From assembly GCA_012862575.1 (NCBI GenBank), contig BLSF01000015.1, forward strand, positions 371,545-435,544: a stretch of 64,000 bases of DNA, given 5' to 3'. The stretch comes from Parietichytrium sp. I65-24A (Eukaryota > Sar > Bigyra > Thraustochytrida > Thraustochytriidae). Of the stretch, positions 1 to 64,000 are shown in pieces. The notes under the pieces are model-generated. The model ran no database searches. It saw only the letters and a list, made by a program, of their open reading frames with translations, and was not told the DNA's origin. A program made the translations under genes and the position numbers. How positions within the stretch are numbered: the first letter of the stretch is position 1; every line of letters starts with the position of its first letter.

Positions 1-2
1 AG

Positions 3-203
<201 letters not shown>

Positions 204-450
204 TCAGTCGGACGCCGCGATCGCAGACGAACGAGCACCTGAGTGCAATCTATCTAACCTTTGGCCAACTCCGCAACGCGTGCTGCAAAACGCCACCACG
301 CCCCACCTGCACCTGAAGGCAACTCAAGCACTCAAAGCACCTGACGCGGCCGCCGCGTGGAGGAAAGCTTTTTCCTGCGGGGACGGTTTCACACGGCGAG
401 GACCCTTTCGATACTTTCGAGCGCCCACTGCTCCTCTCCTCCACCAAGTA

Positions 451-490
451 CACCAAGCATCACCAAGCATCACCAAGCATCACCAAGCAC
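451..490. repeat. 10-bp tandem repeat (CACCAAGCAT)x4
   Basis: Four direct copies of CACCAAGCAT, the last ending in C instead of T, with a partial copy just before. No coding role is apparent. Confidence 0.9.
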
Positions 491-615
491 ATCGAGTACC
501 AAGTTCCAGCCTCTACTCTCTCGACTAAGCCCGCTTCTCCTCACCCTGCTTACGACGCTGGCGTAGGCAGCAGGAGCCCGAGAACCTGAGAACCCAATGC
601 GCCACCACGCTCTCT

Positions 616-659
616 CTATCTCCATCTCGATCTCCATCTCGATCTCGATCTCCATCTCG
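616..659. repeat. TCTCCA/TCTCGA hexamer repeat
   Basis: Alternating TCTCCA and TCTCGA units form a short tandem tract. Its complement gives GAGATG/GAGATC units like those at the otubain start codon. Confidence 0.8.
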
Positions 660-714
660 CTGTGCATGCGAGCAAAGTAGAAAGCGAGAGCAAACGCTTG
701 CTCTCCATCGCGCA

Positions 715-740
715 GAGAGAGAGAGAGAGAGAGAGAGAGA
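715..740. repeat. (GA)n microsatellite
   Basis: About 13 uninterrupted GA dinucleotides. Confidence 0.95.
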
Positions 741-923
741 ACAGCAAGAGGATGGGGGAAAGTGAGCGTTAGTGTCTGGAGAGACGAGTGCTGCGGACGC
801 TTTTGCGTCACCACAGAGTTCATGCACAGTGTTCGCAGTGCTCGCGGCGACGTGGCGCGAGTGTGAAACAGAGAGCTGTGGGCAGGGAACGGCAAGATCA
901 ACTCTTTCACATGCTTCACATCT

Positions 924-935
924 TTCACAGTCAAT
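924..935 (-). promoter_or_regulatory. ATTGACTGTGAA motif, copy 1
   Basis: Exact 12-mer, read on the minus strand. It lies about 450 bases upstream of the TMX3-like start. It is one of seven exact intergenic copies; function unknown. Confidence 0.5.
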
Positions 936-1136
936 GAAACATCCAACATGAAACATGAAACATGAAACAGTACGTCGGTAGAAGTTACCGCACTTACGAT
1001 AGCGTTTGCGCTGGAACGTTTGAGTGAAGTTACTGTTAGTTCAAGTTGGTTTGGCTGACTTGGTGGAGATTGCATTGACAGCATTGAGAGCGTTGACAGG
1101 ATGATGGATGATGATCATCCTGATGATCTGATTGAG

Positions 1137-1148
1137 ATTGACTGTGAA
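1137..1148 (+). promoter_or_regulatory. ATTGACTGTGAA motif, copy 2
   Basis: Exact 12-mer on the plus strand, 222 bases before the TMX3-like start codon and in the same orientation as the gene. A promoter or transcription-start element is one possible reading. Confidence 0.5.
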
Positions 1149-1272
1149 AAACAGTTACAAGTACTCAGTATCCATGGAGAGAGCAAGAGCAAGAGCCTGA
1201 GGGAGAGGGAGAGTTGGGAGAGTGGAGGAATAGACGAAGAGAAGGCGCGGGAAAGGGAAAGGTGCGCAGGCG

Positions 1273-1300
1273 AGTGAAGAGTGAAGAGTGAAGAGTGAAG
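1273..1300. repeat. (AGTGAAG)x4 tandem repeat
   Basis: Four copies of a heptamer about 70 bases upstream of the TMX3-like start, probably in its 5' leader. Confidence 0.85.
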
Positions 1301-1370
1301 AGCGCGACGCGTAAAGAAGAAGCTGTTGGGTGATCGTGGGTGTGAGCGTCGTGTGCGTGAACGAGCAGGG

Positions 1371-2830
1371 ATGGCCAAGTCGTGGCGGGCAGTGGCGCTG
1401 TCGGTGCTGGTGGTGGTAGCAGCACTGCTGGGAGAAGGCGCAGAGGGGAACAAGGTGGTGGACCTCACAGCAGAGAACTTTTACAAGAAGACTCAAAAGG
1501 GCAAATGGCTCGTCAAGTTTTACGCGCCATGGTGCGGGCACTGCAAGAGGCTGGCTCCGGTGCTGAATGAAGTCGCCAAGGAGCATTGGAAGGACAAGAT
1601 CAATATCGGCAAAGTGGACTGCACGATTCACAAGACTCTGGCGTCGAGTTACGAGGTCAACGGGTACCCCACCTTGCTGTTCTTCGACGAAGGGGAGCTC
1701 GTCGGCCCATTCGTGACAGGACGTGATGTCAAGTCTATCTCGAAGCTCGGCTTCAGGCTGGCGTCTCCCTCGGTTCGGAGCTTCTCAAGCGCTAAAGAGC
1801 TACAAAAGTGGCTGACAAGCAACTCTCCAGAACGGGCGCTGGAGACGGAGCCGGTCGCATTTGTCGTGGTTCTACCGGAAAGCGGAACGACCATTCCAGA
1901 GTCAATTCACCAAGTCGCCAGAGAATACAAAAACACCTTCCTTTTTGTGTCCGCAGATTCTCCGGAAACCCAGGAGCTCGTCTGCAAGGGCCTGGAGGGC
2001 TGTCCCCCACCTCAAGGTAGCAAGCCACTTGTAATTCGAATGGAGGTTGAAGCGGACCCGATGGTTTTCACTGGCGACTCGGAAAATGCCGATGAGCTTT
2101 CTGATTGGGTGCATTCAGCTGGGGCACCGGTAAGTGATCGAGATACCCCTTTGTCTCTGCATTTTGACTTTTCTTCTGGAAGCTAACGTGCTGATATGCT
2201 TATCGTAAATAGTCATTCTGCGAGTTAGGTGAAAAGAACTTTGCTTTTCTCGTAAAGCAGCCAAACAGGACGCTCGCAACAGTTGTGTTCGACCCGAAGA
2301 ACCACAAGGAGCGCGTGGAGCTGGAAGATGCAATGCGCAAACTGGCAATGTCAAAGACGTCTAGTCTCGACGACGCGGTTCGCTCAAAGTTCGTCTTTAC
2401 GGCGATGGATGGCCACATGTTTCAGCACTTTTTGTCCAGACACGGTATTTCGCCCGAGCAACTGCCGCAAATCTTCCTGATCGACGATGTGAATGACATG
2501 TTTTACGCAAGTAGCATTACCAAGGACTCTATCGCCGAATACTTGCGTGGAGTCGCTGATGGGTCCATCGCCGGGAGTGCAAGATCAGGTGTCATCTTCC
2601 AGATTAAGCAGATGTGGTTGTCGTTTTTAGAGGGCATGCCGTTCTCCGGGTTCATGGCAGGGCTTGTTATCGTCTGCTTTGGTGGGTTCGCCTACCTCGT
2701 CGTCTACGACAATCCTGATGACTCTGTTTCGTTCGATGGCGGGAACGAAGAAACAGATCCAGCGACAACGGAGAAGAGTCCTGCTGAGAAGGAACCTGCC
2801 AAGGACGAGGCAAGCAAGAAGGATGACTAA
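1371..2830 (+). CDS. TMX3-like transmembrane protein disulfide isomerase (one intron)
   Basis: Spliced gene: exon 1 is 1371-2129, the intron 2130-2212, exon 2 2213-2830, giving 458 residues. The protein starts with a signal peptide (residues 1-26, hydrophobic core SVLVVVAALL). A thioredoxin domain follows with the redox-active CGHC at residues 55-58 inside YAPWCGHCKR. Non-catalytic thioredoxin-fold regions follow, then one membrane segment near the C-terminus (GFMAGLVIVCFGGFAYLVV) and a short charged tail ending in KKDD. That ending fits the KKxx dilysine ER-retrieval signal. Length, single CGHC domain, membrane anchor and dilysine tail match the TMX3 family of ER oxidoreductases, which form or isomerise disulfides in the ER lumen. 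I chose the ATG at 1371 because it begins the signal peptide; upstream in-frame codons are non-ATG. It converges on the next gene. Family assignment is good, substrates unknown. Confidence 0.88.
2130..2212 (+). other. Spliceosomal intron of the TMX3-like gene
   Basis: An 83-base intron begins GTAAGT and ends AATAG. A CTAAC branch-point-like sequence sits at 2183-2187, about 25 bases before the acceptor. It falls between codons (phase 0). Removing it joins ...SAGAP to SFCELGEKNF... and continues the reading frame. Without splicing the frame stops at 2186. It is the only intron I could support in a called gene. Confidence 0.85.
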
Positions 2831-3331
2831 CACAGTAAAATGCTGTCAATAGAAATATGCGTTCTGATGCAGATGGAAGGAAGGGCTTTGGAGTAATAAC
2901 CACTGGATCGAATTCCATTTTTTACTTTTTACTTTTCTAAAATATATTTGGCACATAAAACAACAAGTCTTTTGTGAGTCACTCTGCATGAAGCAAGCCA
3001 ACGAGGAAACACTTTAGCGAGAAAGCACCTCTCTACTTTTTTAATATTTCGCCGAGCAGCAATTTCCTTTAGGATCGCTCCTCGGCTGCTTTTTCCCTCT
3101 CGAAACACCAGCTATTCGGGAAATTGCATCGCGCGAAAGTATTGTTTGGCAAGAGCTCGCCAGCGTAAGTGCAAAGCCACACGCCAGAGAGCAGAGTACA
3201 AAGCTGTGACGACATTGCCCGTGTCAACGCCAACTGAAGATGCGATGCGCTCTGATGCGCCGGTGAGTATAGGTGTACATTGGGGAAGTAAGAAGAAAAA
3301 CAGGCACATATGCATAAAGGTCTCTCGCAGT
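2831..3331. other. Intergenic region between convergent genes
   Basis: A 501-base spacer between two convergent stop codons. It should hold both 3' UTRs. An AT-rich AAATATATTTGG (2940-2951) occurs 110 bases after the TMX3-like stop; the same 12-mer follows the lipase gene. Nothing else is recognised. Confidence 0.6.
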
Positions 3332-3673
3332 CTACAGACTCTCCAGGAGGCTTGGAGGCAGTTTCCGTAACCGAATGATGAACTGATCCACGAACGTCTC
3401 CTTCGCCTCCTTCTCCTTGATGTGCCCGAGCATCTTGGTCAACTGCTTTTGTATTTTATCATCGCTGAGGCGCGCGAACTTGTTCAGCTCCACCACCGGC
3501 CGCGCATTATCATCCGGGATTAGGTCCTCCAGACTATCCTGCACCCAGCCCTCAAAGTCCGACAACTTGCGCAGCTCCGCCATGTTGTACCTCATCGTCA
3601 GGTGCTTTTTCATCGAATCGTGCCCTTCCACCTCGTCCTCATTCAGCTTCACGTGCTCCTCTTTGTATGACAT
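3332..3673 (-). CDS. CPI-17/PPP1R14-like protein phosphatase 1 inhibitor
   Basis: A 113-residue soluble protein resembling the PPP1R14 family (CPI-17, PHI-1), which block the PP1 catalytic subunit when phosphorylated on one threonine. Thr26, in KKHLTMRYNMAEL, aligns with CPI-17 Thr38 in ARVTVKYDRREL. The Tyr three residues later, the EL pair and the Trp in FEGWVQDSLEDL match the family core, and the helical C-terminal half (residues about 60-108) also aligns. Length is close to the animal proteins minus their extra N- and C-terminal tails. The ATG at 3673 is chosen because upstream sequence is a CAAG/GA microsatellite, which translates into low-complexity residues typical of a 5' leader. A PKC/ROCK-type kinase would be the expected activator, by inference. 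The call rests on motif alignment by eye. Confidence 0.72.
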   Translation of the reverse strand: MSYKEEHVKLNEDEVEGHDSMKKHLTMRYNMAELRKLSDFEGWVQDSLEDLIPDDNARPVVELNKFARLSDDKIQKQLTKMLGHIKEKEAKETFVDQFIIRLRKLPPSLLESL

Positions 3674-3675
3674 CC

Positions 3676-3719
3676 TGCTTGCTTGCTTGCTTGCTCTCTC
3701 TCTCTCTCTCTTTCTTTCT
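3676..3719. repeat. (CTTG)n-(CT)n microsatellite before the inhibitor start codon
   Basis: On the gene's sense strand it reads GA repeats then CAAG repeats and ends three bases before the ATG, so it lies in the 5' leader. A similar CAAG tract occurs near 63,290. Confidence 0.85.
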
Positions 3720-3904
3720 AACAAACAAACAAAGAGATAAAGAAACAAAGAAACGAACGCTCCTCTTCTTCTCCTGCTTCCCCTCCTTCGCAGCCAGTCC
3801 GTCCCTCGCCACGTTCGTCGCACGCAAGAGAGCCCGCCTGAGTGTTGCCCGCAAATTTGAGGTGTCTACTCACTACCGTGCCTCAGAGTCCTCGTCCTCC
3901 TTTT

Positions 3905-3930
3905 TCTTTCTTTCTTTCTTTCTTTCTTTC
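3905..3930. repeat. (CTTT)n microsatellite
   Basis: Six to seven tandem CTTT units followed by further pyrimidine-rich sequence to about 3,965. Confidence 0.9.
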
Positions 3931-5043
3931 CCTCTCTTTTTCTTTCCTTCCTTTCCCCTCTCTCCACCGCTACACTAAACGCTAATATGGTATAGAAATG
4001 CCCCCGCCGATAGTAGGACGCTGTAGGAGTTGGAGGAGTGGACTAGGTACGGGTAGGATGTCCAGGAGTCCTACCTTTTGATTATGCAGTTGGGGTAGTA
4101 GGCACAGATTCACCAACCTAGCTCTAGCTATGAAGGGTAAGGCTGGTACCGTAGGATGGCCACCGTTAGAGAAGGCTGTAAGGCTGAGTAGAGTGCATGC
4201 AGGTGAGCAATTACGGAATACTCTAAAAAGAGGTCTAGCACATTTTAATGAGCTGTAAGTGTATACACCATTTTCCACCTCAGTCACAAATCTTTTCAAG
4301 ACGGTAGTATGTAATTATAGAATAACATAGTACTCCGTGGCGTAGCGTGGTGGTGAAGCCATCGTGCATTAACAGTGCTGCTAATCGAGCAATAGAGCGC
4401 CGTACTGCTCTTCTTTGCTATGATTTTGCTCTAGAGAGTTCTAGAGATGATTGATTACGCACAGTCCGAGCCAAAAGAACTGGGTTCTGGCTTCTGTCGA
4501 ATCCGCCGCTTTGCTGTGACTTGGTCTTTGTACTTGAGTACTGCATCACAACTTGAGAACCTTTTTCTTGAAAAGCAAACTATTAATTTATTTATTTTCT
4601 TGCACGAGTCAATTCGGAACAACACACCAACTCCTTCCTATCCAGCTCTCTCGTTGCCGTAACTAAAACTACTACTCCATGTATTAGAAGTGCTATCATA
4701 CACAATAGTATATCTATTTGTAGTAGAGCTAGATTATCCACATCTCAGCAGCCGCTACTTGGAGGTTAGAGCGGAATTCCGCAAGTAGCCATACCGGAAA
4801 CTATAACAGATAGTCACGCGATACTCTAGTCGTTCACACTTGTACGTGTACACGTTCTGATAGTAGTGAGTAGTGAGAAGTGAGTAACTTGACATAACTT
4901 GACATGCCATTGTGAGTACTAGTACCACTCACAGTCAGTAACCTTGAACATGGCTTAAAAATGCTTAGAATGATTCTGTTTGTTGTTCAACAACAATGAA
5001 CCTGTTTCAAATCATCTCAAATCAAATGAACATTGATTGATTG

Positions 5044-5055
5044 ATTGACTGTGAA
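5044..5055 (+). promoter_or_regulatory. ATTGACTGTGAA motif, copy 3
   Basis: Exact 12-mer followed by T (13-mer form), preceded by ATTG repeats and located 172 bases before the lipase-like start codon in the same orientation. A near copy, ATGACTGTGAG, lies at about 5,086. Confidence 0.5.
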
Positions 5056-5227
5056 TGATGAAGAGAAGTGTGTGCACACGACTAATGACTGTGAGTCCCG
5101 GTGCACCAACCAAGAGGAGGAGCAGAGCAGAGGAGGAAGAGGAACAGGAAGAGGAACAGGAACAGGTTCACGTGAACGGCGTCGGATCTGTGCAGGTAGG
5201 CTGCGTTTGCAAGGCTTGTTTGACAGG

Positions 5228-6319
5228 ATGGAGGGCACAGTGTCGAACGGGGCTGGCGCAGTCTCTAGCGCGGCGGGTGGGAAAGGTTGCAACGGGCTGA
5301 AAATGCCAGAGTATGTGGCCGCGTGCAAGGCGAACCTTGGCGTGATGGTCAACAAGGAGAGACTCAAGCTGCAAAAGTATACCTGGCCGGCCTCACTGCA
5401 AGGGAAGGAGACTAAAGGCTGGGTGGTGCTGGTGCACGGAATCTCGTGCCACGTGTTGTACGAGTACCTGTCCCACCTGACGTATCCCGCCGGGTCTAAC
5501 GAAGGAACTACAACAGGGTATGAAGGGGCGGTGTTCCATGCGCCAACATATGAAGGCAGTTGGATTGAAGAGATGAACAAGATGGGGCTGTCGGTTGTTG
5601 GGGTGGACCAACAATCCTACGGTCTCAGCGAGGGTGTAGGGGGAACCAAACACTTCTTCTTGAAGTTCGACAACCTCGTTGATGATCAGATCCAGCTCTG
5701 TGAGCAAGTGAAAGAGGAAAATCCCGGCTTACCGGTGTTCATGATGGGCATTTCTCTGGGTGGCTGTGTGACCACGCGAGTCGCTGAGCGTTTGTCTCTC
5801 ACCGGTTACATCATGCTTGCTCCAATGCTTTCCCTGGAGCAGACCAAGAAAAAGGCGAGCAACAGAGTCCTGCTGCCATTTGCTGGTTGCGTCTCCAGAG
5901 CGTTTCCTAGACTGCGCATTGCGCAAAAAGAAAAGCACAACTGGCCCGAGCAGCACGCTGACTACGAGAAGGACCCGCTCACCGAAACAGGCATGATCCG
6001 TGCCAGGGTGGCCGGTGAATGTCTGAATGCCGTCGAGCACGCTCGGCAAGACATCAAGAATATCACCTCGCCATTCCTCGTGGTTCACGCAACCAGAGAC
6101 AAACTCTGTGATCCCGAAGGCTCGAAGTTTTTGGTGGAGAGCGCCAGCTCGCAGGATAAAACGCTGGAATTGTTGGAGGGCGAATACCTTTTCCACATGC
6201 TCAATCATGAGCCAGGAAACTCATCTATCCGTGAAACCTGCCTGAAATGGTTTGGAAAGTTCTTGGATGCCCCTGTCGACGCCGAAAAGGTCGCACTTTC
6301 TCTGACTAGTAGCGATTAG
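5228..6319 (+). CDS. Monoacylglycerol-lipase-like alpha/beta hydrolase
   Basis: A 363-residue serine hydrolase of the alpha/beta fold. The oxyanion-loop strand VVLVHGI is followed by the nucleophile elbow GISLGG with Ser176. Asp291 lies in HATRDKLCDP, as in the acid position of monoglyceride lipases. His323 lies in EYLFHMLNHEP, matching the GxYHxLxxE-type His segment of that family. Plant caffeoylshikimate/lysophospholipase-type MAGLs have the same layout and length. It probably hydrolyses monoacylglycerols or lysolipids; substrate is inferred only from family. No clear signal peptide is seen. The ATG at 5228 is the first in-frame ATG; upstream codons are low-complexity RGTG repeats. It converges on the gene at 6647. 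Confidence 0.85.
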   Translation: MEGTVSNGAGAVSSAAGGKGCNGLKMPEYVAACKANLGVMVNKERLKLQKYTWPASLQGKETKGWVVLVHGISCHVLYEYLSHLTYPAGSNEGTTTGYEGAVFHAPTYEGSWIEEMNKMGLSVVGVDQQSYGLSEGVGGTKHFFLKFDNLVDDQIQLCEQVKEENPGLPVFMMGISLGGCVTTRVAERLSLTGYIMLAPMLSLEQTKKKASNRVLLPFAGCVSRAFPRLRIAQKEKHNWPEQHADYEKDPLTETGMIRARVAGECLNAVEHARQDIKNITSPFLVVHATRDKLCDPEGSKFLVESASSQDKTLELLEGEYLFHMLNHEPGNSSIRETCLKWFGKFLDAPVDAEKVALSLTSSD

Positions 6320-6646
6320 ATTCATTCCCGCGATGGATACCTTTTCCTCGCTCGTAGCTTTTGCTGGCTTGCTTCCTGGCAGCAACTGGCGACATTGTCC
6401 TGCCCCAATGCATGTTGGCCTGCAATCGACTGTTCCTCTAGAAGGCACTGTCTCATTTAATCAATGTTCATTGAGTAGTACAATTGGCTGTATTTTTATA
6501 AATATATTTGGGAAAAAAAATGAACCCGGGCAGAGGGAACAAGCAATTGACTGCAAATCTATGAAACACACAAAAGTGAAGTGCGACTTTGCAACACACG
6601 CACACAAACTCTGTCACACAACGTTTCCGCTTCCATACTCGACGGT
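6320..6646. other. Intergenic region between convergent genes
   Basis: A 327-base spacer with the 3' ends of both flanking genes. AAATATATTTGG at 6500-6511 repeats the 12-mer found downstream of the TMX3-like gene. Confidence 0.6.
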
Positions 6647-7186
6647 TCACTGGGCTGACACATTCATAGCCAAGTTAATCTCGATGTCAACCGCACGAAG
6701 TAAAGCAGCTGTTTCGAAGGTCACCAGGTGTTCAAAGGCTGCTACCCTTTCAGCCTGGGCTGGCGTCATTAGTCCGTCTTCCTGTGCCTGGATGGCTTCG
6801 TCTCGATCAAGCACCTCTGGAGTAATCTCTTCTCCATCGCCCCGAATCTTCGCATCCAACACCAAGTCCTCAAACGTTAGAGTATTTCCCTCGAACGCGC
6901 ACTCTCCCACTGCATCGAACCTATAAGACAAGAGCTTCCCGTTCGCATCGTGAATTCTGTACGCACCCCACACGCGACCGTCCAGAGGCCACACTCCCCA
7001 GCTGTAAGAACCTTTTGCCAAGCCGTAAGGGTTGCCTTCGGGGGCAAGATATCTGCCTACCACCACGTTCGGTGTGCTTCGCCACAGTTCAAGATCGAAT
7101 GCTTCCCTTGCGCCATTGAGCTTGACCTTGACCTCTCGCATTCCCCTCCCCAGCCCGCTCGCGAGCTTTCCTCGAAGAGCCGCCAT
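6647..7186 (-). CDS. Conserved-looking protein of unknown function (179 aa)
   Basis: A 179-residue soluble protein I do not recognise. It starts with a basic, Gly/Arg/Leu-rich segment (MAALRGKLASGLGRGMREVKVKL) that could be an organelle-targeting peptide, though this is weak. The core is rich in aromatic and beta-type segments, such as GSYSWGVWPLDGRVWGAYRI and LLSYRFDAVGECAFEGNTL, suggesting a small beta-barrel or lipocalin-like fold. The C-terminal third is helical and acidic. The ATG at 7186 is chosen as the first true ATG in frame. The even amino-acid composition and lack of low complexity argue for a real gene. Confidence 0.65.
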   Translation of the reverse strand: MAALRGKLASGLGRGMREVKVKLNGAREAFDLELWRSTPNVVVGRYLAPEGNPYGLAKGSYSWGVWPLDGRVWGAYRIHDANGKLLSYRFDAVGECAFEGNTLTFEDLVLDAKIRGDGEEITPEVLDRDEAIQAQEDGLMTPAQAERVAAFEHLVTFETAALLRAVDIEINLAMNVSAQ

Positions 7187-10137
7187 CTTTCCGCGGCGGC
7201 TTTCTCCCACCTTCCTACCACCAGGCACTCCCGTCTACCTTTCCTCGAGACTCTGGGGACGCTTGAATTGTGAATCGCAAATTAATTTTTATGCCGCGAG
7301 TGCCTAATTCGCCGGTTGTCCCACAGCTGTCCGAGTCCCCGTTTTACTTGCGCCTCCTTTTCATTACAATGTAAATGTACATTGTAAATGTACATTTCAG
7401 TGTCACAAAACGCATGTAGCTTGAGTTCTAGCGTTACTGATAGCCATAGCTAGTGCCCCGGGCCACATGTGCGATCTTTTGCCATTCTTACTCTTTTGGT
7501 CTATCTCCGTGACTACGCTTCCCAGGTTCTCGATTCTCTCCCACGATTAGCAGTCATATGGCGGTAATAGTAGCCCAGAAAGGCACACTCGAGGTCCTAT
7601 CAGTGGTTAGACTACCAGTAGAAGGATCTGCGAGGAGCTCCTTCTTAATCGTTTGAGCTAGCTGAGCTAAGCAAGCAAAGCGCCATCCCTGCTTACTTGA
7701 ATCACTAACGTCTCTACTATCCCACCACAGTCTCTACAATAACATAACTGTCGATTATTACCGTACTCTTCTACTTAATTTATTGGCTATCACGATAATG
7801 CGCATGTGATGCTCCGGTGGATGATTATTATTTGTACTAGTTGAGCGATAGTGAGGAAGAAGTTGGTCTCACATGTCAGTCAGATCTCGTGAAGGAAGGA
7901 AAAGAGCTGTGACATTGAAGAGTGGCGTTTCCAATCTGAAGGTTCTGAAGGGGAGAGTACTGTGAGCACTGGCACTTCACAAGTTGTAGTTTTTTTTTGC
8001 AAGAGGTAGAACTTTAATTGAAAGAGAGGACCTGAAAAAGAAAGAAGATAGTGAGCACGCAATGCAAACGATTCGATGAGTCGGAGGGACACACCGTGCG
8101 GTACAACTAGAGCGGAAGTCGAAGGAGTCGAAGAGCCCTACTCTATTGCTATAGCAGAGTAAAGCTACGAGAGACGCTCCAAAGCTTCGTCACGTCATCC
8201 ATCATCGTCTATCGTCCATCGTCCATCGTCATCGGGCGGACGGAAGAACAAAAACTTGAACTTGAACATTCTCGGAGCTCGCTGCTTGGCTGGCTCTGCG
8301 TTTCTGGCTTGTAAAACCTGTGACAAATGGTGCGGAAGGAAATTGTCAACCCGGGCCACCCGCTTATAACACCCATAACTTGGAGCACGTCATCAGTGGC
8401 GCTTAGGAGCACGCTGTTCCCGATGCGTCCAAAGCCTCTGCGGTGACACAGCCGGAACAGCTCCCCTACGAGTTGAGTTGATGGAGTGTAAACCATTAAA
8501 ATTATATCATGCGCGAAGCTTCAAAAGTCGCTCGACATTGCTCGACGCTCGGTTCGCTGTGGACACATCAAATCTGCCAAGTTTCACAGCTCACAGTCAA
8601 TCCTTCGCCTCCATCGCTGCCATCCCGCTGTCATCGTCGTCGTCATCGGACTGCTTTGAATACTTTTGGACTGCTTGGACTGCATTTTTCAATCAATTTC
8701 AATTGATTCCAATCAAGATGATTGACGGTGAACAAAACACTACTCGCGAGACAACAGCAGTTCAGCTTTCAAAATGAAATAATTTTCGAAGCTTGCAAAG
8801 CTTGCCCCAAATTGCTTTCAAGCACTGATTCACTCGAGGCTACCGCGAACTATAGCACCTGGTACAGTACGTAGGACCGGTTCGTGAGAGACAGACGCAG
8901 ACGCAGACACAGAGGGAGAGAGAGAGTGAGAGAGAAAAGCATCATGACCGGGTCGCAGAACTCGTACCGATAATAGGGGTACGCAGTAATCAGCGCGGTA
9001 GGGAGGGATGTGGGGGCGAGGAATGCTATTGTGAGTAATTAGTTATTAGGAATTTAAAAGATGCTCGAAAAGAATGCAATGATTGGAGGCATGAGGCAAT
9101 GAGGCAGGCTGGCCGGCAGGTGTCAAAACTAGCGCCTCTAGCTTTACCCCTACCGAAGGCTCTAGCCGCCACATTCCTCTTCATGGAGTTCGTCTCCCCT
9201 CCGCCACTCCCAATAGCGCTAGCTAGTTCTTGGAGTAGCCTTTCGCGTGTTCCTGTCTGTGTCTTCCTGTTGGGAAAATTTCCTTCTTGCTTTGGTACAA
9301 ACCTGCTACTCGGAATCATTTGTGGTTACGCTATTCCATAGCACGTAGTACGCAGGGTGGGAGAAGGAGGAGGGAGACAAACAGAGCAGAAGGATAGTGT
9401 AGACCCTACCATTTACGCCAGCACCGTGGCAGAGTGAGAGAGTCATTGTGAAGGAAAGAAAATCATGCTCAAAAAAAGACTCGAAAAAAATAAATCTCGA
9501 AAAGATGAAAAAGAAAAAAAATCAAGTCAGAGGGAAAGATGTTCCTTTTTTCTTTCTGACTGTGAAAGAAATTATACTAATTAAAAGCCAAAAGAAGCAA
9601 AAGGAAAAGAAATGAAAAGAGACGAAAAATGGTGTAATCATTTGTGAAATTATATTTTTAGGAGGGGAGGGGAAGAGGAAGAGAAAGAGAAGGGGAGACT
9701 TCTTTCACACTGTCAATCAATCAATCACCAGCGAAGAGTGTACTGAGGAAGGAGCACAAGCGCTGTCTCTCTATCTCTCTATCTCTCTGTACGCGGGGAC
9801 ACCATAGCTGCGGGGGACGGGTACAAGTTTTCTATTGAACGTGCTGTAGCACGGTGGCTCGCGCGAGACAAAGACAGAGAGAGAGAGATACACATATTGA
9901 GTCAAGGCAAAAGCAAGAAGAGTACAAAGGTCGAGACAAGAGTCACGAGAAAAGAAAGAAGTGTCCTCGCCTCGAGGACACGCTAGGATTTTTGAGACGT
10001 TGAAATATATTTCCCTCTCTGGCCGGTACAAGGATACTGTCTTCGCGTACACGGACGCACTCGTGCGTGGTGTGACTCGGAGGTGTTGGAGGTCCTTGCG
10101 GTGTTGGCCTATCTTGGAGACCAGCCTAGCTTCCGTG
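7187..10137. other. Gene-free stretch, about 2.95 kb
   Basis: No frame here shows family features. The sequence is mixed: AT-rich purine tracts (about 9,460-9,640), AG-rich runs (8,910-8,935; 9,660-9,695), short ATGTACATTTACAATGTACATT-like inverted sequence near 7,365-7,400, and near copies of the ATTGACTGTGAAW motif at about 8,590 and 9,557. The end should hold the promoter of the gene at 10138. Confidence 0.55.
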
Positions 10138-11298
10138 ATGGTGAAGAAGAAGCGCTCCGGGGCGGGGCAGCCGCAGCAGGAAGATGATGCAGCGAGCAGC
10201 GTAATTGGCGGTCACGCGGCGGGATCGTGGGCTCCCAAGCGCAAGCGCGTGGATATTACCATTCCAGAGGTGGACCTGGGGCTCATTTCAACAGATGTGC
10301 GAGAATTGGAAGAAGGAATGCTGCCGCCGCCGTCGCAACGGGAGCCTCAGGAGGGGTGCGTGTCAGGGCAGCAGGCACGGCAACTGTCTACTCCGAGATC
10401 GACGCCATTGTCCACGCCTGCGTCACATCCGAGCATGAATCATTTTGGCGACGGGATGTACAACCTGATGGATGATGTCTTTGTACCACGCCATGCGCAA
10501 TTTGTTGGCAACCCGGGGTTCCTCAATACAGAACGAGGCGAAGGTATGATGCCATACATTCAGCGCGACCAATTGGCGCAATACGCACAATCCGCGTCGT
10601 CCCCCGTATCGATAGCGTCGCCTCGGCCGGGCTATGGGCATGGCCATTCTGCTCTGCACGACGGGCTCACTATGTCGCAGGATCCTTTTGGCGCGCGAAT
10701 CCGCGTACGCCAGACGAGTAGCAGCAGCTTACTGCCGGGCCAGCCAAGTCCGCACGCTTCGGACGAGGACCACTTGGAGAAGAAGCGCCGCAATAGGTAC
10801 TCTGATCACGAGAAGGAGCTTCTTATTAGAGCGGATGCAAAGGACGGGCGTAACGGTAGGCTTTACGTTGCAGAACTCCTGGGCATTCCCACAAGGACGG
10901 CGGATAGCATTATTTTACGATCTCGTGCCGGCTTGCACCCGGAGCATGATAAGCGCGACGGAAACGGAGGTCGTCAGTCCATGCGCAAAGAATTTCATGA
11001 AAGAGTGCTGACGCAGCACGTGCGGGAGAAGCCTACTGCCACTTTAAAGGACTTATTACTGATTCTCAATCGAGAGAGTTTGAGGAAGGTCTTATTGAGC
11101 CACAACATTGCTTTGCTGCCCGCTGAGTCGGTGGAGAATGGGCCGCTGGACATGGACAAGTACTTGGCTGCAGTACCCAAAGCTGTGGTGGACGACTACA
11201 CAAAGTATAAAATCAAGAGCCAAGGGACTGTTGCAAACTGGGTCAAGGAGCTCAACCTTCCAAAGCTCAGCAAGGGCAAGACCGAGGCCAGTGAGTGA
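10138..11298 (+). CDS. Putative nuclear protein with NLS and possible helix-turn-helix
   Basis: A 386-residue protein I cannot assign to a named family. Near the N-terminus PKRKRVD (about residues 32-38) resembles the SV40-type nuclear localisation signal. Residues about 50-210 are low complexity, rich in Ser, Pro, Gln and Gly. Residues about 214-264 (KKRRNRYSDHEKELL ... YVAELLGIPTRTADSIILR) look like a homeodomain-like helix-turn-helix: a basic arm, then helices with a GIPxRT turn, as in the DNA-binding part of some transposases. A helical C-terminal region follows (about 280-380). A DNA-binding or chromatin role is an inference. The ATG at 10138 is the first in-frame ATG. Confidence 0.7.
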   Translation: MVKKKRSGAGQPQQEDDAASSVIGGHAAGSWAPKRKRVDITIPEVDLGLISTDVRELEEGMLPPPSQREPQEGCVSGQQARQLSTPRSTPLSTPASHPSMNHFGDGMYNLMDDVFVPRHAQFVGNPGFLNTERGEGMMPYIQRDQLAQYAQSASSPVSIASPRPGYGHGHSALHDGLTMSQDPFGARIRVRQTSSSSLLPGQPSPHASDEDHLEKKRRNRYSDHEKELLIRADAKDGRNGRLYVAELLGIPTRTADSIILRSRAGLHPEHDKRDGNGGRQSMRKEFHERVLTQHVREKPTATLKDLLLILNRESLRKVLLSHNIALLPAESVENGPLDMDKYLAAVPKAVVDDYTKYKIKSQGTVANWVKELNLPKLSKGKTEASE

Positions 11299-11887
11299 CC
11301 TGCTCTGTGTTTTTATTTGGGACCTCTCTTCCTCTGTGTCTTTCCACCATCCCTTCGTCTGAATTTATGTCCATCCATCCATCCACCCACCCGCTTCACC
11401 CTCGCCATCTATGTACCGTTTTGACCACTGTCTCCCTCAATATCCTTGTTTTGCTTGATGAATGATTTGGAGGCTCCAATGCTGGAGATCGTGACCATAT
11501 GTCTCCTAAACCCACATCCAATCTGGGCCTTTATTCGTTTTACTGGCCGAACACCCATCAGAGTGTGTTGCCATGGCTTTTGAACCCGGACGCTAGCTCG
11601 TGTCCCGTCTTTTCCTAAACAAACCTTTTTTCACATTTGTCAGTGCTGTTGCAACAGCACCATCCTCCCTACTCGACTGCTACACTACATTTTCTCTTTT
11701 GGATCGAGCTTTCATCATTTTCACACACAAAACTTTTCTAGCATCAACATTTCACCTTGAGTAGCTCTCCGGGTCCTCTTTCCTTGCCTCAAGTCCTTCT
11801 CCGACTCAGCTCAGCTCTTGGCCGAAAGTGCCAACATCTGCACGTTCCACACAACTCCATCTTGACATAAACAATACGCACAATCAG

Positions 11888-11940
11888 TACCAGAACACGT
11901 ACTCTGCCTGACATGTTTACCAGAACACGTACTCTGCCTG
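11888..11940. repeat. 23-bp direct repeat, 30-bp period
   Basis: TACCAGAACACGTACTCTGC plus CTG occurs at 11888-11910 and again at 11918-11940, separated by ACATGTT. The unit contains an ACGT core (CACGTA). Confidence 0.9.
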
Positions 11941-12178
11941 AGATGTCAGTACCACTTGTACCACCGTCAGTCACAGATTTTAGTATCGCAAGATACTGAC
12001 TGCGAGGACACGAGTACTACTACTGCACCTAAACCTAAAAGTACGTACGTACGTGCCGGGACTGTGGGTACTCGTACGGGCGCCATTCGCACCAAGCCTC
12101 TCAAGTATCCAGCACAGAGCGCAGTGCACAGAGCACAGAGCGCAGAACGAGGACACGCGAGAAGAGGGAGAAGGGCGA

Positions 12179-12197
12179 GATAGATAGATAGATAGAT
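12179..12197. repeat. (GATA)n microsatellite
   Basis: Four to five GATA units about 105 bases before the TBC1D23-like start codon. Confidence 0.9.
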
Positions 12198-12301
12198 ACA
12201 CTCAGGGAGACGAGGAAGTGAGTAGTAGCTGGTCGGATATTCTTGTCTATTTTGGGCGAGCAGCCGTGGCGCATATTCAGCCATTCCCAGAGGAGAACGA
12301 G

Positions 12302-15300
12302 ATGGCGGAGGAAGAGCTATTGGACGATATATTTGGAGGGAGCGTGGGCGAGAGCAAGGGAGACGCTCGGAGACACAGTGCGAAGAGCGGCGGGAGCGAC
12401 GTGGACGACCTATTTGGGTTGTCGATGGGGTCCCCGGGGAGTAAGGGTGGCTCAGAAAAGCACAGGGACTCGGAACTTGATGATCTGTTTAGTGCGATTG
12501 GCATGAACGATGGGGATGCTGCGCCCAGCGCCGCCAGCTCGTCGGCGAGAGCGCCCCCAAAGTCCGCGAGCTCCGACAGCCTTGACGATGTGGATGCTTT
12601 CATTAGCGGACTCACGCAGTCCGACTCGCCGACCGAAGTGAATAAAGGGGCAGGGACCTCGGAACTGAACCTCGGTAACGTGGAAGGGGACGAGTTCCTG
12701 TCCTGGCTAGAGGACGGCGAATCGGGAGCAAGCTCCGGCATGCACACAGCCAAATCTCACAAAATAGGCACAGAACCGCTCTCTGGTGCTTCAGCTGACA
12801 GCGCCGAGCTCAACTCTGGACTGGACGATGACGACGACGACGACGAGGAAGATGAATTCTACATCGATGATTCCGGCGTGGTGATTGTAGACAAGAACAA
12901 ACAAGAAGAGAGCACCGAAGGTGGATCACGAGTTGACAAGGGGGAGTCAGGGAAAGATGGTGTGGGAGCGCAGGCTCCTCCGGACGTAGTTTTGCCGTTT
13001 CCTTCTATCCGCCCGATTCGCAAAGAGGACAAGCCCGCTCTTGACGAACAGTCTGTGCCACTCGCGCTCAGCATCCTTTCCAGTGGCGATGAACCATCGA
13101 ATCTCGACGGTGCGCTTGAAAAGGTGCAGAACCGCGTTGACACTTTGTTTGAAATCCGCCAAGGCGATCAAATCGCCCTTCGGTCTGCCGCAAGCGTGAC
13201 TGGGGTGGTTGGCTTTGTGGTGCCTTCGCAATTGAGAATGGACATTTGGGCCTCCATCCTCGGTGGCGCGCAGCTTTCCCAGCTCAGCGTCCCGGACTGG
13301 TTTGCGGTCCCAAAAGATCGCCTCCACGAAATTTTCCCATCGGTGCGCAAATCGATCAGGAAAGACTGCGAAACCGCCTGGGAGGCGATAGTAGGATCAC
13401 CCCTGCCAAAAGAGCAAGAGGAGCCGGTCATTGAGTTGCTCTCAGATCTCGTGGGCAAAATGGTCCTTCGTCACCCAAACAAGACTTACAATGCATTGCA
13501 CACCAACATCTGCGCTACTGTCGCGTGGGCCGCCATCCGATCAACCGCAGACAAGGTGTTGGACGAGTCTTCCCTGGAATCGGTCTCAAAAATTGTCGAT
13601 TTGGTATGTCAAAAGTGGGGAGGAAGGAGGGGAGACTGGACAAGCACCGGGCTGCATGCAAACCCGATTCTTCAAGGCGCCGGGGTGGGGGGAGCCGCGT
13701 GGGCTTTGGACTCCCTACCCCTCGTCTTGTTTCGAAGACATCTCATTCTTAGCAGGCTGCTTTCATTTCACGACCCAGGCCTTGCTTACCACTTGGAGAC
13801 CTATTGCAAAGGATGGGGCTGCTCAGAAGTATCGGTTGTCCTCAATGACGAGAACGAGAAACCGCCAGCTCTGGACCCTGAAGCAGATTCTCCAGAAATG
13901 ACAGCGTTTCGGAAGAGAATCATTGACCGTGTTTCACAGATGAGCGCGGCTGCCCAGAAAACCTCCGATGGGTGGCCATCCGGCAATTTGTTCGGCTGCC
14001 TGGCTCCTTTGAAAAGTGCCAGTCTGAAAAATGACCTTGCCGGAGACCATCTGATCGCATTGTGGGACGTTCTGTTCTTCTCGGGAAAGTCTCCTCAGAC
14101 AATGTCATTCTTCATCGCCCTTGCTACTATGCTTATGCTTCGGAAAGACCTTCTTAAGACGCTCGAGTCGGCCGCTCTTCGAAGGATGATTCAAAAGGCA
14201 TTCCAAACGTATACTGTAGATCACGACGATGACACCCGCGCGGCGGAGCGTCTCGCGGCGCTGGCACTCTCCTTAGAGGAAGCCACCCCGGAGTCTATCC
14301 TTAAATGGGTTGGCGAAGAAGAGATTCTCCTGCTCTTGCCGACCGTGGAGCAAATGCAGGAGCACAAGCGCCGGCACTTGCAAGCAAAGCAATCGGAACA
14401 AGCCATTCTCCGCGCTGAAGCGGAAAAGGCCGCTGCCAAGAAGGGGGGAAAGCAAGAAGAAGGACAAGAGAGCGCCCAAGCTGTGGAGGAGAGCGAGACA
14501 GACGAAAAGTCGAGCCTCCCAGCACAGTCTCTGACCGTGGGCGAGGCGCAAGAGCAACAGCAGCCAGCCGTGGGCGGCTCCAGAGTGGGGTGGTTTTCTT
14601 CTGCTCTGAAAAAGCAGGCGCAGTCTTTGAAGACAGCGATCCTCACAGCGTCAGGCACTGCCTCCATTGACTGGACCAAGTACAACGTCGTTCGCCGATT
14701 GGTGGAGCTTAACGGGCCCCCGGGCGAGGGGTTTGGGCTAAAGCTGCGCAAAGGCAAGTACGGCTTGGAAGTGGAGGGAATGCAACCGGGATCCATTGCC
14801 GCAAAAACTCATTTGATCTCTCCTGGGGACCTCGTCATGACCTTGAATGGGTTGCTGGTGTTTGGCCTCGGGGCTGCTGATGCCGAGGCACTGATTTCCC
14901 TTCAGGAAAAGCCGTGCTTCTTGATCGTTGCCACCCTACTTCCCAAATCTGTGCCGCTAACACCCGAGATAGAGACGGTTCTCAATACGCAGACACTGTG
15001 CCCAACTCTGAGCGAGCACGTTGAGGCATATTATTACACATATAATAAGGGAAAGGAGAAGGAGGTGGAGCGCATCCTGTCCATCTACTCTCACCGCGAA
15101 GCCGTGCTGCTTGAGGAGCTCGCGCAAAAATACCTTGACCACGTCCAGGGTGATCCATTCTACTTTCCGCAAAGTTTATTTTGCGCGCCTATGGACGCGG
15201 GCACAGTTGTGAAGGAAGTGTGTTTCAAGGAAGGGGAGCATTCCCCAACTGCTGAAGCTCAAAGGGTTCGCGGCGCTATGTTCAATGCGCGGACGAGAAG

Positions 15301-16873
15301 TGAGTCCGGAAAATCGAGGAAATTATTTATTGTCGACTGTCGCTCCCCGAAAACAATCCAAAGCACAGGGAGATTTGCTACCGGCTTTGTGCTTGACCCT
15401 TCGACATTGGAGGACCCTGAAACGCAGGCGAGGGTGCAGGAAATCTTTGCGCCAATGAAGGGGGACATGCAAATTTGCATCCTGGGAAGTGGCAGTGATC
15501 TCTTGTTGTCCGACCTCCACCCTCAGCGCGCCCGTGTTTTGCGGGAACGCGATCGCCGGGCTATCGATTCGTGCGCTCTTTACTTTTTGAAGATGGGATT
15601 CCCTTTCGTGAGCTTTGTGGAGGGCGGCTTTCTAGCGTGCTATATGGCCATCCGTGAGCTTGGATACCTCATAGACGACTGTCTGATTGGAATGCCTCCT
15701 CGGCCAGAGGTTTTGGCCAAATATGACGCCTTCATCAGGTACCGCAAATCACCGCCAGGAAGTGCAGCCACATTCTTGGCAGGGAAGGCCCGGAGCGGAG
15801 CTCAGCAGCGCGCCAAAACAGACACTGCTCTATCGTCCTCTGGAACGCCTGGCGTGGAGAGCGAGGAGGGAACTACCAGCAAAAATCTAGCAGCCATTGG
15901 CAATCTGTTTTCCAATGTGTGGAAGCGTCCTGGGCAAGAGGAGGGCGGCGCTGGCGATGCAGTTGAAGGGGATGGCTCGGCAAGGGAAGCGCCTGCAGCG
16001 CCTCCTGCTCCAGCCCAAGACTCGAGCAAGCCAACGAGCAACACGTCAGCGTTCTTTTCCAACGTTTGGAAGAAGGCGTCTTCTTCGTCGCAAGAAGCGC
16101 AACAGCAAGCAGCCGCTACACAGGCTTCGGAGGCTACAGCAGCGAAGCCCAGCGCCTCGTCTTGGGCTTCTGGCTGGTCCAGCCGCCTCAAAACTATGAA
16201 GGTCCCAGATGGGCTCGGTGAGAAGCTCAAGAGTTCCATGAACCAGGCGTATGCAACAGCGCAGCAAAAGCTCGCTACGGTTGCCCAGGACGATGCGCCC
16301 GAGGACATGGAGGTGGAAGATGAAGTAGATCCCGCTCTGCTGCAGAAGATCGCTGGTCTTGAGAAGGGCGCATTCGTAGACGCTGCTGACCTTGGCAACT
16401 ATGCCAAGAGTTTCCAAGCCTTCAAAGAAAAGCAGGTTCTGCTGGACGAGGCAGCCAGCAAACTTTCCGAAACAGACACTGATGCGAATGTTGATGAAAA
16501 GGGCGAGGAAAATAGAGAAGAGAAGGTCCAATTGTTGAGGCGTTTACTAGTCATCACTCCGGAGCGATTCTTGGTGCTGGAGCCGGATGTTAGCAATGCT
16601 ACCGCGGGCAAGGTGAAGAGCAACCGCACGCTTAAACAAGTGGCTCGAATGCGCTACCCAAACAATGACCCCACCAAGATCAGCTTATTTTACGCAAAGG
16701 GTGATGCCGGCGAGCAGACCAGCTACATTTACCGACTCGGCACCAACGCCAAGCCATTCACGCGCGCCATCATGCGTGCTTGCGCTCGATACAATGCAAA
16801 ATGTGCTGCCGCCGAGGCCGCCGCTTCGCCAGACCAACAAGCTCTGCCATCCACAATGCCGTCGAGCGAGTGA
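12302..16873 (+). CDS. TBC1D23-like protein with an added PDZ domain
   Basis: A 1523-residue cytosolic protein. Order: acidic disordered N-terminus with DDIFGG/DDLFG-type repeats and a poly-Asp run (to about 225); TBC-type helical domain (about 300-630); charged coiled-coil segment (about 680-720); PDZ domain (about 800-880: GFGLKLRKGKYGLEVEGM, then GDLVMTLNGL); rhodanese-like domain (about 1005-1125: LFIVDCRSPKTIQSTGRFATGF ends near FVSFVEGGF); Ser/Ala-rich linker with FSNVWKR and FSNVWKK; and a C-terminal PH-like domain (about 1410-1500: RFLVLEP...). TBC plus inactive rhodanese plus C-terminal domain is the TBC1D23 layout. That family tethers endosome-derived vesicles at the trans-Golgi. 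The rhodanese loop ICILGSGS matches the non-catalytic TBC1D23 form. Animal TBC1D23 is about 700 residues and has no PDZ. The start is the ATG opening MAEEELLDDIFGG. Confidence 0.82.
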   Translation: MAEEELLDDIFGGSVGESKGDARRHSAKSGGSDVDDLFGLSMGSPGSKGGSEKHRDSELDDLFSAIGMNDGDAAPSAASSSARAPPKSASSDSLDDVDAFISGLTQSDSPTEVNKGAGTSELNLGNVEGDEFLSWLEDGESGASSGMHTAKSHKIGTEPLSGASADSAELNSGLDDDDDDDEEDEFYIDDSGVVIVDKNKQEESTEGGSRVDKGESGKDGVGAQAPPDVVLPFPSIRPIRKEDKPALDEQSVPLALSILSSGDEPSNLDGALEKVQNRVDTLFEIRQGDQIALRSAASVTGVVGFVVPSQLRMDIWASILGGAQLSQLSVPDWFAVPKDRLHEIFPSVRKSIRKDCETAWEAIVGSPLPKEQEEPVIELLSDLVGKMVLRHPNKTYNALHTNICATVAWAAIRSTADKVLDESSLESVSKIVDLVCQKWGGRRGDWTSTGLHANPILQGAGVGGAAWALDSLPLVLFRRHLILSRLLSFHDPGLAYHLETYCKGWGCSEVSVVLNDENEKPPALDPEADSPEMTAFRKRIIDRVSQMSAAAQKTSDGWPSGNLFGCLAPLKSASLKNDLAGDHLIALWDVLFFSGKSPQTMSFFIALATMLMLRKDLLKTLESAALRRMIQKAFQTYTVDHDDDTRAAERLAALALSLEEATPESILKWVGEEEILLLLPTVEQMQEHKRRHLQAKQSEQAILRAEAEKAAAKKGGKQEEGQESAQAVEESETDEKSSLPAQSLTVGEAQEQQQPAVGGSRVGWFSSALKKQAQSLKTAILTASGTASIDWTKYNVVRRLVELNGPPGEGFGLKLRKGKYGLEVEGMQPGSIAAKTHLISPGDLVMTLNGLLVFGLGAADAEALISLQEKPCFLIVATLLPKSVPLTPEIETVLNTQTLCPTLSEHVEAYYYTYNKGKEKEVERILSIYSHREAVLLEELAQKYLDHVQGDPFYFPQSLFCAPMDAGTVVKEVCFKEGEHSPTAEAQRVRGAMFNARTRSESGKSRKLFIVDCRSPKTIQSTGRFATGFVLDPSTLEDPETQARVQEIFAPMKGDMQICILGSGSDLLLSDLHPQRARVLRERDRRAIDSCALYFLKMGFPFVSFVEGGFLACYMAIRELGYLIDDCLIGMPPRPEVLAKYDAFIRYRKSPPGSAATFLAGKARSGAQQRAKTDTALSSSGTPGVESEEGTTSKNLAAIGNLFSNVWKRPGQEEGGAGDAVEGDGSAREAPAAPPAPAQDSSKPTSNTSAFFSNVWKKASSSSQEAQQQAAATQASEATAAKPSASSWASGWSSRLKTMKVPDGLGEKLKSSMNQAYATAQQKLATVAQDDAPEDMEVEDEVDPALLQKIAGLEKGAFVDAADLGNYAKSFQAFKEKQVLLDEAASKLSETDTDANVDEKGEENREEKVQLLRRLLVITPERFLVLEPDVSNATAGKVKSNRTLKQVARMRYPNNDPTKISLFYAKGDAGEQTSYIYRLGTNAKPFTRAIMRACARYNAKCAAAEAAASPDQQALPSTMPSSE

Positions 16874-17419
16874 ATGCATGAATAGGCTGCGCGGAACGCA
16901 AGCATGAACAAACAAATAAAGTGACAGTAATTAAAATTTTGCGAACCCCGAGGCTTCTCTCTTCCCTTTCTTCTGCCATACAGTAGACTCCATAACTCTC
17001 GAGGCAGGCAAGCAAGCAACAGAACTGGACTGGACTGAAGCGCACCACTCTCTGTTTTATATCTATAGCAAAGAAAAAGCACGCATCCTTGCGTCCGCAG
17101 TCTCCTTCTCTGACGCCTCGAGTCATGACATTTTGAAGCTGGTGTACATGATGATGTGCCACACACCAGTTTACGCCAAACTTTCCAGTTCGCTGTCCGG
17201 AGTCCTCACCCCCGCCAACCAACTCGCACAGAAGCAAGCTTCTCACTCTTCTCACTTGCTCCATTTCGACCCTTGCATGTGGTTGTGGTTGTGGTTGTTG
17301 TTGTGGTTGGTTACACGTTTGACAAGTCTGCCATAGCCGTCACCAACTTGTGTTGACGCCGTTCTCTTCTTCTGAGTCTTCCATTCTGTCATTCTCTCAT
17401 TCTCTTATTCTCTGGCGCC
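16874..17419. other. Intergenic region
   Basis: 546 bases between two forward genes. An AATAAA occurs at about 16,915, just after the TBC1D23-like stop, and could serve as a polyadenylation signal. A GTGGTTGTGGTTGTTGTTG tract lies at about 17,278-17,310. No gene is seen. Confidence 0.6.
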
Positions 17420-18118
17420 ATGTTGGAGTTGCACCCGCGGTCGAGCGGGCAGAGCGCCGAGTCGTGGCTGTTGTGCCCGCGCACCTTGGCGTCCGCGCAG
17501 CGTGGTCTTGGCGGCGGCCTCGTGTCGCTGTGTCGTGGCGGGCGCTGTAGTGGCGCGTGCAAGGCGTTGGCGCCTGTGGCAGAGTGCGAGTTTGACGCGT
17601 TTCAACCCGTGCTGCTGCGCGGGGTGCCGGCGCGAGTGGCGGAGCTGACGCAGGTGACGCGGGTGACGCGGGAGATGGTGACGGAGCCGCGCAGCGTGGC
17701 GATACGCGCCCCTGCGGACGCAGTGTGGGAGGTGCTGCTGGGGTTCGAGAGATACGCGGAGTGGAACCCGTTCCAGCGGCGGGTGGACGTGCTGCGCGAC
17801 AGTGAGACAGGGCAGGTGCTGCTGGATTTGCACGTGAAGATCGCCGGCGTTCAAATCAAGAGCCGCGAGACGGTGTTCTATGTGGACTCGGCGCGCAGGA
17901 TGCTGTGCTACGGGATCAATTCGGCCTGGACGGGGTCCTGGAGGACGATGTGGCTCGAAGACGTCGGCGATGGAACCACGGTTTGCCACAGCGTGCACAC
18001 GATCGGCGGCATTTGGTCGCGCGTCATTGAGTGCCTGGTGGGCAAGTATGTGCGCGAAGGGTTTCAGGCTCAGCACAATGCCCTCAAACACTATTGCGAG
18101 AACCTCGACAAGTCGTGA
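17420..18118 (+). CDS. SRPBCC-superfamily (START-like) protein
   Basis: A 232-residue protein. Residues about 90-225 show the SRPBCC/polyketide-cyclase-like pattern: RSVAIRAPADAVWEVLLGFERYAEWNPF, a first strand then a helix with the W-P/A-D-x-V-W-E and Y-x-E-W-N-P signature, followed by paired beta strands and a long C-terminal helix ending at HYCENLDKS. Such domains form a deep cavity for hydrophobic ligands; the ligand cannot be told from sequence. The first 90 residues are Ala/Gly/Arg/Cys-rich with no membrane segment and could be a targeting or disordered region. High GC at third positions produces a long antisense open frame, which I treat as an artefact. The ATG at 17420 is the first in frame. 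Confidence 0.75.
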   Translation: MLELHPRSSGQSAESWLLCPRTLASAQRGLGGGLVSLCRGGRCSGACKALAPVAECEFDAFQPVLLRGVPARVAELTQVTRVTREMVTEPRSVAIRAPADAVWEVLLGFERYAEWNPFQRRVDVLRDSETGQVLLDLHVKIAGVQIKSRETVFYVDSARRMLCYGINSAWTGSWRTMWLEDVGDGTTVCHSVHTIGGIWSRVIECLVGKYVREGFQAQHNALKHYCENLDKS

Positions 18119-18526
18119 GACCCATGGGTTGCGGCCTTTCATGCTCTGCTGTCAGCTCAATGCAATGCAATCCGACCAAGTCGTGCGCCGGCGTCCGCTT
18201 CCTCCTCCGCAAAGCCATTACTGCCAAAGCGCTCGACCGCTTTGTTTGACAACTGCGCGCGGTTCTCGGTGTCTAATACTCGGACCCCGTCCGTTTTCCC
18301 CAACGAACATGTAACTTTACAGAACAGATCGTACCAACAAGAACAATCGAGCAAGAAAAGGCAACCAACCATGCGGTGATCCAGTTCATATGCACCACTC
18401 AGAGCCCCAGCTCAGGCCTCACCTCCATCCACGCACGATCATCGACCCTTAACGGTGACGATTCACGCCCTTCATCAGGTTTGACATCCACCATTCCTCC
18501 CGCAGCCAACCGAACCAGCAAACACC

Positions 18527-18585
18527 CATTCCCATCTCCATTCCCATCTCCATTCCCAATTCCATTCCCAATTCCATTCCCATCT
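18527..18585. repeat. CCATTCCCAT(CT) tandem repeat
   Basis: About five 12-bp units alternating CCATTCCCATCT and CCATTCCCAATT. Confidence 0.85.
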
Positions 18586-18764
18586 GCACGTTTAGTTCCA
18601 ACTCCAACCTAACCTTCCATCCAAACATATCCCAACCATCCCAACAACAAACTACAAACTACAAAATACAAGTCACAAGTCACAAGTCATCCGACTTACT
18701 TGGCCTCGCTCCCAACTCTCCACCAAAAGCTTCATTCACTGTCAGTCTGTCTCTGCCAGCAAAA

Positions 18765-18767
<3 letters not shown>

Positions 18768-18795
<28 letters not shown>
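18768..18795. repeat. (CT)n microsatellite in otubain leader
   Basis: About 14 CT units, 52 bases before the otubain start codon. Confidence 0.95.
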
Positions 18796-18799
<4 letters not shown>

Positions 18800-18806
18800 A
18801 CGAAGA

Positions 18807-18841
18807 GCGACTGCGACTGCGACTGCGACTGCGACTGCGAG
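18807..18841. repeat. (CGACTG)n hexamer repeat abutting the otubain start
   Basis: Almost six CGACTG units, directly followed by GAGATG repeats that themselves encode the first residues MEMEM. Confidence 0.9.
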
Positions 18842-18847
18842 AAGGAG

Positions 18848-19585
18848 ATGGAGATGGAGATGGCGGCAGGGATCGGCGGGAAAGAGTCGTCCTTGGCGAG
18901 TCTGAGCGAAGCGCTCTCGAACCACGCGGGGTTCTCTCGCAAGCTGCGCGGGCTGTCGCAGCGGTACGCGGGCATGCGGCGCGTGCGCGGCGATGGGAAC
19001 TGCTTCTACCGCGCGTTTGCGTTCGGCTGGCTGGAGAGCGCGGCCATGGACGCGGCGAGGTTGGCGCGGGCGCGCGAAGTGACGGCCGCGGCGCTGGGGG
19101 ATCTGATGCGCGGCGGGTTTGAGGAGGTCGCGGTGGGCATGTTCTGCGAGTTCGCGCAGGACGCAGTGGAGCAGTCGGCCGCGGCCGCCGAGGCGTCGGA
19201 TACAGCGAAGGCGTTGAAGGAGCTGGAGGCGATTTTCGCGGCGGATGGCGAATCGGACTACTTGGTGTGCTTTGCGAGGCTCGCGAGCGCGGCATATATC
19301 AGGGCTCACGCCGAGAGGTTCGAGCCGTTCCTGCCCGAAGAGTATACCTCCGTGGAGGCGTTTTGCAAGAACGAAGTCGAGCCCATGGGCAAGGACTGTG
19401 AGCAGCTGCAGATCATCGCTTTAAGCGAGTACATGCAGGTTCCCGTGCGTGTCGAGTACCTGGACGCCGTGACCGAAAAGGATGACACGTCTTCTCATAA
19501 TTTTGGGCCGGAAGGCGAGGAGGCGGCCATCCACCTGTTATACCGACCGTCGCACTACGACATCTTGTATCCTGCAGACAACTAG
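18848..19585 (+). CDS. Otubain-like deubiquitinase (peptidase family C65)
   Basis: A 245-residue cysteine protease of the otubain group. Asp49 and Cys52 lie in RGDGNCFYRAFAF, and His236 and Asp238 in RPSHYDILYP. These match the human OTUB1 active-site set (Asp88, Cys91, His265, Asp267) with the same D-x-x-C and H-x-D spacing. The segment EVEPMGKDCEQLQIIAL matches the VEPMxKExDHIHIIAL block of OTUB1, followed by PVRVEYLD and LLYRPSHYDILY. The protein should cleave ubiquitin from proteins or hold back E2 enzymes in cytosol or nucleus; OTUB1-type K48 preference is inferred. It lacks part of the OTUB1 N-terminal tail. The ATG at 18848 is one of three in GAGATG repeats, so the exact start is uncertain by a few residues. 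Confidence 0.9.
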   Translation: MEMEMAAGIGGKESSLASLSEALSNHAGFSRKLRGLSQRYAGMRRVRGDGNCFYRAFAFGWLESAAMDAARLARAREVTAAALGDLMRGGFEEVAVGMFCEFAQDAVEQSAAAAEASDTAKALKELEAIFAADGESDYLVCFARLASAAYIRAHAERFEPFLPEEYTSVEAFCKNEVEPMGKDCEQLQIIALSEYMQVPVRVEYLDAVTEKDDTSSHNFGPEGEEAAIHLLYRPSHYDILYPADN

Positions 19586-19858
19586 CCTTCCTTTTTCTGC
19601 GTTGTACTTTTATTTAACCCCAGCTCAACTGAGATTCGTTTTCAAAAATGTCAAACGGTCTTTGTGATCATTGCCAGTCCTGTTTATCTATCTCGCTTTT
19701 CAATATTAGACTAGAGACGGCGCGTGCGGGATGCGCATTAAGAGCTATTTCCAGCTTTGCAATCTGCGGAATGGCAGCACATCAGGCACGCGAGAGGTGT
19801 ACTGACAGTGAATACTGAAGTTCAGAGAAATCAAGAAAATTGACAAACAACAATTTTA

Positions 19859-21613
19859 TTACTTTACATTCTTCAAGCAGAAAAAGAAGCAGCCGGCCAA
19901 AAACAAGTACACGGCTGCAAGCGTAAAAATACAAATGTAGCCCAGGAAAGGCTCGCCATGCGCTTTTCCAACGCTCTGCATACTATCCAGCAAGGCTCCG
20001 GCAATTGGGGTGGACACGAGCTGGGGTAACACTACACTAATCTGCCAAATGCCAAGATCTCTCGCCACGTTCTTGGTGCTTGGGAGCACTTCGCAAACTA
20101 GCGCATAATCCAGTGCATAAAAGGAGCCCATAGCGACGCCAAATATCGTTAGAATGGCCATCGCCACAAAGTAGTTTCTGATAAATGCAGCTATGAAGGT
20201 TGTGGCGCTCATTGTGAACGATGCAGCAACCAAGAACATCTTCCGCTCGCCGAGCTCGTCAGAGACCTTGCCAACGACTAACGAGGCAATGAATGATGCC
20301 AAGAGCATAGGAATGAAGAGTATTGCCGCCCGCGTGGAACCTTTAAGCCCTGGAATGGGAAGTACGTCTTCCACCCAAAAGAGCAGGAACTCTTGCAAAG
20401 TGGAGATCCCAAATTGCATGAGCAGTCGCGTTACGAATACCCAACGAAAATCATGAAACTGAAGTGGCGAGACCATCCCAGACATCGCGATGTAGACCTT
20501 ACGAATCACGCTAGCTTTGACTTTCACCTCCGTACCCTCCGCATCGCCTTGCTCCTTAGATACGGAGGCCGAATTATTCTCATCCTCATCCTCTTCGTCA
20601 GAGTCAGAGTCATCGTCATCGAGTTTGTGCTCAAAGAGGACTTCATTATAGGAGACCAGCGTGACCACTCCTGTCAGCGATACAATTGCTGCAAGAATAT
20701 AGTACACCCCAGCGTCGCCTATGGTTCCAGCAACGCTGCTAGCAGCAGCGCCGATGGCGAGACCCACAACACCAAGGGCCCCTATTATACCACTTATGGT
20801 CCCGAACTGATGCTTCGGAAACTCGGGGATTGTCGCGTTGAACGCCGTCGAGTGCAGGACGCCGCCGATGGTGACGCCCATGTTGACCGCCACTGTAGCG
20901 CCGATGGAATAGGCGGGAAGGGAGAGACCTCCTAACACCAGCGACACTGACGTGATGAGTAACCCTGCGGCCATAAAGGGCTTACGCCGACCGAATTTAC
21001 CTACATGCTTATCCGAGTAGAAGCCCACGATTGGCGGACCAAAGATAGCAAACACCCCAGACCCAGCAGCGATTGCACCGAGAATGCTTCCTTTGTGCCC
21101 ACTGCCTACGAGTTTCGAGATTTCGTTGGGCAGGAGAATGGCCATATACGCAATTAATGTGGCGGAGGTGCCAATCTGCGCAAAGCAGATCAGTGTGAGC
21201 CTCAAGAACGCAATGACTGGCTCTTCCTCATCAGCCTCCCCCACATGCACAACTTTGATGGACGCAGTTTCTGCCTCTTCGGGCTTCTCCGGGACGCCAC
21301 TTCCGCCCACGTGATCAAAGCCTTGCTTGGAGCTGATCCCTCGGGGCGACTCGCGCTCCTCCAGCAGCGCAATCTCGTGTTGTATGAGGCAGACGGCCTC
21401 CTCCGTGCTCTGCAGCGAGTAAAACGAGCTTTCTGGCACAAACGCTGTCTGCACGTCATGCTTGCTCGGGTGTCCGTGGTGTTCGTGGTGTCCGTGCGCC
21501 TTTCGCTCGCCCTTGCGCTCTCTCTCTTGGCCATTTCGCTCGCGCTTCTCCTCCTCCTCATGATGTTCCCCCTTTATCTCCGCAGTCTCGCTCGAGCTCA
21601 GTCCCGCGTACAT
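19859..21613 (-). CDS. Major facilitator transporter (SLC45/GPH-like)
   Basis: A 584-residue membrane protein with many hydrophobic segments in two halves, as in 12-helix MFS carriers. A His-rich, Glu/Arg-rich hydrophilic N-terminus (about 100-130 residues) precedes the first helix. The loop between helices 2 and 3 reads VGFYSDKHVGKFGRRKPFM, close to the D-x-x-x-x-x-F-GRRKP loop of sucrose/SLC45 (GPH) transporters; a second loop copy reads GKVSDELGERKMF. The central cytosolic loop is strongly acidic (DDDDSDSDEEDEDE). Sugar:proton symport is the family expectation, but substrate is unproven and folate- or peptide-type MFS relatives are possible. The ATG at 21613 opens MYAGLSSSE. It converges with the otubain gene 273 bases away. 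Confidence 0.78.
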   Translation of the reverse strand: MYAGLSSSETAEIKGEHHEEEEKRERNGQERERKGERKAHGHHEHHGHPSKHDVQTAFVPESSFYSLQSTEEAVCLIQHEIALLEERESPRGISSKQGFDHVGGSGVPEKPEEAETASIKVVHVGEADEEEPVIAFLRLTLICFAQIGTSATLIAYMAILLPNEISKLVGSGHKGSILGAIAAGSGVFAIFGPPIVGFYSDKHVGKFGRRKPFMAAGLLITSVSLVLGGLSLPAYSIGATVAVNMGVTIGGVLHSTAFNATIPEFPKHQFGTISGIIGALGVVGLAIGAAASSVAGTIGDAGVYYILAAIVSLTGVVTLVSYNEVLFEHKLDDDDSDSDEEDEDENNSASVSKEQGDAEGTEVKVKASVIRKVYIAMSGMVSPLQFHDFRWVFVTRLLMQFGISTLQEFLLFWVEDVLPIPGLKGSTRAAILFIPMLLASFIASLVVGKVSDELGERKMFLVAASFTMSATTFIAAFIRNYFVAMAILTIFGVAMGSFYALDYALVCEVLPSTKNVARDLGIWQISVVLPQLVSTPIAGALLDSMQSVGKAHGEPFLGYICIFTLAAVYLFLAGCFFFCLKNVK

Positions 21614-22210
21614 GTTAGTCACCACCTTCAAGTTCTTTCACCTGTTACCTGCTTATGACGAGATATAGATGTGTGTTATGTATGTATGTATCTCCGCACA
21701 GGTTAGAACTTTCTCGCCTATTCCTTCCTCTGCGCGGACAGTCCTGCTTCCAGAGGGTGTCCCCGCTGCGCACGCGGCATACGCAGCCTACGAAAGAAGG
21801 CTAACTGGCTTAGGGTTTCTGGCACCTCACTTGCTAACCAACCCGTTATCTGCCGGTGCTCGCTTGGACTAGTGTTTCGTATAATTGTCATATAGGACCT
21901 GACGCCGGTCACGCGAAACGGTAGGAAGAGGTACGACCTCTCAAGTAGAAGTAGTCGTAGGCGCAGTAAGAGTGCGGTGAGTTAGTAGAAGAGGATAATA
22001 AGGCAGTAGGCGTCGGGAGGAGGGTTAGCTGGAGAGGGTAGCGCCGATTAGTAGCAATGAGGCTGTTGGAGTTGAAGAGATCATCGTCCCAATGCCAATG
22101 TAGACAATGTAGCAGTTAGAGAATGAGAAGGAAACGGAAGAGATCGACGCTGGCTGTAAGATCAACACTGTTTTGTTATGCTTTGTTGCTGTGAAACACA
22201 ATCATGATCG

Positions 22211-22244
<34 letters not shown>

Positions 22245-22732
22245 TCGGATGTTCTCTCGAGTAAGACGGGCCGTGAAGGTGATCAAACTGAACGATATTT
22301 TTCCGTTCCCATGGTTTCACCGTTGAAGAGTTGAGAAAAATTGAAGAGAAAGTAAACCAAAGCTGCAAAATTGTTCGGATGCTAGCGATGCCCAGTAACT
22401 CGATCGAGCTGATGGTGGATGAGTCGATGTGCGGAGGTCTCGGATGAAAGCTTTTGGTTGAACATTCTTGAGGTTTAGTAAAGGACACCCCTCTCGGAGC
22501 GACTTGTCTTTGCTCTGAGCACTGAGATGTGTTGGCAGCTTGCGTCTGACATGATTTCGCAGCGTTTTCACCAAACGAGATATCTCGTTTTTGTGTGCCG
22601 ACTTTTTGGCGACCATGGGCGTTGAACGACGTCCTCGAACTTTACTCTGACCCCTCGGCCAAAGAAGGCACAGCGATCCTCAAGATGTATTGCCGCTGGG
22701 AGGACTTCCGAAAAGACCGGTAACTGGTCTGT
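21614..22732. other. Intergenic region upstream of the MFS gene
   Basis: 1.1 kb with a short GTAT repeat (about 21,675-21,690) and a GA microsatellite (22214-22242). No gene is seen. Confidence 0.6.
22214..22242. repeat. (GA)n microsatellite
   Basis: About 14 GA units in the spacer between the Der-like gene and the MFS gene. Confidence 0.95.
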
Positions 22733-24814
22733 CTACTTGCGAGAAGTGGTCTTCTTGAAAGCAGGTATGCCTGGTTTTGGTGCCCTGGGACGCAGACGCG
22801 TCGCCTTGGTACTCCCGCGAACAGAGAAGCGCACTGGAATGCCTTCCAGGCTGAAGCGTTTTCGAAGGCTATGCAAGAGGTACCTCATGTAATCGTCCGG
22901 AATGACGTTGTTCTTCGGCTGGAAACGGTTCACAAAGAGAACAAAGCTCGGCGGCCGGGCACTGGGCTGTGTCATATACTTGATCCTCAGAGGGCCAGAC
23001 ATGACTTTCTTTTTGCGATAAGAGGCCCCACGATTGGCAGGCGGCGCTTGCTTGATCTGAGCCTCCTGAATCCATTGATTAAGCAAAGGCGTCTTGATCC
23101 GCGAGCACCACTTGTCGTAGACGTTGAAGATGGTGGGGAGCAAAGTCTCAGTGCTCTCTCGTTTCTCGGCGGATATCGGGACGATAGGCACACCGCGCGC
23201 GAGCGGGATCGAGTCCTCAAGCTGATCGCGGATGTACTTGACGATGGAACGCTGATTGTCGCTTGCCTCCCAGTCCATGTTGAAAAGATCACACTTGTTT
23301 GCAGCGATAACGAGCCCGCGACCCTCATCCAGAACGCGCGAGATGATGGACAGATCATGCTTGGTGAAAGCCCCGACAGCGTCAAGGTCATTCTGTTGCG
23401 CGGTGGCGTCAAGCATGAAGACCACCACTTGCGAGTAGTCCAAGGACTTGAGAGAATTTTGTATGGACATGTCTTCTAGCTTGGCATCGTTCTTTCGCTC
23501 CTGGGCAGATGTGGCACCGAATCCCCCCGCGACTCTTTCCACGCTCGCCATCGCGCTGCTCATGCCTCCGTACAGTTTTGTCCGGCGCCGGATTCCTGCC
23601 GTGTCTACAAGACGCAGCGGGCGACCTTGAAACGCCCAGTCGATCTGAATGGAGTCGCGCGTCAACCCCGGTATAGGGCCAGCAATACAGCGGTGCTCGC
23701 CCAAAAGTGTATTTACAAGAGTGGACTTTCCAACATTAGGTCTGCCAATAAGCGAGATCGTGATAGGCTGCTCGACACTCGGGCTGGCGGATGGCACAGA
23801 TTGCTCTCCCTCCGCAGACTCCTTGGCTAGCAACTCTTCCTTCTGAGCGATTTCTTGCTTGGCTTTGAAAACATCTTTCTCGCCTTGAAGAATCGCATAA
23901 GGCAGCAATGCGTTGTGTAGATCACCAATGGCGTGGTTGTGCTCTGCGGAGATCGGTATGGGATCGCCAAATCCGAGCCGATAACATTCTTGGAGAAAAT
24001 TTGCCCACGTGATGTCGGAGCCTCCCCAATTGAAGGCATCGCCGCTCGATTCAGCCTTGTTAGCAACGAGCACGAACCCGTTTTCTACCCAGTGCTTGGG
24101 CACATTATAATCCTCGTGCAGTCGATCTATCGTGGCTTCCAGTTGTGCATCAGAATACTCCCCCTTTGGGGTGTTTTTCTTGACCCACCTTGCGAGATTG
24201 ATGTCGTCTTCTATGATTCCCTCCTTGGCGTCAACAACTAACATGACGACGTCCGCGTCCTGTAGAGCTAGCCTCGCCTGTTCGTGCATGTGTTCCACAA
24301 GCATGCGGCCATGTTCTGGAGCAAGGTACTCTGTAGGAGATTTGCTTCCGTATTCAATATTTTCAAAACCGCCAGTATCCACGAGCTTGAACTTGAGCTC
24401 GCCCAGCTGCCCCTCGCCCTCTTTCCTATCACGCGTTGTCCCCGCAATATTGCTCACGATGGCGTCATTCTTCCTCACCAGCCTATTGAACAAAGTGGAC
24501 TTGCCCACATTCGGCCGTCCAACCACCGCAACCTTGATTTTCCCTAGCGTAAAGTCGTGTTTCTTCATGACCTCGCGTCGCTTTTGCCGTTCTCTTTTCT
24601 CCTGCCTTTTCGTGAGACTTTTATCGGCTGCGTTCTCATCTTCAACGCTGCTACCTTTCTGATTTAGACCTGAGCTGGAAGAAAACCTCACGTCCAAAGC
24701 CGGCCACGCAGAGCTCAGCTTCCAATGCGACGCTGTCTGGCGCCACGCCGGTTCTCCACCCAAGAACCGGGTCCCCGCCACCGGCAAGCCGCGCGCGAGT
24801 TTCCGGAGGAGCAT
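22733..24814 (-). CDS. der: Der/EngA-type double GTPase, organelle form
   Basis: A 693-residue protein with two tandem GTPase domains, diagnostic of Der (EngA), an assembly factor for the bacterial-type large ribosomal subunit. G1 motif GRPNVGKST occurs at about 99-107 and again at about 358-366. Each domain has its switch motif ([23 protein letters not shown]), G3 ([16 protein letters not shown]) and G4 (NKAE; NKCD). A C-terminal KH-like domain follows, with [11 protein letters not shown] near the end. It exceeds bacterial Der by about 200 residues: an N-terminal Arg/Ser-rich leader, a basic coiled stretch (about 60-90), and insertions in the second domain. In a eukaryote this points to import into plastid or mitochondrion; which one cannot be told. 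Start: the ATG at 24814. Confidence 0.9.
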
Positions 24815-26975
24815 TTTCACGCGAGTGTGAATTGTGTCTCGCTTTCCTGTGTGATTTGGACGTTCTGCACTCGCTCCCCACGCTCAGGAGGACCTGAACA
24901 ACAGTATGTATGTATGTATATATATGTATATATATTTCTTAGGCGCTTTGCTGTCCTCTTCCGGCTCCAGCGAGGACACTTTTCGCTTTCCCTTTGGGAG
25001 GTCCTCGGAAACCTAGACCTCCTTACCTCATTTAACTAGCCTCTGTGAACTCCGTTAACCTATGTTAACCTAGCGCCAGCGCCTCACCTTCGGAAAGGGT
25101 TCCGCAATACGAGGTTCTGAAAGAACGCTCGCTATTGTTCTCGGGGTCAGACCAAGAACCCGCTCAGTGGTTCCGGTTCCGCACATGATAGACTCTGTTG
25201 TAATTGGTAGTGTGACCTTATGAAGTGAGTAAGATGCTGAGGTGTGAAACTCGATCGAGGTTTTTTTAACCCAGGTGTTTCCGGGTGTCAGTAGGGTGTA
25301 CTAGCGCGTCGTGGGCCCCGTATACTACTGAAAGCGGATAGGTGAGCCGGTGCGGGTACGTAAAGAGAATGTGTTCAGCAGATTCAGTGGGATTGTGTCA
25401 ACTGTGTCAACGTAGAATCTCACAGATCCAGTTGGCACTTTCTTCACGGGTTTCAGAGTTGGCGCAGTTGGCGCTTTCTGCACAGATTCACAGGAACTCG
25501 CTGGTGCACGTTTTCAATTTGAGTTTTCCTTGATTGAACGACGAGAAGCTTTGGGCTAATTTTTTTAAACGTCAATCGCCAGTCCAGCACGATGCGTAGT
25601 GAATGCTAGTTCGGAAGCTGGTCTTGGGCGACTGATCGGCGGGAGGAGGAAGACGCCAGCTACGGGTATTGGCAGTAGATAGCGCATATGGCGGGAGGGA
25701 GGTAAGTTCGTGCACCTGCGAAGGGAAAGAGGCAAGAGCGAGGCGGAAGTTCGGAAAGAGAAGGAGCCCGGTGGCGTCACCAAAGAACTTACTTGAAGGT
25801 TTACGGGAGAACTGTGGCCGAGAGGCTGCAGGACGTACATGGACCAACTGCGGAGGACTACGAAACTCAAGAGTCGGTACATGGAACCTTCTAGCTAGGC
25901 ATTGGTGAAATTAGTGCGATTTGCAGAATCAGCTTTTTTTTTGCGAGGAGATAAACAAGAAGTACTTCCCGGAGTACTGGCGACGATTTTCTTGAGACAC
26001 TATTTGAACAGGGAGAAGTCAATCTTCTTCTTTTAGTTGAATCAATCAATTGAAATCAAGAGAAAGAAAAAGCTAAATTGCGAGAAAAGCTGTTCTGTAC
26101 TGAGTGCGCTTGACTTGTCGAGTTGTGGAGCGGAAGGAAGTAGGGGGAAGGAAATCAACAAGTTTCACGGTCAGTACAATCAACTAGCACGTTTCGGCTT
26201 TGGGGAAAGATCGAAGCTGTCAAGCACAGAGCGAAAGCAGAGTCGGGTCCGAGTCCTACGCACGAAGATTACAAATGGGCAACTGAGTACTACTCAAAAT
26301 TTGAAGTGACAGTTTGTTGCGCAAGTTATCGTTCGCTGGAGACGCTGGAGTGCTGAAAGAGAGCTGTCCAAAACCTTGCTTCCGTCCAGTATTACTATAT
26401 ACTTTACGCCGGTACTACAGACGCATCTGGGGGAAATCATTCTCACAAAGCTCTCTCGGGAATCGGAGTGCGGACATCGTACATCCTACCATTGACTATG
26501 TGACTCGTTTTCAATCATGATATTGTATAGAGCCTACCTACCGCAACGTAGAATCCCTACGCCCATCAGACACTCACGAGTTCGGATTGAAGCTGCCAGA
26601 TGGAGCGAAAATAATGTCAGTTATGCCGTGGGGAAATAATTAAAACTAACAGTGACACTTGCGCCTTGAAAAGCGAATCCCAAAGTTCGGATTTCGCGGG
26701 AGTGCGTATTAGCGGTTACTTCCTGCTAGGCGTCCCTCTAGGTTCGGAAATTTGCAGATTTCGACGAATTATGAGAAGGAGAGGCGTACGGTTTTTTCCA
26801 GCAAGAAGGAGTGTACCAGCTTTCTAACTTGCCGAGCTATTCTAAAATGACTTGTTTTTCCTACCGCATTTAATAATCTTTTCATAGGACGCACCATGTC
26901 TTGATTCACTGCACCACTTATCTACAAGAACCCGGGGAGTCCTCCGGAAGCCTTTTTCTGCTCTGGTTATAGAAT

Positions 26976-26987
26976 TCACAGTCAATT
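26976..26987 (-). promoter_or_regulatory. ATTGACTGTGAA motif, copy 4
   Basis: Exact motif, 13-mer form with following T, on the minus strand inside the gene desert with no called gene nearby. It could mark an unrecognised transcript. Confidence 0.45.
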
Positions 26988-28383
26988 AAAAGTCAGAATT
27001 CAGACGGAAATTTTGCAGCTCAGAGTTCCAATTCGCATTCGCATTCGTTTCTCTCAAGACCTGCGCATTCGTACAAGAGGGAAGCGATGGTAAGACTTAG
27101 ATTCCTTTTCCCTCCAGCATGAATACTGACTGTGAGACAATCGGCAATCCGAGAAACAAGGATGGAACTCTCATTGGTGCAATCCACAATGTGAACACAC
27201 AACTCAGGTATTGTGAGTGTGGCCGTACTTTCAAGCATTGTGCAGTTTCTTTTTTTCTTTTCGCGGCCACGCCTTCAACTCCTATCTCGCTCTTGCGGTT
27301 TAAGCGCTATCAAATGTTCAGTGCGTACCTGCGCAGCTATTAGCACTTTACAGTGGTTACGGTAGTTGGACGGTCAGATTAGCCGAGCAATTTGGCACGC
27401 ATGCGGTTCGCGGTTCATGACTTTGGGAGATTAAGTTAATTTTAGAAACACAGTTTCAAGCTGCAACCCACCACACTCATCGCCCCACGTCGACACGAAA
27501 GCACGTGTGATCAGAATTTCAGTTCAGAATTCAGAACGAGCGCATTCATTCCGAGGGAATGTTCCTCTCTTTTCTTGGATAAGTCTCGGGCGTTGATTAT
27601 ATGTGCGACCTATGAAGCAATGGTGTCGATGTTGGTTTTGAGGGAGCATTGCTCGGGTCAGTAGCTTCTTTTGTGTCAACTATATACTTTATTTCTTGAG
27701 TTTCTACTTCTTGATCAAGAACAACGACTTCTTCTACGTAGAAATGACTCCGACTCGGAGAGAAGCGACACAACGGAAACTCGGCCACACTGTCTGTCTG
27801 ACGTGCGAGCAATCCAACCACGGAGTCCAGCGGCGCGTATGAGTGCGCACGAAATCTCCTCTCGCAACTCGTTGCAAAGTCGAGGCATTACCGGGAATTA
27901 TCTTGCTTCCTCCTAGCCACTAATCTCACATAAGGAAGAGGAAGGAAAACATACGTTACAAGTCTCAACTGCCTTTCCGACCGCAGGGTCCTATGTGCAG
28001 TTAGTTAGAGTCCGCTGCATAAGTTTCCCCTCCTTCCTTCCCTTTCCCAGTGCTCCAATTCCCAAGTTCTATTCTTCTGGACCGGAGCACACCTCACTTT
28101 TCCTCTTTAGCTTTCCTCGCCGACTTTTCGTGCTCGCCTAAGGTTTCTTGTGCGCCACACAGCTTGGCGCGAAATTCCTGATCCTTCCTCTGCTCTGCTC
28201 CTTCCCCTCACAAAGCGATCAAGTATCTCAAATTTCTGATCCCCTCTCGTGGCGACCGACCAATCACCGTGGGGCCGAAGGCGCAAGTCCGCAACCCACC
28301 AGTGCCAGCCACATCGCAAGATTTGAATTTCAGAATCACGGTGAATCGCAGATCGCACTTCGCCTTCTCTTGCCCTCGGACTT

Positions 28384-28406
28384 TCTCTCTCTCTCTCTCT
28401 CTCTCT
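28384..28406. repeat. (CT)n microsatellite
   Basis: About 11 CT units followed by GT/CTGT repeats. Confidence 0.95.
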
Positions 28407-30480
28407 GTGTCTGTCTGTGTGTCTCTTCTTGCAGTCTTGCCCAATCAACCCCCCACACACATGCCCGTCCCTGTGAAGGATGAAACAACCAGAATCCCAA
28501 AATCGCGGTTTGCGAATATTGCGACGCATGGCACGCTGCCATTAAGTCAACTTAGTCCCCTTAGCCCTTCGCCCTCACCGGCCTCACCCCACTGTAACTT
28601 GCCGGGCGTAGTTGGGGGAAGGAAGCTCTCTGATTTCCACTGATCTCTCCCTCCTTCTCCAGCCGCGATTCCCGGGTCTGCCTCCCCGAGCTTACGTGCA
28701 CCTTAGAAATGTTCTAGTCAATCCCGGCCCGCGTCGGAACGCGTTCCTCCCACACAGCTCTCCGCTGGGTACGTTGTTCCTAGTTCGGGCGAGCCACTCT
28801 CCGATCGAAGGGGCTAACCTTTAGAGTAATATCAATTAGGGTTTTCCCTCACCCTTCGCGGGCGTGGCAGGGCTTAGCGGAATCGGCGCCTTGGGCGTTC
28901 CAAAAAGTTGGCTCTTAGCAAGGGCTAGAGGCCGCTTTAGCGCAAGGTGCACGAAGTAGGAGGTTGAAAGTATGCCTCGCCGCGAGAGGTGGAGAGGTGG
29001 CTGGCTCCTCAGTCACGGCCAACACAGTCGGCGTCTGACCGACTTGAGCGTTCGTTTGAACGTACTTGTTTTTGTGATTTTCGTGCAAAAGAAGCAACCG
29101 AAGAAAGGGACCTACTGGACGACTAGACCGCCTGTGAAGAATATGGATAGAGGCTCGGACATAACTGAACGGAATTGTTGATTTTGCTAAATTTGCAAGG
29201 AAATTAGAAATAGAAATAAAGTACAATGCTACACTAGCGCGTAGCTTGCAAGAGTTCAAATACTTTTATGTGCTTGGGATGAATTTTCCTTGCTACCTCC
29301 TGACTCTCCTGACACCCAACGCAGACGGTCGCGTTCCCTCAAACGGAAACTTCACCCCCTGACATTCTTTCGAGAGACATAGGCAAGGCCTATCGGCACT
29401 AGTACCGGTGTGCCGAGTTCGGAGAAGTAAAATTTGCAAAATACATCGTTCGACTTTTCGTACTCAATTTCAGTTTTAAGAAAATAGATAGAAAGCCTGC
29501 TGCTTTAAATGAATAACCACTAATTAGTGTGTAGATGCAACCTCGAGATGATATTTTTGAATTGCTGATCTGGGAAGAGGCTTCCAAAGGAGAAGAACGA
29601 AGCTTTTACTTAAATCGATATACAAACTCCCCCAGGTTCGTGATGGCGAGTTCGAGTTCGCCGTCGATCAAGAGTTCGGAGATTGAGCTGAAATGAATCT
29701 TGCATCCTAAGCGATCCGCCTAAGTGCGAGAATCAAAAACGGAAGCAAAGTGTTCATGTTCTTTGTAGCGTTATCGTGTCGGCATTGAAACGGGGGCGCT
29801 AACCGCTGCTATCCCCTCTCATCAGCAGACTTTGCAGTACAACCCCGAAAGGAGGAGGCTGTGAGAATTTATTCTTCTTCCTCCTCAGATGCCGTACACT
29901 GCTTTCCTCACATCAACTGCTCATCAGCGGTGCAGCAGGTGCAGCGCCTCCTAAGGTAATGGATAATAACGACGCTCTCACTGTGGAAACACTTGATTGC
30001 CTTTGATTTCCAAGAGAGGTCAAAAGCGTGTTCCCCGCGCGCGAGTGCGCAAGCGAAGATGCACGCTGAGCACACCAGGCTTAAAATTGTGATTTTTCTC
30101 GGAAATTTCGATCGATAGGGAAGCTACTAACGACCCTTTCGCCCTTCCAACCCGGCAAAAAAACAAAATTAAAACGTTGAGGTGTCGGTTCACATCTTCG
30201 GCGGTGGGGAAAACCACCATTGATGGTCTGTGGCGTTGAACCAAAATTACAAGACTCGGCCTGCCCGCATTCTATTTCATACTCCACAATAACTTACTTC
30301 CCAACACTCCTGAGCTGCTCCGCCGCTTACAGTTAATCTTAATTGACTACGTAGCGTCGAGTATGTTCAATCAAGTCGTTGTTGATTCTTATCGTTCAGG
30401 CGGTGAAAACCTTAGTCACACCTCTCACTTTCCCCTTCCCCTTTCCAACATACTTGATATTTCATCGAGGAGATTCTTGA

Positions 30481-30530
30481 TTGTTGTAGTTGTAGTTGTT
30501 GTTGTTGTGGTGGTGGTGGTGGTGGGTGGT
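30481..30530. repeat. (GTT)n-(GGT)n trinucleotide repeat
   Basis: GTT/GTA units pass into GGT units over about 50 bases. Confidence 0.9.
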
Positions 30531-31114
30531 GCCTTCCCTTTTTTTCTTTCTTAAATAAAAACCGAACCTGCAGCTGAAAAGAAGCAGACGCAGCACATGC
30601 CATCCATCGTTGATCATGACGTTGAGCTTCGATCGAGTTATTCTCTGATCAATGCTGTGTCTCATACGTGTTTCTCCCGCGCTTGCGAACATGTTACTCA
30701 GTACCGGTGGCGGAGCAGAGACGGTGACGATGACCCCACGTGGGAAGCGAGGGTGGTAAGTAGCTTGCAGCGGCAACACAAAATGAATCCACGGAGAAAT
30801 GTCACGGCGGGAAATCAAGTTTGACTGCCCGTCGTCTCGCCAGCGGACTGTTCTATTCTGGACACTGCAGTGTGCCACAGTGTACGTGTCATTGAACGGG
30901 TCGGCGTAAGTTACTGCTTCATAAGAAAAATCTGCAACAGGGGTGGATTGGCTCAGGTGCTCGAAGAGATTCTCGGTTTCGAGAGTTTGCGCCTTCCTTC
31001 TTTCCTTCCTTCCCTCTTCCACCTCGTTCACTCCCTCACACCCTCCCTGCCAGCCTCCTTGCTACATCCATGCCCCACAGTCTCAGCGCTGCAAGAAGCC
31101 ATCTACGACTCGCT

Positions 31115-31136
31115 CAGAGAGAGAGAGAGAGAGAGA
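31115..31136. repeat. (GA)n microsatellite
   Basis: About 11 GA units in the gene desert. Confidence 0.95.
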
Positions 31137-33204
31137 TAGAGGCGTTAAAAGGTTCGAGCTCAGGCTCACAAATAATAATAAAATCCTATCGGCTTGGCAC
31201 GGCTTGGCATGGCTTGGCCTCTGCTTGCTTCTAAAAACATATATAAGACTGTGCATAAAAGAGCTTTTATAAAACCGAGAGTGGTTGGACAGTTTTATTT
31301 AAACTTCGGGGCAGCATCTGCACTGCGAATTGCAAATTGCAAGTTGCAAATTTCAAGTCACTGAATCAGAATTGTTCAATTGTCCAATAATTGCTCAATT
31401 GTACGAGGCGGGTTGATGTGCCAACTATTTTCTCTCTTCATGTTACGTCAACTCGCCAGCTCGCTGGTCCCAACAAACTAGTCCGTTGAAACTTTGATTG
31501 GCCGAGCCGGGCCCGCGCGGCAAACCATGAACGGCAGCCGAAACATGATGATGGGCGACGTAATGTAAGAAACCTGAACTAAAACGAGTAGATACGGACA
31601 GAGGTCTGGGACGGTTAATTGCGGAGTTTCAACACCATCTGCCCCCTAACAAAATACATTTTTTATACACAATGCTGCATCTGTCCAAAAATGCGGCCCA
31701 GAAGTATTGAAATATTTTTTGCTGTCTTTGATTTCACAAATATACAAATACAAACACAAATAAACACCGGAATTCGACTGTAAATTTATTTGACAGTAGC
31801 TTACTTGGAAACTCGGTGATCACTTTCAATCCAGATACCCTCCAGCTAGTAGGTAGTCTACAAACTATATAACCAAAATTCAATAAAAAGAGAGAATCCA
31901 AGTCAATCCCTGACTGACGAAACACTTTGTAATAATAATTCTACAACAATGGAACAAAAAAAATCAAGTCAAGGCACTCATAATCTGGCAAGCAACTACC
32001 AACAAGTCCGTGACTGTCAACACTTCAAGGAGTACAGAGAACAAGTCCGACACTTTCCTGACTCCTCTCTACCCACACACGCTTCCTCTATCCAAATTTC
32101 AGCGTGCACTGCCGAGTCGTGTCGTTGGGGAGATAACTCACCCACCGCAATCTCCTTCACCCGCGCTGTCTCTCATGAAAAACTACAAAACGTATTTCGT
32201 GGGCACGGCAAATGGTTCTTCTCCTCACCCTTCCTCCTCCTACTTCATTAAGGAAGGCGCACCTTTTAGCCGCAGCACTGTACACTTGCCTCGCTCATAA
32301 AAGCACTAGGTCTCTTTCTCGTCACGGTAGGAGCCCCTTCTAGCAGCGTACAGGGCGGCAAAGAGAAGGGATTTTCCGGGCAAGGCCAGCTCCTTCCTCT
32401 TCCCACTTGTCGCTCCTTACTCTTTCCGGCCTGCTTCTCTTTGGATTACTACGATTATCCGTGGACAGTCCATAGCTCGCCGATCACGGTGGGCTCCTTC
32501 ACTGCTCAAATTAATTCTCATACCACTGAATAGTTTAGTCGACACTGAGCACCTTACCGGAACCTTACCTGGCCAACATCCCCTCCCGCAGCGCTCCTCC
32601 TCCCCTCTTCCCCTTCCTTTCCCGGTGCAAGCCAGCTCCCAACGCTCTCCTACTCCTAGCCCCCCCCTTCCTTTCCCGCCCTGTTCCCTCCTCCCTCTCC
32701 TCCCTCTCCTCTGCCTCCTCCTGCCTCCTCCCGCCCCTCCTCTTGCTCTTCCTCTTCCTCCTCCTCTGCGCCTCCCTCCGCTGGCTACGGTAGTTCGCGT
32801 GGCGTGTATGCGGAGGTAGTGCACACCTAGGGGCGGGTAAGTGGTCGGCGGACGATCGTGGCTGAAAGGTCTGAAAGAGTCTGTGATGTCTGTGAGGTGG
32901 CTAGCCGCAACTCGAAAAGTTGGGGAGACCGCTAAGGAAAGGGCTACGAGACGGCGCTGCACGGACTAAGTAAGGCTCTCCGGAGGGAAGGAAGAGGAGG
33001 AGAAGGAGAGGAAATAAATGGAAATAAGGCAAAAAGAAAAAAAGAGACAAAGAGACAAAGCAAGCGACGTGCCAATCCTGATTCGAGGTATTCGAGGGAG
33101 GAGACCCGATAATTCGATAATTCGATTATTCGACAACGCGCCAACTCGGGCGACTCTGGCACACAAGTTCACAAGTTCACAAGTTGGGCAGCGCTTGCGA
33201 GCAG

Positions 33205-33292
33205 GAGAGAGAGAGAGACCACGACATTACGAGACTAGGAGACGCGCGGAGGACCGCAGGAGAGAGCGAAAGCGAAAGCGAAAGCGAGAGAG
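33205..33292. repeat. GA and GCGAAA repeats in AP2 leader
   Basis: A GA run (33205-33218) and GCGAAA units (about 33,267-33,291), 55-140 bases before the AP2 start codon and purine-rich on the sense strand. Confidence 0.85.
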
Positions 33293-33346
33293 GTCGGGAG
33301 AGGTCGGGAGAAAGGGAGAAGAGAGGAGCGGAGCGCAAAGTGTAGT

Positions 33347-34648
33347 ATGAACCCTGGGAGCTCCGGGCTGAGCTTCGCACAACAGGAGGCGCTTAAGGGA
33401 TCGCAAATGTTGGCGCTACAACAGCAGCAGCAGCAGCAGGAGCACATGAACGCACTGGCGAAGCAGCATTTCGCGCTGCAGCAGCAGCAGCAGCAACTGT
33501 CGTCGCAGAGCGGGCTCATGCAGTTGCAGCACTTCATGATGCCAGGGGCGTCCGGGGCGCTGGGCATGTTTGATGCCTCCTCGAACCCTGCACTCATGTC
33601 GATGGATGCCACCCAGAGTGCTCTCGCCGGGCAGTACCCAAACATGCACCAGCTGTACAAAGAGGCGAGCAAGAAGCAGCAGGATCTGGAGGAGCTCCAG
33701 TCACAACAGGCCCGGATGAGCCCCTATGCGTCCATGATGCTTCAAAACTTGCCGTTCCCATACCAGCACGGGATGGGGGCAGGGGCCCCCTCTTTTCTCG
33801 GTCAGACTGTCAATGTGGGCGTGAATCACCACCTGAGCTCTGGCCTTGCTGGGTCAAATCAAGTCCAAAAGATCCCTTCTTCCGCCACAAACGCGTTCAA
33901 ACTAAACAGCCAGAACCGCTCCGCCTCTAGTGGAAGTGTCCCAAACTCTCTTTTGATGGGAAAGGCGGGCGAGAATGCCGTGGCACTCAAGCTTCAACAG
34001 CAACAGAGAGGCGAACTTCAGGCACAGTCTTCCAAAGAGGACCCGAAACCAGTCAAGTCCAAGTATCGCGGAGTCTCCTGGCACAGGAGAGACAAGTCTT
34101 GGACCGCCAGGATCTGGAAAGATGGTCGCAGTGAGCATCTGGGCACTTTCCCAACCGAGCTCCGAGCTGCCATCGCAGTAGATATTAAGGCAATCGAATA
34201 CTTTGGGGAAAGCTGCACCGAGCTAAACTTTCCGGATCACAAAGAGCGCAAACGCATCATTTGGGCTCTCATCGAGGAGCCTGGTGATACCGAGCACTAC
34301 GAGTCCAAAAAGAGGAGGCGCCAAGTGAAGAAGCACAAGGCTCTGCCGGTGACTGCGGCAACCGCCGCTGTGTTGGCAGCGCAAGGGAAGGGCCCACCAC
34401 CTGGACGCCCGTCCTCTCCTGGACACAGCGGGGACGAAGACTCTGACGCCTCTTCCGCCTGCTCTCGAAAAAGAAATCTCGTTGAGGAGGTTGTGGAAGT
34501 GTCTACACAAACCGCAGACTTTCCGAGTCCAAGCGACAAGGTCCTTTACGCGAAAAAACGAAAACTGAGCGACGAACTTCCTGCAAGTCCGAAGATTAAG
34601 GAGGAAAACTTCATCAACTCGACAACAGCCACGCCAAGCCAGAACTAG
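33347..34648 (+). CDS. Single AP2-domain transcription factor
   Basis: A 433-residue protein with one AP2 DNA-binding domain at about residues 238-298. The domain begins SKYRGVSWHRRDKSWTARIW and runs through HLGTFPTELRAAIAVDIKAIEYFG to CTELNFP. The YRGV start, the W-x-A-R-I strand, the LGTF turn and the A-x-A-x-D helix are all present. Flanking regions are low complexity: glutamine runs near residues 25-50 from CAG repeats, a Met/Gln/Ser-rich N-terminus, and a basic segment after the domain (KKRRRQVKKHK, about 323-333) that could be a nuclear localisation signal. It probably binds GC-rich DNA and controls transcription; targets are unknown. Single-AP2 proteins are typical of plants, algae and alveolates. 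The ATG at 33347 opens MNPGSSGLSF. Confidence 0.9.
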   Translation: MNPGSSGLSFAQQEALKGSQMLALQQQQQQQEHMNALAKQHFALQQQQQQLSSQSGLMQLQHFMMPGASGALGMFDASSNPALMSMDATQSALAGQYPNMHQLYKEASKKQQDLEELQSQQARMSPYASMMLQNLPFPYQHGMGAGAPSFLGQTVNVGVNHHLSSGLAGSNQVQKIPSSATNAFKLNSQNRSASSGSVPNSLLMGKAGENAVALKLQQQQRGELQAQSSKEDPKPVKSKYRGVSWHRRDKSWTARIWKDGRSEHLGTFPTELRAAIAVDIKAIEYFGESCTELNFPDHKERKRIIWALIEEPGDTEHYESKKRRRQVKKHKALPVTAATAAVLAAQGKGPPPGRPSSPGHSGDEDSDASSACSRKRNLVEEVVEVSTQTADFPSPSDKVLYAKKRKLSDELPASPKIKEENFINSTTATPSQN

Positions 34649-34927
34649 ACATGAGCCTTTCTAGTTTCCTATTATGCACAGCCCAAGGGAACCACTTTCC
34701 GAAGGCTGGGTTAGTATGTATGTATGGAGAATGAGACTATTGCTGCACCTTGGAGAAAGGACAGGACCTGCCAATCTGGATTGACCACGACTCGACCCTC
34801 CACCTCCTTCTTTTTTGTGGAGAGGCATTTGACCTGAAAATTTGTGATGTACTGACCATGAGTACCCCTCTATCCTTTTATTAATTCTAATAATAATAAT
34901 TTAGAAAAAAATGGACAACCGAGCTCT

Positions 34928-35830
34928 TTAACGTCTGTGTGACAATGCTGCAGTAATGCGATCAATGCCGTGTTCGAACAAATCATTGTGGTCTGCTCCG
35001 TGGATCACTTCAAGAATGGGCTTGGAGCTTCCACGCCACTTGGATGCTAAATCAGCACTCATATGAGGTGGGCAAATGGAGTCTGCAGAACCATGGATCA
35101 ACGTTATTTCTGTGCATGGACGCAAATCCCCTAGCGTCTTCAAAACCTTCGTGTTGTCCCAAGCACACGCAGGATTCACAAGATATGTTGCGGAGAAATC
35201 CTGGTGTCTTGCCAGAGATGCGGGCAGGAATCCGTGATAGTGACCAATGTCCACCGTACTAGTGAATGGGGCAAGCAGCACGCATCTGTCCACGCGCGAC
35301 TCCGCCGCAGCCAGCTGCAAGCCAGCCGCACAGCCCAAGGAAAACCCTAAAACTCCGACATTGCGCACTGAAATCCTCCGGAACGTCTCTTGCACCGCAG
35401 CTTTCCCCGACTCGACAATCATTCCTGCGGTCGGCTCCCCTTCATTATCTCCGTAGCCGCAAAAGTCTACCAGCAAAAACGCCGCAGACCGCTGCTCGCG
35501 CATCGCCGCGTCAACTACTTGCGCCCAATCCAAAGCGACCATCCCGTTCCCGCCAAAGGTCGCCCATAACCGAACCTCGTCTTGGTCGCGATCAGGGACC
35601 GCAGTCTGAACAAGAAATGCACGTTGCCGAAGCATGCGACCTGAACGCTCCATGACAGAATAGTCGACCACATCCACCTTGGCGCCGCAATTCTCCATCT
35701 GCTGCGCCAAAACGCGCCTGGCGTCCAAGTCATATCGTCGAGGATAGTACATGAGTTTTGGCTGTATAGCGCGACCGAGACCTGCAGCCATACCGCAGCC
35801 GACAGCCGCGCAAGCCCACATGCGCAGCAT
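34928..35830 (-). CDS. Alpha/beta hydrolase, probably membrane-anchored
   Basis: A 300-residue serine hydrolase. The nucleophile elbow GFSLGC has Ser164, with Asp250 in IHGSADSICPP and His281 in IHGADHNDLF completing a triad in the usual order. The N-terminus (MLRMWACAAVGCGMAAGLG) is hydrophobic and may be a signal anchor. FGGNGMVALDWAQ probably holds the oxyanion glycine segment, and the FCGYGDNEG turn resembles the GYGxSxG loop of BEM46/ABHD13-like hydrolases. Substrate is unknown; lipid thioester or ester are family possibilities. It converges with the AP2 gene, leaving 279 bases. The start is ATG at 35830. Confidence 0.78.
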   Translation of the reverse strand: MLRMWACAAVGCGMAAGLGRAIQPKLMYYPRRYDLDARRVLAQQMENCGAKVDVVDYSVMERSGRMLRQRAFLVQTAVPDRDQDEVRLWATFGGNGMVALDWAQVVDAAMREQRSAAFLLVDFCGYGDNEGEPTAGMIVESGKAAVQETFRRISVRNVGVLGFSLGCAAGLQLAAAESRVDRCVLLAPFTSTVDIGHYHGFLPASLARHQDFSATYLVNPACAWDNTKVLKTLGDLRPCTEITLIHGSADSICPPHMSADLASKWRGSSKPILEVIHGADHNDLFEHGIDRITAALSHRR

Positions 35831-36784
35831 TTCTCTTCCTATTTGCCGTTCCCTTATGTCGTTCTGTCGTTCTGTCGTTCTATCGTTCTGTCTGTAGTCA
35901 ATTTAAGTAAAATCCGTCCATTTCATCTATCTTCTCCTCTTCTTCTCTTCTAAACTTCTCTTGCGCGAATGGATCCTACTTGTCTCTGTCTATTCACGGA
36001 AGAGTGAACAGAGATTAAAGTCTTTTCCGAGCGCATGGAGCGAGCGAGTCAGCTAACCGCACATTCGGTATTAATTCACTTATGCTTACTCTTATCGGTA
36101 CGCGCCGGGGACACTTTCGTCGTCTAGCTTTTCTTCTGATTGATCAAGACGCAGTCTTTGGTAAAAAAACATCTTGGTACAAATACCGCTGGCACAGCTT
36201 CCTCTGAATTCACGCGTAAATTTCTGCCACCTTTCTCTTCACCTTGGTTAGCTAGCTAGCCGAATCTATAGCTGTGCCCCTACTCACCGGATCTCTGCGG
36301 ATCGGTAGTCTTATATAAGCGGACGAATAAGACTAGAGACACATCCAAAATGCAAATTGCAAAATGCAAAATGTAAAATGCAAAATGAAAAATGTAAAAT
36401 GCAAAAATGAAAAGTGCACAAGTGCAAAAATGCAAAAATGTAGAAAAGTTGAATAAAAGAGTTTTGGGATATTTTGCAGCAACCGATTCTGGTCTGCAAA
36501 GTTAACTTAGTCTTCCAAAGCTTACAACAACGATCAACGAGAGCCTGCGAGCAGAAGATAGATAACATAACAAGGCGATAGCCAGCAAGCCGTCTTCGAA
36601 CAGTCGCCTCGCTGCGCAGCCTCGAACGAAGTTTCCTGCTGTGTTTGAGTGAAAGCCTTTTCTGTTCAACTGCTCAGCCCTTCCACGCCAGTCCAAGCTT
36701 GGTGGCGCTGAGCGGAGGAAGACAGACACGCCAATGAGATAGTTTTCGCGATCGAAGGACGAGGGACAAAGGGCAAGTGGCAAG
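35831..36784. other. Intergenic region between divergent genes
   Basis: 954 bases with both promoters. TCGTTCTG repeats lie just upstream of the hydrolase start (about 35,855-35,893). A degenerate CAAAATG repeat occupies 36350-36440, beginning with TGCAAATTGCAA. No gene is seen. Confidence 0.6.
36350..36440. repeat. Degenerate (CAAAATG)n repeat
   Basis: About twelve imperfect heptamer units (GCAAAAT/GTAAAAT/GAAAAAT) in tandem, A-rich on the plus strand. Confidence 0.8.
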
Positions 36785-39757
36785 ATGCTGCGACTGACAG
36801 ATGGCACTGAAGAGGAGAGGACGCGGGCGGTGGAGATGGAACGGACAGAGTCCACGCGCAAGTATCACCAGGCCCTGCAAAAGGGCCGCCATCCGCGTTC
36901 TTTCCCACATCGCAACGGCATATGGAACCTGGTGAAGAAGTCCACAGACAGGCTGGCCATGGTGCAGGCCGGCCGGCACCTCAATTCAGTTTTGGGAGTG
37001 GGTAGCGACGAGGCCGAGCTTTTGGCCCACGAGGCTGCTGAATGTTGCAAACGACAAAGAGCGCTGGAAGATAGCTCGGCGAGCGTCTCCGCCAGCACGG
37101 CACATGGGGCGCGGTTGGGAGATTTCAAGGGGAACAGCAGCACTTCAACATCGGACGATGAAAGATCATCCCTCATCGGGACCAGCAGCAGCAGCAACAA
37201 TCAAAGCATCAATAGGTCTGGCAAGCTAAAACCGATCAAAAGCCAGCTAGGAAACCCAATCAGCCTCGCCAAACATTACGTCGCCAATTATGAGAATGCA
37301 GCATCAAGAAAAGAGAAAATATCGCGGAGGATGTCAGAGTATCGCAATTATTCAGCTGCTGCCAGCAGAGACCCAAGCCAGCGCCAGCGCCAGACTCAGA
37401 GTAGGAACGGAGCAGCGCCAAACAGACTCAATCAGCATAATCATCATCATCATCATCACCACCAAAACCACCAAAACAAGTTCTCTCCGTGCAAAGAGAA
37501 AGGCCGCGAGGAACTTAACGCATTCATGAGCATGGCCCGTGAGCAAGGGCATCACCGGAAATATGGCTCAGTTGCAAGATATTTAGAACAAAAGCAAAAG
37601 CAGAATGTGGAGAATGAAGACGCCTTGCCTGGAAGCAAGAGGTCCCCCGAGTCGCCTACTCGTGCGAGCAAGACGCCCAAAGGCACCGCTAGCGGAAGCA
37701 AGCCCGAAGAAGAGCCTCAGCCAGGCGGACCGCCAACTCTGTCGTTCAGCGACCTGCATGACAAGAGCAAGTCTGGTCCAGACTGTGAAATCGTCGAGTT
37801 TGCGCCGTCAAATGCAAACACCCCACTATTTTATGGCTCCCAGATTGCGCTCGAATTCAATGAGGGATACTTTCTCACTGTGTCCGACCCTCGAGGAGAG
37901 GTGGCAATGCGAAAACATCAACGGCACGAGCAAGAAGGCAATACGGAAGAGGACCCCGAAGAGGACGACGAAGAGGGAGACCACGGCAATGAAGGTTCGA
38001 CGTGCTCCATCCAGGTCGAGAGTAAGCACACGATTCTGTTTACCCTGGTAAATCTCAACGATCCGGACTATGCTGGGCCAATTTGCTCTGGGGATATGGT
38101 GTGGCTCTGTATTCACCCTGGGCTCGGTCAATTTTCGTGGAAAGATGGCTCCGTATTAGGGTCCCGTGTCACTGGCGGCGCCAACATTGAGACAGTGCCG
38201 ATAGATAAAGCAGAAAGCTGTCCGTTGAGGTCTCCGATTGGGAGCCCCCAGCTGCGCACCGAATTTTCGGATATTCTGGGAAGCACCACAGAGCAGAGAT
38301 TAGTGGATAAGCAAGGGACGGGCGAGAGCGCTGGGCCCATTTCGCCATCTCAGAGCCCTCGACACCGGGTGGTTGCAAGCGAAAACAATACCGCAACCGT
38401 TTCGGATTCCATCGGAAGCGTATTGCCGATCTTGGCCTACATGCCTCAACTCCCCGGGCAAAGTATGCACACCGAGAAGAGCCTGGATGATTTGTATCGT
38501 GACGCAACCAATATTCAGCGTATCCAGAAGATAAACAAGACTGCCGCTCACCTGGGCCAGTGGAAAATCTATGCTGCATCCAACCAGGAGGTAAGGGAGT
38601 TCAAGGAACATCAGAAACAGCACAGCGCACTCGACGGCTCCTCCGCCGATGGGAGCAAAGTGACGCTGGGAATGCCCATCACCAATCAAATGGCCATCTA
38701 CCTGGAGCAAGATTGGGTTTATCTTGCCGCATCGGAAACAGAGAATGACGTGACGAGTAATGGTCTCAAGTCGAGCAACCTGGTCCACGACTCGCAGATG
38801 AGTACAGTTCTGAAGAAGCTGCCAAAGACAATGAACGACAATCGCGGACAATATTGCATCGATCGGCAAGGAGTTTTCCACGTTCGTCTAGTGCAGTCCA
38901 AGCTCGACGCAAGCAACACTGGGGCCTTCAAATCGGTGGAGCAGACTCTATTTCGTGCGAGAGTGCAGCTCAAGACTTCGGAGCTGGGCAGGAATGGTAA
39001 CAAAAAGTATCTTCCGGGATTGCACTCTGGGACAACTTTCGCCACGCAGATCCGCAAACTTCGCGAGCAGATGGAAAACATGGTGGACGAGCAGTATCTC
39101 AAGCCTGTGGAGCGATTAGAACCAATTGCTGGCAAATACTTTCTCCAACGCTATGTCCAGACTGTACCAACGTCGCCCTGCACAGAAACTGCATTAGTCT
39201 TGCATGATGAGCTCGCCCCGCTCCACCGAAGCAAGTCCACCCCATCTGTGGAGTCTGGCAGCACAACGCCGACAGGGAAACGGCAGCAGCAACAACAGCA
39301 GCAGCAAATTAAGAGAACCGCAAGCACCGCCACAGTAGGATTTGACAGCAAACACAAACACAATCAGTCGTTCCGAATTCATGCATCTGGAAAGAGGAAA
39401 GGCCACTGCGTGGACGAGCACAGCAAGCTTTGTCGCGAGATCGCGTGTCGGCAAACAGAGGCATTTCAAAAGCGCCTCGCCGAGGAGACCCTCACTCCGT
39501 GGTACGAGACAGTGTTCCGACTCAAGCTTCAGGATCAAAGGGTCCTTGACGAACTGCATACCCATTCAAAGCAAAAGTCGAGCGCCTTGCATTTACTCAG
39601 TGGCGCAGTCGATCTAGAGTCTGCCGAGGAGAAGAAGAAGCAAAAAGAACTCGAGGAGAGTATGGCAAGGCCAATCTATCTACGTCTTCTAGAGGAGGAC
39701 GCGCGGATCAAAACCTTTGTCGACCGCACCAAAAAAAAGAAGAACCCCAAAACTTAG
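36785..39757 (+). CDS. 990-residue protein of unknown function, possible beta-trefoil regions
   Basis: I do not recognise this protein. The N-terminal 330 residues are basic and Ser/Asn/His-rich, with a seven-His run (about residues 220-227). Residues about 345-465 (LFYGSQIALEFNEGYFLTVSD, then GDMVWLCIHPGLGQFSWKDG) and about 550-700 (LGQWKIYAAS, MAIYLEQDWVYLAASE) have the spacing of beta-trefoil/MIR-type strands, which bind sugars or other ligands; this is a weak guess. The first is interrupted by an acidic insertion (EEDPEEDDEEGD). The C-terminal third is helical and basic, with a glutamine run (about 840-846), an AFQKRLAEETLTPWYETVFRL segment and a Lys-rich end (TKKKKNPKT). No membrane segment is seen. 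The even triplet structure over 3 kb makes a real gene certain. Confidence 0.7.
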   Translation: MLRLTDGTEEERTRAVEMERTESTRKYHQALQKGRHPRSFPHRNGIWNLVKKSTDRLAMVQAGRHLNSVLGVGSDEAELLAHEAAECCKRQRALEDSSASVSASTAHGARLGDFKGNSSTSTSDDERSSLIGTSSSSNNQSINRSGKLKPIKSQLGNPISLAKHYVANYENAASRKEKISRRMSEYRNYSAAASRDPSQRQRQTQSRNGAAPNRLNQHNHHHHHHHQNHQNKFSPCKEKGREELNAFMSMAREQGHHRKYGSVARYLEQKQKQNVENEDALPGSKRSPESPTRASKTPKGTASGSKPEEEPQPGGPPTLSFSDLHDKSKSGPDCEIVEFAPSNANTPLFYGSQIALEFNEGYFLTVSDPRGEVAMRKHQRHEQEGNTEEDPEEDDEEGDHGNEGSTCSIQVESKHTILFTLVNLNDPDYAGPICSGDMVWLCIHPGLGQFSWKDGSVLGSRVTGGANIETVPIDKAESCPLRSPIGSPQLRTEFSDILGSTTEQRLVDKQGTGESAGPISPSQSPRHRVVASENNTATVSDSIGSVLPILAYMPQLPGQSMHTEKSLDDLYRDATNIQRIQKINKTAAHLGQWKIYAASNQEVREFKEHQKQHSALDGSSADGSKVTLGMPITNQMAIYLEQDWVYLAASETENDVTSNGLKSSNLVHDSQMSTVLKKLPKTMNDNRGQYCIDRQGVFHVRLVQSKLDASNTGAFKSVEQTLFRARVQLKTSELGRNGNKKYLPGLHSGTTFATQIRKLREQMENMVDEQYLKPVERLEPIAGKYFLQRYVQTVPTSPCTETALVLHDELAPLHRSKSTPSVESGSTTPTGKRQQQQQQQQIKRTASTATVGFDSKHKHNQSFRIHASGKRKGHCVDEHSKLCREIACRQTEAFQKRLAEETLTPWYETVFRLKLQDQRVLDELHTHSKQKSSALHLLSGAVDLESAEEKKKQKELEESMARPIYLRLLEEDARIKTFVDRTKKKKNPKT

Positions 39758-40096
39758 GCTGTGAACCAGGTAACAGACACCCCCTCCTGTCGAAGCGCAA
39801 CTTTCTCGCGAGTTGAAAATTTTACTGAACAATAATGACAATTTGGATCGTTTACAGTTAATTACTTTTCTTGGCCATTCATTCCTCCGCGCCAGGTGTA
39901 AAGGTCATACGACCGCTTCTTCATCAAGGTTGCTGAATATGTCTAATTTTGGTTTTAACTTGAAAAAGAAGATGCGGGAGAATCTTTTTTACAGAAAGTA
40001 CTACTACACTGAGCTTGCGGCTCGAATTCTTCCTTTTTCGGGGGGAGGGAAAATAAGCACCATTGTTTCGTTCGCCGTGTGTGGCTGCTTGCATTA
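39758..40096. other. Spacer between convergent genes
   Basis: 339 bases holding the 3' ends of both neighbours. A TTTACAGTTAATTA near 39,853 is loosely like the intergenic motif. Nothing else is seen. Confidence 0.55.
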
Positions 40097-40723
40097 TTAC
40101 AGGTTGGACAGGCTTGACTTGAAATCGGCATACGAAGACTCCAAGTCCATGATGATCTGGCGGAGTTGGTTATCGTCAAGCTCATCGGAAGCCCGCATGC
40201 CATTGAGCTGAATGAGCCAGTTCTGCAGCTTGGACTTGTCGAATCCCGGCGCAATGGTGTCGCACCTATTCAGCGTCTTCACTAGGTCGCTAATATTCGG
40301 CTGTACCTCATCGACCGCCCGCTGCTCCAGCTTGAGCACATCGATGGCCGTAATAAACATCTGCGTCGCCTCCGTGGCCAGCACCACGGACGTGTCCCCG
40401 CGCTTCTCCCCGTGCGAATAGATCACCGTTGCGGGCACGCCTGCCACCAGCAGCCTCTCTTGCGCCAGCGGGCAGTCCATTTTGAACTCCAAAATGAACC
40501 GCTCCGTCCCTGGGTACAGCGGATTCGACCGCAGCGCCGCTTCCGTGGTCTTGAACTGCGCAATCAAACGCGAGCAGGCGCCTGTGTACTCCTCCGAGGT
40601 CACCGCGTCGCGGATGTACGCCGTCTCCAAGTGCTGCACAGCCTTGATGATCGCGTACATCTCCGCCATATCCTCGTACTGCCGCCGCTCTTTCGCATCG
40701 TCCGCCAGCTTGATCTCCGCCAT
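40097..40723 (-). CDS. VPS28: VPS28, ESCRT-I subunit
   Basis: A 208-residue cytosolic protein matching VPS28, the ESCRT-I subunit that links the complex to ESCRT-II in sorting ubiquitinated cargo at endosomes. The N-terminal core reads YEDMAEMYAIIKAVQHLETAYI, then AVTSEEYTGACSRLIAQFK, as in VPS28 proteins ([34 protein letters not shown]-like). The C-terminal four-helix domain contains RAVDEVQPNISDLVKTLNR and LESSYADFKSSL, both close to the conserved VPS28 C-terminal blocks. Length fits the family (about 210-240). The ATG at 40723 is chosen because the next upstream frame runs through GTGAGT repeats that would translate to a Val-Ser run, almost certainly 5' leader. Confidence 0.93.
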   Translation of the reverse strand: MAEIKLADDAKERRQYEDMAEMYAIIKAVQHLETAYIRDAVTSEEYTGACSRLIAQFKTTEAALRSNPLYPGTERFILEFKMDCPLAQERLLVAGVPATVIYSHGEKRGDTSVVLATEATQMFITAIDVLKLEQRAVDEVQPNISDLVKTLNRCDTIAPGFDKSKLQNWLIQLNGMRASDELDDNQLRQIIMDLESSYADFKSSLSNL

Positions 40724-40738
40724 CTCACAACGCACAAT

Positions 40739-40806
40739 ACTCACACTCACACTCACACTCACACTCACACTCACACTCACACTCACACTCACACTCACAC
40801 TCACAC
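40739..40806. repeat. (ACTCAC)n hexamer repeat in the VPS28 leader
   Basis: About 11 units. On the VPS28 sense strand it reads (GTGAGT)n, each unit resembling a 5' splice donor, and ends 15 bases before the start codon. Confidence 0.95.
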
Positions 40807-42685
40807 ACCACCCAGAGCTACGACTCACTAACACGCGAGCGCGGACCTCACTATCCTCTCTGGCGTACGCCACTGGGAATTAACAGAGGGGACGTGAGGG
40901 AGTATTTTTTTTTTGGGCGTTTCCTCACATTCCTCGCAGCGGATTGCAATCTTATGCATTGTGGTAGATGGAGTCTAGACTGAACTTTCCATTGATCCTG
41001 AAACCCACTGCGAAAGAGCGCATAGGATATTCTTAAGGGGAAGCCTTATTATTATCAGTACTAAGGCTCTTATCTGCTAGGAGGAGTGGGTGTAAGAGGC
41101 TGGTTGTCGTAACGAGAAACCCGCTGTCACGTCATCTGGGCTCGAAAATTATCTTATTTTCATTTATTTTCGTATAAGAGTTGATTTGATGAGTGATGTT
41201 GAGTGCTCAGGACTCTCAGGACTCTCAGGATCTCTCAGGATCTCTCAGGACCCGAACCTGAAGCCAAGTGAAGCCACGAAGTGCAGCGTAAACAAACAAA
41301 CCCTATCGATTTGTTAATTTCGGTACGCTTTCTTTGCAAAAAGTAAGGTTGGGCCGCGGCCTCTCGCGGCCTCTCAAGACGGTTCCCGGAACCCAAACGT
41401 TTTGCATCATTGTCTTTGGACGCGCCTCGAGCGAAAAGAACGAGCCCGCACACAGTATAGAGAACCCGAGCAGGGAAGTTCACTAGCACCGTACCGAACT
41501 GGGGAGAAGAATGAGAAGAATCAAATCTCTCAAAATTCTCAAATTTGCCCCTCACATGTCTCACATGGGAGGATCCCCTCAACTTTCTATACGTCCGTCC
41601 GACACATAGACACCACTAGTAGCACATGATAGAAGTGAGTGGGTGCCACACTAGGTGTATAGGAGAAACTAACAAAAGGTAAGCCCTTGCTGTGAGGTAT
41701 TTTTTGACTCCCAAGTTTCCAACCTTCAGTGCTAGGCCCTCCAGTCACGACGGTCATGAGAGTACTAACCGTACATTCTCTCCTTCCTCATACACTCACA
41801 CAAGCTCACAGCTCCGACTTGAAGGTTACAAATTACAAAAGTCAAAGGTCAAAAGTCAAAAGTCAAACTCAGACTTCAGAATTCACAGACTTGTGGCGAA
41901 ACTCACGAGTCGTCTCACACCATCTTTCTCCTACTGACTCTCAACTCTAATTCTGAATTCTGAACTTACTCCGAATTCAGTTTTCGTTTCTTCGGTTCGT
42001 TCTCGAATGCCTTGGGCTCTAGGGCCTTCTTTTCGTGACAGCAGTTACTCGTGAAGAGGTGCGTAGGGTCTGGGAGTGAGCGATGATTCTGTGACACAAC
42101 TTTCCAGATCGTGATGCCGACTGACCTGACTGCCCTTCATTTAAAAAAAATGAACTTGAACTTGATGCTTATGTAAAGGTATGAGTAACTGTAAGGAACA
42201 AATTGTTTTCTTGCACTCGCGCTGTGTGCTCGCTATTTTCAAAACTCTGCCGTACAAATGTTCGTCTTCGAGGCGAGTGTGAGTCCGCCTTCAAAATTCA
42301 AAATTCACTGTCAATTCAAACTAAAAGTCAGTCAATTGTTTTTCACAGTTAACTTTTTCTTTCCTTTTAGGATTTGTCCAGATATAATTGAAATAAAAAG
42401 ACAGGGAAGCTGCTACTTTAAAATGGTTGTCGGTTTCCTGTGAGCTGTGAGTACGTTTTTCCACGCGCCAGCTCTCACAAGATGCTGCCGTCCACCCAGC
42501 CCCAAGCGCCTTCACAAATCACTCAGAGAGAGTTTCGAACAAAGGACGTGTCGCTACTCCCTTGCTTAATACACGCCGCTAATAGCCCAATTTTTCGGAA
42601 AGAAGGAAGGAGGAGGGAAGCAGATCAAGGAAGGGAGGACAGGAGAATGGGAAGAAAATAGGAGGAAGGAAAGAAAAGGAAAGGA

Positions 42686-42714
42686 CGAAAGAAAGAAAGA
42701 AAGAAAGAAAGAAA
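42686..42714. repeat. (GAAA)n microsatellite
   Basis: About seven GAAA units. Confidence 0.95.
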
Positions 42715-42949
42715 GGTTGTCGGTCAGAACGAATGTGGAAGATCCCCACTAACGGCAAGCTATACATATCTTGCTCTCTTTCTTGTCATCCATCCTCTTT
42801 TCATCTTTCCATCTTTCCATCTTATCTTCTTTCCTTCTTCACGAAGAGCCTCGCTGTGAACGCATAAACCAGCCAAAGGGAGTGTTGAAGTTATTGATTG
42901 GGAATGAGGAGACATTCTGCCAAGTTCTAACTAGACTCCTGGCTCGCAA

Positions 42950-42961
42950 TTCACAGTCAAT
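42950..42961 (-). promoter_or_regulatory. ATTGACTGTGAA motif, copy 5
   Basis: Exact motif with following T, minus strand. No called gene begins within 2 kb downstream in its orientation. Confidence 0.45.
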
Positions 42962-43754
42962 GGGATCAATGTGAGACAAGCTCCCTCTCACACCGAGTCG
43001 CTCAGTCGCTCCCTCACTCGCTGTCTGGCCACACCGGAAAGCTTTTCGAAATTGCCTTTTCCTTCCTTTTTCCTTCTCCTCCTGTAAGCTGGCGTAAGCG
43101 GTTCTTTTCTTCTCCTCAATCAATCAATTAACACTCTAGTGGCAGCAGTAGTACTACTGTGCATTCAGTGAGAACGCAATTCAGGACTGACTATTGATTG
43201 TATTGATTGGGAGGAATTGCGGAATTTACAAGAATCAGATTCTACGATCGCAATAGTGAACGCCTTTCCCCGAGTCCTGTGTTTTCCCCTCCAGCTGCGC
43301 CAATCTATGCACTCTATGCATTTTGCCAAACTTTACAATCTCAGACACTCTCATACACTCTTCTCCTTCGTTCCTTCCCATCTTTTCCCTCCTTGCCTCC
43401 TTTACCGGTCTCCTATCACCTTCTATAACAGCTCTCTGGCGCCCTCTTCCCAATGGTCCCCACGTCCTCCTTCCTTCTTTCCGCCCAGTCGCGATTCGCT
43501 CTCACAAGAGAGGGCAATTTTTGGAATAATTGACATGTGAGTGGGAAGTCACTGGTCCTGGTCCTCGTTTCGTTGAGAGAGGAAAGAGACGACAAAGAGG
43601 AAAAAAGAAACCGATTGGATGTGACTGACTGCCGACTGCACTCCCTCTGCGGGTCAACAGCAACAACAACAACAACAACAACTCTGAAAACTCTGACATT
43701 TTGGTGTTCTGTTCTCTCCTTGGAGAATGTGGAGAAGAAGAGTTTTTCTGAGTG

Positions 43755-43812
43755 AAAACAAAGGAAAAGAGGGCAGAAAGGAGGGAAAGAGAGAAAGAAG
43801 GAAAGAGAGAAG

Positions 43813-43844
<32 letters not shown>

Positions 43845-43860
43845 AAGAAAGAAAGAGTTT
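43755..43860. repeat. GA/GAAA-rich tract
   Basis: Purine-only sequence of about 100 bases including a pure GA run (about 43,812-43,834). Confidence 0.85.
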
Positions 43861-44378
43861 TTTTCTTCCTCTGTCTTCCCACACAACTCTGCCAAAGGTT
43901 TCAGGTTCCTTCAGTATCAAATCCCCTGTCCAAGAGAAAGAAACAAACAATCCATCTCTCACACTCCTCTCTCATCCACCTTCTTTCCGCGGACCCCTTT
44001 GTACGCGCGTCTCCCTCAAGTGAATCGTGGCGGTGTCTACTGCGGCGCTGTGCGCGGACTGCTCCGTTCCGTTGGAGGCCGTTTCCAAGTCCGCTGGAAG
44101 TGGGGGTGGCGGTGGCGAGGACGTGACGAGTAGGTGTGGGGGCGCAGCTGTGGGGTGGGAGGGGGAAAGAGGAAGTGCCCGCATGCGTGCCCACAGGTAG
44201 CGTGGGGAGGAGCAAGTGTGGGGCGGGGGCCTTCGGAAGTGCTCTGTAGGTGGCACTTTGCGCTGCGGAAGCCAAAAAGGAAAGGATTCCTTAGGAACTA
44301 AGGAAGGAATAAACGAGCAAACAGCAGGAAGATTGAAGGAGCTTTCAAAAGAAAGACGCCCTGAATTGGGGGGCATCG

Positions 44379-45929
44379 ATGGATACAGAGCTTGCGAACG
44401 GCGGCGCGGGGCAGCTCGGGCAGAAAAAGTATGGTAGCAAATTGGAGTTTGCTGGGACAGTCTCGCTGAAGGGCGGCGCTGGGAAGAGCAAGAAGCCAAA
44501 GGACAAAAGGGATCTGGATGAAGGCAGCAGTCCGCAGCAGGGAGGAAGTATCCCAAAGAAGGCCAAGACCATCAAAGCCAAGAAAGCTGGGCAAGGCAGC
44601 AGGGTGCAGCCTTCAGAGTGCTTGGAAATCACAACAGGGAAGGTTCGTAGCAAACTGTCCAATCTAAGTCCGATCGCGATCACCGATATCATGATGGTTC
44701 TAAATGCGACCATGAAATCGCAGGAGGACATAGCCGATGGGACGGAGTTGCTCCTAAATCCCTCAGAGTCCTTTGCTACCGTGGATACAAGGCAACAAGA
44801 GTGCGAGCCCGACACCAGCGTATGTTTAAAAATATGGTATGGCAACACCGAACGGCACATCCGTGAATCTACGCTCGAGAAAATTTGCTTGATGCGTGGC
44901 AAGGAGTGCGCAGTGAAAGGGCTCCCAGAGCTTTACTTTGCGGGTCGCACCGCCTCGGGATATCCCGCGGTGGTGTTGAGCTCCATTGGGACGCCGCTGA
45001 ATACAATTCGTCGCGAGCTCTCGACGAGGTTTATACAAAACGTTGTTCAGGAAGCCAGCAGGACTATCGACCAACTGGAGCGAGCCGGAATTGTTCACAG
45101 AAATATCAAGCCAAACAACATTCTGTACAACGAGCGCACACGCACCCTGAAGATAGTGGACTTTTGCAACGCGTTGCTGTTATCGGAGAACAGTTCACTC
45201 AATGTGCCTATCGAGCGCACCAGCCCGGTATTCGCGGCCACCGCAGAGCTGGTGAAATACGGCGAACACAACGCCCTTGACGATTTAGAATCGTTACTTT
45301 ACACAGTCGTCTTCTTGTGGGGGGACGGGTCCGCAGCATTTAGGCGCAACATGGGCCAGTTCCGTGAGCTGTTCAAACACCGTACGGAGAACCGGCACGT
45401 TTTTGTTGAAATTTTGGAGAAGAGAGTTGAAGTTATACACGACGTCGTTTACAACAGTCCGCTGACCCGATTCTGCACAAAACTTATACAGCAGCGTTTC
45501 AACGACGTACACTCTCGCGCTTCCCATGCCTTGGAATTCGTGAAAACTCTCATGGTGACTCCCAGTATACCACGGAGCGTGTCCCAGCCTTTGCCGGTCA
45601 CCCATGGCCCAAATAGCCCCGCTGGTCCTAGTCCCACATTCCCAACGCCCCCTCCGCTGGGTCAGCCCGTTCAGCCTAATCCGATGGTCGGAGCGGCGCC
45701 AGGCGGTATGATGCAGCAAAGTATGTATATGTCTGGTCCACAGTTTCATGGCGCAGGCGTCCACGGGCCAGCAGGGAATAGCATGCCATTCCATCCCGGT
45801 ATGCCCAACAACGGCAACAATCCGAGAAGTAGCTTCCAACAACAAAGTGCAGATGATGACGACGACAATGATGATGATGATGATGACGACGATGATGACG
45901 ACGATGACAATGATGATGAAGACGACTGA
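44379..45929 (+). CDS. Kinase-fold protein, probable pseudokinase
   Basis: A 516-residue protein. N-terminus is basic and Gly/Lys-rich (about 1-75). A protein-kinase-like C-lobe spans about 200-390: subdomain VIb reads VHRNIKPNNILY (His240-Arg241-Asn242), so the catalytic Asp of HRD is Asn; the metal-binding motif is DFC (Asp261), not DFG; and DDLESLLYTVVFLWGDG resembles the subdomain IX DDLES helix of CK1- and FunK1-like kinases. I see no clear glycine loop in the N-lobe. Loss of the HRD Asp suggests a pseudokinase or weakly active enzyme. The C-terminus is Pro/Gly/Met-rich and ends in a run of about 25 Asp/Asn/Glu residues. The ATG at 44379 is the first in frame. Confidence 0.72.
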   Translation: MDTELANGGAGQLGQKKYGSKLEFAGTVSLKGGAGKSKKPKDKRDLDEGSSPQQGGSIPKKAKTIKAKKAGQGSRVQPSECLEITTGKVRSKLSNLSPIAITDIMMVLNATMKSQEDIADGTELLLNPSESFATVDTRQQECEPDTSVCLKIWYGNTERHIRESTLEKICLMRGKECAVKGLPELYFAGRTASGYPAVVLSSIGTPLNTIRRELSTRFIQNVVQEASRTIDQLERAGIVHRNIKPNNILYNERTRTLKIVDFCNALLLSENSSLNVPIERTSPVFAATAELVKYGEHNALDDLESLLYTVVFLWGDGSAAFRRNMGQFRELFKHRTENRHVFVEILEKRVEVIHDVVYNSPLTRFCTKLIQQRFNDVHSRASHALEFVKTLMVTPSIPRSVSQPLPVTHGPNSPAGPSPTFPTPPPLGQPVQPNPMVGAAPGGMMQQSMYMSGPQFHGAGVHGPAGNSMPFHPGMPNNGNNPRSSFQQQSADDDDDNDDDDDDDDDDDDDNDDEDD

Positions 45930-46733
45930 TCGCTCGATACTGCGCGTTTTTCTTTGACTTGCCTCTCCAAACAGAAGGCAAGCAGGCAGGCATCTCCACT
46001 TTAATATTATTTGTTGACTAAGTTAGAACATAACTGCAAGACCTTTTGTTCTCGTTCCTCTCCATCGCCGAATTGTCTCTACTTCTTTCCTTATTAATCG
46101 GCGCTTTCGCACGGCTGATTCCAGTGAACATGCAATTCTACAATTGTCAGCGAACTCGGCTACTCGCACTGACACTGTTGACATTGACCGCAATTGCACA
46201 AGCATCAGTGATTGAGGATCCTTCCGGGTCTGTCTGACCCTAACTTCCGTCATAGACTTCTTTACCAAGTGGAAGAGCTTGAATAGATTGAATAGGGCGA
46301 GACCAATAAAAACAGTCATTCACTGTCAAGCAAAATCCAAGTCCACGAACAGTCGACCGGACCCTGTACTCTGTACTCTGTACTCACTCTCAGTACTCGA
46401 GTACTCCGTACAGACAGTGCGAGTACCTGTTCCCGTACGTCCTTTTCGTAGCGGCTGGGCGCCTTGGCACTGCGGCTCTGTGCCCCTGTGGCTCTGTGGC
46501 TCTGTGGCACCTCTCTTCTCTCGCGCACAGTCGGCTGGACAGGCTCTGCCGTACAAGCGCGGTGTACTCGCGAACGTTCATCGGTTCGCGTCGCAGCTCG
46601 TCTCGTCAGTGCGCTTGGCTCGGCATCGAGAGAGAGAGAGAGAGAGCGGGAGACGTGCGTGCTTGTGGCTTGTGGCAATAGTAGAAAGGGAAAAAGGGGG
46701 ACAGTTTTCTTTTGCCAGGAAAGGGCCGGCACC
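45930..46733. other. Intergenic region upstream of the PFK2-like gene
   Basis: 804 bases between two forward genes. Includes ATTCACTGTCAA (46318-46329, motif variant), CTGTACTCTGTACTC repeats (about 46,367-46,386), GTGGCTCT repeats (about 46,486-46,505), and a GA run (46628-46647). No gene is seen. Confidence 0.6.
46628..46647. repeat. (GA)n microsatellite in PFK2-like leader
   Basis: About ten GA units, 87 bases upstream of the start codon, on the sense strand. Confidence 0.9.
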
Positions 46734-49184
46734 ATGGCGGAAAAGGTGTTGCAAAGCTTTGTGAACCGCGCGGACGTGGCGAAGGAGGTATGCAGATTCT
46801 GCTTGGTGGAGAAAGATAGCGCCAAAGTGCTGGCAAGCGTGTCTACGAAATTGGGCGAGTGCGGAGTGAACATTGTGAGCAACACGAGCAAGGTGCGCGG
46901 CACGCTGTGCTTTCAGGTGCTGGATTTGGAGGTGCGAGATGATCAGCGACAGCAGATGCTCGAGCTCATTGAGAGCATACCCGGCGTGGCGAGCTGTTCG
47001 ATCGGGTCTTTCAGCTCGGAGACCGGCGCGATTTATATGGAAAATGTACCTGTGCGGCTGTGTATTATCACCGTGAATGCTCCCGGGGTGCTTGGAAAAG
47101 TCTCCTCTCTGGTCGGCGTGCAGCTTGGCCTCAAGATCTTTTCCCACGTGAACCGAAGCAGTGGAAAAGTGGCCTATAACGTCTTCGACCTAGAAAACAG
47201 CACAGACACAGACTGGGACGAAATCTGCAAAACCATCGAGTTGACTCCGCAGGTGTACTCGTGCTCTGTGGGGCATTTTAGCAGTGGCGAAATCGCAGGC
47301 GTGTCCGCCAAACGGTTCTCCTCGGCAATGTCAACTTACTCGTTTGATACTGGCGCAGACAGCGAGACGGAGGACGCCGGATCTGTGCGATCATTCCCTT
47401 CCTCCGCCAGGCGAACGACGCGATCGGTGAGCGCGCACAACATCATGGAGAACAATCCGATGACATACTTTCGCAGCCCATCAGCCTCAAAAGAGTTTGA
47501 CGTTCTTCTTTCGCCGACTCCCGAAGAAGCCTGGCTAACCGGTGCCAGTGATCCGCCATCTCCAGCGCTCACCCCAAACACGCCAGAGAGAGAGAAGGGA
47601 GAGGGCTACTACGACGACGGGAGCAAAGAGACGACAAGATCTCGCAAACTGGCGATTATGAACGAAAGGACGCATCTCACGCGAGACGCCGCAAAACTCG
47701 TTATCGTCATGGTGGGCTTGCCTGCTCGAGGCAAGTCCTTCACAGCTCGTAAACTCAAACGCTTTTTGAACTGGAGGAACAGGGTCGTGCGGATCTTCAA
47801 TGCGGGGAGATACCGCAGGGAGCGGTCTACGAGTGCGGACCAGGTGCCGACGCCAGGCGATCGAGCAGATTTTTTCGGCAGGGGAAACGAGGAGGGGAAA
47901 AAGGTGCGCCAAGAGGCTGCCGATCGGGCTCTTAAGGATTTGCTGTCCTTTTTACGCCAGGAAAAATCTGCTGCGGTTGGGATTTTCGATGCCACAAACA
48001 GCACGCAGTCCCGCAGAAGATGGATTCTGGAACAGTGCGAAGGTCTAGCAAGCGTGGTGTTTATCGAAGTCATTTGCGACGACGAGGAGGTTTTGAACGA
48101 GAATTTGTTGGCAAAGATTAGGTCTTCTCCCGATTTTGCCGGCATGGATGAGAAGACCGCGTTGGAGGATCTCAAGGTGCGGATTAACAACTACGTGGAG
48201 ATGTACGAACCCGTGGACGAAACGTCATTATCTTTCATCAAGGTATACAACATGAGTACCAAAATCATGGCGAATCGAATATATGGTCGGCTTGCGCGCT
48301 CGATCTTGCCCTACATGCTATCTCTACATATCGCTCTTCGTCCCGTCTGGTTTGTGCGGGCTGGCCTGGCGGAGGACTCGAGAATTAGCGTGAACCCAGA
48401 GTACGACTTGCTGGATCCATCAACGGAGTCCAAGGCTTCGCGCCTCAGCGATCTTGGTGAGTCGTTTTCTAAAAAGCTCGCAAACTGGATCCAGACAGCG
48501 CTTTGGCTCCGAGACAGTGGGAAGGAAGACGGCGAGGTTACAGTGAAGCGTGAAATCTCTTCAGACTCCTCGGGATCGTTCACCAACTTGGCTGACCGCC
48601 ACCTTGCAAGCGCATTCACATCGAACGAGGATGTGCAAGATTCCGAGACAAAGGACCCGCGAAAGATGTTCGACCGCTGCGACGAGGAAATTGTGGTGCG
48701 CCGCGGCGACGGAACGCGGGCAACTGGCGCAGTGCTAAAGGTCCTGTGCTCTACTTTGCCCCGGGCCGAGCAGACCGCCCAAATTGCATTGAGTGGGCTG
48801 GATGATTTTAATCTTGCAGAGGCTGTACCAATGCTCAACCCTCTCGACAAGGGCGAGCTCGCTGGTCTGTCCATGGAGGAGATCAAGAGGGACCACTCGT
48901 CGTTCTACAAGATCTGGGCGCAAGATCGCTACACCCACCGCTTTCCTGGCGGGGAAAGCTATCACGACTTGGTGGCTCGGCTGGAACCCGTTCTAATCGA
49001 GATCGAGCAGCAGACTGCCCCCGTTCTGGTTGTGTCTCACGTTTCCTGCATCCAGACGCTTTTGGCATACTACCTGGGGATACCCGTGCAGCAAGCCATG
49101 AAGATTAGCGTCCCAATGCACAAGGTGATCGAGGTGCTTCCGACCATCGGCGGCTCTTGGGAAATGAACCTCTACGACGTCTGA
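46734..49184 (+). CDS. 6-phosphofructo-2-kinase homologue with two ACT domains and a degenerate phosphatase domain
   Basis: An 816-residue protein. Two SerA-type ACT domains fill about residues 15-90 and 100-185 (second: RLCIITVNAPGVLGKVSSLV). A Ser-rich linker follows. The 6PF2K domain (about 320-535) has Walker A GLPARGKS at 328-335, FNAGRYRRE, IFDATNSTQSRRR, and the VICDDEEVL and KIRSSPDF blocks, so it should make fructose 2,6-bisphosphate in the cytosol. The histidine-phosphatase domain (about 538-815) retains LPRAEQTA, FPGGESYHDLVARLEPV and His769 in VVSHVSC. The RHGE motif is VRAGLAE with Ala543 for the phosphohistidine, and the CEGL acid position reads LAGL with Ala710. The phosphatase is therefore probably dead. 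ACT domains usually bind amino acids, hinting at nitrogen or serine control (inference). The ATG at 46734 sits in ACCATGG. Confidence 0.9.
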   Translation: MAEKVLQSFVNRADVAKEVCRFCLVEKDSAKVLASVSTKLGECGVNIVSNTSKVRGTLCFQVLDLEVRDDQRQQMLELIESIPGVASCSIGSFSSETGAIYMENVPVRLCIITVNAPGVLGKVSSLVGVQLGLKIFSHVNRSSGKVAYNVFDLENSTDTDWDEICKTIELTPQVYSCSVGHFSSGEIAGVSAKRFSSAMSTYSFDTGADSETEDAGSVRSFPSSARRTTRSVSAHNIMENNPMTYFRSPSASKEFDVLLSPTPEEAWLTGASDPPSPALTPNTPEREKGEGYYDDGSKETTRSRKLAIMNERTHLTRDAAKLVIVMVGLPARGKSFTARKLKRFLNWRNRVVRIFNAGRYRRERSTSADQVPTPGDRADFFGRGNEEGKKVRQEAADRALKDLLSFLRQEKSAAVGIFDATNSTQSRRRWILEQCEGLASVVFIEVICDDEEVLNENLLAKIRSSPDFAGMDEKTALEDLKVRINNYVEMYEPVDETSLSFIKVYNMSTKIMANRIYGRLARSILPYMLSLHIALRPVWFVRAGLAEDSRISVNPEYDLLDPSTESKASRLSDLGESFSKKLANWIQTALWLRDSGKEDGEVTVKREISSDSSGSFTNLADRHLASAFTSNEDVQDSETKDPRKMFDRCDEEIVVRRGDGTRATGAVLKVLCSTLPRAEQTAQIALSGLDDFNLAEAVPMLNPLDKGELAGLSMEEIKRDHSSFYKIWAQDRYTHRFPGGESYHDLVARLEPVLIEIEQQTAPVLVVSHVSCIQTLLAYYLGIPVQQAMKISVPMHKVIEVLPTIGGSWEMNLYDV

Positions 49185-50108
49185 TTTGGCCACCAGTACT
49201 CCCTGAAATGGCATTGCCTGCATCACGATCGAGCCACTGTCATATAATTGTAGATTAGAGGCACCATGCTTGCGCCACTGTGTTGGAACGGAAAGATAAA
49301 GCTCGGACAGGGAAACGCACTCCCCATACTCCCCATTCATTCATTTTCTGGAAGACAAATACCCATACTGGTACTATCGTCCAACTTTTGTAATTTTGCA
49401 GTTTTGCATAAACGCGTAGAGTGAAGCAAACAACGGAGTTTGATAACCGCACGTTCATTCATTTCCAAATACTGCTCCAATCTCAGGCTGCAAGTTTTGC
49501 AAACGCCTTTTCTAATCATTCTAATCGACGATAGAAGTTTCGTTTCGCTAGTTTCGCTTCATCCAATCGCATCTCTTTATCTCTTTTCTTTTCTGACTGT
49601 GAAGTCTGGAGTTTGGGGCAACGCAGCTAGGCCTCTCCTAACAGCGACATAGCACGAACATCTCAGTAACACCTAGCTATTATAAATATTAAAGCCTGGC
49701 GGTGAACAAATAGAACCTTAAAGAACGCGTTTCGCGAAAGAACCTTATGCTCCTATTAACAGCGCTAACCTCGCTAACTGGTAACACCCCTTACAAGGCA
49801 TAGCTGGGTTGCCGAATCTTAACTGAGCATAGTCTGGCCTATGGAAGAGCGCGTTTTGCAGCGTTCGTCCGCAGAGGGTTTGTCGAGGAGCGAAACTCAG
49901 CCACTCGAGAAAATCGAGGTGGTGGTGGATGAGGTCTCGTCATTCACCAAACCCAAAACACAAAACGCGAAACCCAGAACCCAAAACCCAAACCGAAACT
50001 CGGAAAAGACAAATTTCACAAAGAATCAGAATAGCAAAGGCAACAAAGAGCATTGGAGCAATCAAAAGAACACCAACTGACACGTCATCTGAAGGCGAAA
50101 AGGGGAAA
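49185..50108. other. Intergenic region and uncertain 5' part of the acidic-protein gene
   Basis: Holds the PFK2-like 3' end, a near copy of the motif (TGACTGTGAAG, about 49,594), and an A/C-rich tract of AAACCCA-type units (about 49,950-50,000). An in-frame ATG at 49929 could start the next gene earlier, but the added residues would be low complexity. Confidence 0.5.
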
Positions 50109-51098
50109 ATGTGCTTGAGCAGATCAAACAGTGAGGTGACAGTAGTCGGAGGGGTCTCCGTGAACTTGGAACCAATGGAGATTGATGAAGCATTTCTACG
50201 CAAAGTGGTTTGGTTTGCGCCTGGAGATGTAGAGGGAAAGTCCCTTCAAGGGAACTTTGCCGGAGACAGTGATGATGAGGATAGCAGCGATGATGAGGAA
50301 GGGGATGATGCAGGGACCGTCAAAATCGCTGAGAGCGACAATGAGGATGACGTCGAGTATTGCAAGGTGGGTGAGAACAACTCCTCCGGCCATGAGGTGG
50401 CTCGTCTGCAAGCTGTTGAAGAGGAGAAATCGGAGCATCATGATTCTGATTCTGAATCTGAATCTGACGCTGACGCTGACGGCGATGACAAGGACGAGGA
50501 GAACGTAAAGGACGTGGTCACAGGTGCAAGTGAAACAGAGGCGGATAAAGATACGCCCAAAGGTGCAAGTGAAGCAGGGGAAGAAAGCAAGCCCATTGCA
50601 GTTGCAACAGATTCTGATGAGGACGGTGATTCGATTATGGCAGAGTGCAACGAAATCTACATCCCCGTGCTTGACAAGCTTCTCAATGCGAGATCAAACT
50701 CGATTAGGTCGCACAAGCACCCGACCATTTACGACATCTACGACATCTCAGCAGAGAGCTCTGACGATTCTGACTATGTCGAGAGCGAGAGCGAGAGCGA
50801 GGATGATGGCGAGGCAGAGAATGAAGACCAAGGCCCGGAAAACAACGAGGAACCTGGTCAGGCAGATAGAAGTTCTACTCCAGAACCAGAGGACGAAGAT
50901 ATGATCGAGTGCGCCGCACTCATGCTACGTTTGCAGAACCAGAGTGTCTTACGGATGAAAGCTGCACGTGTAGCGCGCCGTAAACAGGCCATCTCTCGCG
51001 CACGAGCGTTTCGTCGCATGAGTCCACGTCGCCTGCGCCGCAGCCCTCGACTTTCAGCCAAACAATTCATCAATCTGGCGCGTGTCGGGCTCGCTTGA
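50109..51098 (+). CDS. Acidic protein of unknown function with a basic tail
   Basis: A 329-residue protein (389 if the ATG at 49929 is used). I do not recognise it. After MCLSRSNSEVTVVGGV comes a hydrophobic-bearing stretch (FLRKVVWFAPGDVEG, about residues 29-43), then about 200 residues dominated by Asp, Glu and Ser with SDSESESDADAD-like and DSDYVESESESEDD runs that could be CK2 phosphorylation sites. A helical segment with EIYIPVLDKLLNARSN and HPTIYDIYDIS interrupts it. The last 70 residues are Arg-rich (RVARRKQAISRARAFRRMSPRRLRRSPRL). Acidic centre plus basic tail is seen in nuclear and nucleolar proteins and histone chaperones; this is a compositional inference only. Confidence 0.65.
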   Translation: MCLSRSNSEVTVVGGVSVNLEPMEIDEAFLRKVVWFAPGDVEGKSLQGNFAGDSDDEDSSDDEEGDDAGTVKIAESDNEDDVEYCKVGENNSSGHEVARLQAVEEEKSEHHDSDSESESDADADGDDKDEENVKDVVTGASETEADKDTPKGASEAGEESKPIAVATDSDEDGDSIMAECNEIYIPVLDKLLNARSNSIRSHKHPTIYDIYDISAESSDDSDYVESESESEDDGEAENEDQGPENNEEPGQADRSSTPEPEDEDMIECAALMLRLQNQSVLRMKAARVARRKQAISRARAFRRMSPRRLRRSPRLSAKQFINLARVGLA

Positions 51099-51294
51099 GC
51101 ACTTGATCTATCATTCACTCGTTTCTTTCCTGCGACGAAAGCCACGTGTAATTTATCATGGACGAAAGTCGTACCAGTCCATCGCTCAGCATGACACTGT
51201 AAATTTGGCTCTTGCGCTGACGGAGCTCGTGTTCATTTCCAAACCCATTTTCCAAAACGTTTCATCACTTTCTTAATTTTCACTATTGCAGTAT

Positions 51295-54200
51295 TCAGAA
51301 TTTCCTGTTTGCGCGATACCAGCGCTGAATAGTAGTTAATGACTGGCCGAGCCTTTTATCAGAAGCAAACGCAAGTCCACAGACATAGAAAAACCCACTC
51401 TCTGACTTGCAAAACGCCCTGTAGAGCGTTTCGAACAGATGTTCAGACACGATCGCCACAACCTTATCAAAAATGTCAAGTCCGGGCTTCAAGAGTTCCT
51501 CTTTAACTTGCCTCTTCACTTGTGCAGGTACGCACACCAGAAGCGAAGATGCCACGAATTTGTGGTAAATCTCGCTAACCTGAAAGGAGTATTTATCTTC
51601 CAGTGTTCCGCTTTTACAAAACGGGCACTCTGCTCCTACGGCGGCCCAGTCTTCCCCTCCGGCAGCGAGCCGCAAACGGCTTATGGTGCTCCTGCACCCT
51701 TGGCAGTACAGCTCCTCACCACCATTCGCCTCGTTGAGTTGGCGGACCTGATTGCAGAATTGAGTCAAATGGTGACCTTGGTGTCTGCGGGCAAAGTTTT
51801 CAAATAGTTTCCAGCCCGTCTGGCTATCCGCTGTGAGTGCTAGAAATATGTTGAAAGATGCGATTGTTTGGTGCAGGGATGCTTTGCTCTTCAGCCTCAA
51901 GCTCAAGGCTCGCCTCACCCTTTCCTCCGTCAGGGCCACCTTGGCCAACTCAAAATCTTCTATGGCGTGCTCATGCCTCTTCAGCTGTATGTGCTTGGTG
52001 CCAAGATTTGCGCGCAAAAATGAGGCGTCTCTCTTCAAAATCTCTCGACCTCCTTCGAACTGCTCCATCCGTTTCAATAAGTCGGTGAAGGAAGCAACTA
52101 TTCTGGTACGCACGGCCGAGTCAGGAGCAAGGGTAGAGCCTTGACAAATTTTGAATGCCTCTTGAACGGTTTCAATAGCCACTTTGAACTGCTTCAGTTT
52201 TGCATGGCCATCAGCCATGACATAGATGGGGAACAAGTAGATCGGGTCGCTCTCTTTTTGTAACGCCTTCTTCTGCATGCTCAAAACTTGCTCTGCGAGC
52301 TTGATTCCCTCCAGCACCTTGGGCGGTTCACTCAAGGGGTTGAGTACTAAGAGTTTGGCAAGCTCCAGCTGCACTGGGAACACGTGCAACCTCTCAGGGC
52401 ACGCATTAGCATCACAGTCCCACTGAGCCTCTAATACCCGATCCCGCCCCCTCATCAGTCTTGCAAGTGTTTTTGCCCGTTCTTGATCATCTCCCAGATC
52501 GTCCATGTCCAGACTGATCCTTTCGCAAACCTTTGCTAGAACCATCGTGTCAAGGCAATCCCTTGCAACGGCCGCATCTCTGTCAAGTTGACGTTGTATT
52601 TCGCCTTGGGCCTGAATATTCTCCAGTCGGTGAACCCTGTCCGACAAGGTTCTTTGCGGAGCTCTATCGGCCTCTCTTTGGAGCTCTAGAAGATGATCGC
52701 GTTTGTCTGCTAACGACAGATTTGCTTTTGCAGCAGCAAAGTGCATCTTCTTTGAAAGTGCTTCGGCATTGTCGTGAATGCCTCTCGCAGCCTCACTCAA
52801 ACTGAGCATTTCGATTGGTTTTGGAGCATTTCCAATGGCTCTTGGGTCAAGGGAAGAAAATTGGAGCAAAGGTTGCGCGCCAGGGTCAGTGCCACTAACG
52901 ATCGGGAGATGGTGTGCTCGCTTAGAACCCGAAGCATGGTGTATCTCCCAGCATCGCACGCAAAAGTGACCGCAGCACTTTGCGCAAAACGCCCAGCTTG
53001 GCACGCTGTTTTTGATGCGCGTCGAGGCTCTTTTCTTGCACAGCCAACATTGGTTCTGTTTTACGCTCTCCGGTTTTGGCAACGGCAACTGTGTACAGAG
53101 CCTACGCTTCGTTTCGTTCACAAGTTCAGCCAGATCCTCGACTTTATTCAAGTCCAAAATTCGATTGGCGTGCTCTTCGTCAAGGCAGTAGTATAGCCCA
53201 TAAGCAACATGTCCAGTGCCGAATTCCGCAGCCTCAAACAACTTGGCAACATCCACGCGAGAGCTGTCCGCCAATAATAAGCCGGCACTGAGCCCGCCTT
53301 CCGAAGCGTAGCTAGGGCGGGCACCTCCGGCGAGAAGAATTTGGATCACAGGATACACCCCTGATATCGTGGCGTGCATAAGCGCGGTGAGGCCGTCGTT
53401 GTCACAAATCTCTAGATCAGAGTCCATGCCGTGCACGAGACAGCATATGGACTTGATGTTGGCGACTCGAACGGCGTGAATTAAAGTAGTGAATCCGGTA
53501 GAGTTTTGTCGATTAACATCCGCACCAAGCTGCGCTAATTTAATCATCAGGTCTATTTTGCCGTAATGTGCAGCATACAGCATCATCGTCTCTCCCTCGG
53601 GGGTTTCGTGATCCACGCTGCACTCTCCGACGCCCACTAAATTTATGAACTGATCAACGTCATGGGTTCGGACAACGTCGTTACAGCGCCTCTCCCCTTC
53701 AAAAACGGAAGCTGCCCGTTTGGAGGCGAACGAATTCTGTCGATCTGCCACCCAACCAAGGTGTATGGATTTCTGAAACTTCACTTGTTCCAGGTACTTT
53801 GCCAACTTCCACTGTCCAAATTTCCAAGCTATTCCAATAGCTCCGCACTCCGGATGCGCGGGATCTTCCCCGCAGGAGACATCAGCGCCATGATCTATCA
53901 ACAGTTGTGCGCACTCTAACTTTAGAGAGAAGCTGGTGGAACACTGTTCCAAGTACGAGAGACCGTCCTTGTTTCTCCGATTCAGGTCCGGTTTGGCGTC
54001 ATGAATCAAGGTCAACGCGAGTGGATCCAAGCGCCCGTGGCGCAAGGCGGTTGACAGAGCAGTTTGCCCGTCCGGCAACTCAAGGTCTACGTCGGCTCCA
54101 TTTCGAAGTAGCGCCTGGACCACTGTAAGGTTGTCGCATGAGCAAGCCAACACGAGAGGGGACATTCCGGTCTTCTTGGTGATGAGGTTCACGTTGGCGC

Positions 54201-54600
54201 CAAGCGAAATGAGCTTCTCCACATGTGTAATTTCCCCAAACGTCACTGCTCGCAAGAGACTGGTCGAGCCGGCGGCTGTTTCAAGGTTTGCACTTGCGCC
54301 AAGGCGGATGGCCTCGCATATTTTCACAAAGTCGTATCTAACGATGGACTCCTCGAGCCCTTGACAGGCATCTTCGAATCGCTTCTTTCCGTTTCCCGCT
54401 GTCTGCCTGCCCGTCTTGCCAGCCTTCCTGCAGGCCAGATACTCCTCCAGCTTCGCCTCGATGTCTTGCTCGGAGTGGGCTTCCCGAAGTCTTGCCGCCA
54501 GCGCCTCCAGTCGGTCGCACCCTGTCAAACCCGGCGTTGCAGTGCTCCGTCCCACGGCCTTGAGCGCATCGCGCACCTCCACCAAACTAGTCCAGTCCAT
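51295..54600 (-). CDS. Ankyrin-repeat protein with B-box-like zinc finger, TPR-like helices and IQ-like tail
   Basis: A 1101-residue cytosolic protein. Ankyrin repeats fill about residues 90-465 (for example LISLGANVNLITKKTGMSPL and LLRNGADVDLELPDGQTAL). A zinc-binding module follows at about 517-565: CWLCKK, then CAKCCGHFCVRCWEIHH and a final HH, a CxxC-CxxC-CxxC-H-H pattern like a B-box. A long helical middle (about 600-760) leads to TPR-like repeats (about 765-920). A second zinc-binding motif, YCQGC with CPFC 26 residues on, lies at about 967-995. The C-terminus (TIQRWYRANRKF) resembles an IQ calmodulin-binding motif. It is probably a scaffold for protein complexes; partners unknown. The ATG at 54600 opens MDWTSLVEVR. 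The gene lies 196 bases from the convergent acidic-protein gene. Confidence 0.75.
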   Translation of the reverse strand: MDWTSLVEVRDALKAVGRSTATPGLTGCDRLEALAARLREAHSEQDIEAKLEEYLACRKAGKTGRQTAGNGKKRFEDACQGLEESIVRYDFVKICEAIRLGASANLETAAGSTSLLRAVTFGEITHVEKLISLGANVNLITKKTGMSPLVLACSCDNLTVVQALLRNGADVDLELPDGQTALSTALRHGRLDPLALTLIHDAKPDLNRRNKDGLSYLEQCSTSFSLKLECAQLLIDHGADVSCGEDPAHPECGAIGIAWKFGQWKLAKYLEQVKFQKSIHLGWVADRQNSFASKRAASVFEGERRCNDVVRTHDVDQFINLVGVGECSVDHETPEGETMMLYAAHYGKIDLMIKLAQLGADVNRQNSTGFTTLIHAVRVANIKSICCLVHGMDSDLEICDNDGLTALMHATISGVYPVIQILLAGGARPSYASEGGLSAGLLLADSSRVDVAKLFEAAEFGTGHVAYGLYYCLDEEHANRILDLNKVEDLAELVNETKRRLCTQLPLPKPESVKQNQCWLCKKRASTRIKNSVPSWAFCAKCCGHFCVRCWEIHHASGSKRAHHLPIVSGTDPGAQPLLQFSSLDPRAIGNAPKPIEMLSLSEAARGIHDNAEALSKKMHFAAAKANLSLADKRDHLLELQREADRAPQRTLSDRVHRLENIQAQGEIQRQLDRDAAVARDCLDTMVLAKVCERISLDMDDLGDDQERAKTLARLMRGRDRVLEAQWDCDANACPERLHVFPVQLELAKLLVLNPLSEPPKVLEGIKLAEQVLSMQKKALQKESDPIYLFPIYVMADGHAKLKQFKVAIETVQEAFKICQGSTLAPDSAVRTRIVASFTDLLKRMEQFEGGREILKRDASFLRANLGTKHIQLKRHEHAIEDFELAKVALTEERVRRALSLRLKSKASLHQTIASFNIFLALTADSQTGWKLFENFARRHQGHHLTQFCNQVRQLNEANGGEELYCQGCRSTISRLRLAAGGEDWAAVGAECPFCKSGTLEDKYSFQVSEIYHKFVASSLLVCVPAQVKRQVKEELLKPGLDIFDKVVAIVSEHLFETLYRAFCKSESGFFYVCGLAFASDKRLGQSLTTIQRWYRANRKF

Positions 54601-55096
54601 TCCAGCCCACCATCGCCTGCTCTCCTCTCAGCCGAGGTGTGTATCTCTCTCTCTCTTTCTCTTTCTGTGCCATGGTCACGGCATCACGTCATGGTCACGG
54701 TCCTCGGAATCGTAACGGTCATATGTGTGTACATTAATGATCGTGCCTGGCAAATGTGTGTCCCAGTTTTACCAGGTGAAGTGGGAAGGAAAGGCGAGCG
54801 AAGAGTGGAGCGTTGCAGTGCACGGGTATAAAGAAAATTTGAAGGTAAAGTGTCCACTGAAGGTAGAGAATAGGTTTTTGATTTTGATACGATAAGAAGC
54901 TGCGAAGAGAAAGTGAAGGGGAGAGGAACTCGGCCTTCTCGGTCTGATCGCTTGCGCTGCTAGATTGCAGAATATTTGATGGGAAACAACACACAAGAGA
55001 CGTAATTAGAATACTTGGGGGAGCCTGGCTCACGAAACAGAACGGAAGAGTCCAGCGCTCGATGACTCTTTCGATTTGGGGGAGGGGGGAGCGAAG
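54601..55096. other. Intergenic region between the ankyrin and ammonium-transporter genes
   Basis: 496 bases. CT repeats at about 54,643-54,665 lie just upstream of the ankyrin start codon, and CATGGTCACGGCATCACGTC-like direct repeats (GGTCACGG) at about 54,672-54,702. No gene is seen. Confidence 0.6.
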
Positions 55097-56440
55097 TTAC
55101 TCCGCAGGAGTGATAGCAGCATCATCTTTGCCAATGAAGGCAACGCTGCCACCGTGCTCGGACGCATCGAGGCCAGCCTCCTCCTGCTCTGAGGAAACAC
55201 GGAGCAGACCAACCTTCTTGAGGATGAAGAAGACTGGAGCGCAGGTGACTGCAACCCAGACAATGATGCAGAGAAGTCCGATGAGCTGGGTAGCGAAGGC
55301 GATTCCACTGGTGTTTCCAGGGCAGTCAGCTCCGTAGGTCAGTGCGATGTTGTCTGGAGTTGCAAAGATTCCAACGCTGAGAACGCCCCACATTCCAGCG
55401 AATCCGTGGACTGCGATAGCATCAACAGGATCATCGATCTTGAGCTTGAGCATGAGCTTGGAGGAGGCAATGTAGACAATAGCGCCAATAACTCCAATCA
55501 CAATGGCAGAGTAGTCGTTGACAACTGGGCAAGGAGCGGTGATGGACACGAGTCCAGCCAGAGCGCAGTTGAGTGCCATTCCGATGTCGTACTTCTTGAA
55601 GACAGCCTTGCCAATGATGATGCCGGTCACAACAGCAGCAGCTGGGGAGAGTGTGGTGGTAACTGCGACCTTGGAAGCGGTAGCACCATCGAAGAGGAGG
55701 GTGGAACCGCAGTTGAATCCGTACCAGCCGAACCAGAGGATGAACACTCCAAGAGTCTGAAGCGAGATGTTGTGTGGAGGCATCGACTGTGGGACACCCT
55801 CGCTGTCAAAGCGTCCGAGGCGTGGTCCGAGGATCAGGGCCGCGAAGAAGGCAGCAACACCTCCGGTCATGTGCACGACACCGGATCCAGCAAAGTCGAA
55901 CATTCCGCATCCGCCCTTCTCAGCAAAAAGAGGGGAGCCGTCCTCAGGCTGGAAGGCGGAGAGCCAGCCGCCAGTGGCCCAGATCCAGTGGGTGACAACT
56001 GGGTACACGAAGGCGGTGAGGTAGACTGCGATGAGGAAGTAACCGAGGAGATGGACACGGCCGGCAACAGCTCCAGAAACGATGGTAGCTGCGGTGGCTG
56101 CGAAAGCGAACTGGAAGAAGAAGAATGCGCGGTCGGAGTTCTCCATGTCCTTGTTCACAAAAGGTCCGGTGCCGATGATAGCGTTGTCTCCTCCGAAAGC
56201 AAGGCCATATCCGAGGATGTAGTAGCAGATCGCTCCGATGGAGATGGTTGAAATGTTCTTGAACATGATGTTGACAGCGTTCTTGTGCTGCACGGAGCCC
56301 ACTTCAAGCATGGTAAATCCGGCGTGCATGAAGAACACAAGGAATCCCGCAATCAGGACCCAGATGTTATCCGCGGACGCTTTCAAGTCCTCCGCGAACG
56401 CGGCGATGTCCGCGATGGTTGAGTTCTCGTCGAGTGACAT
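55097..56440 (-). CDS. AMT: Ammonium transporter, Amt family
   Basis: A 447-residue plasma-membrane channel/transporter with about 11 hydrophobic helices. Family blocks: GFTMLEVGSVQHKNAVNIMFKN near residues 41-62, the DFAGSGVVHMTGG signature with Asp182 and His190, and AIAVHGFAGMWGVLS with His345. The two histidines match the twin-His pore pair of AmtB (His168, His318). It should take up ammonium/methylammonium for nitrogen assimilation. The C-terminus is short (about 45 residues) with acid and Ser residues, as in regulated AMT tails. Two-fold codons end almost always in C (AAC, TTC, TAC), a bias stronger than in neighbouring genes and typical of high expression. The start is ATG at 56440. 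Confidence 0.95.
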   Translation of the reverse strand: MSLDENSTIADIAAFAEDLKASADNIWVLIAGFLVFFMHAGFTMLEVGSVQHKNAVNIMFKNISTISIGAICYYILGYGLAFGGDNAIIGTGPFVNKDMENSDRAFFFFQFAFAATAATIVSGAVAGRVHLLGYFLIAVYLTAFVYPVVTHWIWATGGWLSAFQPEDGSPLFAEKGGCGMFDFAGSGVVHMTGGVAAFFAALILGPRLGRFDSEGVPQSMPPHNISLQTLGVFILWFGWYGFNCGSTLLFDGATASKVAVTTTLSPAAAVVTGIIIGKAVFKKYDIGMALNCALAGLVSITAPCPVVNDYSAIVIGVIGAIVYIASSKLMLKLKIDDPVDAIAVHGFAGMWGVLSVGIFATPDNIALTYGADCPGNTSGIAFATQLIGLLCIIVWVAVTCAPVFFILKKVGLLRVSSEQEEAGLDASEHGGSVAFIGKDDAAITPAE

Positions 56441-56697
56441 TTTTGCTGGCTGCCTCTTCTTCCCTTTACTTTATTTGCTCTGCTTTTTTCTTTTCTCTGC
56501 AGTTCGCCTGCTTGCCTCTGAGCTCCTTGCTTTCTGCGTTTGGGGTCTGCCGAATTGTCTCATCGCACTTGACCACGACGACTTTCTTTCCAACTTCTAT
56601 CTTTCCTTCTTCCCGACTACCGCTTTGCTATCCATCCACTACTGCCATTATGGGTCCCATGCCGTCTCCTTACTAAGCCAATTGCGGAATGAATGAC

Positions 56698-56698
56698 A

Positions 56699-56738
<40 letters not shown>
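56698..56738. repeat. (GA)n microsatellite
   Basis: About 19 GA units, one GA/CA interruption, upstream of the AMT gene. Confidence 0.95.
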
Positions 56739-56740
<2 letters not shown>

Positions 56741-58949
56741 TTCTGAGAGGGCTGGGCTCTCACCGACAATGACGATGGAAATGGCAATGACCAGTTGTGA
56801 GTGGATCTCTCTCTCCCTCTCTTTCTCTCTCTCTCTTTCTTTCCATCTCCTCTCTGACGCACCTCTCCTCTCTGGCTGAGGTGTGTGCTCTCTCTCTCTC
56901 TCTGTCTGTTTCTCTCTGTGCATTTGATGCGCAGGGAAGGAGAGAAAGAGCCTCATCAATTCCGAGCGAAGAAAGGACGATAGTAGGGGTGCTATGCTTA
57001 CGCACCTCCCAGCTAAGTGTGAGACCAACGCGCGAACAAGGCGGGCTACTGCCGCCTACCTGGCTCGTACGGAGAATTGACGTTCCGAACGTGCAGGCGA
57101 GAACGCTTAAGTCTCGCGGCGGCCCCTCGAAAGACGCTGTGGCGCATTTCCCACCGTGCGTCAGACATGTGAGAGGCGTCGGAAGGCTATTTGCTATTCG
57201 TTGTTGATGAACATTGAACATTGAACATTGACTGCGAACAAAAAAGACTATTCAAGTTCCAGCTCGTCTCGGCTGTCTGTTTGCTTTGACTGGCCGCCAT
57301 CGTCACTTGAGCGATCGATCAATCGATTCTTTCGAGACACCGTGCTATCGAGCCCAGTAAGCCAGGTCGTGCGCTCCAACTTTCAAACCCGTGATCACAC
57401 CTCAAATCTCGCTTAAAACCGATCTCCCTTACTCGTCAGACGGCAGTTTCGGAGAGATGAGGACCGGCGGGAAACCGCGCAGCGAGAGAGAACGAGAGAG
57501 GGATACGGTGACGGAGCGATCTCCCGAGAGGGACTGAGGGTTAAAACATTTTGAAACCTTGTTTCTCTGTACCGAGGTGTGTGTGCTAGTAGTACCCGCG
57601 AGACGACGCGCCACAAGTTTCCCGGAGGACATTTCGATTTGAAGAAATTAGATGATAATTATTTGAGCATCTGAATTCTGGATTTTCATTCTGTTTCAGA
57701 TCGTCATCCACTCAAGGGTTTGAACAAGCACATGCTTATATATTTGTATGAAAGAAAGAAAGAAACAAACAAAGAAACAAACAAAGAAAGAAATTGCACT
57801 ATCTCTGCTCGCTTTCTCTTTCTGTCTGTCTGTCTGTCTCCCTCCCTGAACTGTGGCCAGCGCCACTGTGAGGAAGACGGAGGAGCTGAGAAGAGACGAA
57901 CCAAAGTTCGTTCTGGCAATCGAAGACCAACAAGGTGGCGTTCGCTAATGTCTCGCTCGGACCCATGGGACGCAAAGTCTTGTATATACGCACCTCTTGT
58001 GACTTTTGCGAGGGGAACTTGCTGGCGTATTTGCCGGCTCCTCATCCTTCCTTCTCCCGCCCTTGGCTTGTGTGGAGCTTGTGAGGAGGAAGGCAGTGCT
58101 CCTCACAAGGTCCCCTCACAAGTTTCTCCTCACAGTTGCTCCCTCTCATTACACAGCCCCCTCACAATGGCGCTCCCTCCCCTCCCGTCCCTCACAACGC
58201 GATGTGAGAGATGAAAAATGTGAGGGGAGAGGGTGTGCTGATGTGTGCTGTTCGCAGCGCCTGCGTCATGGCGTGTCATTCACCCAGCTTTCGGGGATTC
58301 TTCCTTGGTCGGGTTTTCCCACTTGTCGATGAATTCCCGGCGAAACTGACGTAAAGAAGAAAAGAAGAAGTAGAAGAAGAAGAAGAATAGGAGGAAGAAG
58401 AGTTGGACCCGTCGTCATCTGCAGCTGTTCATTTTCGTTTTTCTCATTCAAAATATTTTTCAGGTCTTACGGGGCGGACGCGAATCAATTGCAGTAAAAA
58501 AATGAGGGCAGCTGGCTTTGCGTGGCAATTGTCTGTTTGGCCATCGAAAAGAAGCCGCAGTCGCAGTCGCAGTCACAGGCTCAAAAGTCTTTTTGGTTGT
58601 GGAGCCAAGGTGTGCACTGTCGCTTTCTGAATTTGTAAACATAGCAAGTACATAAGGGAAACCTTGGCGGGATCTAAACATGCGAAGATATTTCTTCGCC
58701 GAGAGAACGAACAGAATTCAGAAAAGGGATCCTGGCGCCGTCATATGATGGACTCGATGGGATGCGACGAGTCGCCAGCTTGAGAGAAGGTGCGAAAGAT
58801 CGGTATCCTCATCGGGTGTGTCGATAGCTCGAATGAAACGTATTGGAAAGATGATTAGTTTCAGACAAAAGGACTGCGAGTTCGTAATGAGTCTCTTGTC
58901 CTTGTTTGCGATTCTTTCTCAAGTTGATTGATACATTTATTTTGATTTG

Positions 58950-58961
58950 ATTGACTGTGAA
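58950..58961 (+). promoter_or_regulatory. ATTGACTGTGAA motif, copy 6
   Basis: Exact motif in 13-mer form (ATTGACTGTGAAT), preceded by GATTTG and followed by GTTCATTGAAATG. Plus strand, no called gene downstream. Confidence 0.45.
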
Positions 58962-59886
58962 TGTTCATTGAAATGAAGGATTCGCTCGCACGCTGTCAAC
59001 TGTGTGAAAGCAACAGACGAGTTCTGCAAGTTGGCTTTGGCCTCGTCACCCAAAGCAGTCATCGTGTCCGACATGATTTGAACGCTTTGAAGCACAGACA
59101 CAGACCCATCCGGGACTCGCGGTTCCTTCCGTATGACAAGGAAAGTAATAGCTGGAGATGAGTGCGTTTGCTCCATTTCCACCCCGACGAAGAGCCATTT
59201 CGCAGAGAAAGCACACCTTGCCGGAGAAAATAGGGCCGGTTTCCAATAATGCGGTCCAAAAAAAGATTCGTTCGTGTCAGCTTTGAAGCGCCCAAGCTCC
59301 CAAGCCCGAGGGACGATCTTTCTGCGTTCATACAACTTTTGCAGATGGTTTTTGCAGATGAGAGGAAAGGCCGATTTCGCCACGGCTCGTCAGCGAAGGC
59401 AACGTTCCTTGGCGAACGCTCGGGTCCGGACTGACGCTCCGTCCCAGCAGCTCCAGTCTCGCGAGATACTGAGTACGTGATCTATGGATCCGCTTCTGGA
59501 TGCGCTCAAATGGAGAAACCCGAGGCTTTTTACAGCGCACACCTCGTAACCTTAAACGCCACTTGTGCGTTCGTTCGTTGGCTCTTTGGCCCGTTGGTTC
59601 GTTGAAGAACGCGCCAGCCTAAGCTGAGCTGGTCGCGAACGTTGCCAAAGTTTTCCACTTCGCGGGTTTCCAAAACTTCCAGGGTCTTCCAGGAGCACAC
59701 ACTTTGCGCGAGCTGACGTCATCCGTGCAAGAATCGTGCTTGCATTTCCCGCCTTCACTCTCGGCCCCCGAGATCAACAAGGGTTTTCTCGACGCTGCTC
59801 GCGCGAGACCCGCTCTTGCTCGAGTTTGGCTTTGGCATGCTGTTGCAAACACATTCATTATTTTATAAACTAACTAATTCTACTCA

Positions 59887-59898
59887 TTCACAGTCAAT
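59887..59898 (-). promoter_or_regulatory. ATTGACTGTGAA motif, copy 7
   Basis: Exact motif in 13-mer form on the minus strand, about 940 bases from copy 6. Confidence 0.45.
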
Positions 59899-60110
59899 AC
59901 ACATTATACACATTCTCACATGCATGGCAAACACTCCAAAACGGGAAAAGGGTTCCGCCCCACAAATGCATTTCTGCGATGTAGTAGGGTACAATAATGC
60001 ACACTTAGTCACACTATCCAAAACGCCAGCAAGACCCCAGCAGGGGGGAATCTTTCCGCGGGAACAGCTCTCTGTTCTCTTAGGGAGACTCCCGCATTCT
60101 CGATGAATTT

Positions 60111-60389
60111 CTACGGCGCTGCGGGAGGCTCCTGCTCGTCGCGTTGTAAATTTCCCTTGGCCTGCAGAAATGTCTTGGTGCGCACCGCAGAATTAAGATA
60201 CGCCTTCTTCTCCGCGTAGAGTGAACAGATGTTTTCGCGCATGTGCTTTAAATCTGCCGAAGAAATGTATTGCACCCTGGCCATTGGCGCCCCGTGCCCC
60301 CCTACCGTGTGCAAAAATGGACAGCGACGCCGTCGGGCGGGGTAAGAGGCGAACGTTTGACTGTTCGGAGATCGCGTTGCAACGGACAA
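60111..60389 (-). other. Possible small reading frame, unassigned
   Basis: A frame of up to 92 residues; from its internal ATG at about 60,284 it gives MARVQYISSADLKHMREN and a helical Lys/Arg/Ala-rich rest. Composition is protein-like and not repetitive, but I recognise no family and it may be chance or a terminal exon. Confidence 0.2.
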
Positions 60390-61705
60390 TTGCCAGCCTC
60401 ACCCCGCAATACCGTGGCGCGTCGCTTACCTTCTCCTGCTGCCCTCCTCTCTTACCGAAGAGGGTAGCTCCTGGATAAGATGGTGTACCTCAGCCGCTCC
60501 TGCCTCCTCCCGCGCGGGAAGGTGGGCGACGGAGGTTGGTCGGGAGAGGTAGGCTGCGCAGTCCACGATGGATTTTCAATTTCTTCCTTGTGAATTGCGA
60601 GAAAACTGGTGAGGTTTTTCGTCCCGGTTTGAATAAATTATACCCATGGTTCACAGAGTTCACAGTGAAGAAAATGCTCCGCGTCTTTAAAAAATTCCTA
60701 TTTCGTTGCTGACTAGTTTTAATATTTCATGACACACGAGGGATGGGAGAGGAGGAAGACGCGGTTGCCGATTTTTGCGTGAAGGACCGACCGGACCACA
60801 GGGCGCTAAGCTCGGTCGTGGCACCTCCAAACTCGGCTCGCTTTCGGTTCAAGAATTCGGGAGACACAAGACAATCCAGCGCATCTTTGTCTATTCTTCT
60901 TCCTGTCAAGCCCGAACGAAGTGCAACGACTCGCTGCGCGCATTGTATTGTGCGCATGGCTTGTTTTACAAGTCGGAGTGAAGGTAATGAGTACTGAGTA
61001 CCGGTAGGCGTGCGAGGAAATTTCACGCGCCGAGACTCTTTCGCAGTGTTCAGGACTTGGTGTCAGAGCGAATGACATGTGGAGGTACTCAGTAGTAATA
61101 GCCAGATCGAATTGTCCAGGCACCGCAGAGAGCGGAAACTCGTAGCAGCACCGTTTGGCTTTGCAAACAATCGCACGCTTTCTGTTTCGTGTTTCCTGTT
61201 TTTGGTTTCCTGACTTTTTCTGTTTTCTGCTTTCCCTCGTCAAATACAACACCTCTCTCCATGGTAAGTAAACATTCAACCGAAAGTTTTCAAAGCTTCT
61301 TTTGGCCGAAAGCTGTTGAGTATAGATTCCATAGGACCGAGCAATTTCCCGTAAGCCTCGAAGTGTGACGAAATCTCTTCTAAGACTCTTAGTCTCTATT
61401 TACACATTGAAACGCCAGAAAATGGGGCGACGCATGACTATGAAAATGCGTGCGAACGCCAGCTCCAGCGTCAAGGGAGACTTTCCTGGGAGACCTTTAA
61501 CTGTGCATAAATCCTTCCCAATGTAAACCGTAATCAGTTTAAAAGATGCGTGTTATGCTGCCTGTGGGGGTTTGAGGTAGTTGAGGCAAATGGTATTGGC
61601 TAATTGAAACATTAGGAGTGAAGAGATCAGACCGCAGAAAGTAAGCTTACCCTCCGGTCTAGTCCAGAGACAGGCGAGTGGTTTTGTCTTTTTTGTTCAG
61701 AGAAC

Positions 61706-61731
61706 AAATCAATCAATCAATCAATCAATCA
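61706..61731. repeat. (AATC)n microsatellite
   Basis: About six AATC units, directly followed by AGTTGACAGTTTAG, loosely like the intergenic motif. Confidence 0.9.
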
Positions 61732-62596
61732 GTTGACAGTTTAGAACAGTGAGTGCGTGTTCACATGAACTATTTCCATCCACCCATTCGTTCTTTGAGT
61801 CCTCGGACTCCTTTGCCACTTGCCCACCCGTCTCTAGTACTCGCAAACGAATACAAACGAAGCAAATCGAAAAGTCGAAAGTGGCTATCGGACCGACCAC
61901 CTCCTTTGCGAAAAAAGAGATCGGCGTTTTGATGGAAGCAAGACCGAGCGAAGTTGGTCGATGAACATTGGCTGTGAACACTTTGATGAGGCGATCGCGC
62001 GTGGGGCCAAGTGGGAAACAACTGCGCACGCATATTGCAAATTGCAATGCATTGCATTGCAATGCAATTGTACAAAGTTTTTTGTGCTCTTCAATAAAAT
62101 AGATGGAGAGAGCGGTGAATGGCGGCGAGGAGCGTGCAAGGCGGATAAATGGAGGTTCACAATTCAGAACAGCAAATACCGGTACTCACAGAACTTTTTC
62201 AAAAGTTATACAAAAATTTTTCATTTACAGTTGAATCGTTTCAGACTGGTCTCTAATTTACTAATTCTGGAACAAAGATGAGCACAAAACGTTTGACTCA
62301 CGCAGATGACTAGTGCATTGCGTGCACGAGGTTTCGGTTGTCAAGAGAGAAGATTCGGGGCAATGGCATATGCTTCTTCTGGAACGGAAAAGCAACGAAG
62401 GAAACAAATAAACCGCAGGGGAGCTCTGCAGAGCACTAGCTCGGAATCATCAGAAACGCGCCAAAAGAAGCTGCTTACCACAGCCAAACCATGCCAAAGC
62501 CGCGAGACGTTCGGTGCTCTTTTCCATGCCATCATGAGTCATGCACGCACGGACAACGCCAAGGCCGTCGTACGAGTAGAGTTTTGCGCACCGGTA

Positions 62597-63157
62597 CATT
62601 GATACATTGATACATGCTTTGCGACTGGTGCCACAATCCACCTGCGTTGCAAGCCGCACGGCTGAGCACCGTAACCAACAGACACTTTGCTGCTGGCGAA
62701 TCAAAATCTTTCCTAAGAGGCGATGCTAGCGCGGCTACTCTCCACCGTGCACTTGGTATACTTGGTACCAGCCACGGCGAGAGGGTGCGAGTGGGGCTCG
62801 GTCTCCAAGCAGTTTCTGTCTGTGCTGACTGTGCTGTTTTAGTTTGGTTTGGAGCAGCGTANCATTGATACATTGATACATTGATACATGCTTTGCGACT
62901 GGTGCCACAATCCACCTGCGTTGCAAGCCGCACGGCTGAGCACCGTGACCAGTCGTAACCAGTAGAACGACCAACAGACACTTTGCTGCTGGCGAATCAA
63001 AATCTTTCCTAAGAGGCGATGCTAGCGCGGCTACTCGCCACCGTGTACTTGGTATACTTGGTACCAGCCACGGCGAGAGGGTGCGAGTGGGGCTCGGTCT
63101 CCAAGCAGTTTCTGTCTGTGCTGACTGTGCTGTTTTAGTTTGGTTTGGAGCAGCGTA
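62597..63157. repeat. Tandem duplication of about 265-295 bp separated by an N
   Basis: Copy 1 (62597-62861) and copy 2 (62863-63157) are near-identical: both begin with CATTGATA repeats and end GGAGCAGCGTA. Copy 2 has one extra CATTGATA unit and an added 22-base stretch near 62,950. A single N at 62862 sits exactly between them. This could be a real duplication or an assembly join of two versions of one locus. Confidence 0.9.
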
Positions 63158-63345
63158 GACAGAAAAGATAATTTATACTAGCGCAGCGGTCGCTCTACGC
63201 CAAAAGAAAACAATGAATGGGAAAGGCAACGAGCTTTCTCCACAAGATTGATGGTCCGTCGATTGCCAGCAGTCGAGTCGAACGAGAAAGCAAGCAAGCA
63301 AGCCAGCAAGAAAGAAAGAAGAGAGACGCACAGGGCAGCCATGGA

Positions 63346-63441
63346 ATGCACATAAAATGCGAGAAGAACTTTGGAAAGTCCCCGACGCCGAATGTGTGCG
63401 AAAAGTGTGCCGTTGCTCTGGACGGACGGCGACCTCGGCAG
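63346..63441 (+). other. Possible first exon of an intron-containing gene
   Basis: ATG at 63346 opens 32 codons (MHIKCEKNFGKSPTPNVCEK...CAVALDGRRPRQ), with a CxxC pair and an earlier Cys, ending at a good splice donor (CAG|GTAAGC, phase 0). CAAG repeats upstream (about 63,284-63,305) resemble the leader of the inhibitor gene. I could not find a convincing second exon, and an out-of-frame ATG lies five bases upstream. Confidence 0.2.
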
Positions 63442-64000
63442 GTAAGCAATCTCTCTTGGAGAAATTGAATTACGCAGCACTGTGCTAGCGCGCCATACAC
63501 TGCGCAGCTGCAGAGCTGAAGAGCTGCAGTGCGACGACTTGTCGAACTCTTCCTCGTGACACTTGCCATGCTATGGTGTACCTGCCGTCCACAAGGCATT
63601 GGCCAGGCTGGCTGGCCTCCTTGGCCTCCCTGGACGGCAAGAGACTTTTCCCGACTAGCTTTCCACTACATTGAAGTTCTCACTCTTAATCTCATTTGAT
63701 TGATCTTTTAGTCAATCTTTCAGCGAACACGGTCAATCAAGAATGTAATTCCAACCCTCCGAGATACAGAGTGCAGAGGTTACTGACAGTGTTTTGGTGC
63801 TGGCATGTGCTGGCCGCGACTCCACGAAACTGCTTTTGATGTAAAACAAAGATGGAATTTTACCCATTGACTACAATTTGACTCCACTGACTTGTGCTCC
63901 CAGCGCATCATCTCCTCCGCAGGCTAGGCCGAACTGCGCGGTATCGTAGGACCAAGGTGACTCGCCACTGAGGAAAAGTCGTAAGCAGCCAGCTACCGAG

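Follow-up and report, generated by a model that had tools for sequence, protein, structure and literature searches.

A candidate kinase-only 6-phosphofructo-2-kinase with a SerA-like tandem ACT pair and a degenerate bisphosphatase domain

The gene at 46734..49184 of the window, by which we mean the whole 64,000-nucleotide stretch of DNA that was analyzed, raises the question of whether an amino acid could act directly on fructose 2,6-bisphosphate, a central eukaryotic signal that balances glycolysis against gluconeogenesis. Known control of 6-phosphofructo-2-kinase (PFK2) works through phosphorylation, expression and glycolytic metabolites, and an ACT-fused, kinase-only PFK2 would link an amino acid directly to this signal. 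The gene, all of whose features lie on the forward strand, is a single uninterrupted frame of 816 codons that translates into 816 amino acids, with its sole stop at the end and no intron required; the remaining five frames of the same interval contain 16 to 37 stops each. Its start ATG at 46734 has the context gccggcaccATGg, and no in-frame ATG was found between the upstream stop (ending at 46451) and this position. Reading from the N-terminus, two ACT-fold domains come first, then a disordered linker, and after it the 6-phosphofructo-2-kinase domain and the fructose-2,6-bisphosphatase fold. The sequence-only reading had placed two ACT-like domains ahead of a PFK2 kinase and a histidine-phosphatase domain, and this architecture is upheld by the frame, by Pfam, by alignment of the two ACT domains with each other and by structure models. 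The Ser/Thr/Pro-rich linker (47280..47681) is predicted to be disordered, with residues 183-317 having pLDDT values below 50. It contains several Ser-Pro and Thr-Pro pairs as well as an Arg-Arg-Thr-Thr-Arg-Ser stretch, all of which may be sites of phosphorylation adjoining the kinase.

The 6-phosphofructo-2-kinase domain at residues 317-533 (47682..48332) is placed by alignment and by a Pfam 6PF2K match (2e-62; 210.9 bits against a cut-off of 27). It keeps the Walker A block GLPARGKS with Lys334 and Ser335, together with Arg361 and Asp419 (of DATN), residues that we take to fill the roles of the Walker A Lys and Thr/Ser, the fructose-6-phosphate Arg and the DATN Asp, respectively. Ile462 stands opposite the Lys of the human PFKFB2 block 'EVKVSSPD', presumably rat Lys174; this position is Lys in PFKFB2 and in two paralogues from the same genome (L001 and L002) and Arg in a third (L004), and the immediate neighbours of Ile462 are Lys461 and Arg463. 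In plant F2KP a Lys likewise precedes an Ile here, as in Lys461-Ile462, and for this reason we do not take Ile462 as a sign of a dead kinase. Thus, the earlier description of the kinase domain as complete holds for the 6PF2K score and for Lys334, Ser335, Arg361 and Asp419, and needs qualification where Ile462 replaces the PFKFB2 Lys.

The fructose-2,6-bisphosphatase fold (48336..49181) is present, as seen by alignment and by a Pfam His_Phos_1 match at residues 669-804 (1.5e-23), and its active site is degenerate. Specifically, alignment with human heart PFKFB2 and the three paralogues confirmed that Ala543 (48360..48362) replaces the phosphohistidine His of RHG, giving RAG, and that Ala710 (48861..48863) replaces the acid Glu, both as proposed from the sequence alone. 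The same alignment bears out the retention of the second His, His769, and of the substrate Arg, Arg677. The Gln that follows the second His is changed to Val770 (49038..49043 for the pair), a position that is Gln in PFKFB2, L001 and L002 and Arg in L004. The degeneracy exceeds that noted earlier, with at least six active-site positions altered. Ala546 replaces the Ser two positions past the Gly of RHG relative to PFKFB2 and the three paralogues; relative to the three paralogues only, Ser549 replaces the Asn of RHGxSxxN and Ser-Lys-Ala 566-568 replaces GGD. The domain also carries a low-confidence insert of about 66 residues (residues 599-664, 48528..48725), seen in the model and the alignment. 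We take rat His258 and Glu327 to be the catalytic phosphohistidine His and acid Glu of the bisphosphatase. Titles in the reference lists of PMC5701083 and PMC3332096 concern the catalytic His and Glu, and the title of PDB entry 2bif names an engineered H256A mutant, a His to Ala change like that at Ala543. Judged by its residues, the phosphatase half is without catalytic chemistry, which would have been lost through several changes.

The genome (42.5 Mb in 172 contigs) has at least three further PFK2 genes, namely L001, L002 and L004, which keep RHG and whose open frames lack an ACT part. L001 (1333-2787, forward strand) has Asp instead of Glu at the acid position (FDGM), with RHG and the second His intact, and plant F2KP has Asp at the acid position too. 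Matches to PFK1 are confined to one tandem two-domain locus whose top PDB match is liver-type PFK, followed by yeast PFK subunits, and this suggests that the PFK1 of this genome is an animal/fungal-type ATP-PFK1; tandem two-domain PFK1 is the type activated by fructose 2,6-bisphosphate. This PFK1 type would suggest a relative among opisthokonts or amoebozoans, and the genome would be that of a non-photosynthetic eukaryote. FBPase1 matches fall on two contigs. A red-algal setting, as had been supposed, is not borne out, given the tandem two-domain PFK1 and zero matches in the 42.5 Mb genome to either the light-harvesting or the phycobilisome-linker family, for both of which the Synechococcus control was positive. 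The oomycete marker elicitin gave no match in the genome with its controls also blank, which makes this a weak absence, and the holozoan marker integrin beta likewise gave no match there with blank controls. Fusion of triose-phosphate isomerase to GAPDH is a stramenopile marker, and neither of the two triose-phosphate isomerase frames found continues into GAPDH.

The neighbouring genes in the window are a mixed group. Directly upstream lies a kinase-like protein (44379-45929, forward strand) with weak Pkinase and Pkinase_fungal matches and a long terminal Asp-rich tract from an imperfect GAT/GAC array. On the reverse strand are an ankyrin-repeat protein of 1101 amino acids with an RGS domain at its C-terminus (51295-54600), an ammonium transporter (55097-56440) a few genes away whose nearness may be chance, and an EngA/Der-type double GTPase with a KH-like C-terminus (22733-24820). 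The latter is a bacterial-type ribosome-assembly GTPase, possibly mitochondrial, occurring in a genome with no light-harvesting match.

We examined the ACT pair for its fold and family. ACT1 spans residues ~18-92 (46785..47009; Pfam, profile and model) and ACT2 spans residues ~105-182 (47046..47279; profile, alignment and model). In a Pfam search of the whole protein, an ACT_4 match at residues 27-87 (3.1e-5) scored 25.0 bits, below the cut-off of 27, and we therefore call the domains ACT-fold and SerA-like and do not assign them as Pfam members. Pfam alone finds ACT2 weakly (E 0.06). The two domains align with each other at 33% identity (E 4e-12), and by this similarity they are products of a duplication. 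Both are modelled with the beta-alpha-beta-beta-alpha-beta topology of the ACT fold, with lower confidence for ACT1 than for ACT2. The rows behind the model of the pair were 16 SerA rows lined up with ACT2, and ACT1 was therefore modelled with almost no aligned relatives. When a joint two-domain profile was searched against the PDB, all nine matches were D-3-phosphoglycerate dehydrogenase (PGDH, SerA) and no other ACT family was matched, so that by profile the pair resembles the serine-binding ACT domain of this enzyme. Of the 44 loci collected, 21 (L009-L029) extend over the ACT region and supplied the residue columns, and the 23 that stop short of it (L030-L052) were dropped. Row set A5 consisted of 18 of the 21 plus the genome's own PGDH, with L011, L023 and L024 omitted as near-duplicates. 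Since SerA makes up 13 of the 15 rows of row set A2, a profile search with that set was given no weight. A tree of the ACT domains was set aside and only its residue columns kept, since the genome's own aspartokinase row was out of frame, its own AHAS row had no first exon, and a domain of 70 residues supports branches weakly.

A candidate serine site emerges when these domains are compared with PGDH. Excerpts of PMC6300728 give the serine contacts of the E. coli enzyme as His344 and Asn346 together with Asn364' from the partner subunit, and those of the M. tuberculosis enzyme as Tyr461, Asp463 and Asn481'. In the residue columns of the bacterial SerA loci (L009-L029) the first Asn position holds Asn in all 21 and the second holds it in 20 of them. 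At the three E. coli positions (344/346/364) ACT1 has Glu26, Asp28 and Asn46, and ACT2 has Thr113, Asn115 and Lys134. Alignment thus places Asp28 (46815..46817) at the position of E. coli Asn346 and M. tuberculosis Asp463, Asn46 (46869..46871) at that of the serine-lid residue Asn364, Asn115 (47076..47078) at that of Asn346, and Lys134 (47133..47135) where the Asn364 equivalent would be. One of the paired Asn positions is therefore kept in each domain, Asn46 in ACT1 and Asn115 in ACT2. The third contact, E. coli His344, where His, Tyr or Asn is expected, is changed in both domains (Glu26 and Thr113). The Asn-x-Pro-Gly block of ACT2 and the Gly-Val-Asn-Ile of ACT1 are intact. Should the two domains pair laterally, Asn115 and Asn46 would form one composite site, as in E. 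coli, and at the opposite interface of such a SerA-like pairing Asp28 could face Lys134, the two neutralising each other. This complementary loss between the domains could be what a duplicated and fused dimer displays. The model of the pair has a pTM of 0.51, at which the arrangement of the two domains is not fixed. Because neither domain keeps the third contact and the model leaves their arrangement loose, L-serine is the likeliest ligand and not a demonstrated one. One bacterial SerA locus (L027:2413-2649, forward strand) also has Lys at the ACT lid-Asn position, as does ACT2.

What this anatomy would amount to is, in our view with roughly an even chance of being right, a one-way, kinase-only 6-phosphofructo-2-kinase controlled by an amino acid. 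The sequence-only reading had proposed a kinase-biased enzyme tuned by a small ligand, perhaps an amino acid. That proposal still fits the anatomy best, and the likeness of the ACT pair to that of PGDH narrows its ligand guess to L-serine, the most likely ligand by sequence; the kinase activity, the ligand binding and the raised fructose 2,6-bisphosphate are what we infer. The kinase would produce fructose 2,6-bisphosphate while being unable to hydrolyse it, so that removal would be left to the paralogues that keep RHG, and the product would activate the animal/fungal-type ATP-PFK1 of this genome. With ACT1 beside ACT2, a single L-serine could be held between Asn115 of ACT2 and Asn46 of ACT1, in the manner of E. 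coli SerA Asn346/Asn364'. Serine binding would then alter the kinase, most likely decreasing its activity; the opposite effect, activation by serine, is possible. Low serine would thereby allow more fructose 2,6-bisphosphate and direct carbon toward 3-phosphoglycerate, the origin of serine synthesis. Since serine synthesis branches from glycolysis at 3-phosphoglycerate, a serine-inhibited PFK2 would complete a feedback loop. The dead phosphatase may be retained as a dimer or regulatory scaffold. More tentative is the full form of this proposal, namely a single-chain L-serine sensor in which a duplicated SerA-type ACT domain, each copy lacking a different half-site, directly sets fructose 2,6-bisphosphate in an enzyme made irreversible through phosphatase loss. 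If true, serine, a branch-point product, would govern glycolytic flux through the PFK2 signal and not through pyruvate kinase or PGDH alone. A possible use would be as a glycolytic switch responsive to an amino acid.

Several other explanations bear on the ACT pair. A kinase-only PFK2 whose ACT pair is tuned by another ligand, either a different amino acid or a 2-hydroxy acid, is somewhat unlikely. It would account for the altered His344 equivalent in both domains and for Lys134 in place of Asn in ACT2, and there are precedents in the ACT domains of AHAS solved with valine (titles of 6vz8 and 5ypp) and in two Arabidopsis PGDHs that, according to the opening of the PMC5471267 abstract, are inhibited by L-serine yet activated by 'l-amino...'. 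However, both paired Asn positions persist, one per domain, and the two-domain profile matches no other ACT family in the PDB. ACT domains may also act chiefly in holding subunits together, and an ACT pair that has stopped binding ligands and instead dimerises or positions the kinase would agree with this role and with the finding that two of three contact positions in each domain differ from E. coli SerA. We consider this unlikely, given that what one domain has lost at the two Asn positions the other retains, and that the Asn-x-Pro-Gly and Gly-Val-Asn-Ile blocks are intact.

The remaining explanations question the kinase or the gene itself. The entire protein could be a pseudo-enzyme, an amino-acid sensor that forms hetero-dimers with the other PFK2 isoforms and so regulates them, as the dead phosphatase and Ile462 opposite a kinase Lys might suggest. 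This is improbable in light of the intact Walker A block, Asp419, Arg361 and 6PF2K score, and of the Lys461 and Arg463 that border Ile462 in the Lys-Ile order of plant F2KP. Excerpts of PMC9721465 report that a purified RAG-type fungal PFK2-B has no measurable kinase or phosphatase activity, while a double-deletion strain hints at low kinase activity. The inactivity of that purified protein is the main warning for our protein, and because of it kinase activity here is not to be presumed. Finally, it is very improbable that the ACT and PFK2 parts are separate genes or that the Ala changes are sequencing errors. The evidence base is one genome and genomic DNA alone, but all 816 codons, linker included, are stop-free against the many stops of the other frames, and the phosphatase has its several altered active-site positions and not one.

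The preferred reading, a kinase-only PFK2 under amino-acid control, has relatives in several known systems. Compared with the PFKFB or PFK2-FBPase2 family (animal PFKFB1-4, plant F2KP, fungal PFK26/FBP26), this protein differs in having two N-terminal ACT-fold domains, a bisphosphatase whose catalytic set is gone and an additional insert in the phosphatase. It is like type II D-3-phosphoglycerate dehydrogenase (SerA, Ser33), the family closest to the joint ACT profile, in the paired Asn positions kept across both domains, and differs from SerA/Ser33 in that the ACT domains are in tandem and joined to PFK2 instead of a dehydrogenase, with the third-contact His/Asn replaced. Mycobacterial SerB2, a phosphoserine phosphatase, has a catalytic domain unrelated to PFK2. 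It also joins tandem ACT domains to a catalytic domain on one chain, with serine at an ACT domain (title of 5jlp), and by analogy may serve as a precedent for such an enzyme. According to excerpts of PMC9721465, yeast PFK2/FBPase2 isoforms each lack one activity, and our protein is like the monofunctional fungal isoforms (S. cerevisiae PFK26/PFK27, M. thermophila PFK2-B/C) in that one activity is gone while both folds mostly remain. It shares with the RAG subfamily of fungal PFK2 the change of the RHG His to Ala; in contrast, those excerpts make no mention of ACT domains in this subfamily, and our protein is also altered at the acid Glu, GGD, Asn and Gln positions. A search of the open-licence literature, judged by titles and abstract openings, found no ACT-PFK2 fusion, and scans of viral contigs turned up no relative. 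The same literature yielded no paper on fructose 2,6-bisphosphate in red algae. Thus, phosphatase loss in PFK2/FBPase2, including the RAG type in fungi, is already known (PMC9721465, excerpts), and what is new here, as judged from the open-licence literature and not from eukaryote sequence databases, is the fusion of ACT domains to PFK2 as a SerA-like regulatory pair.
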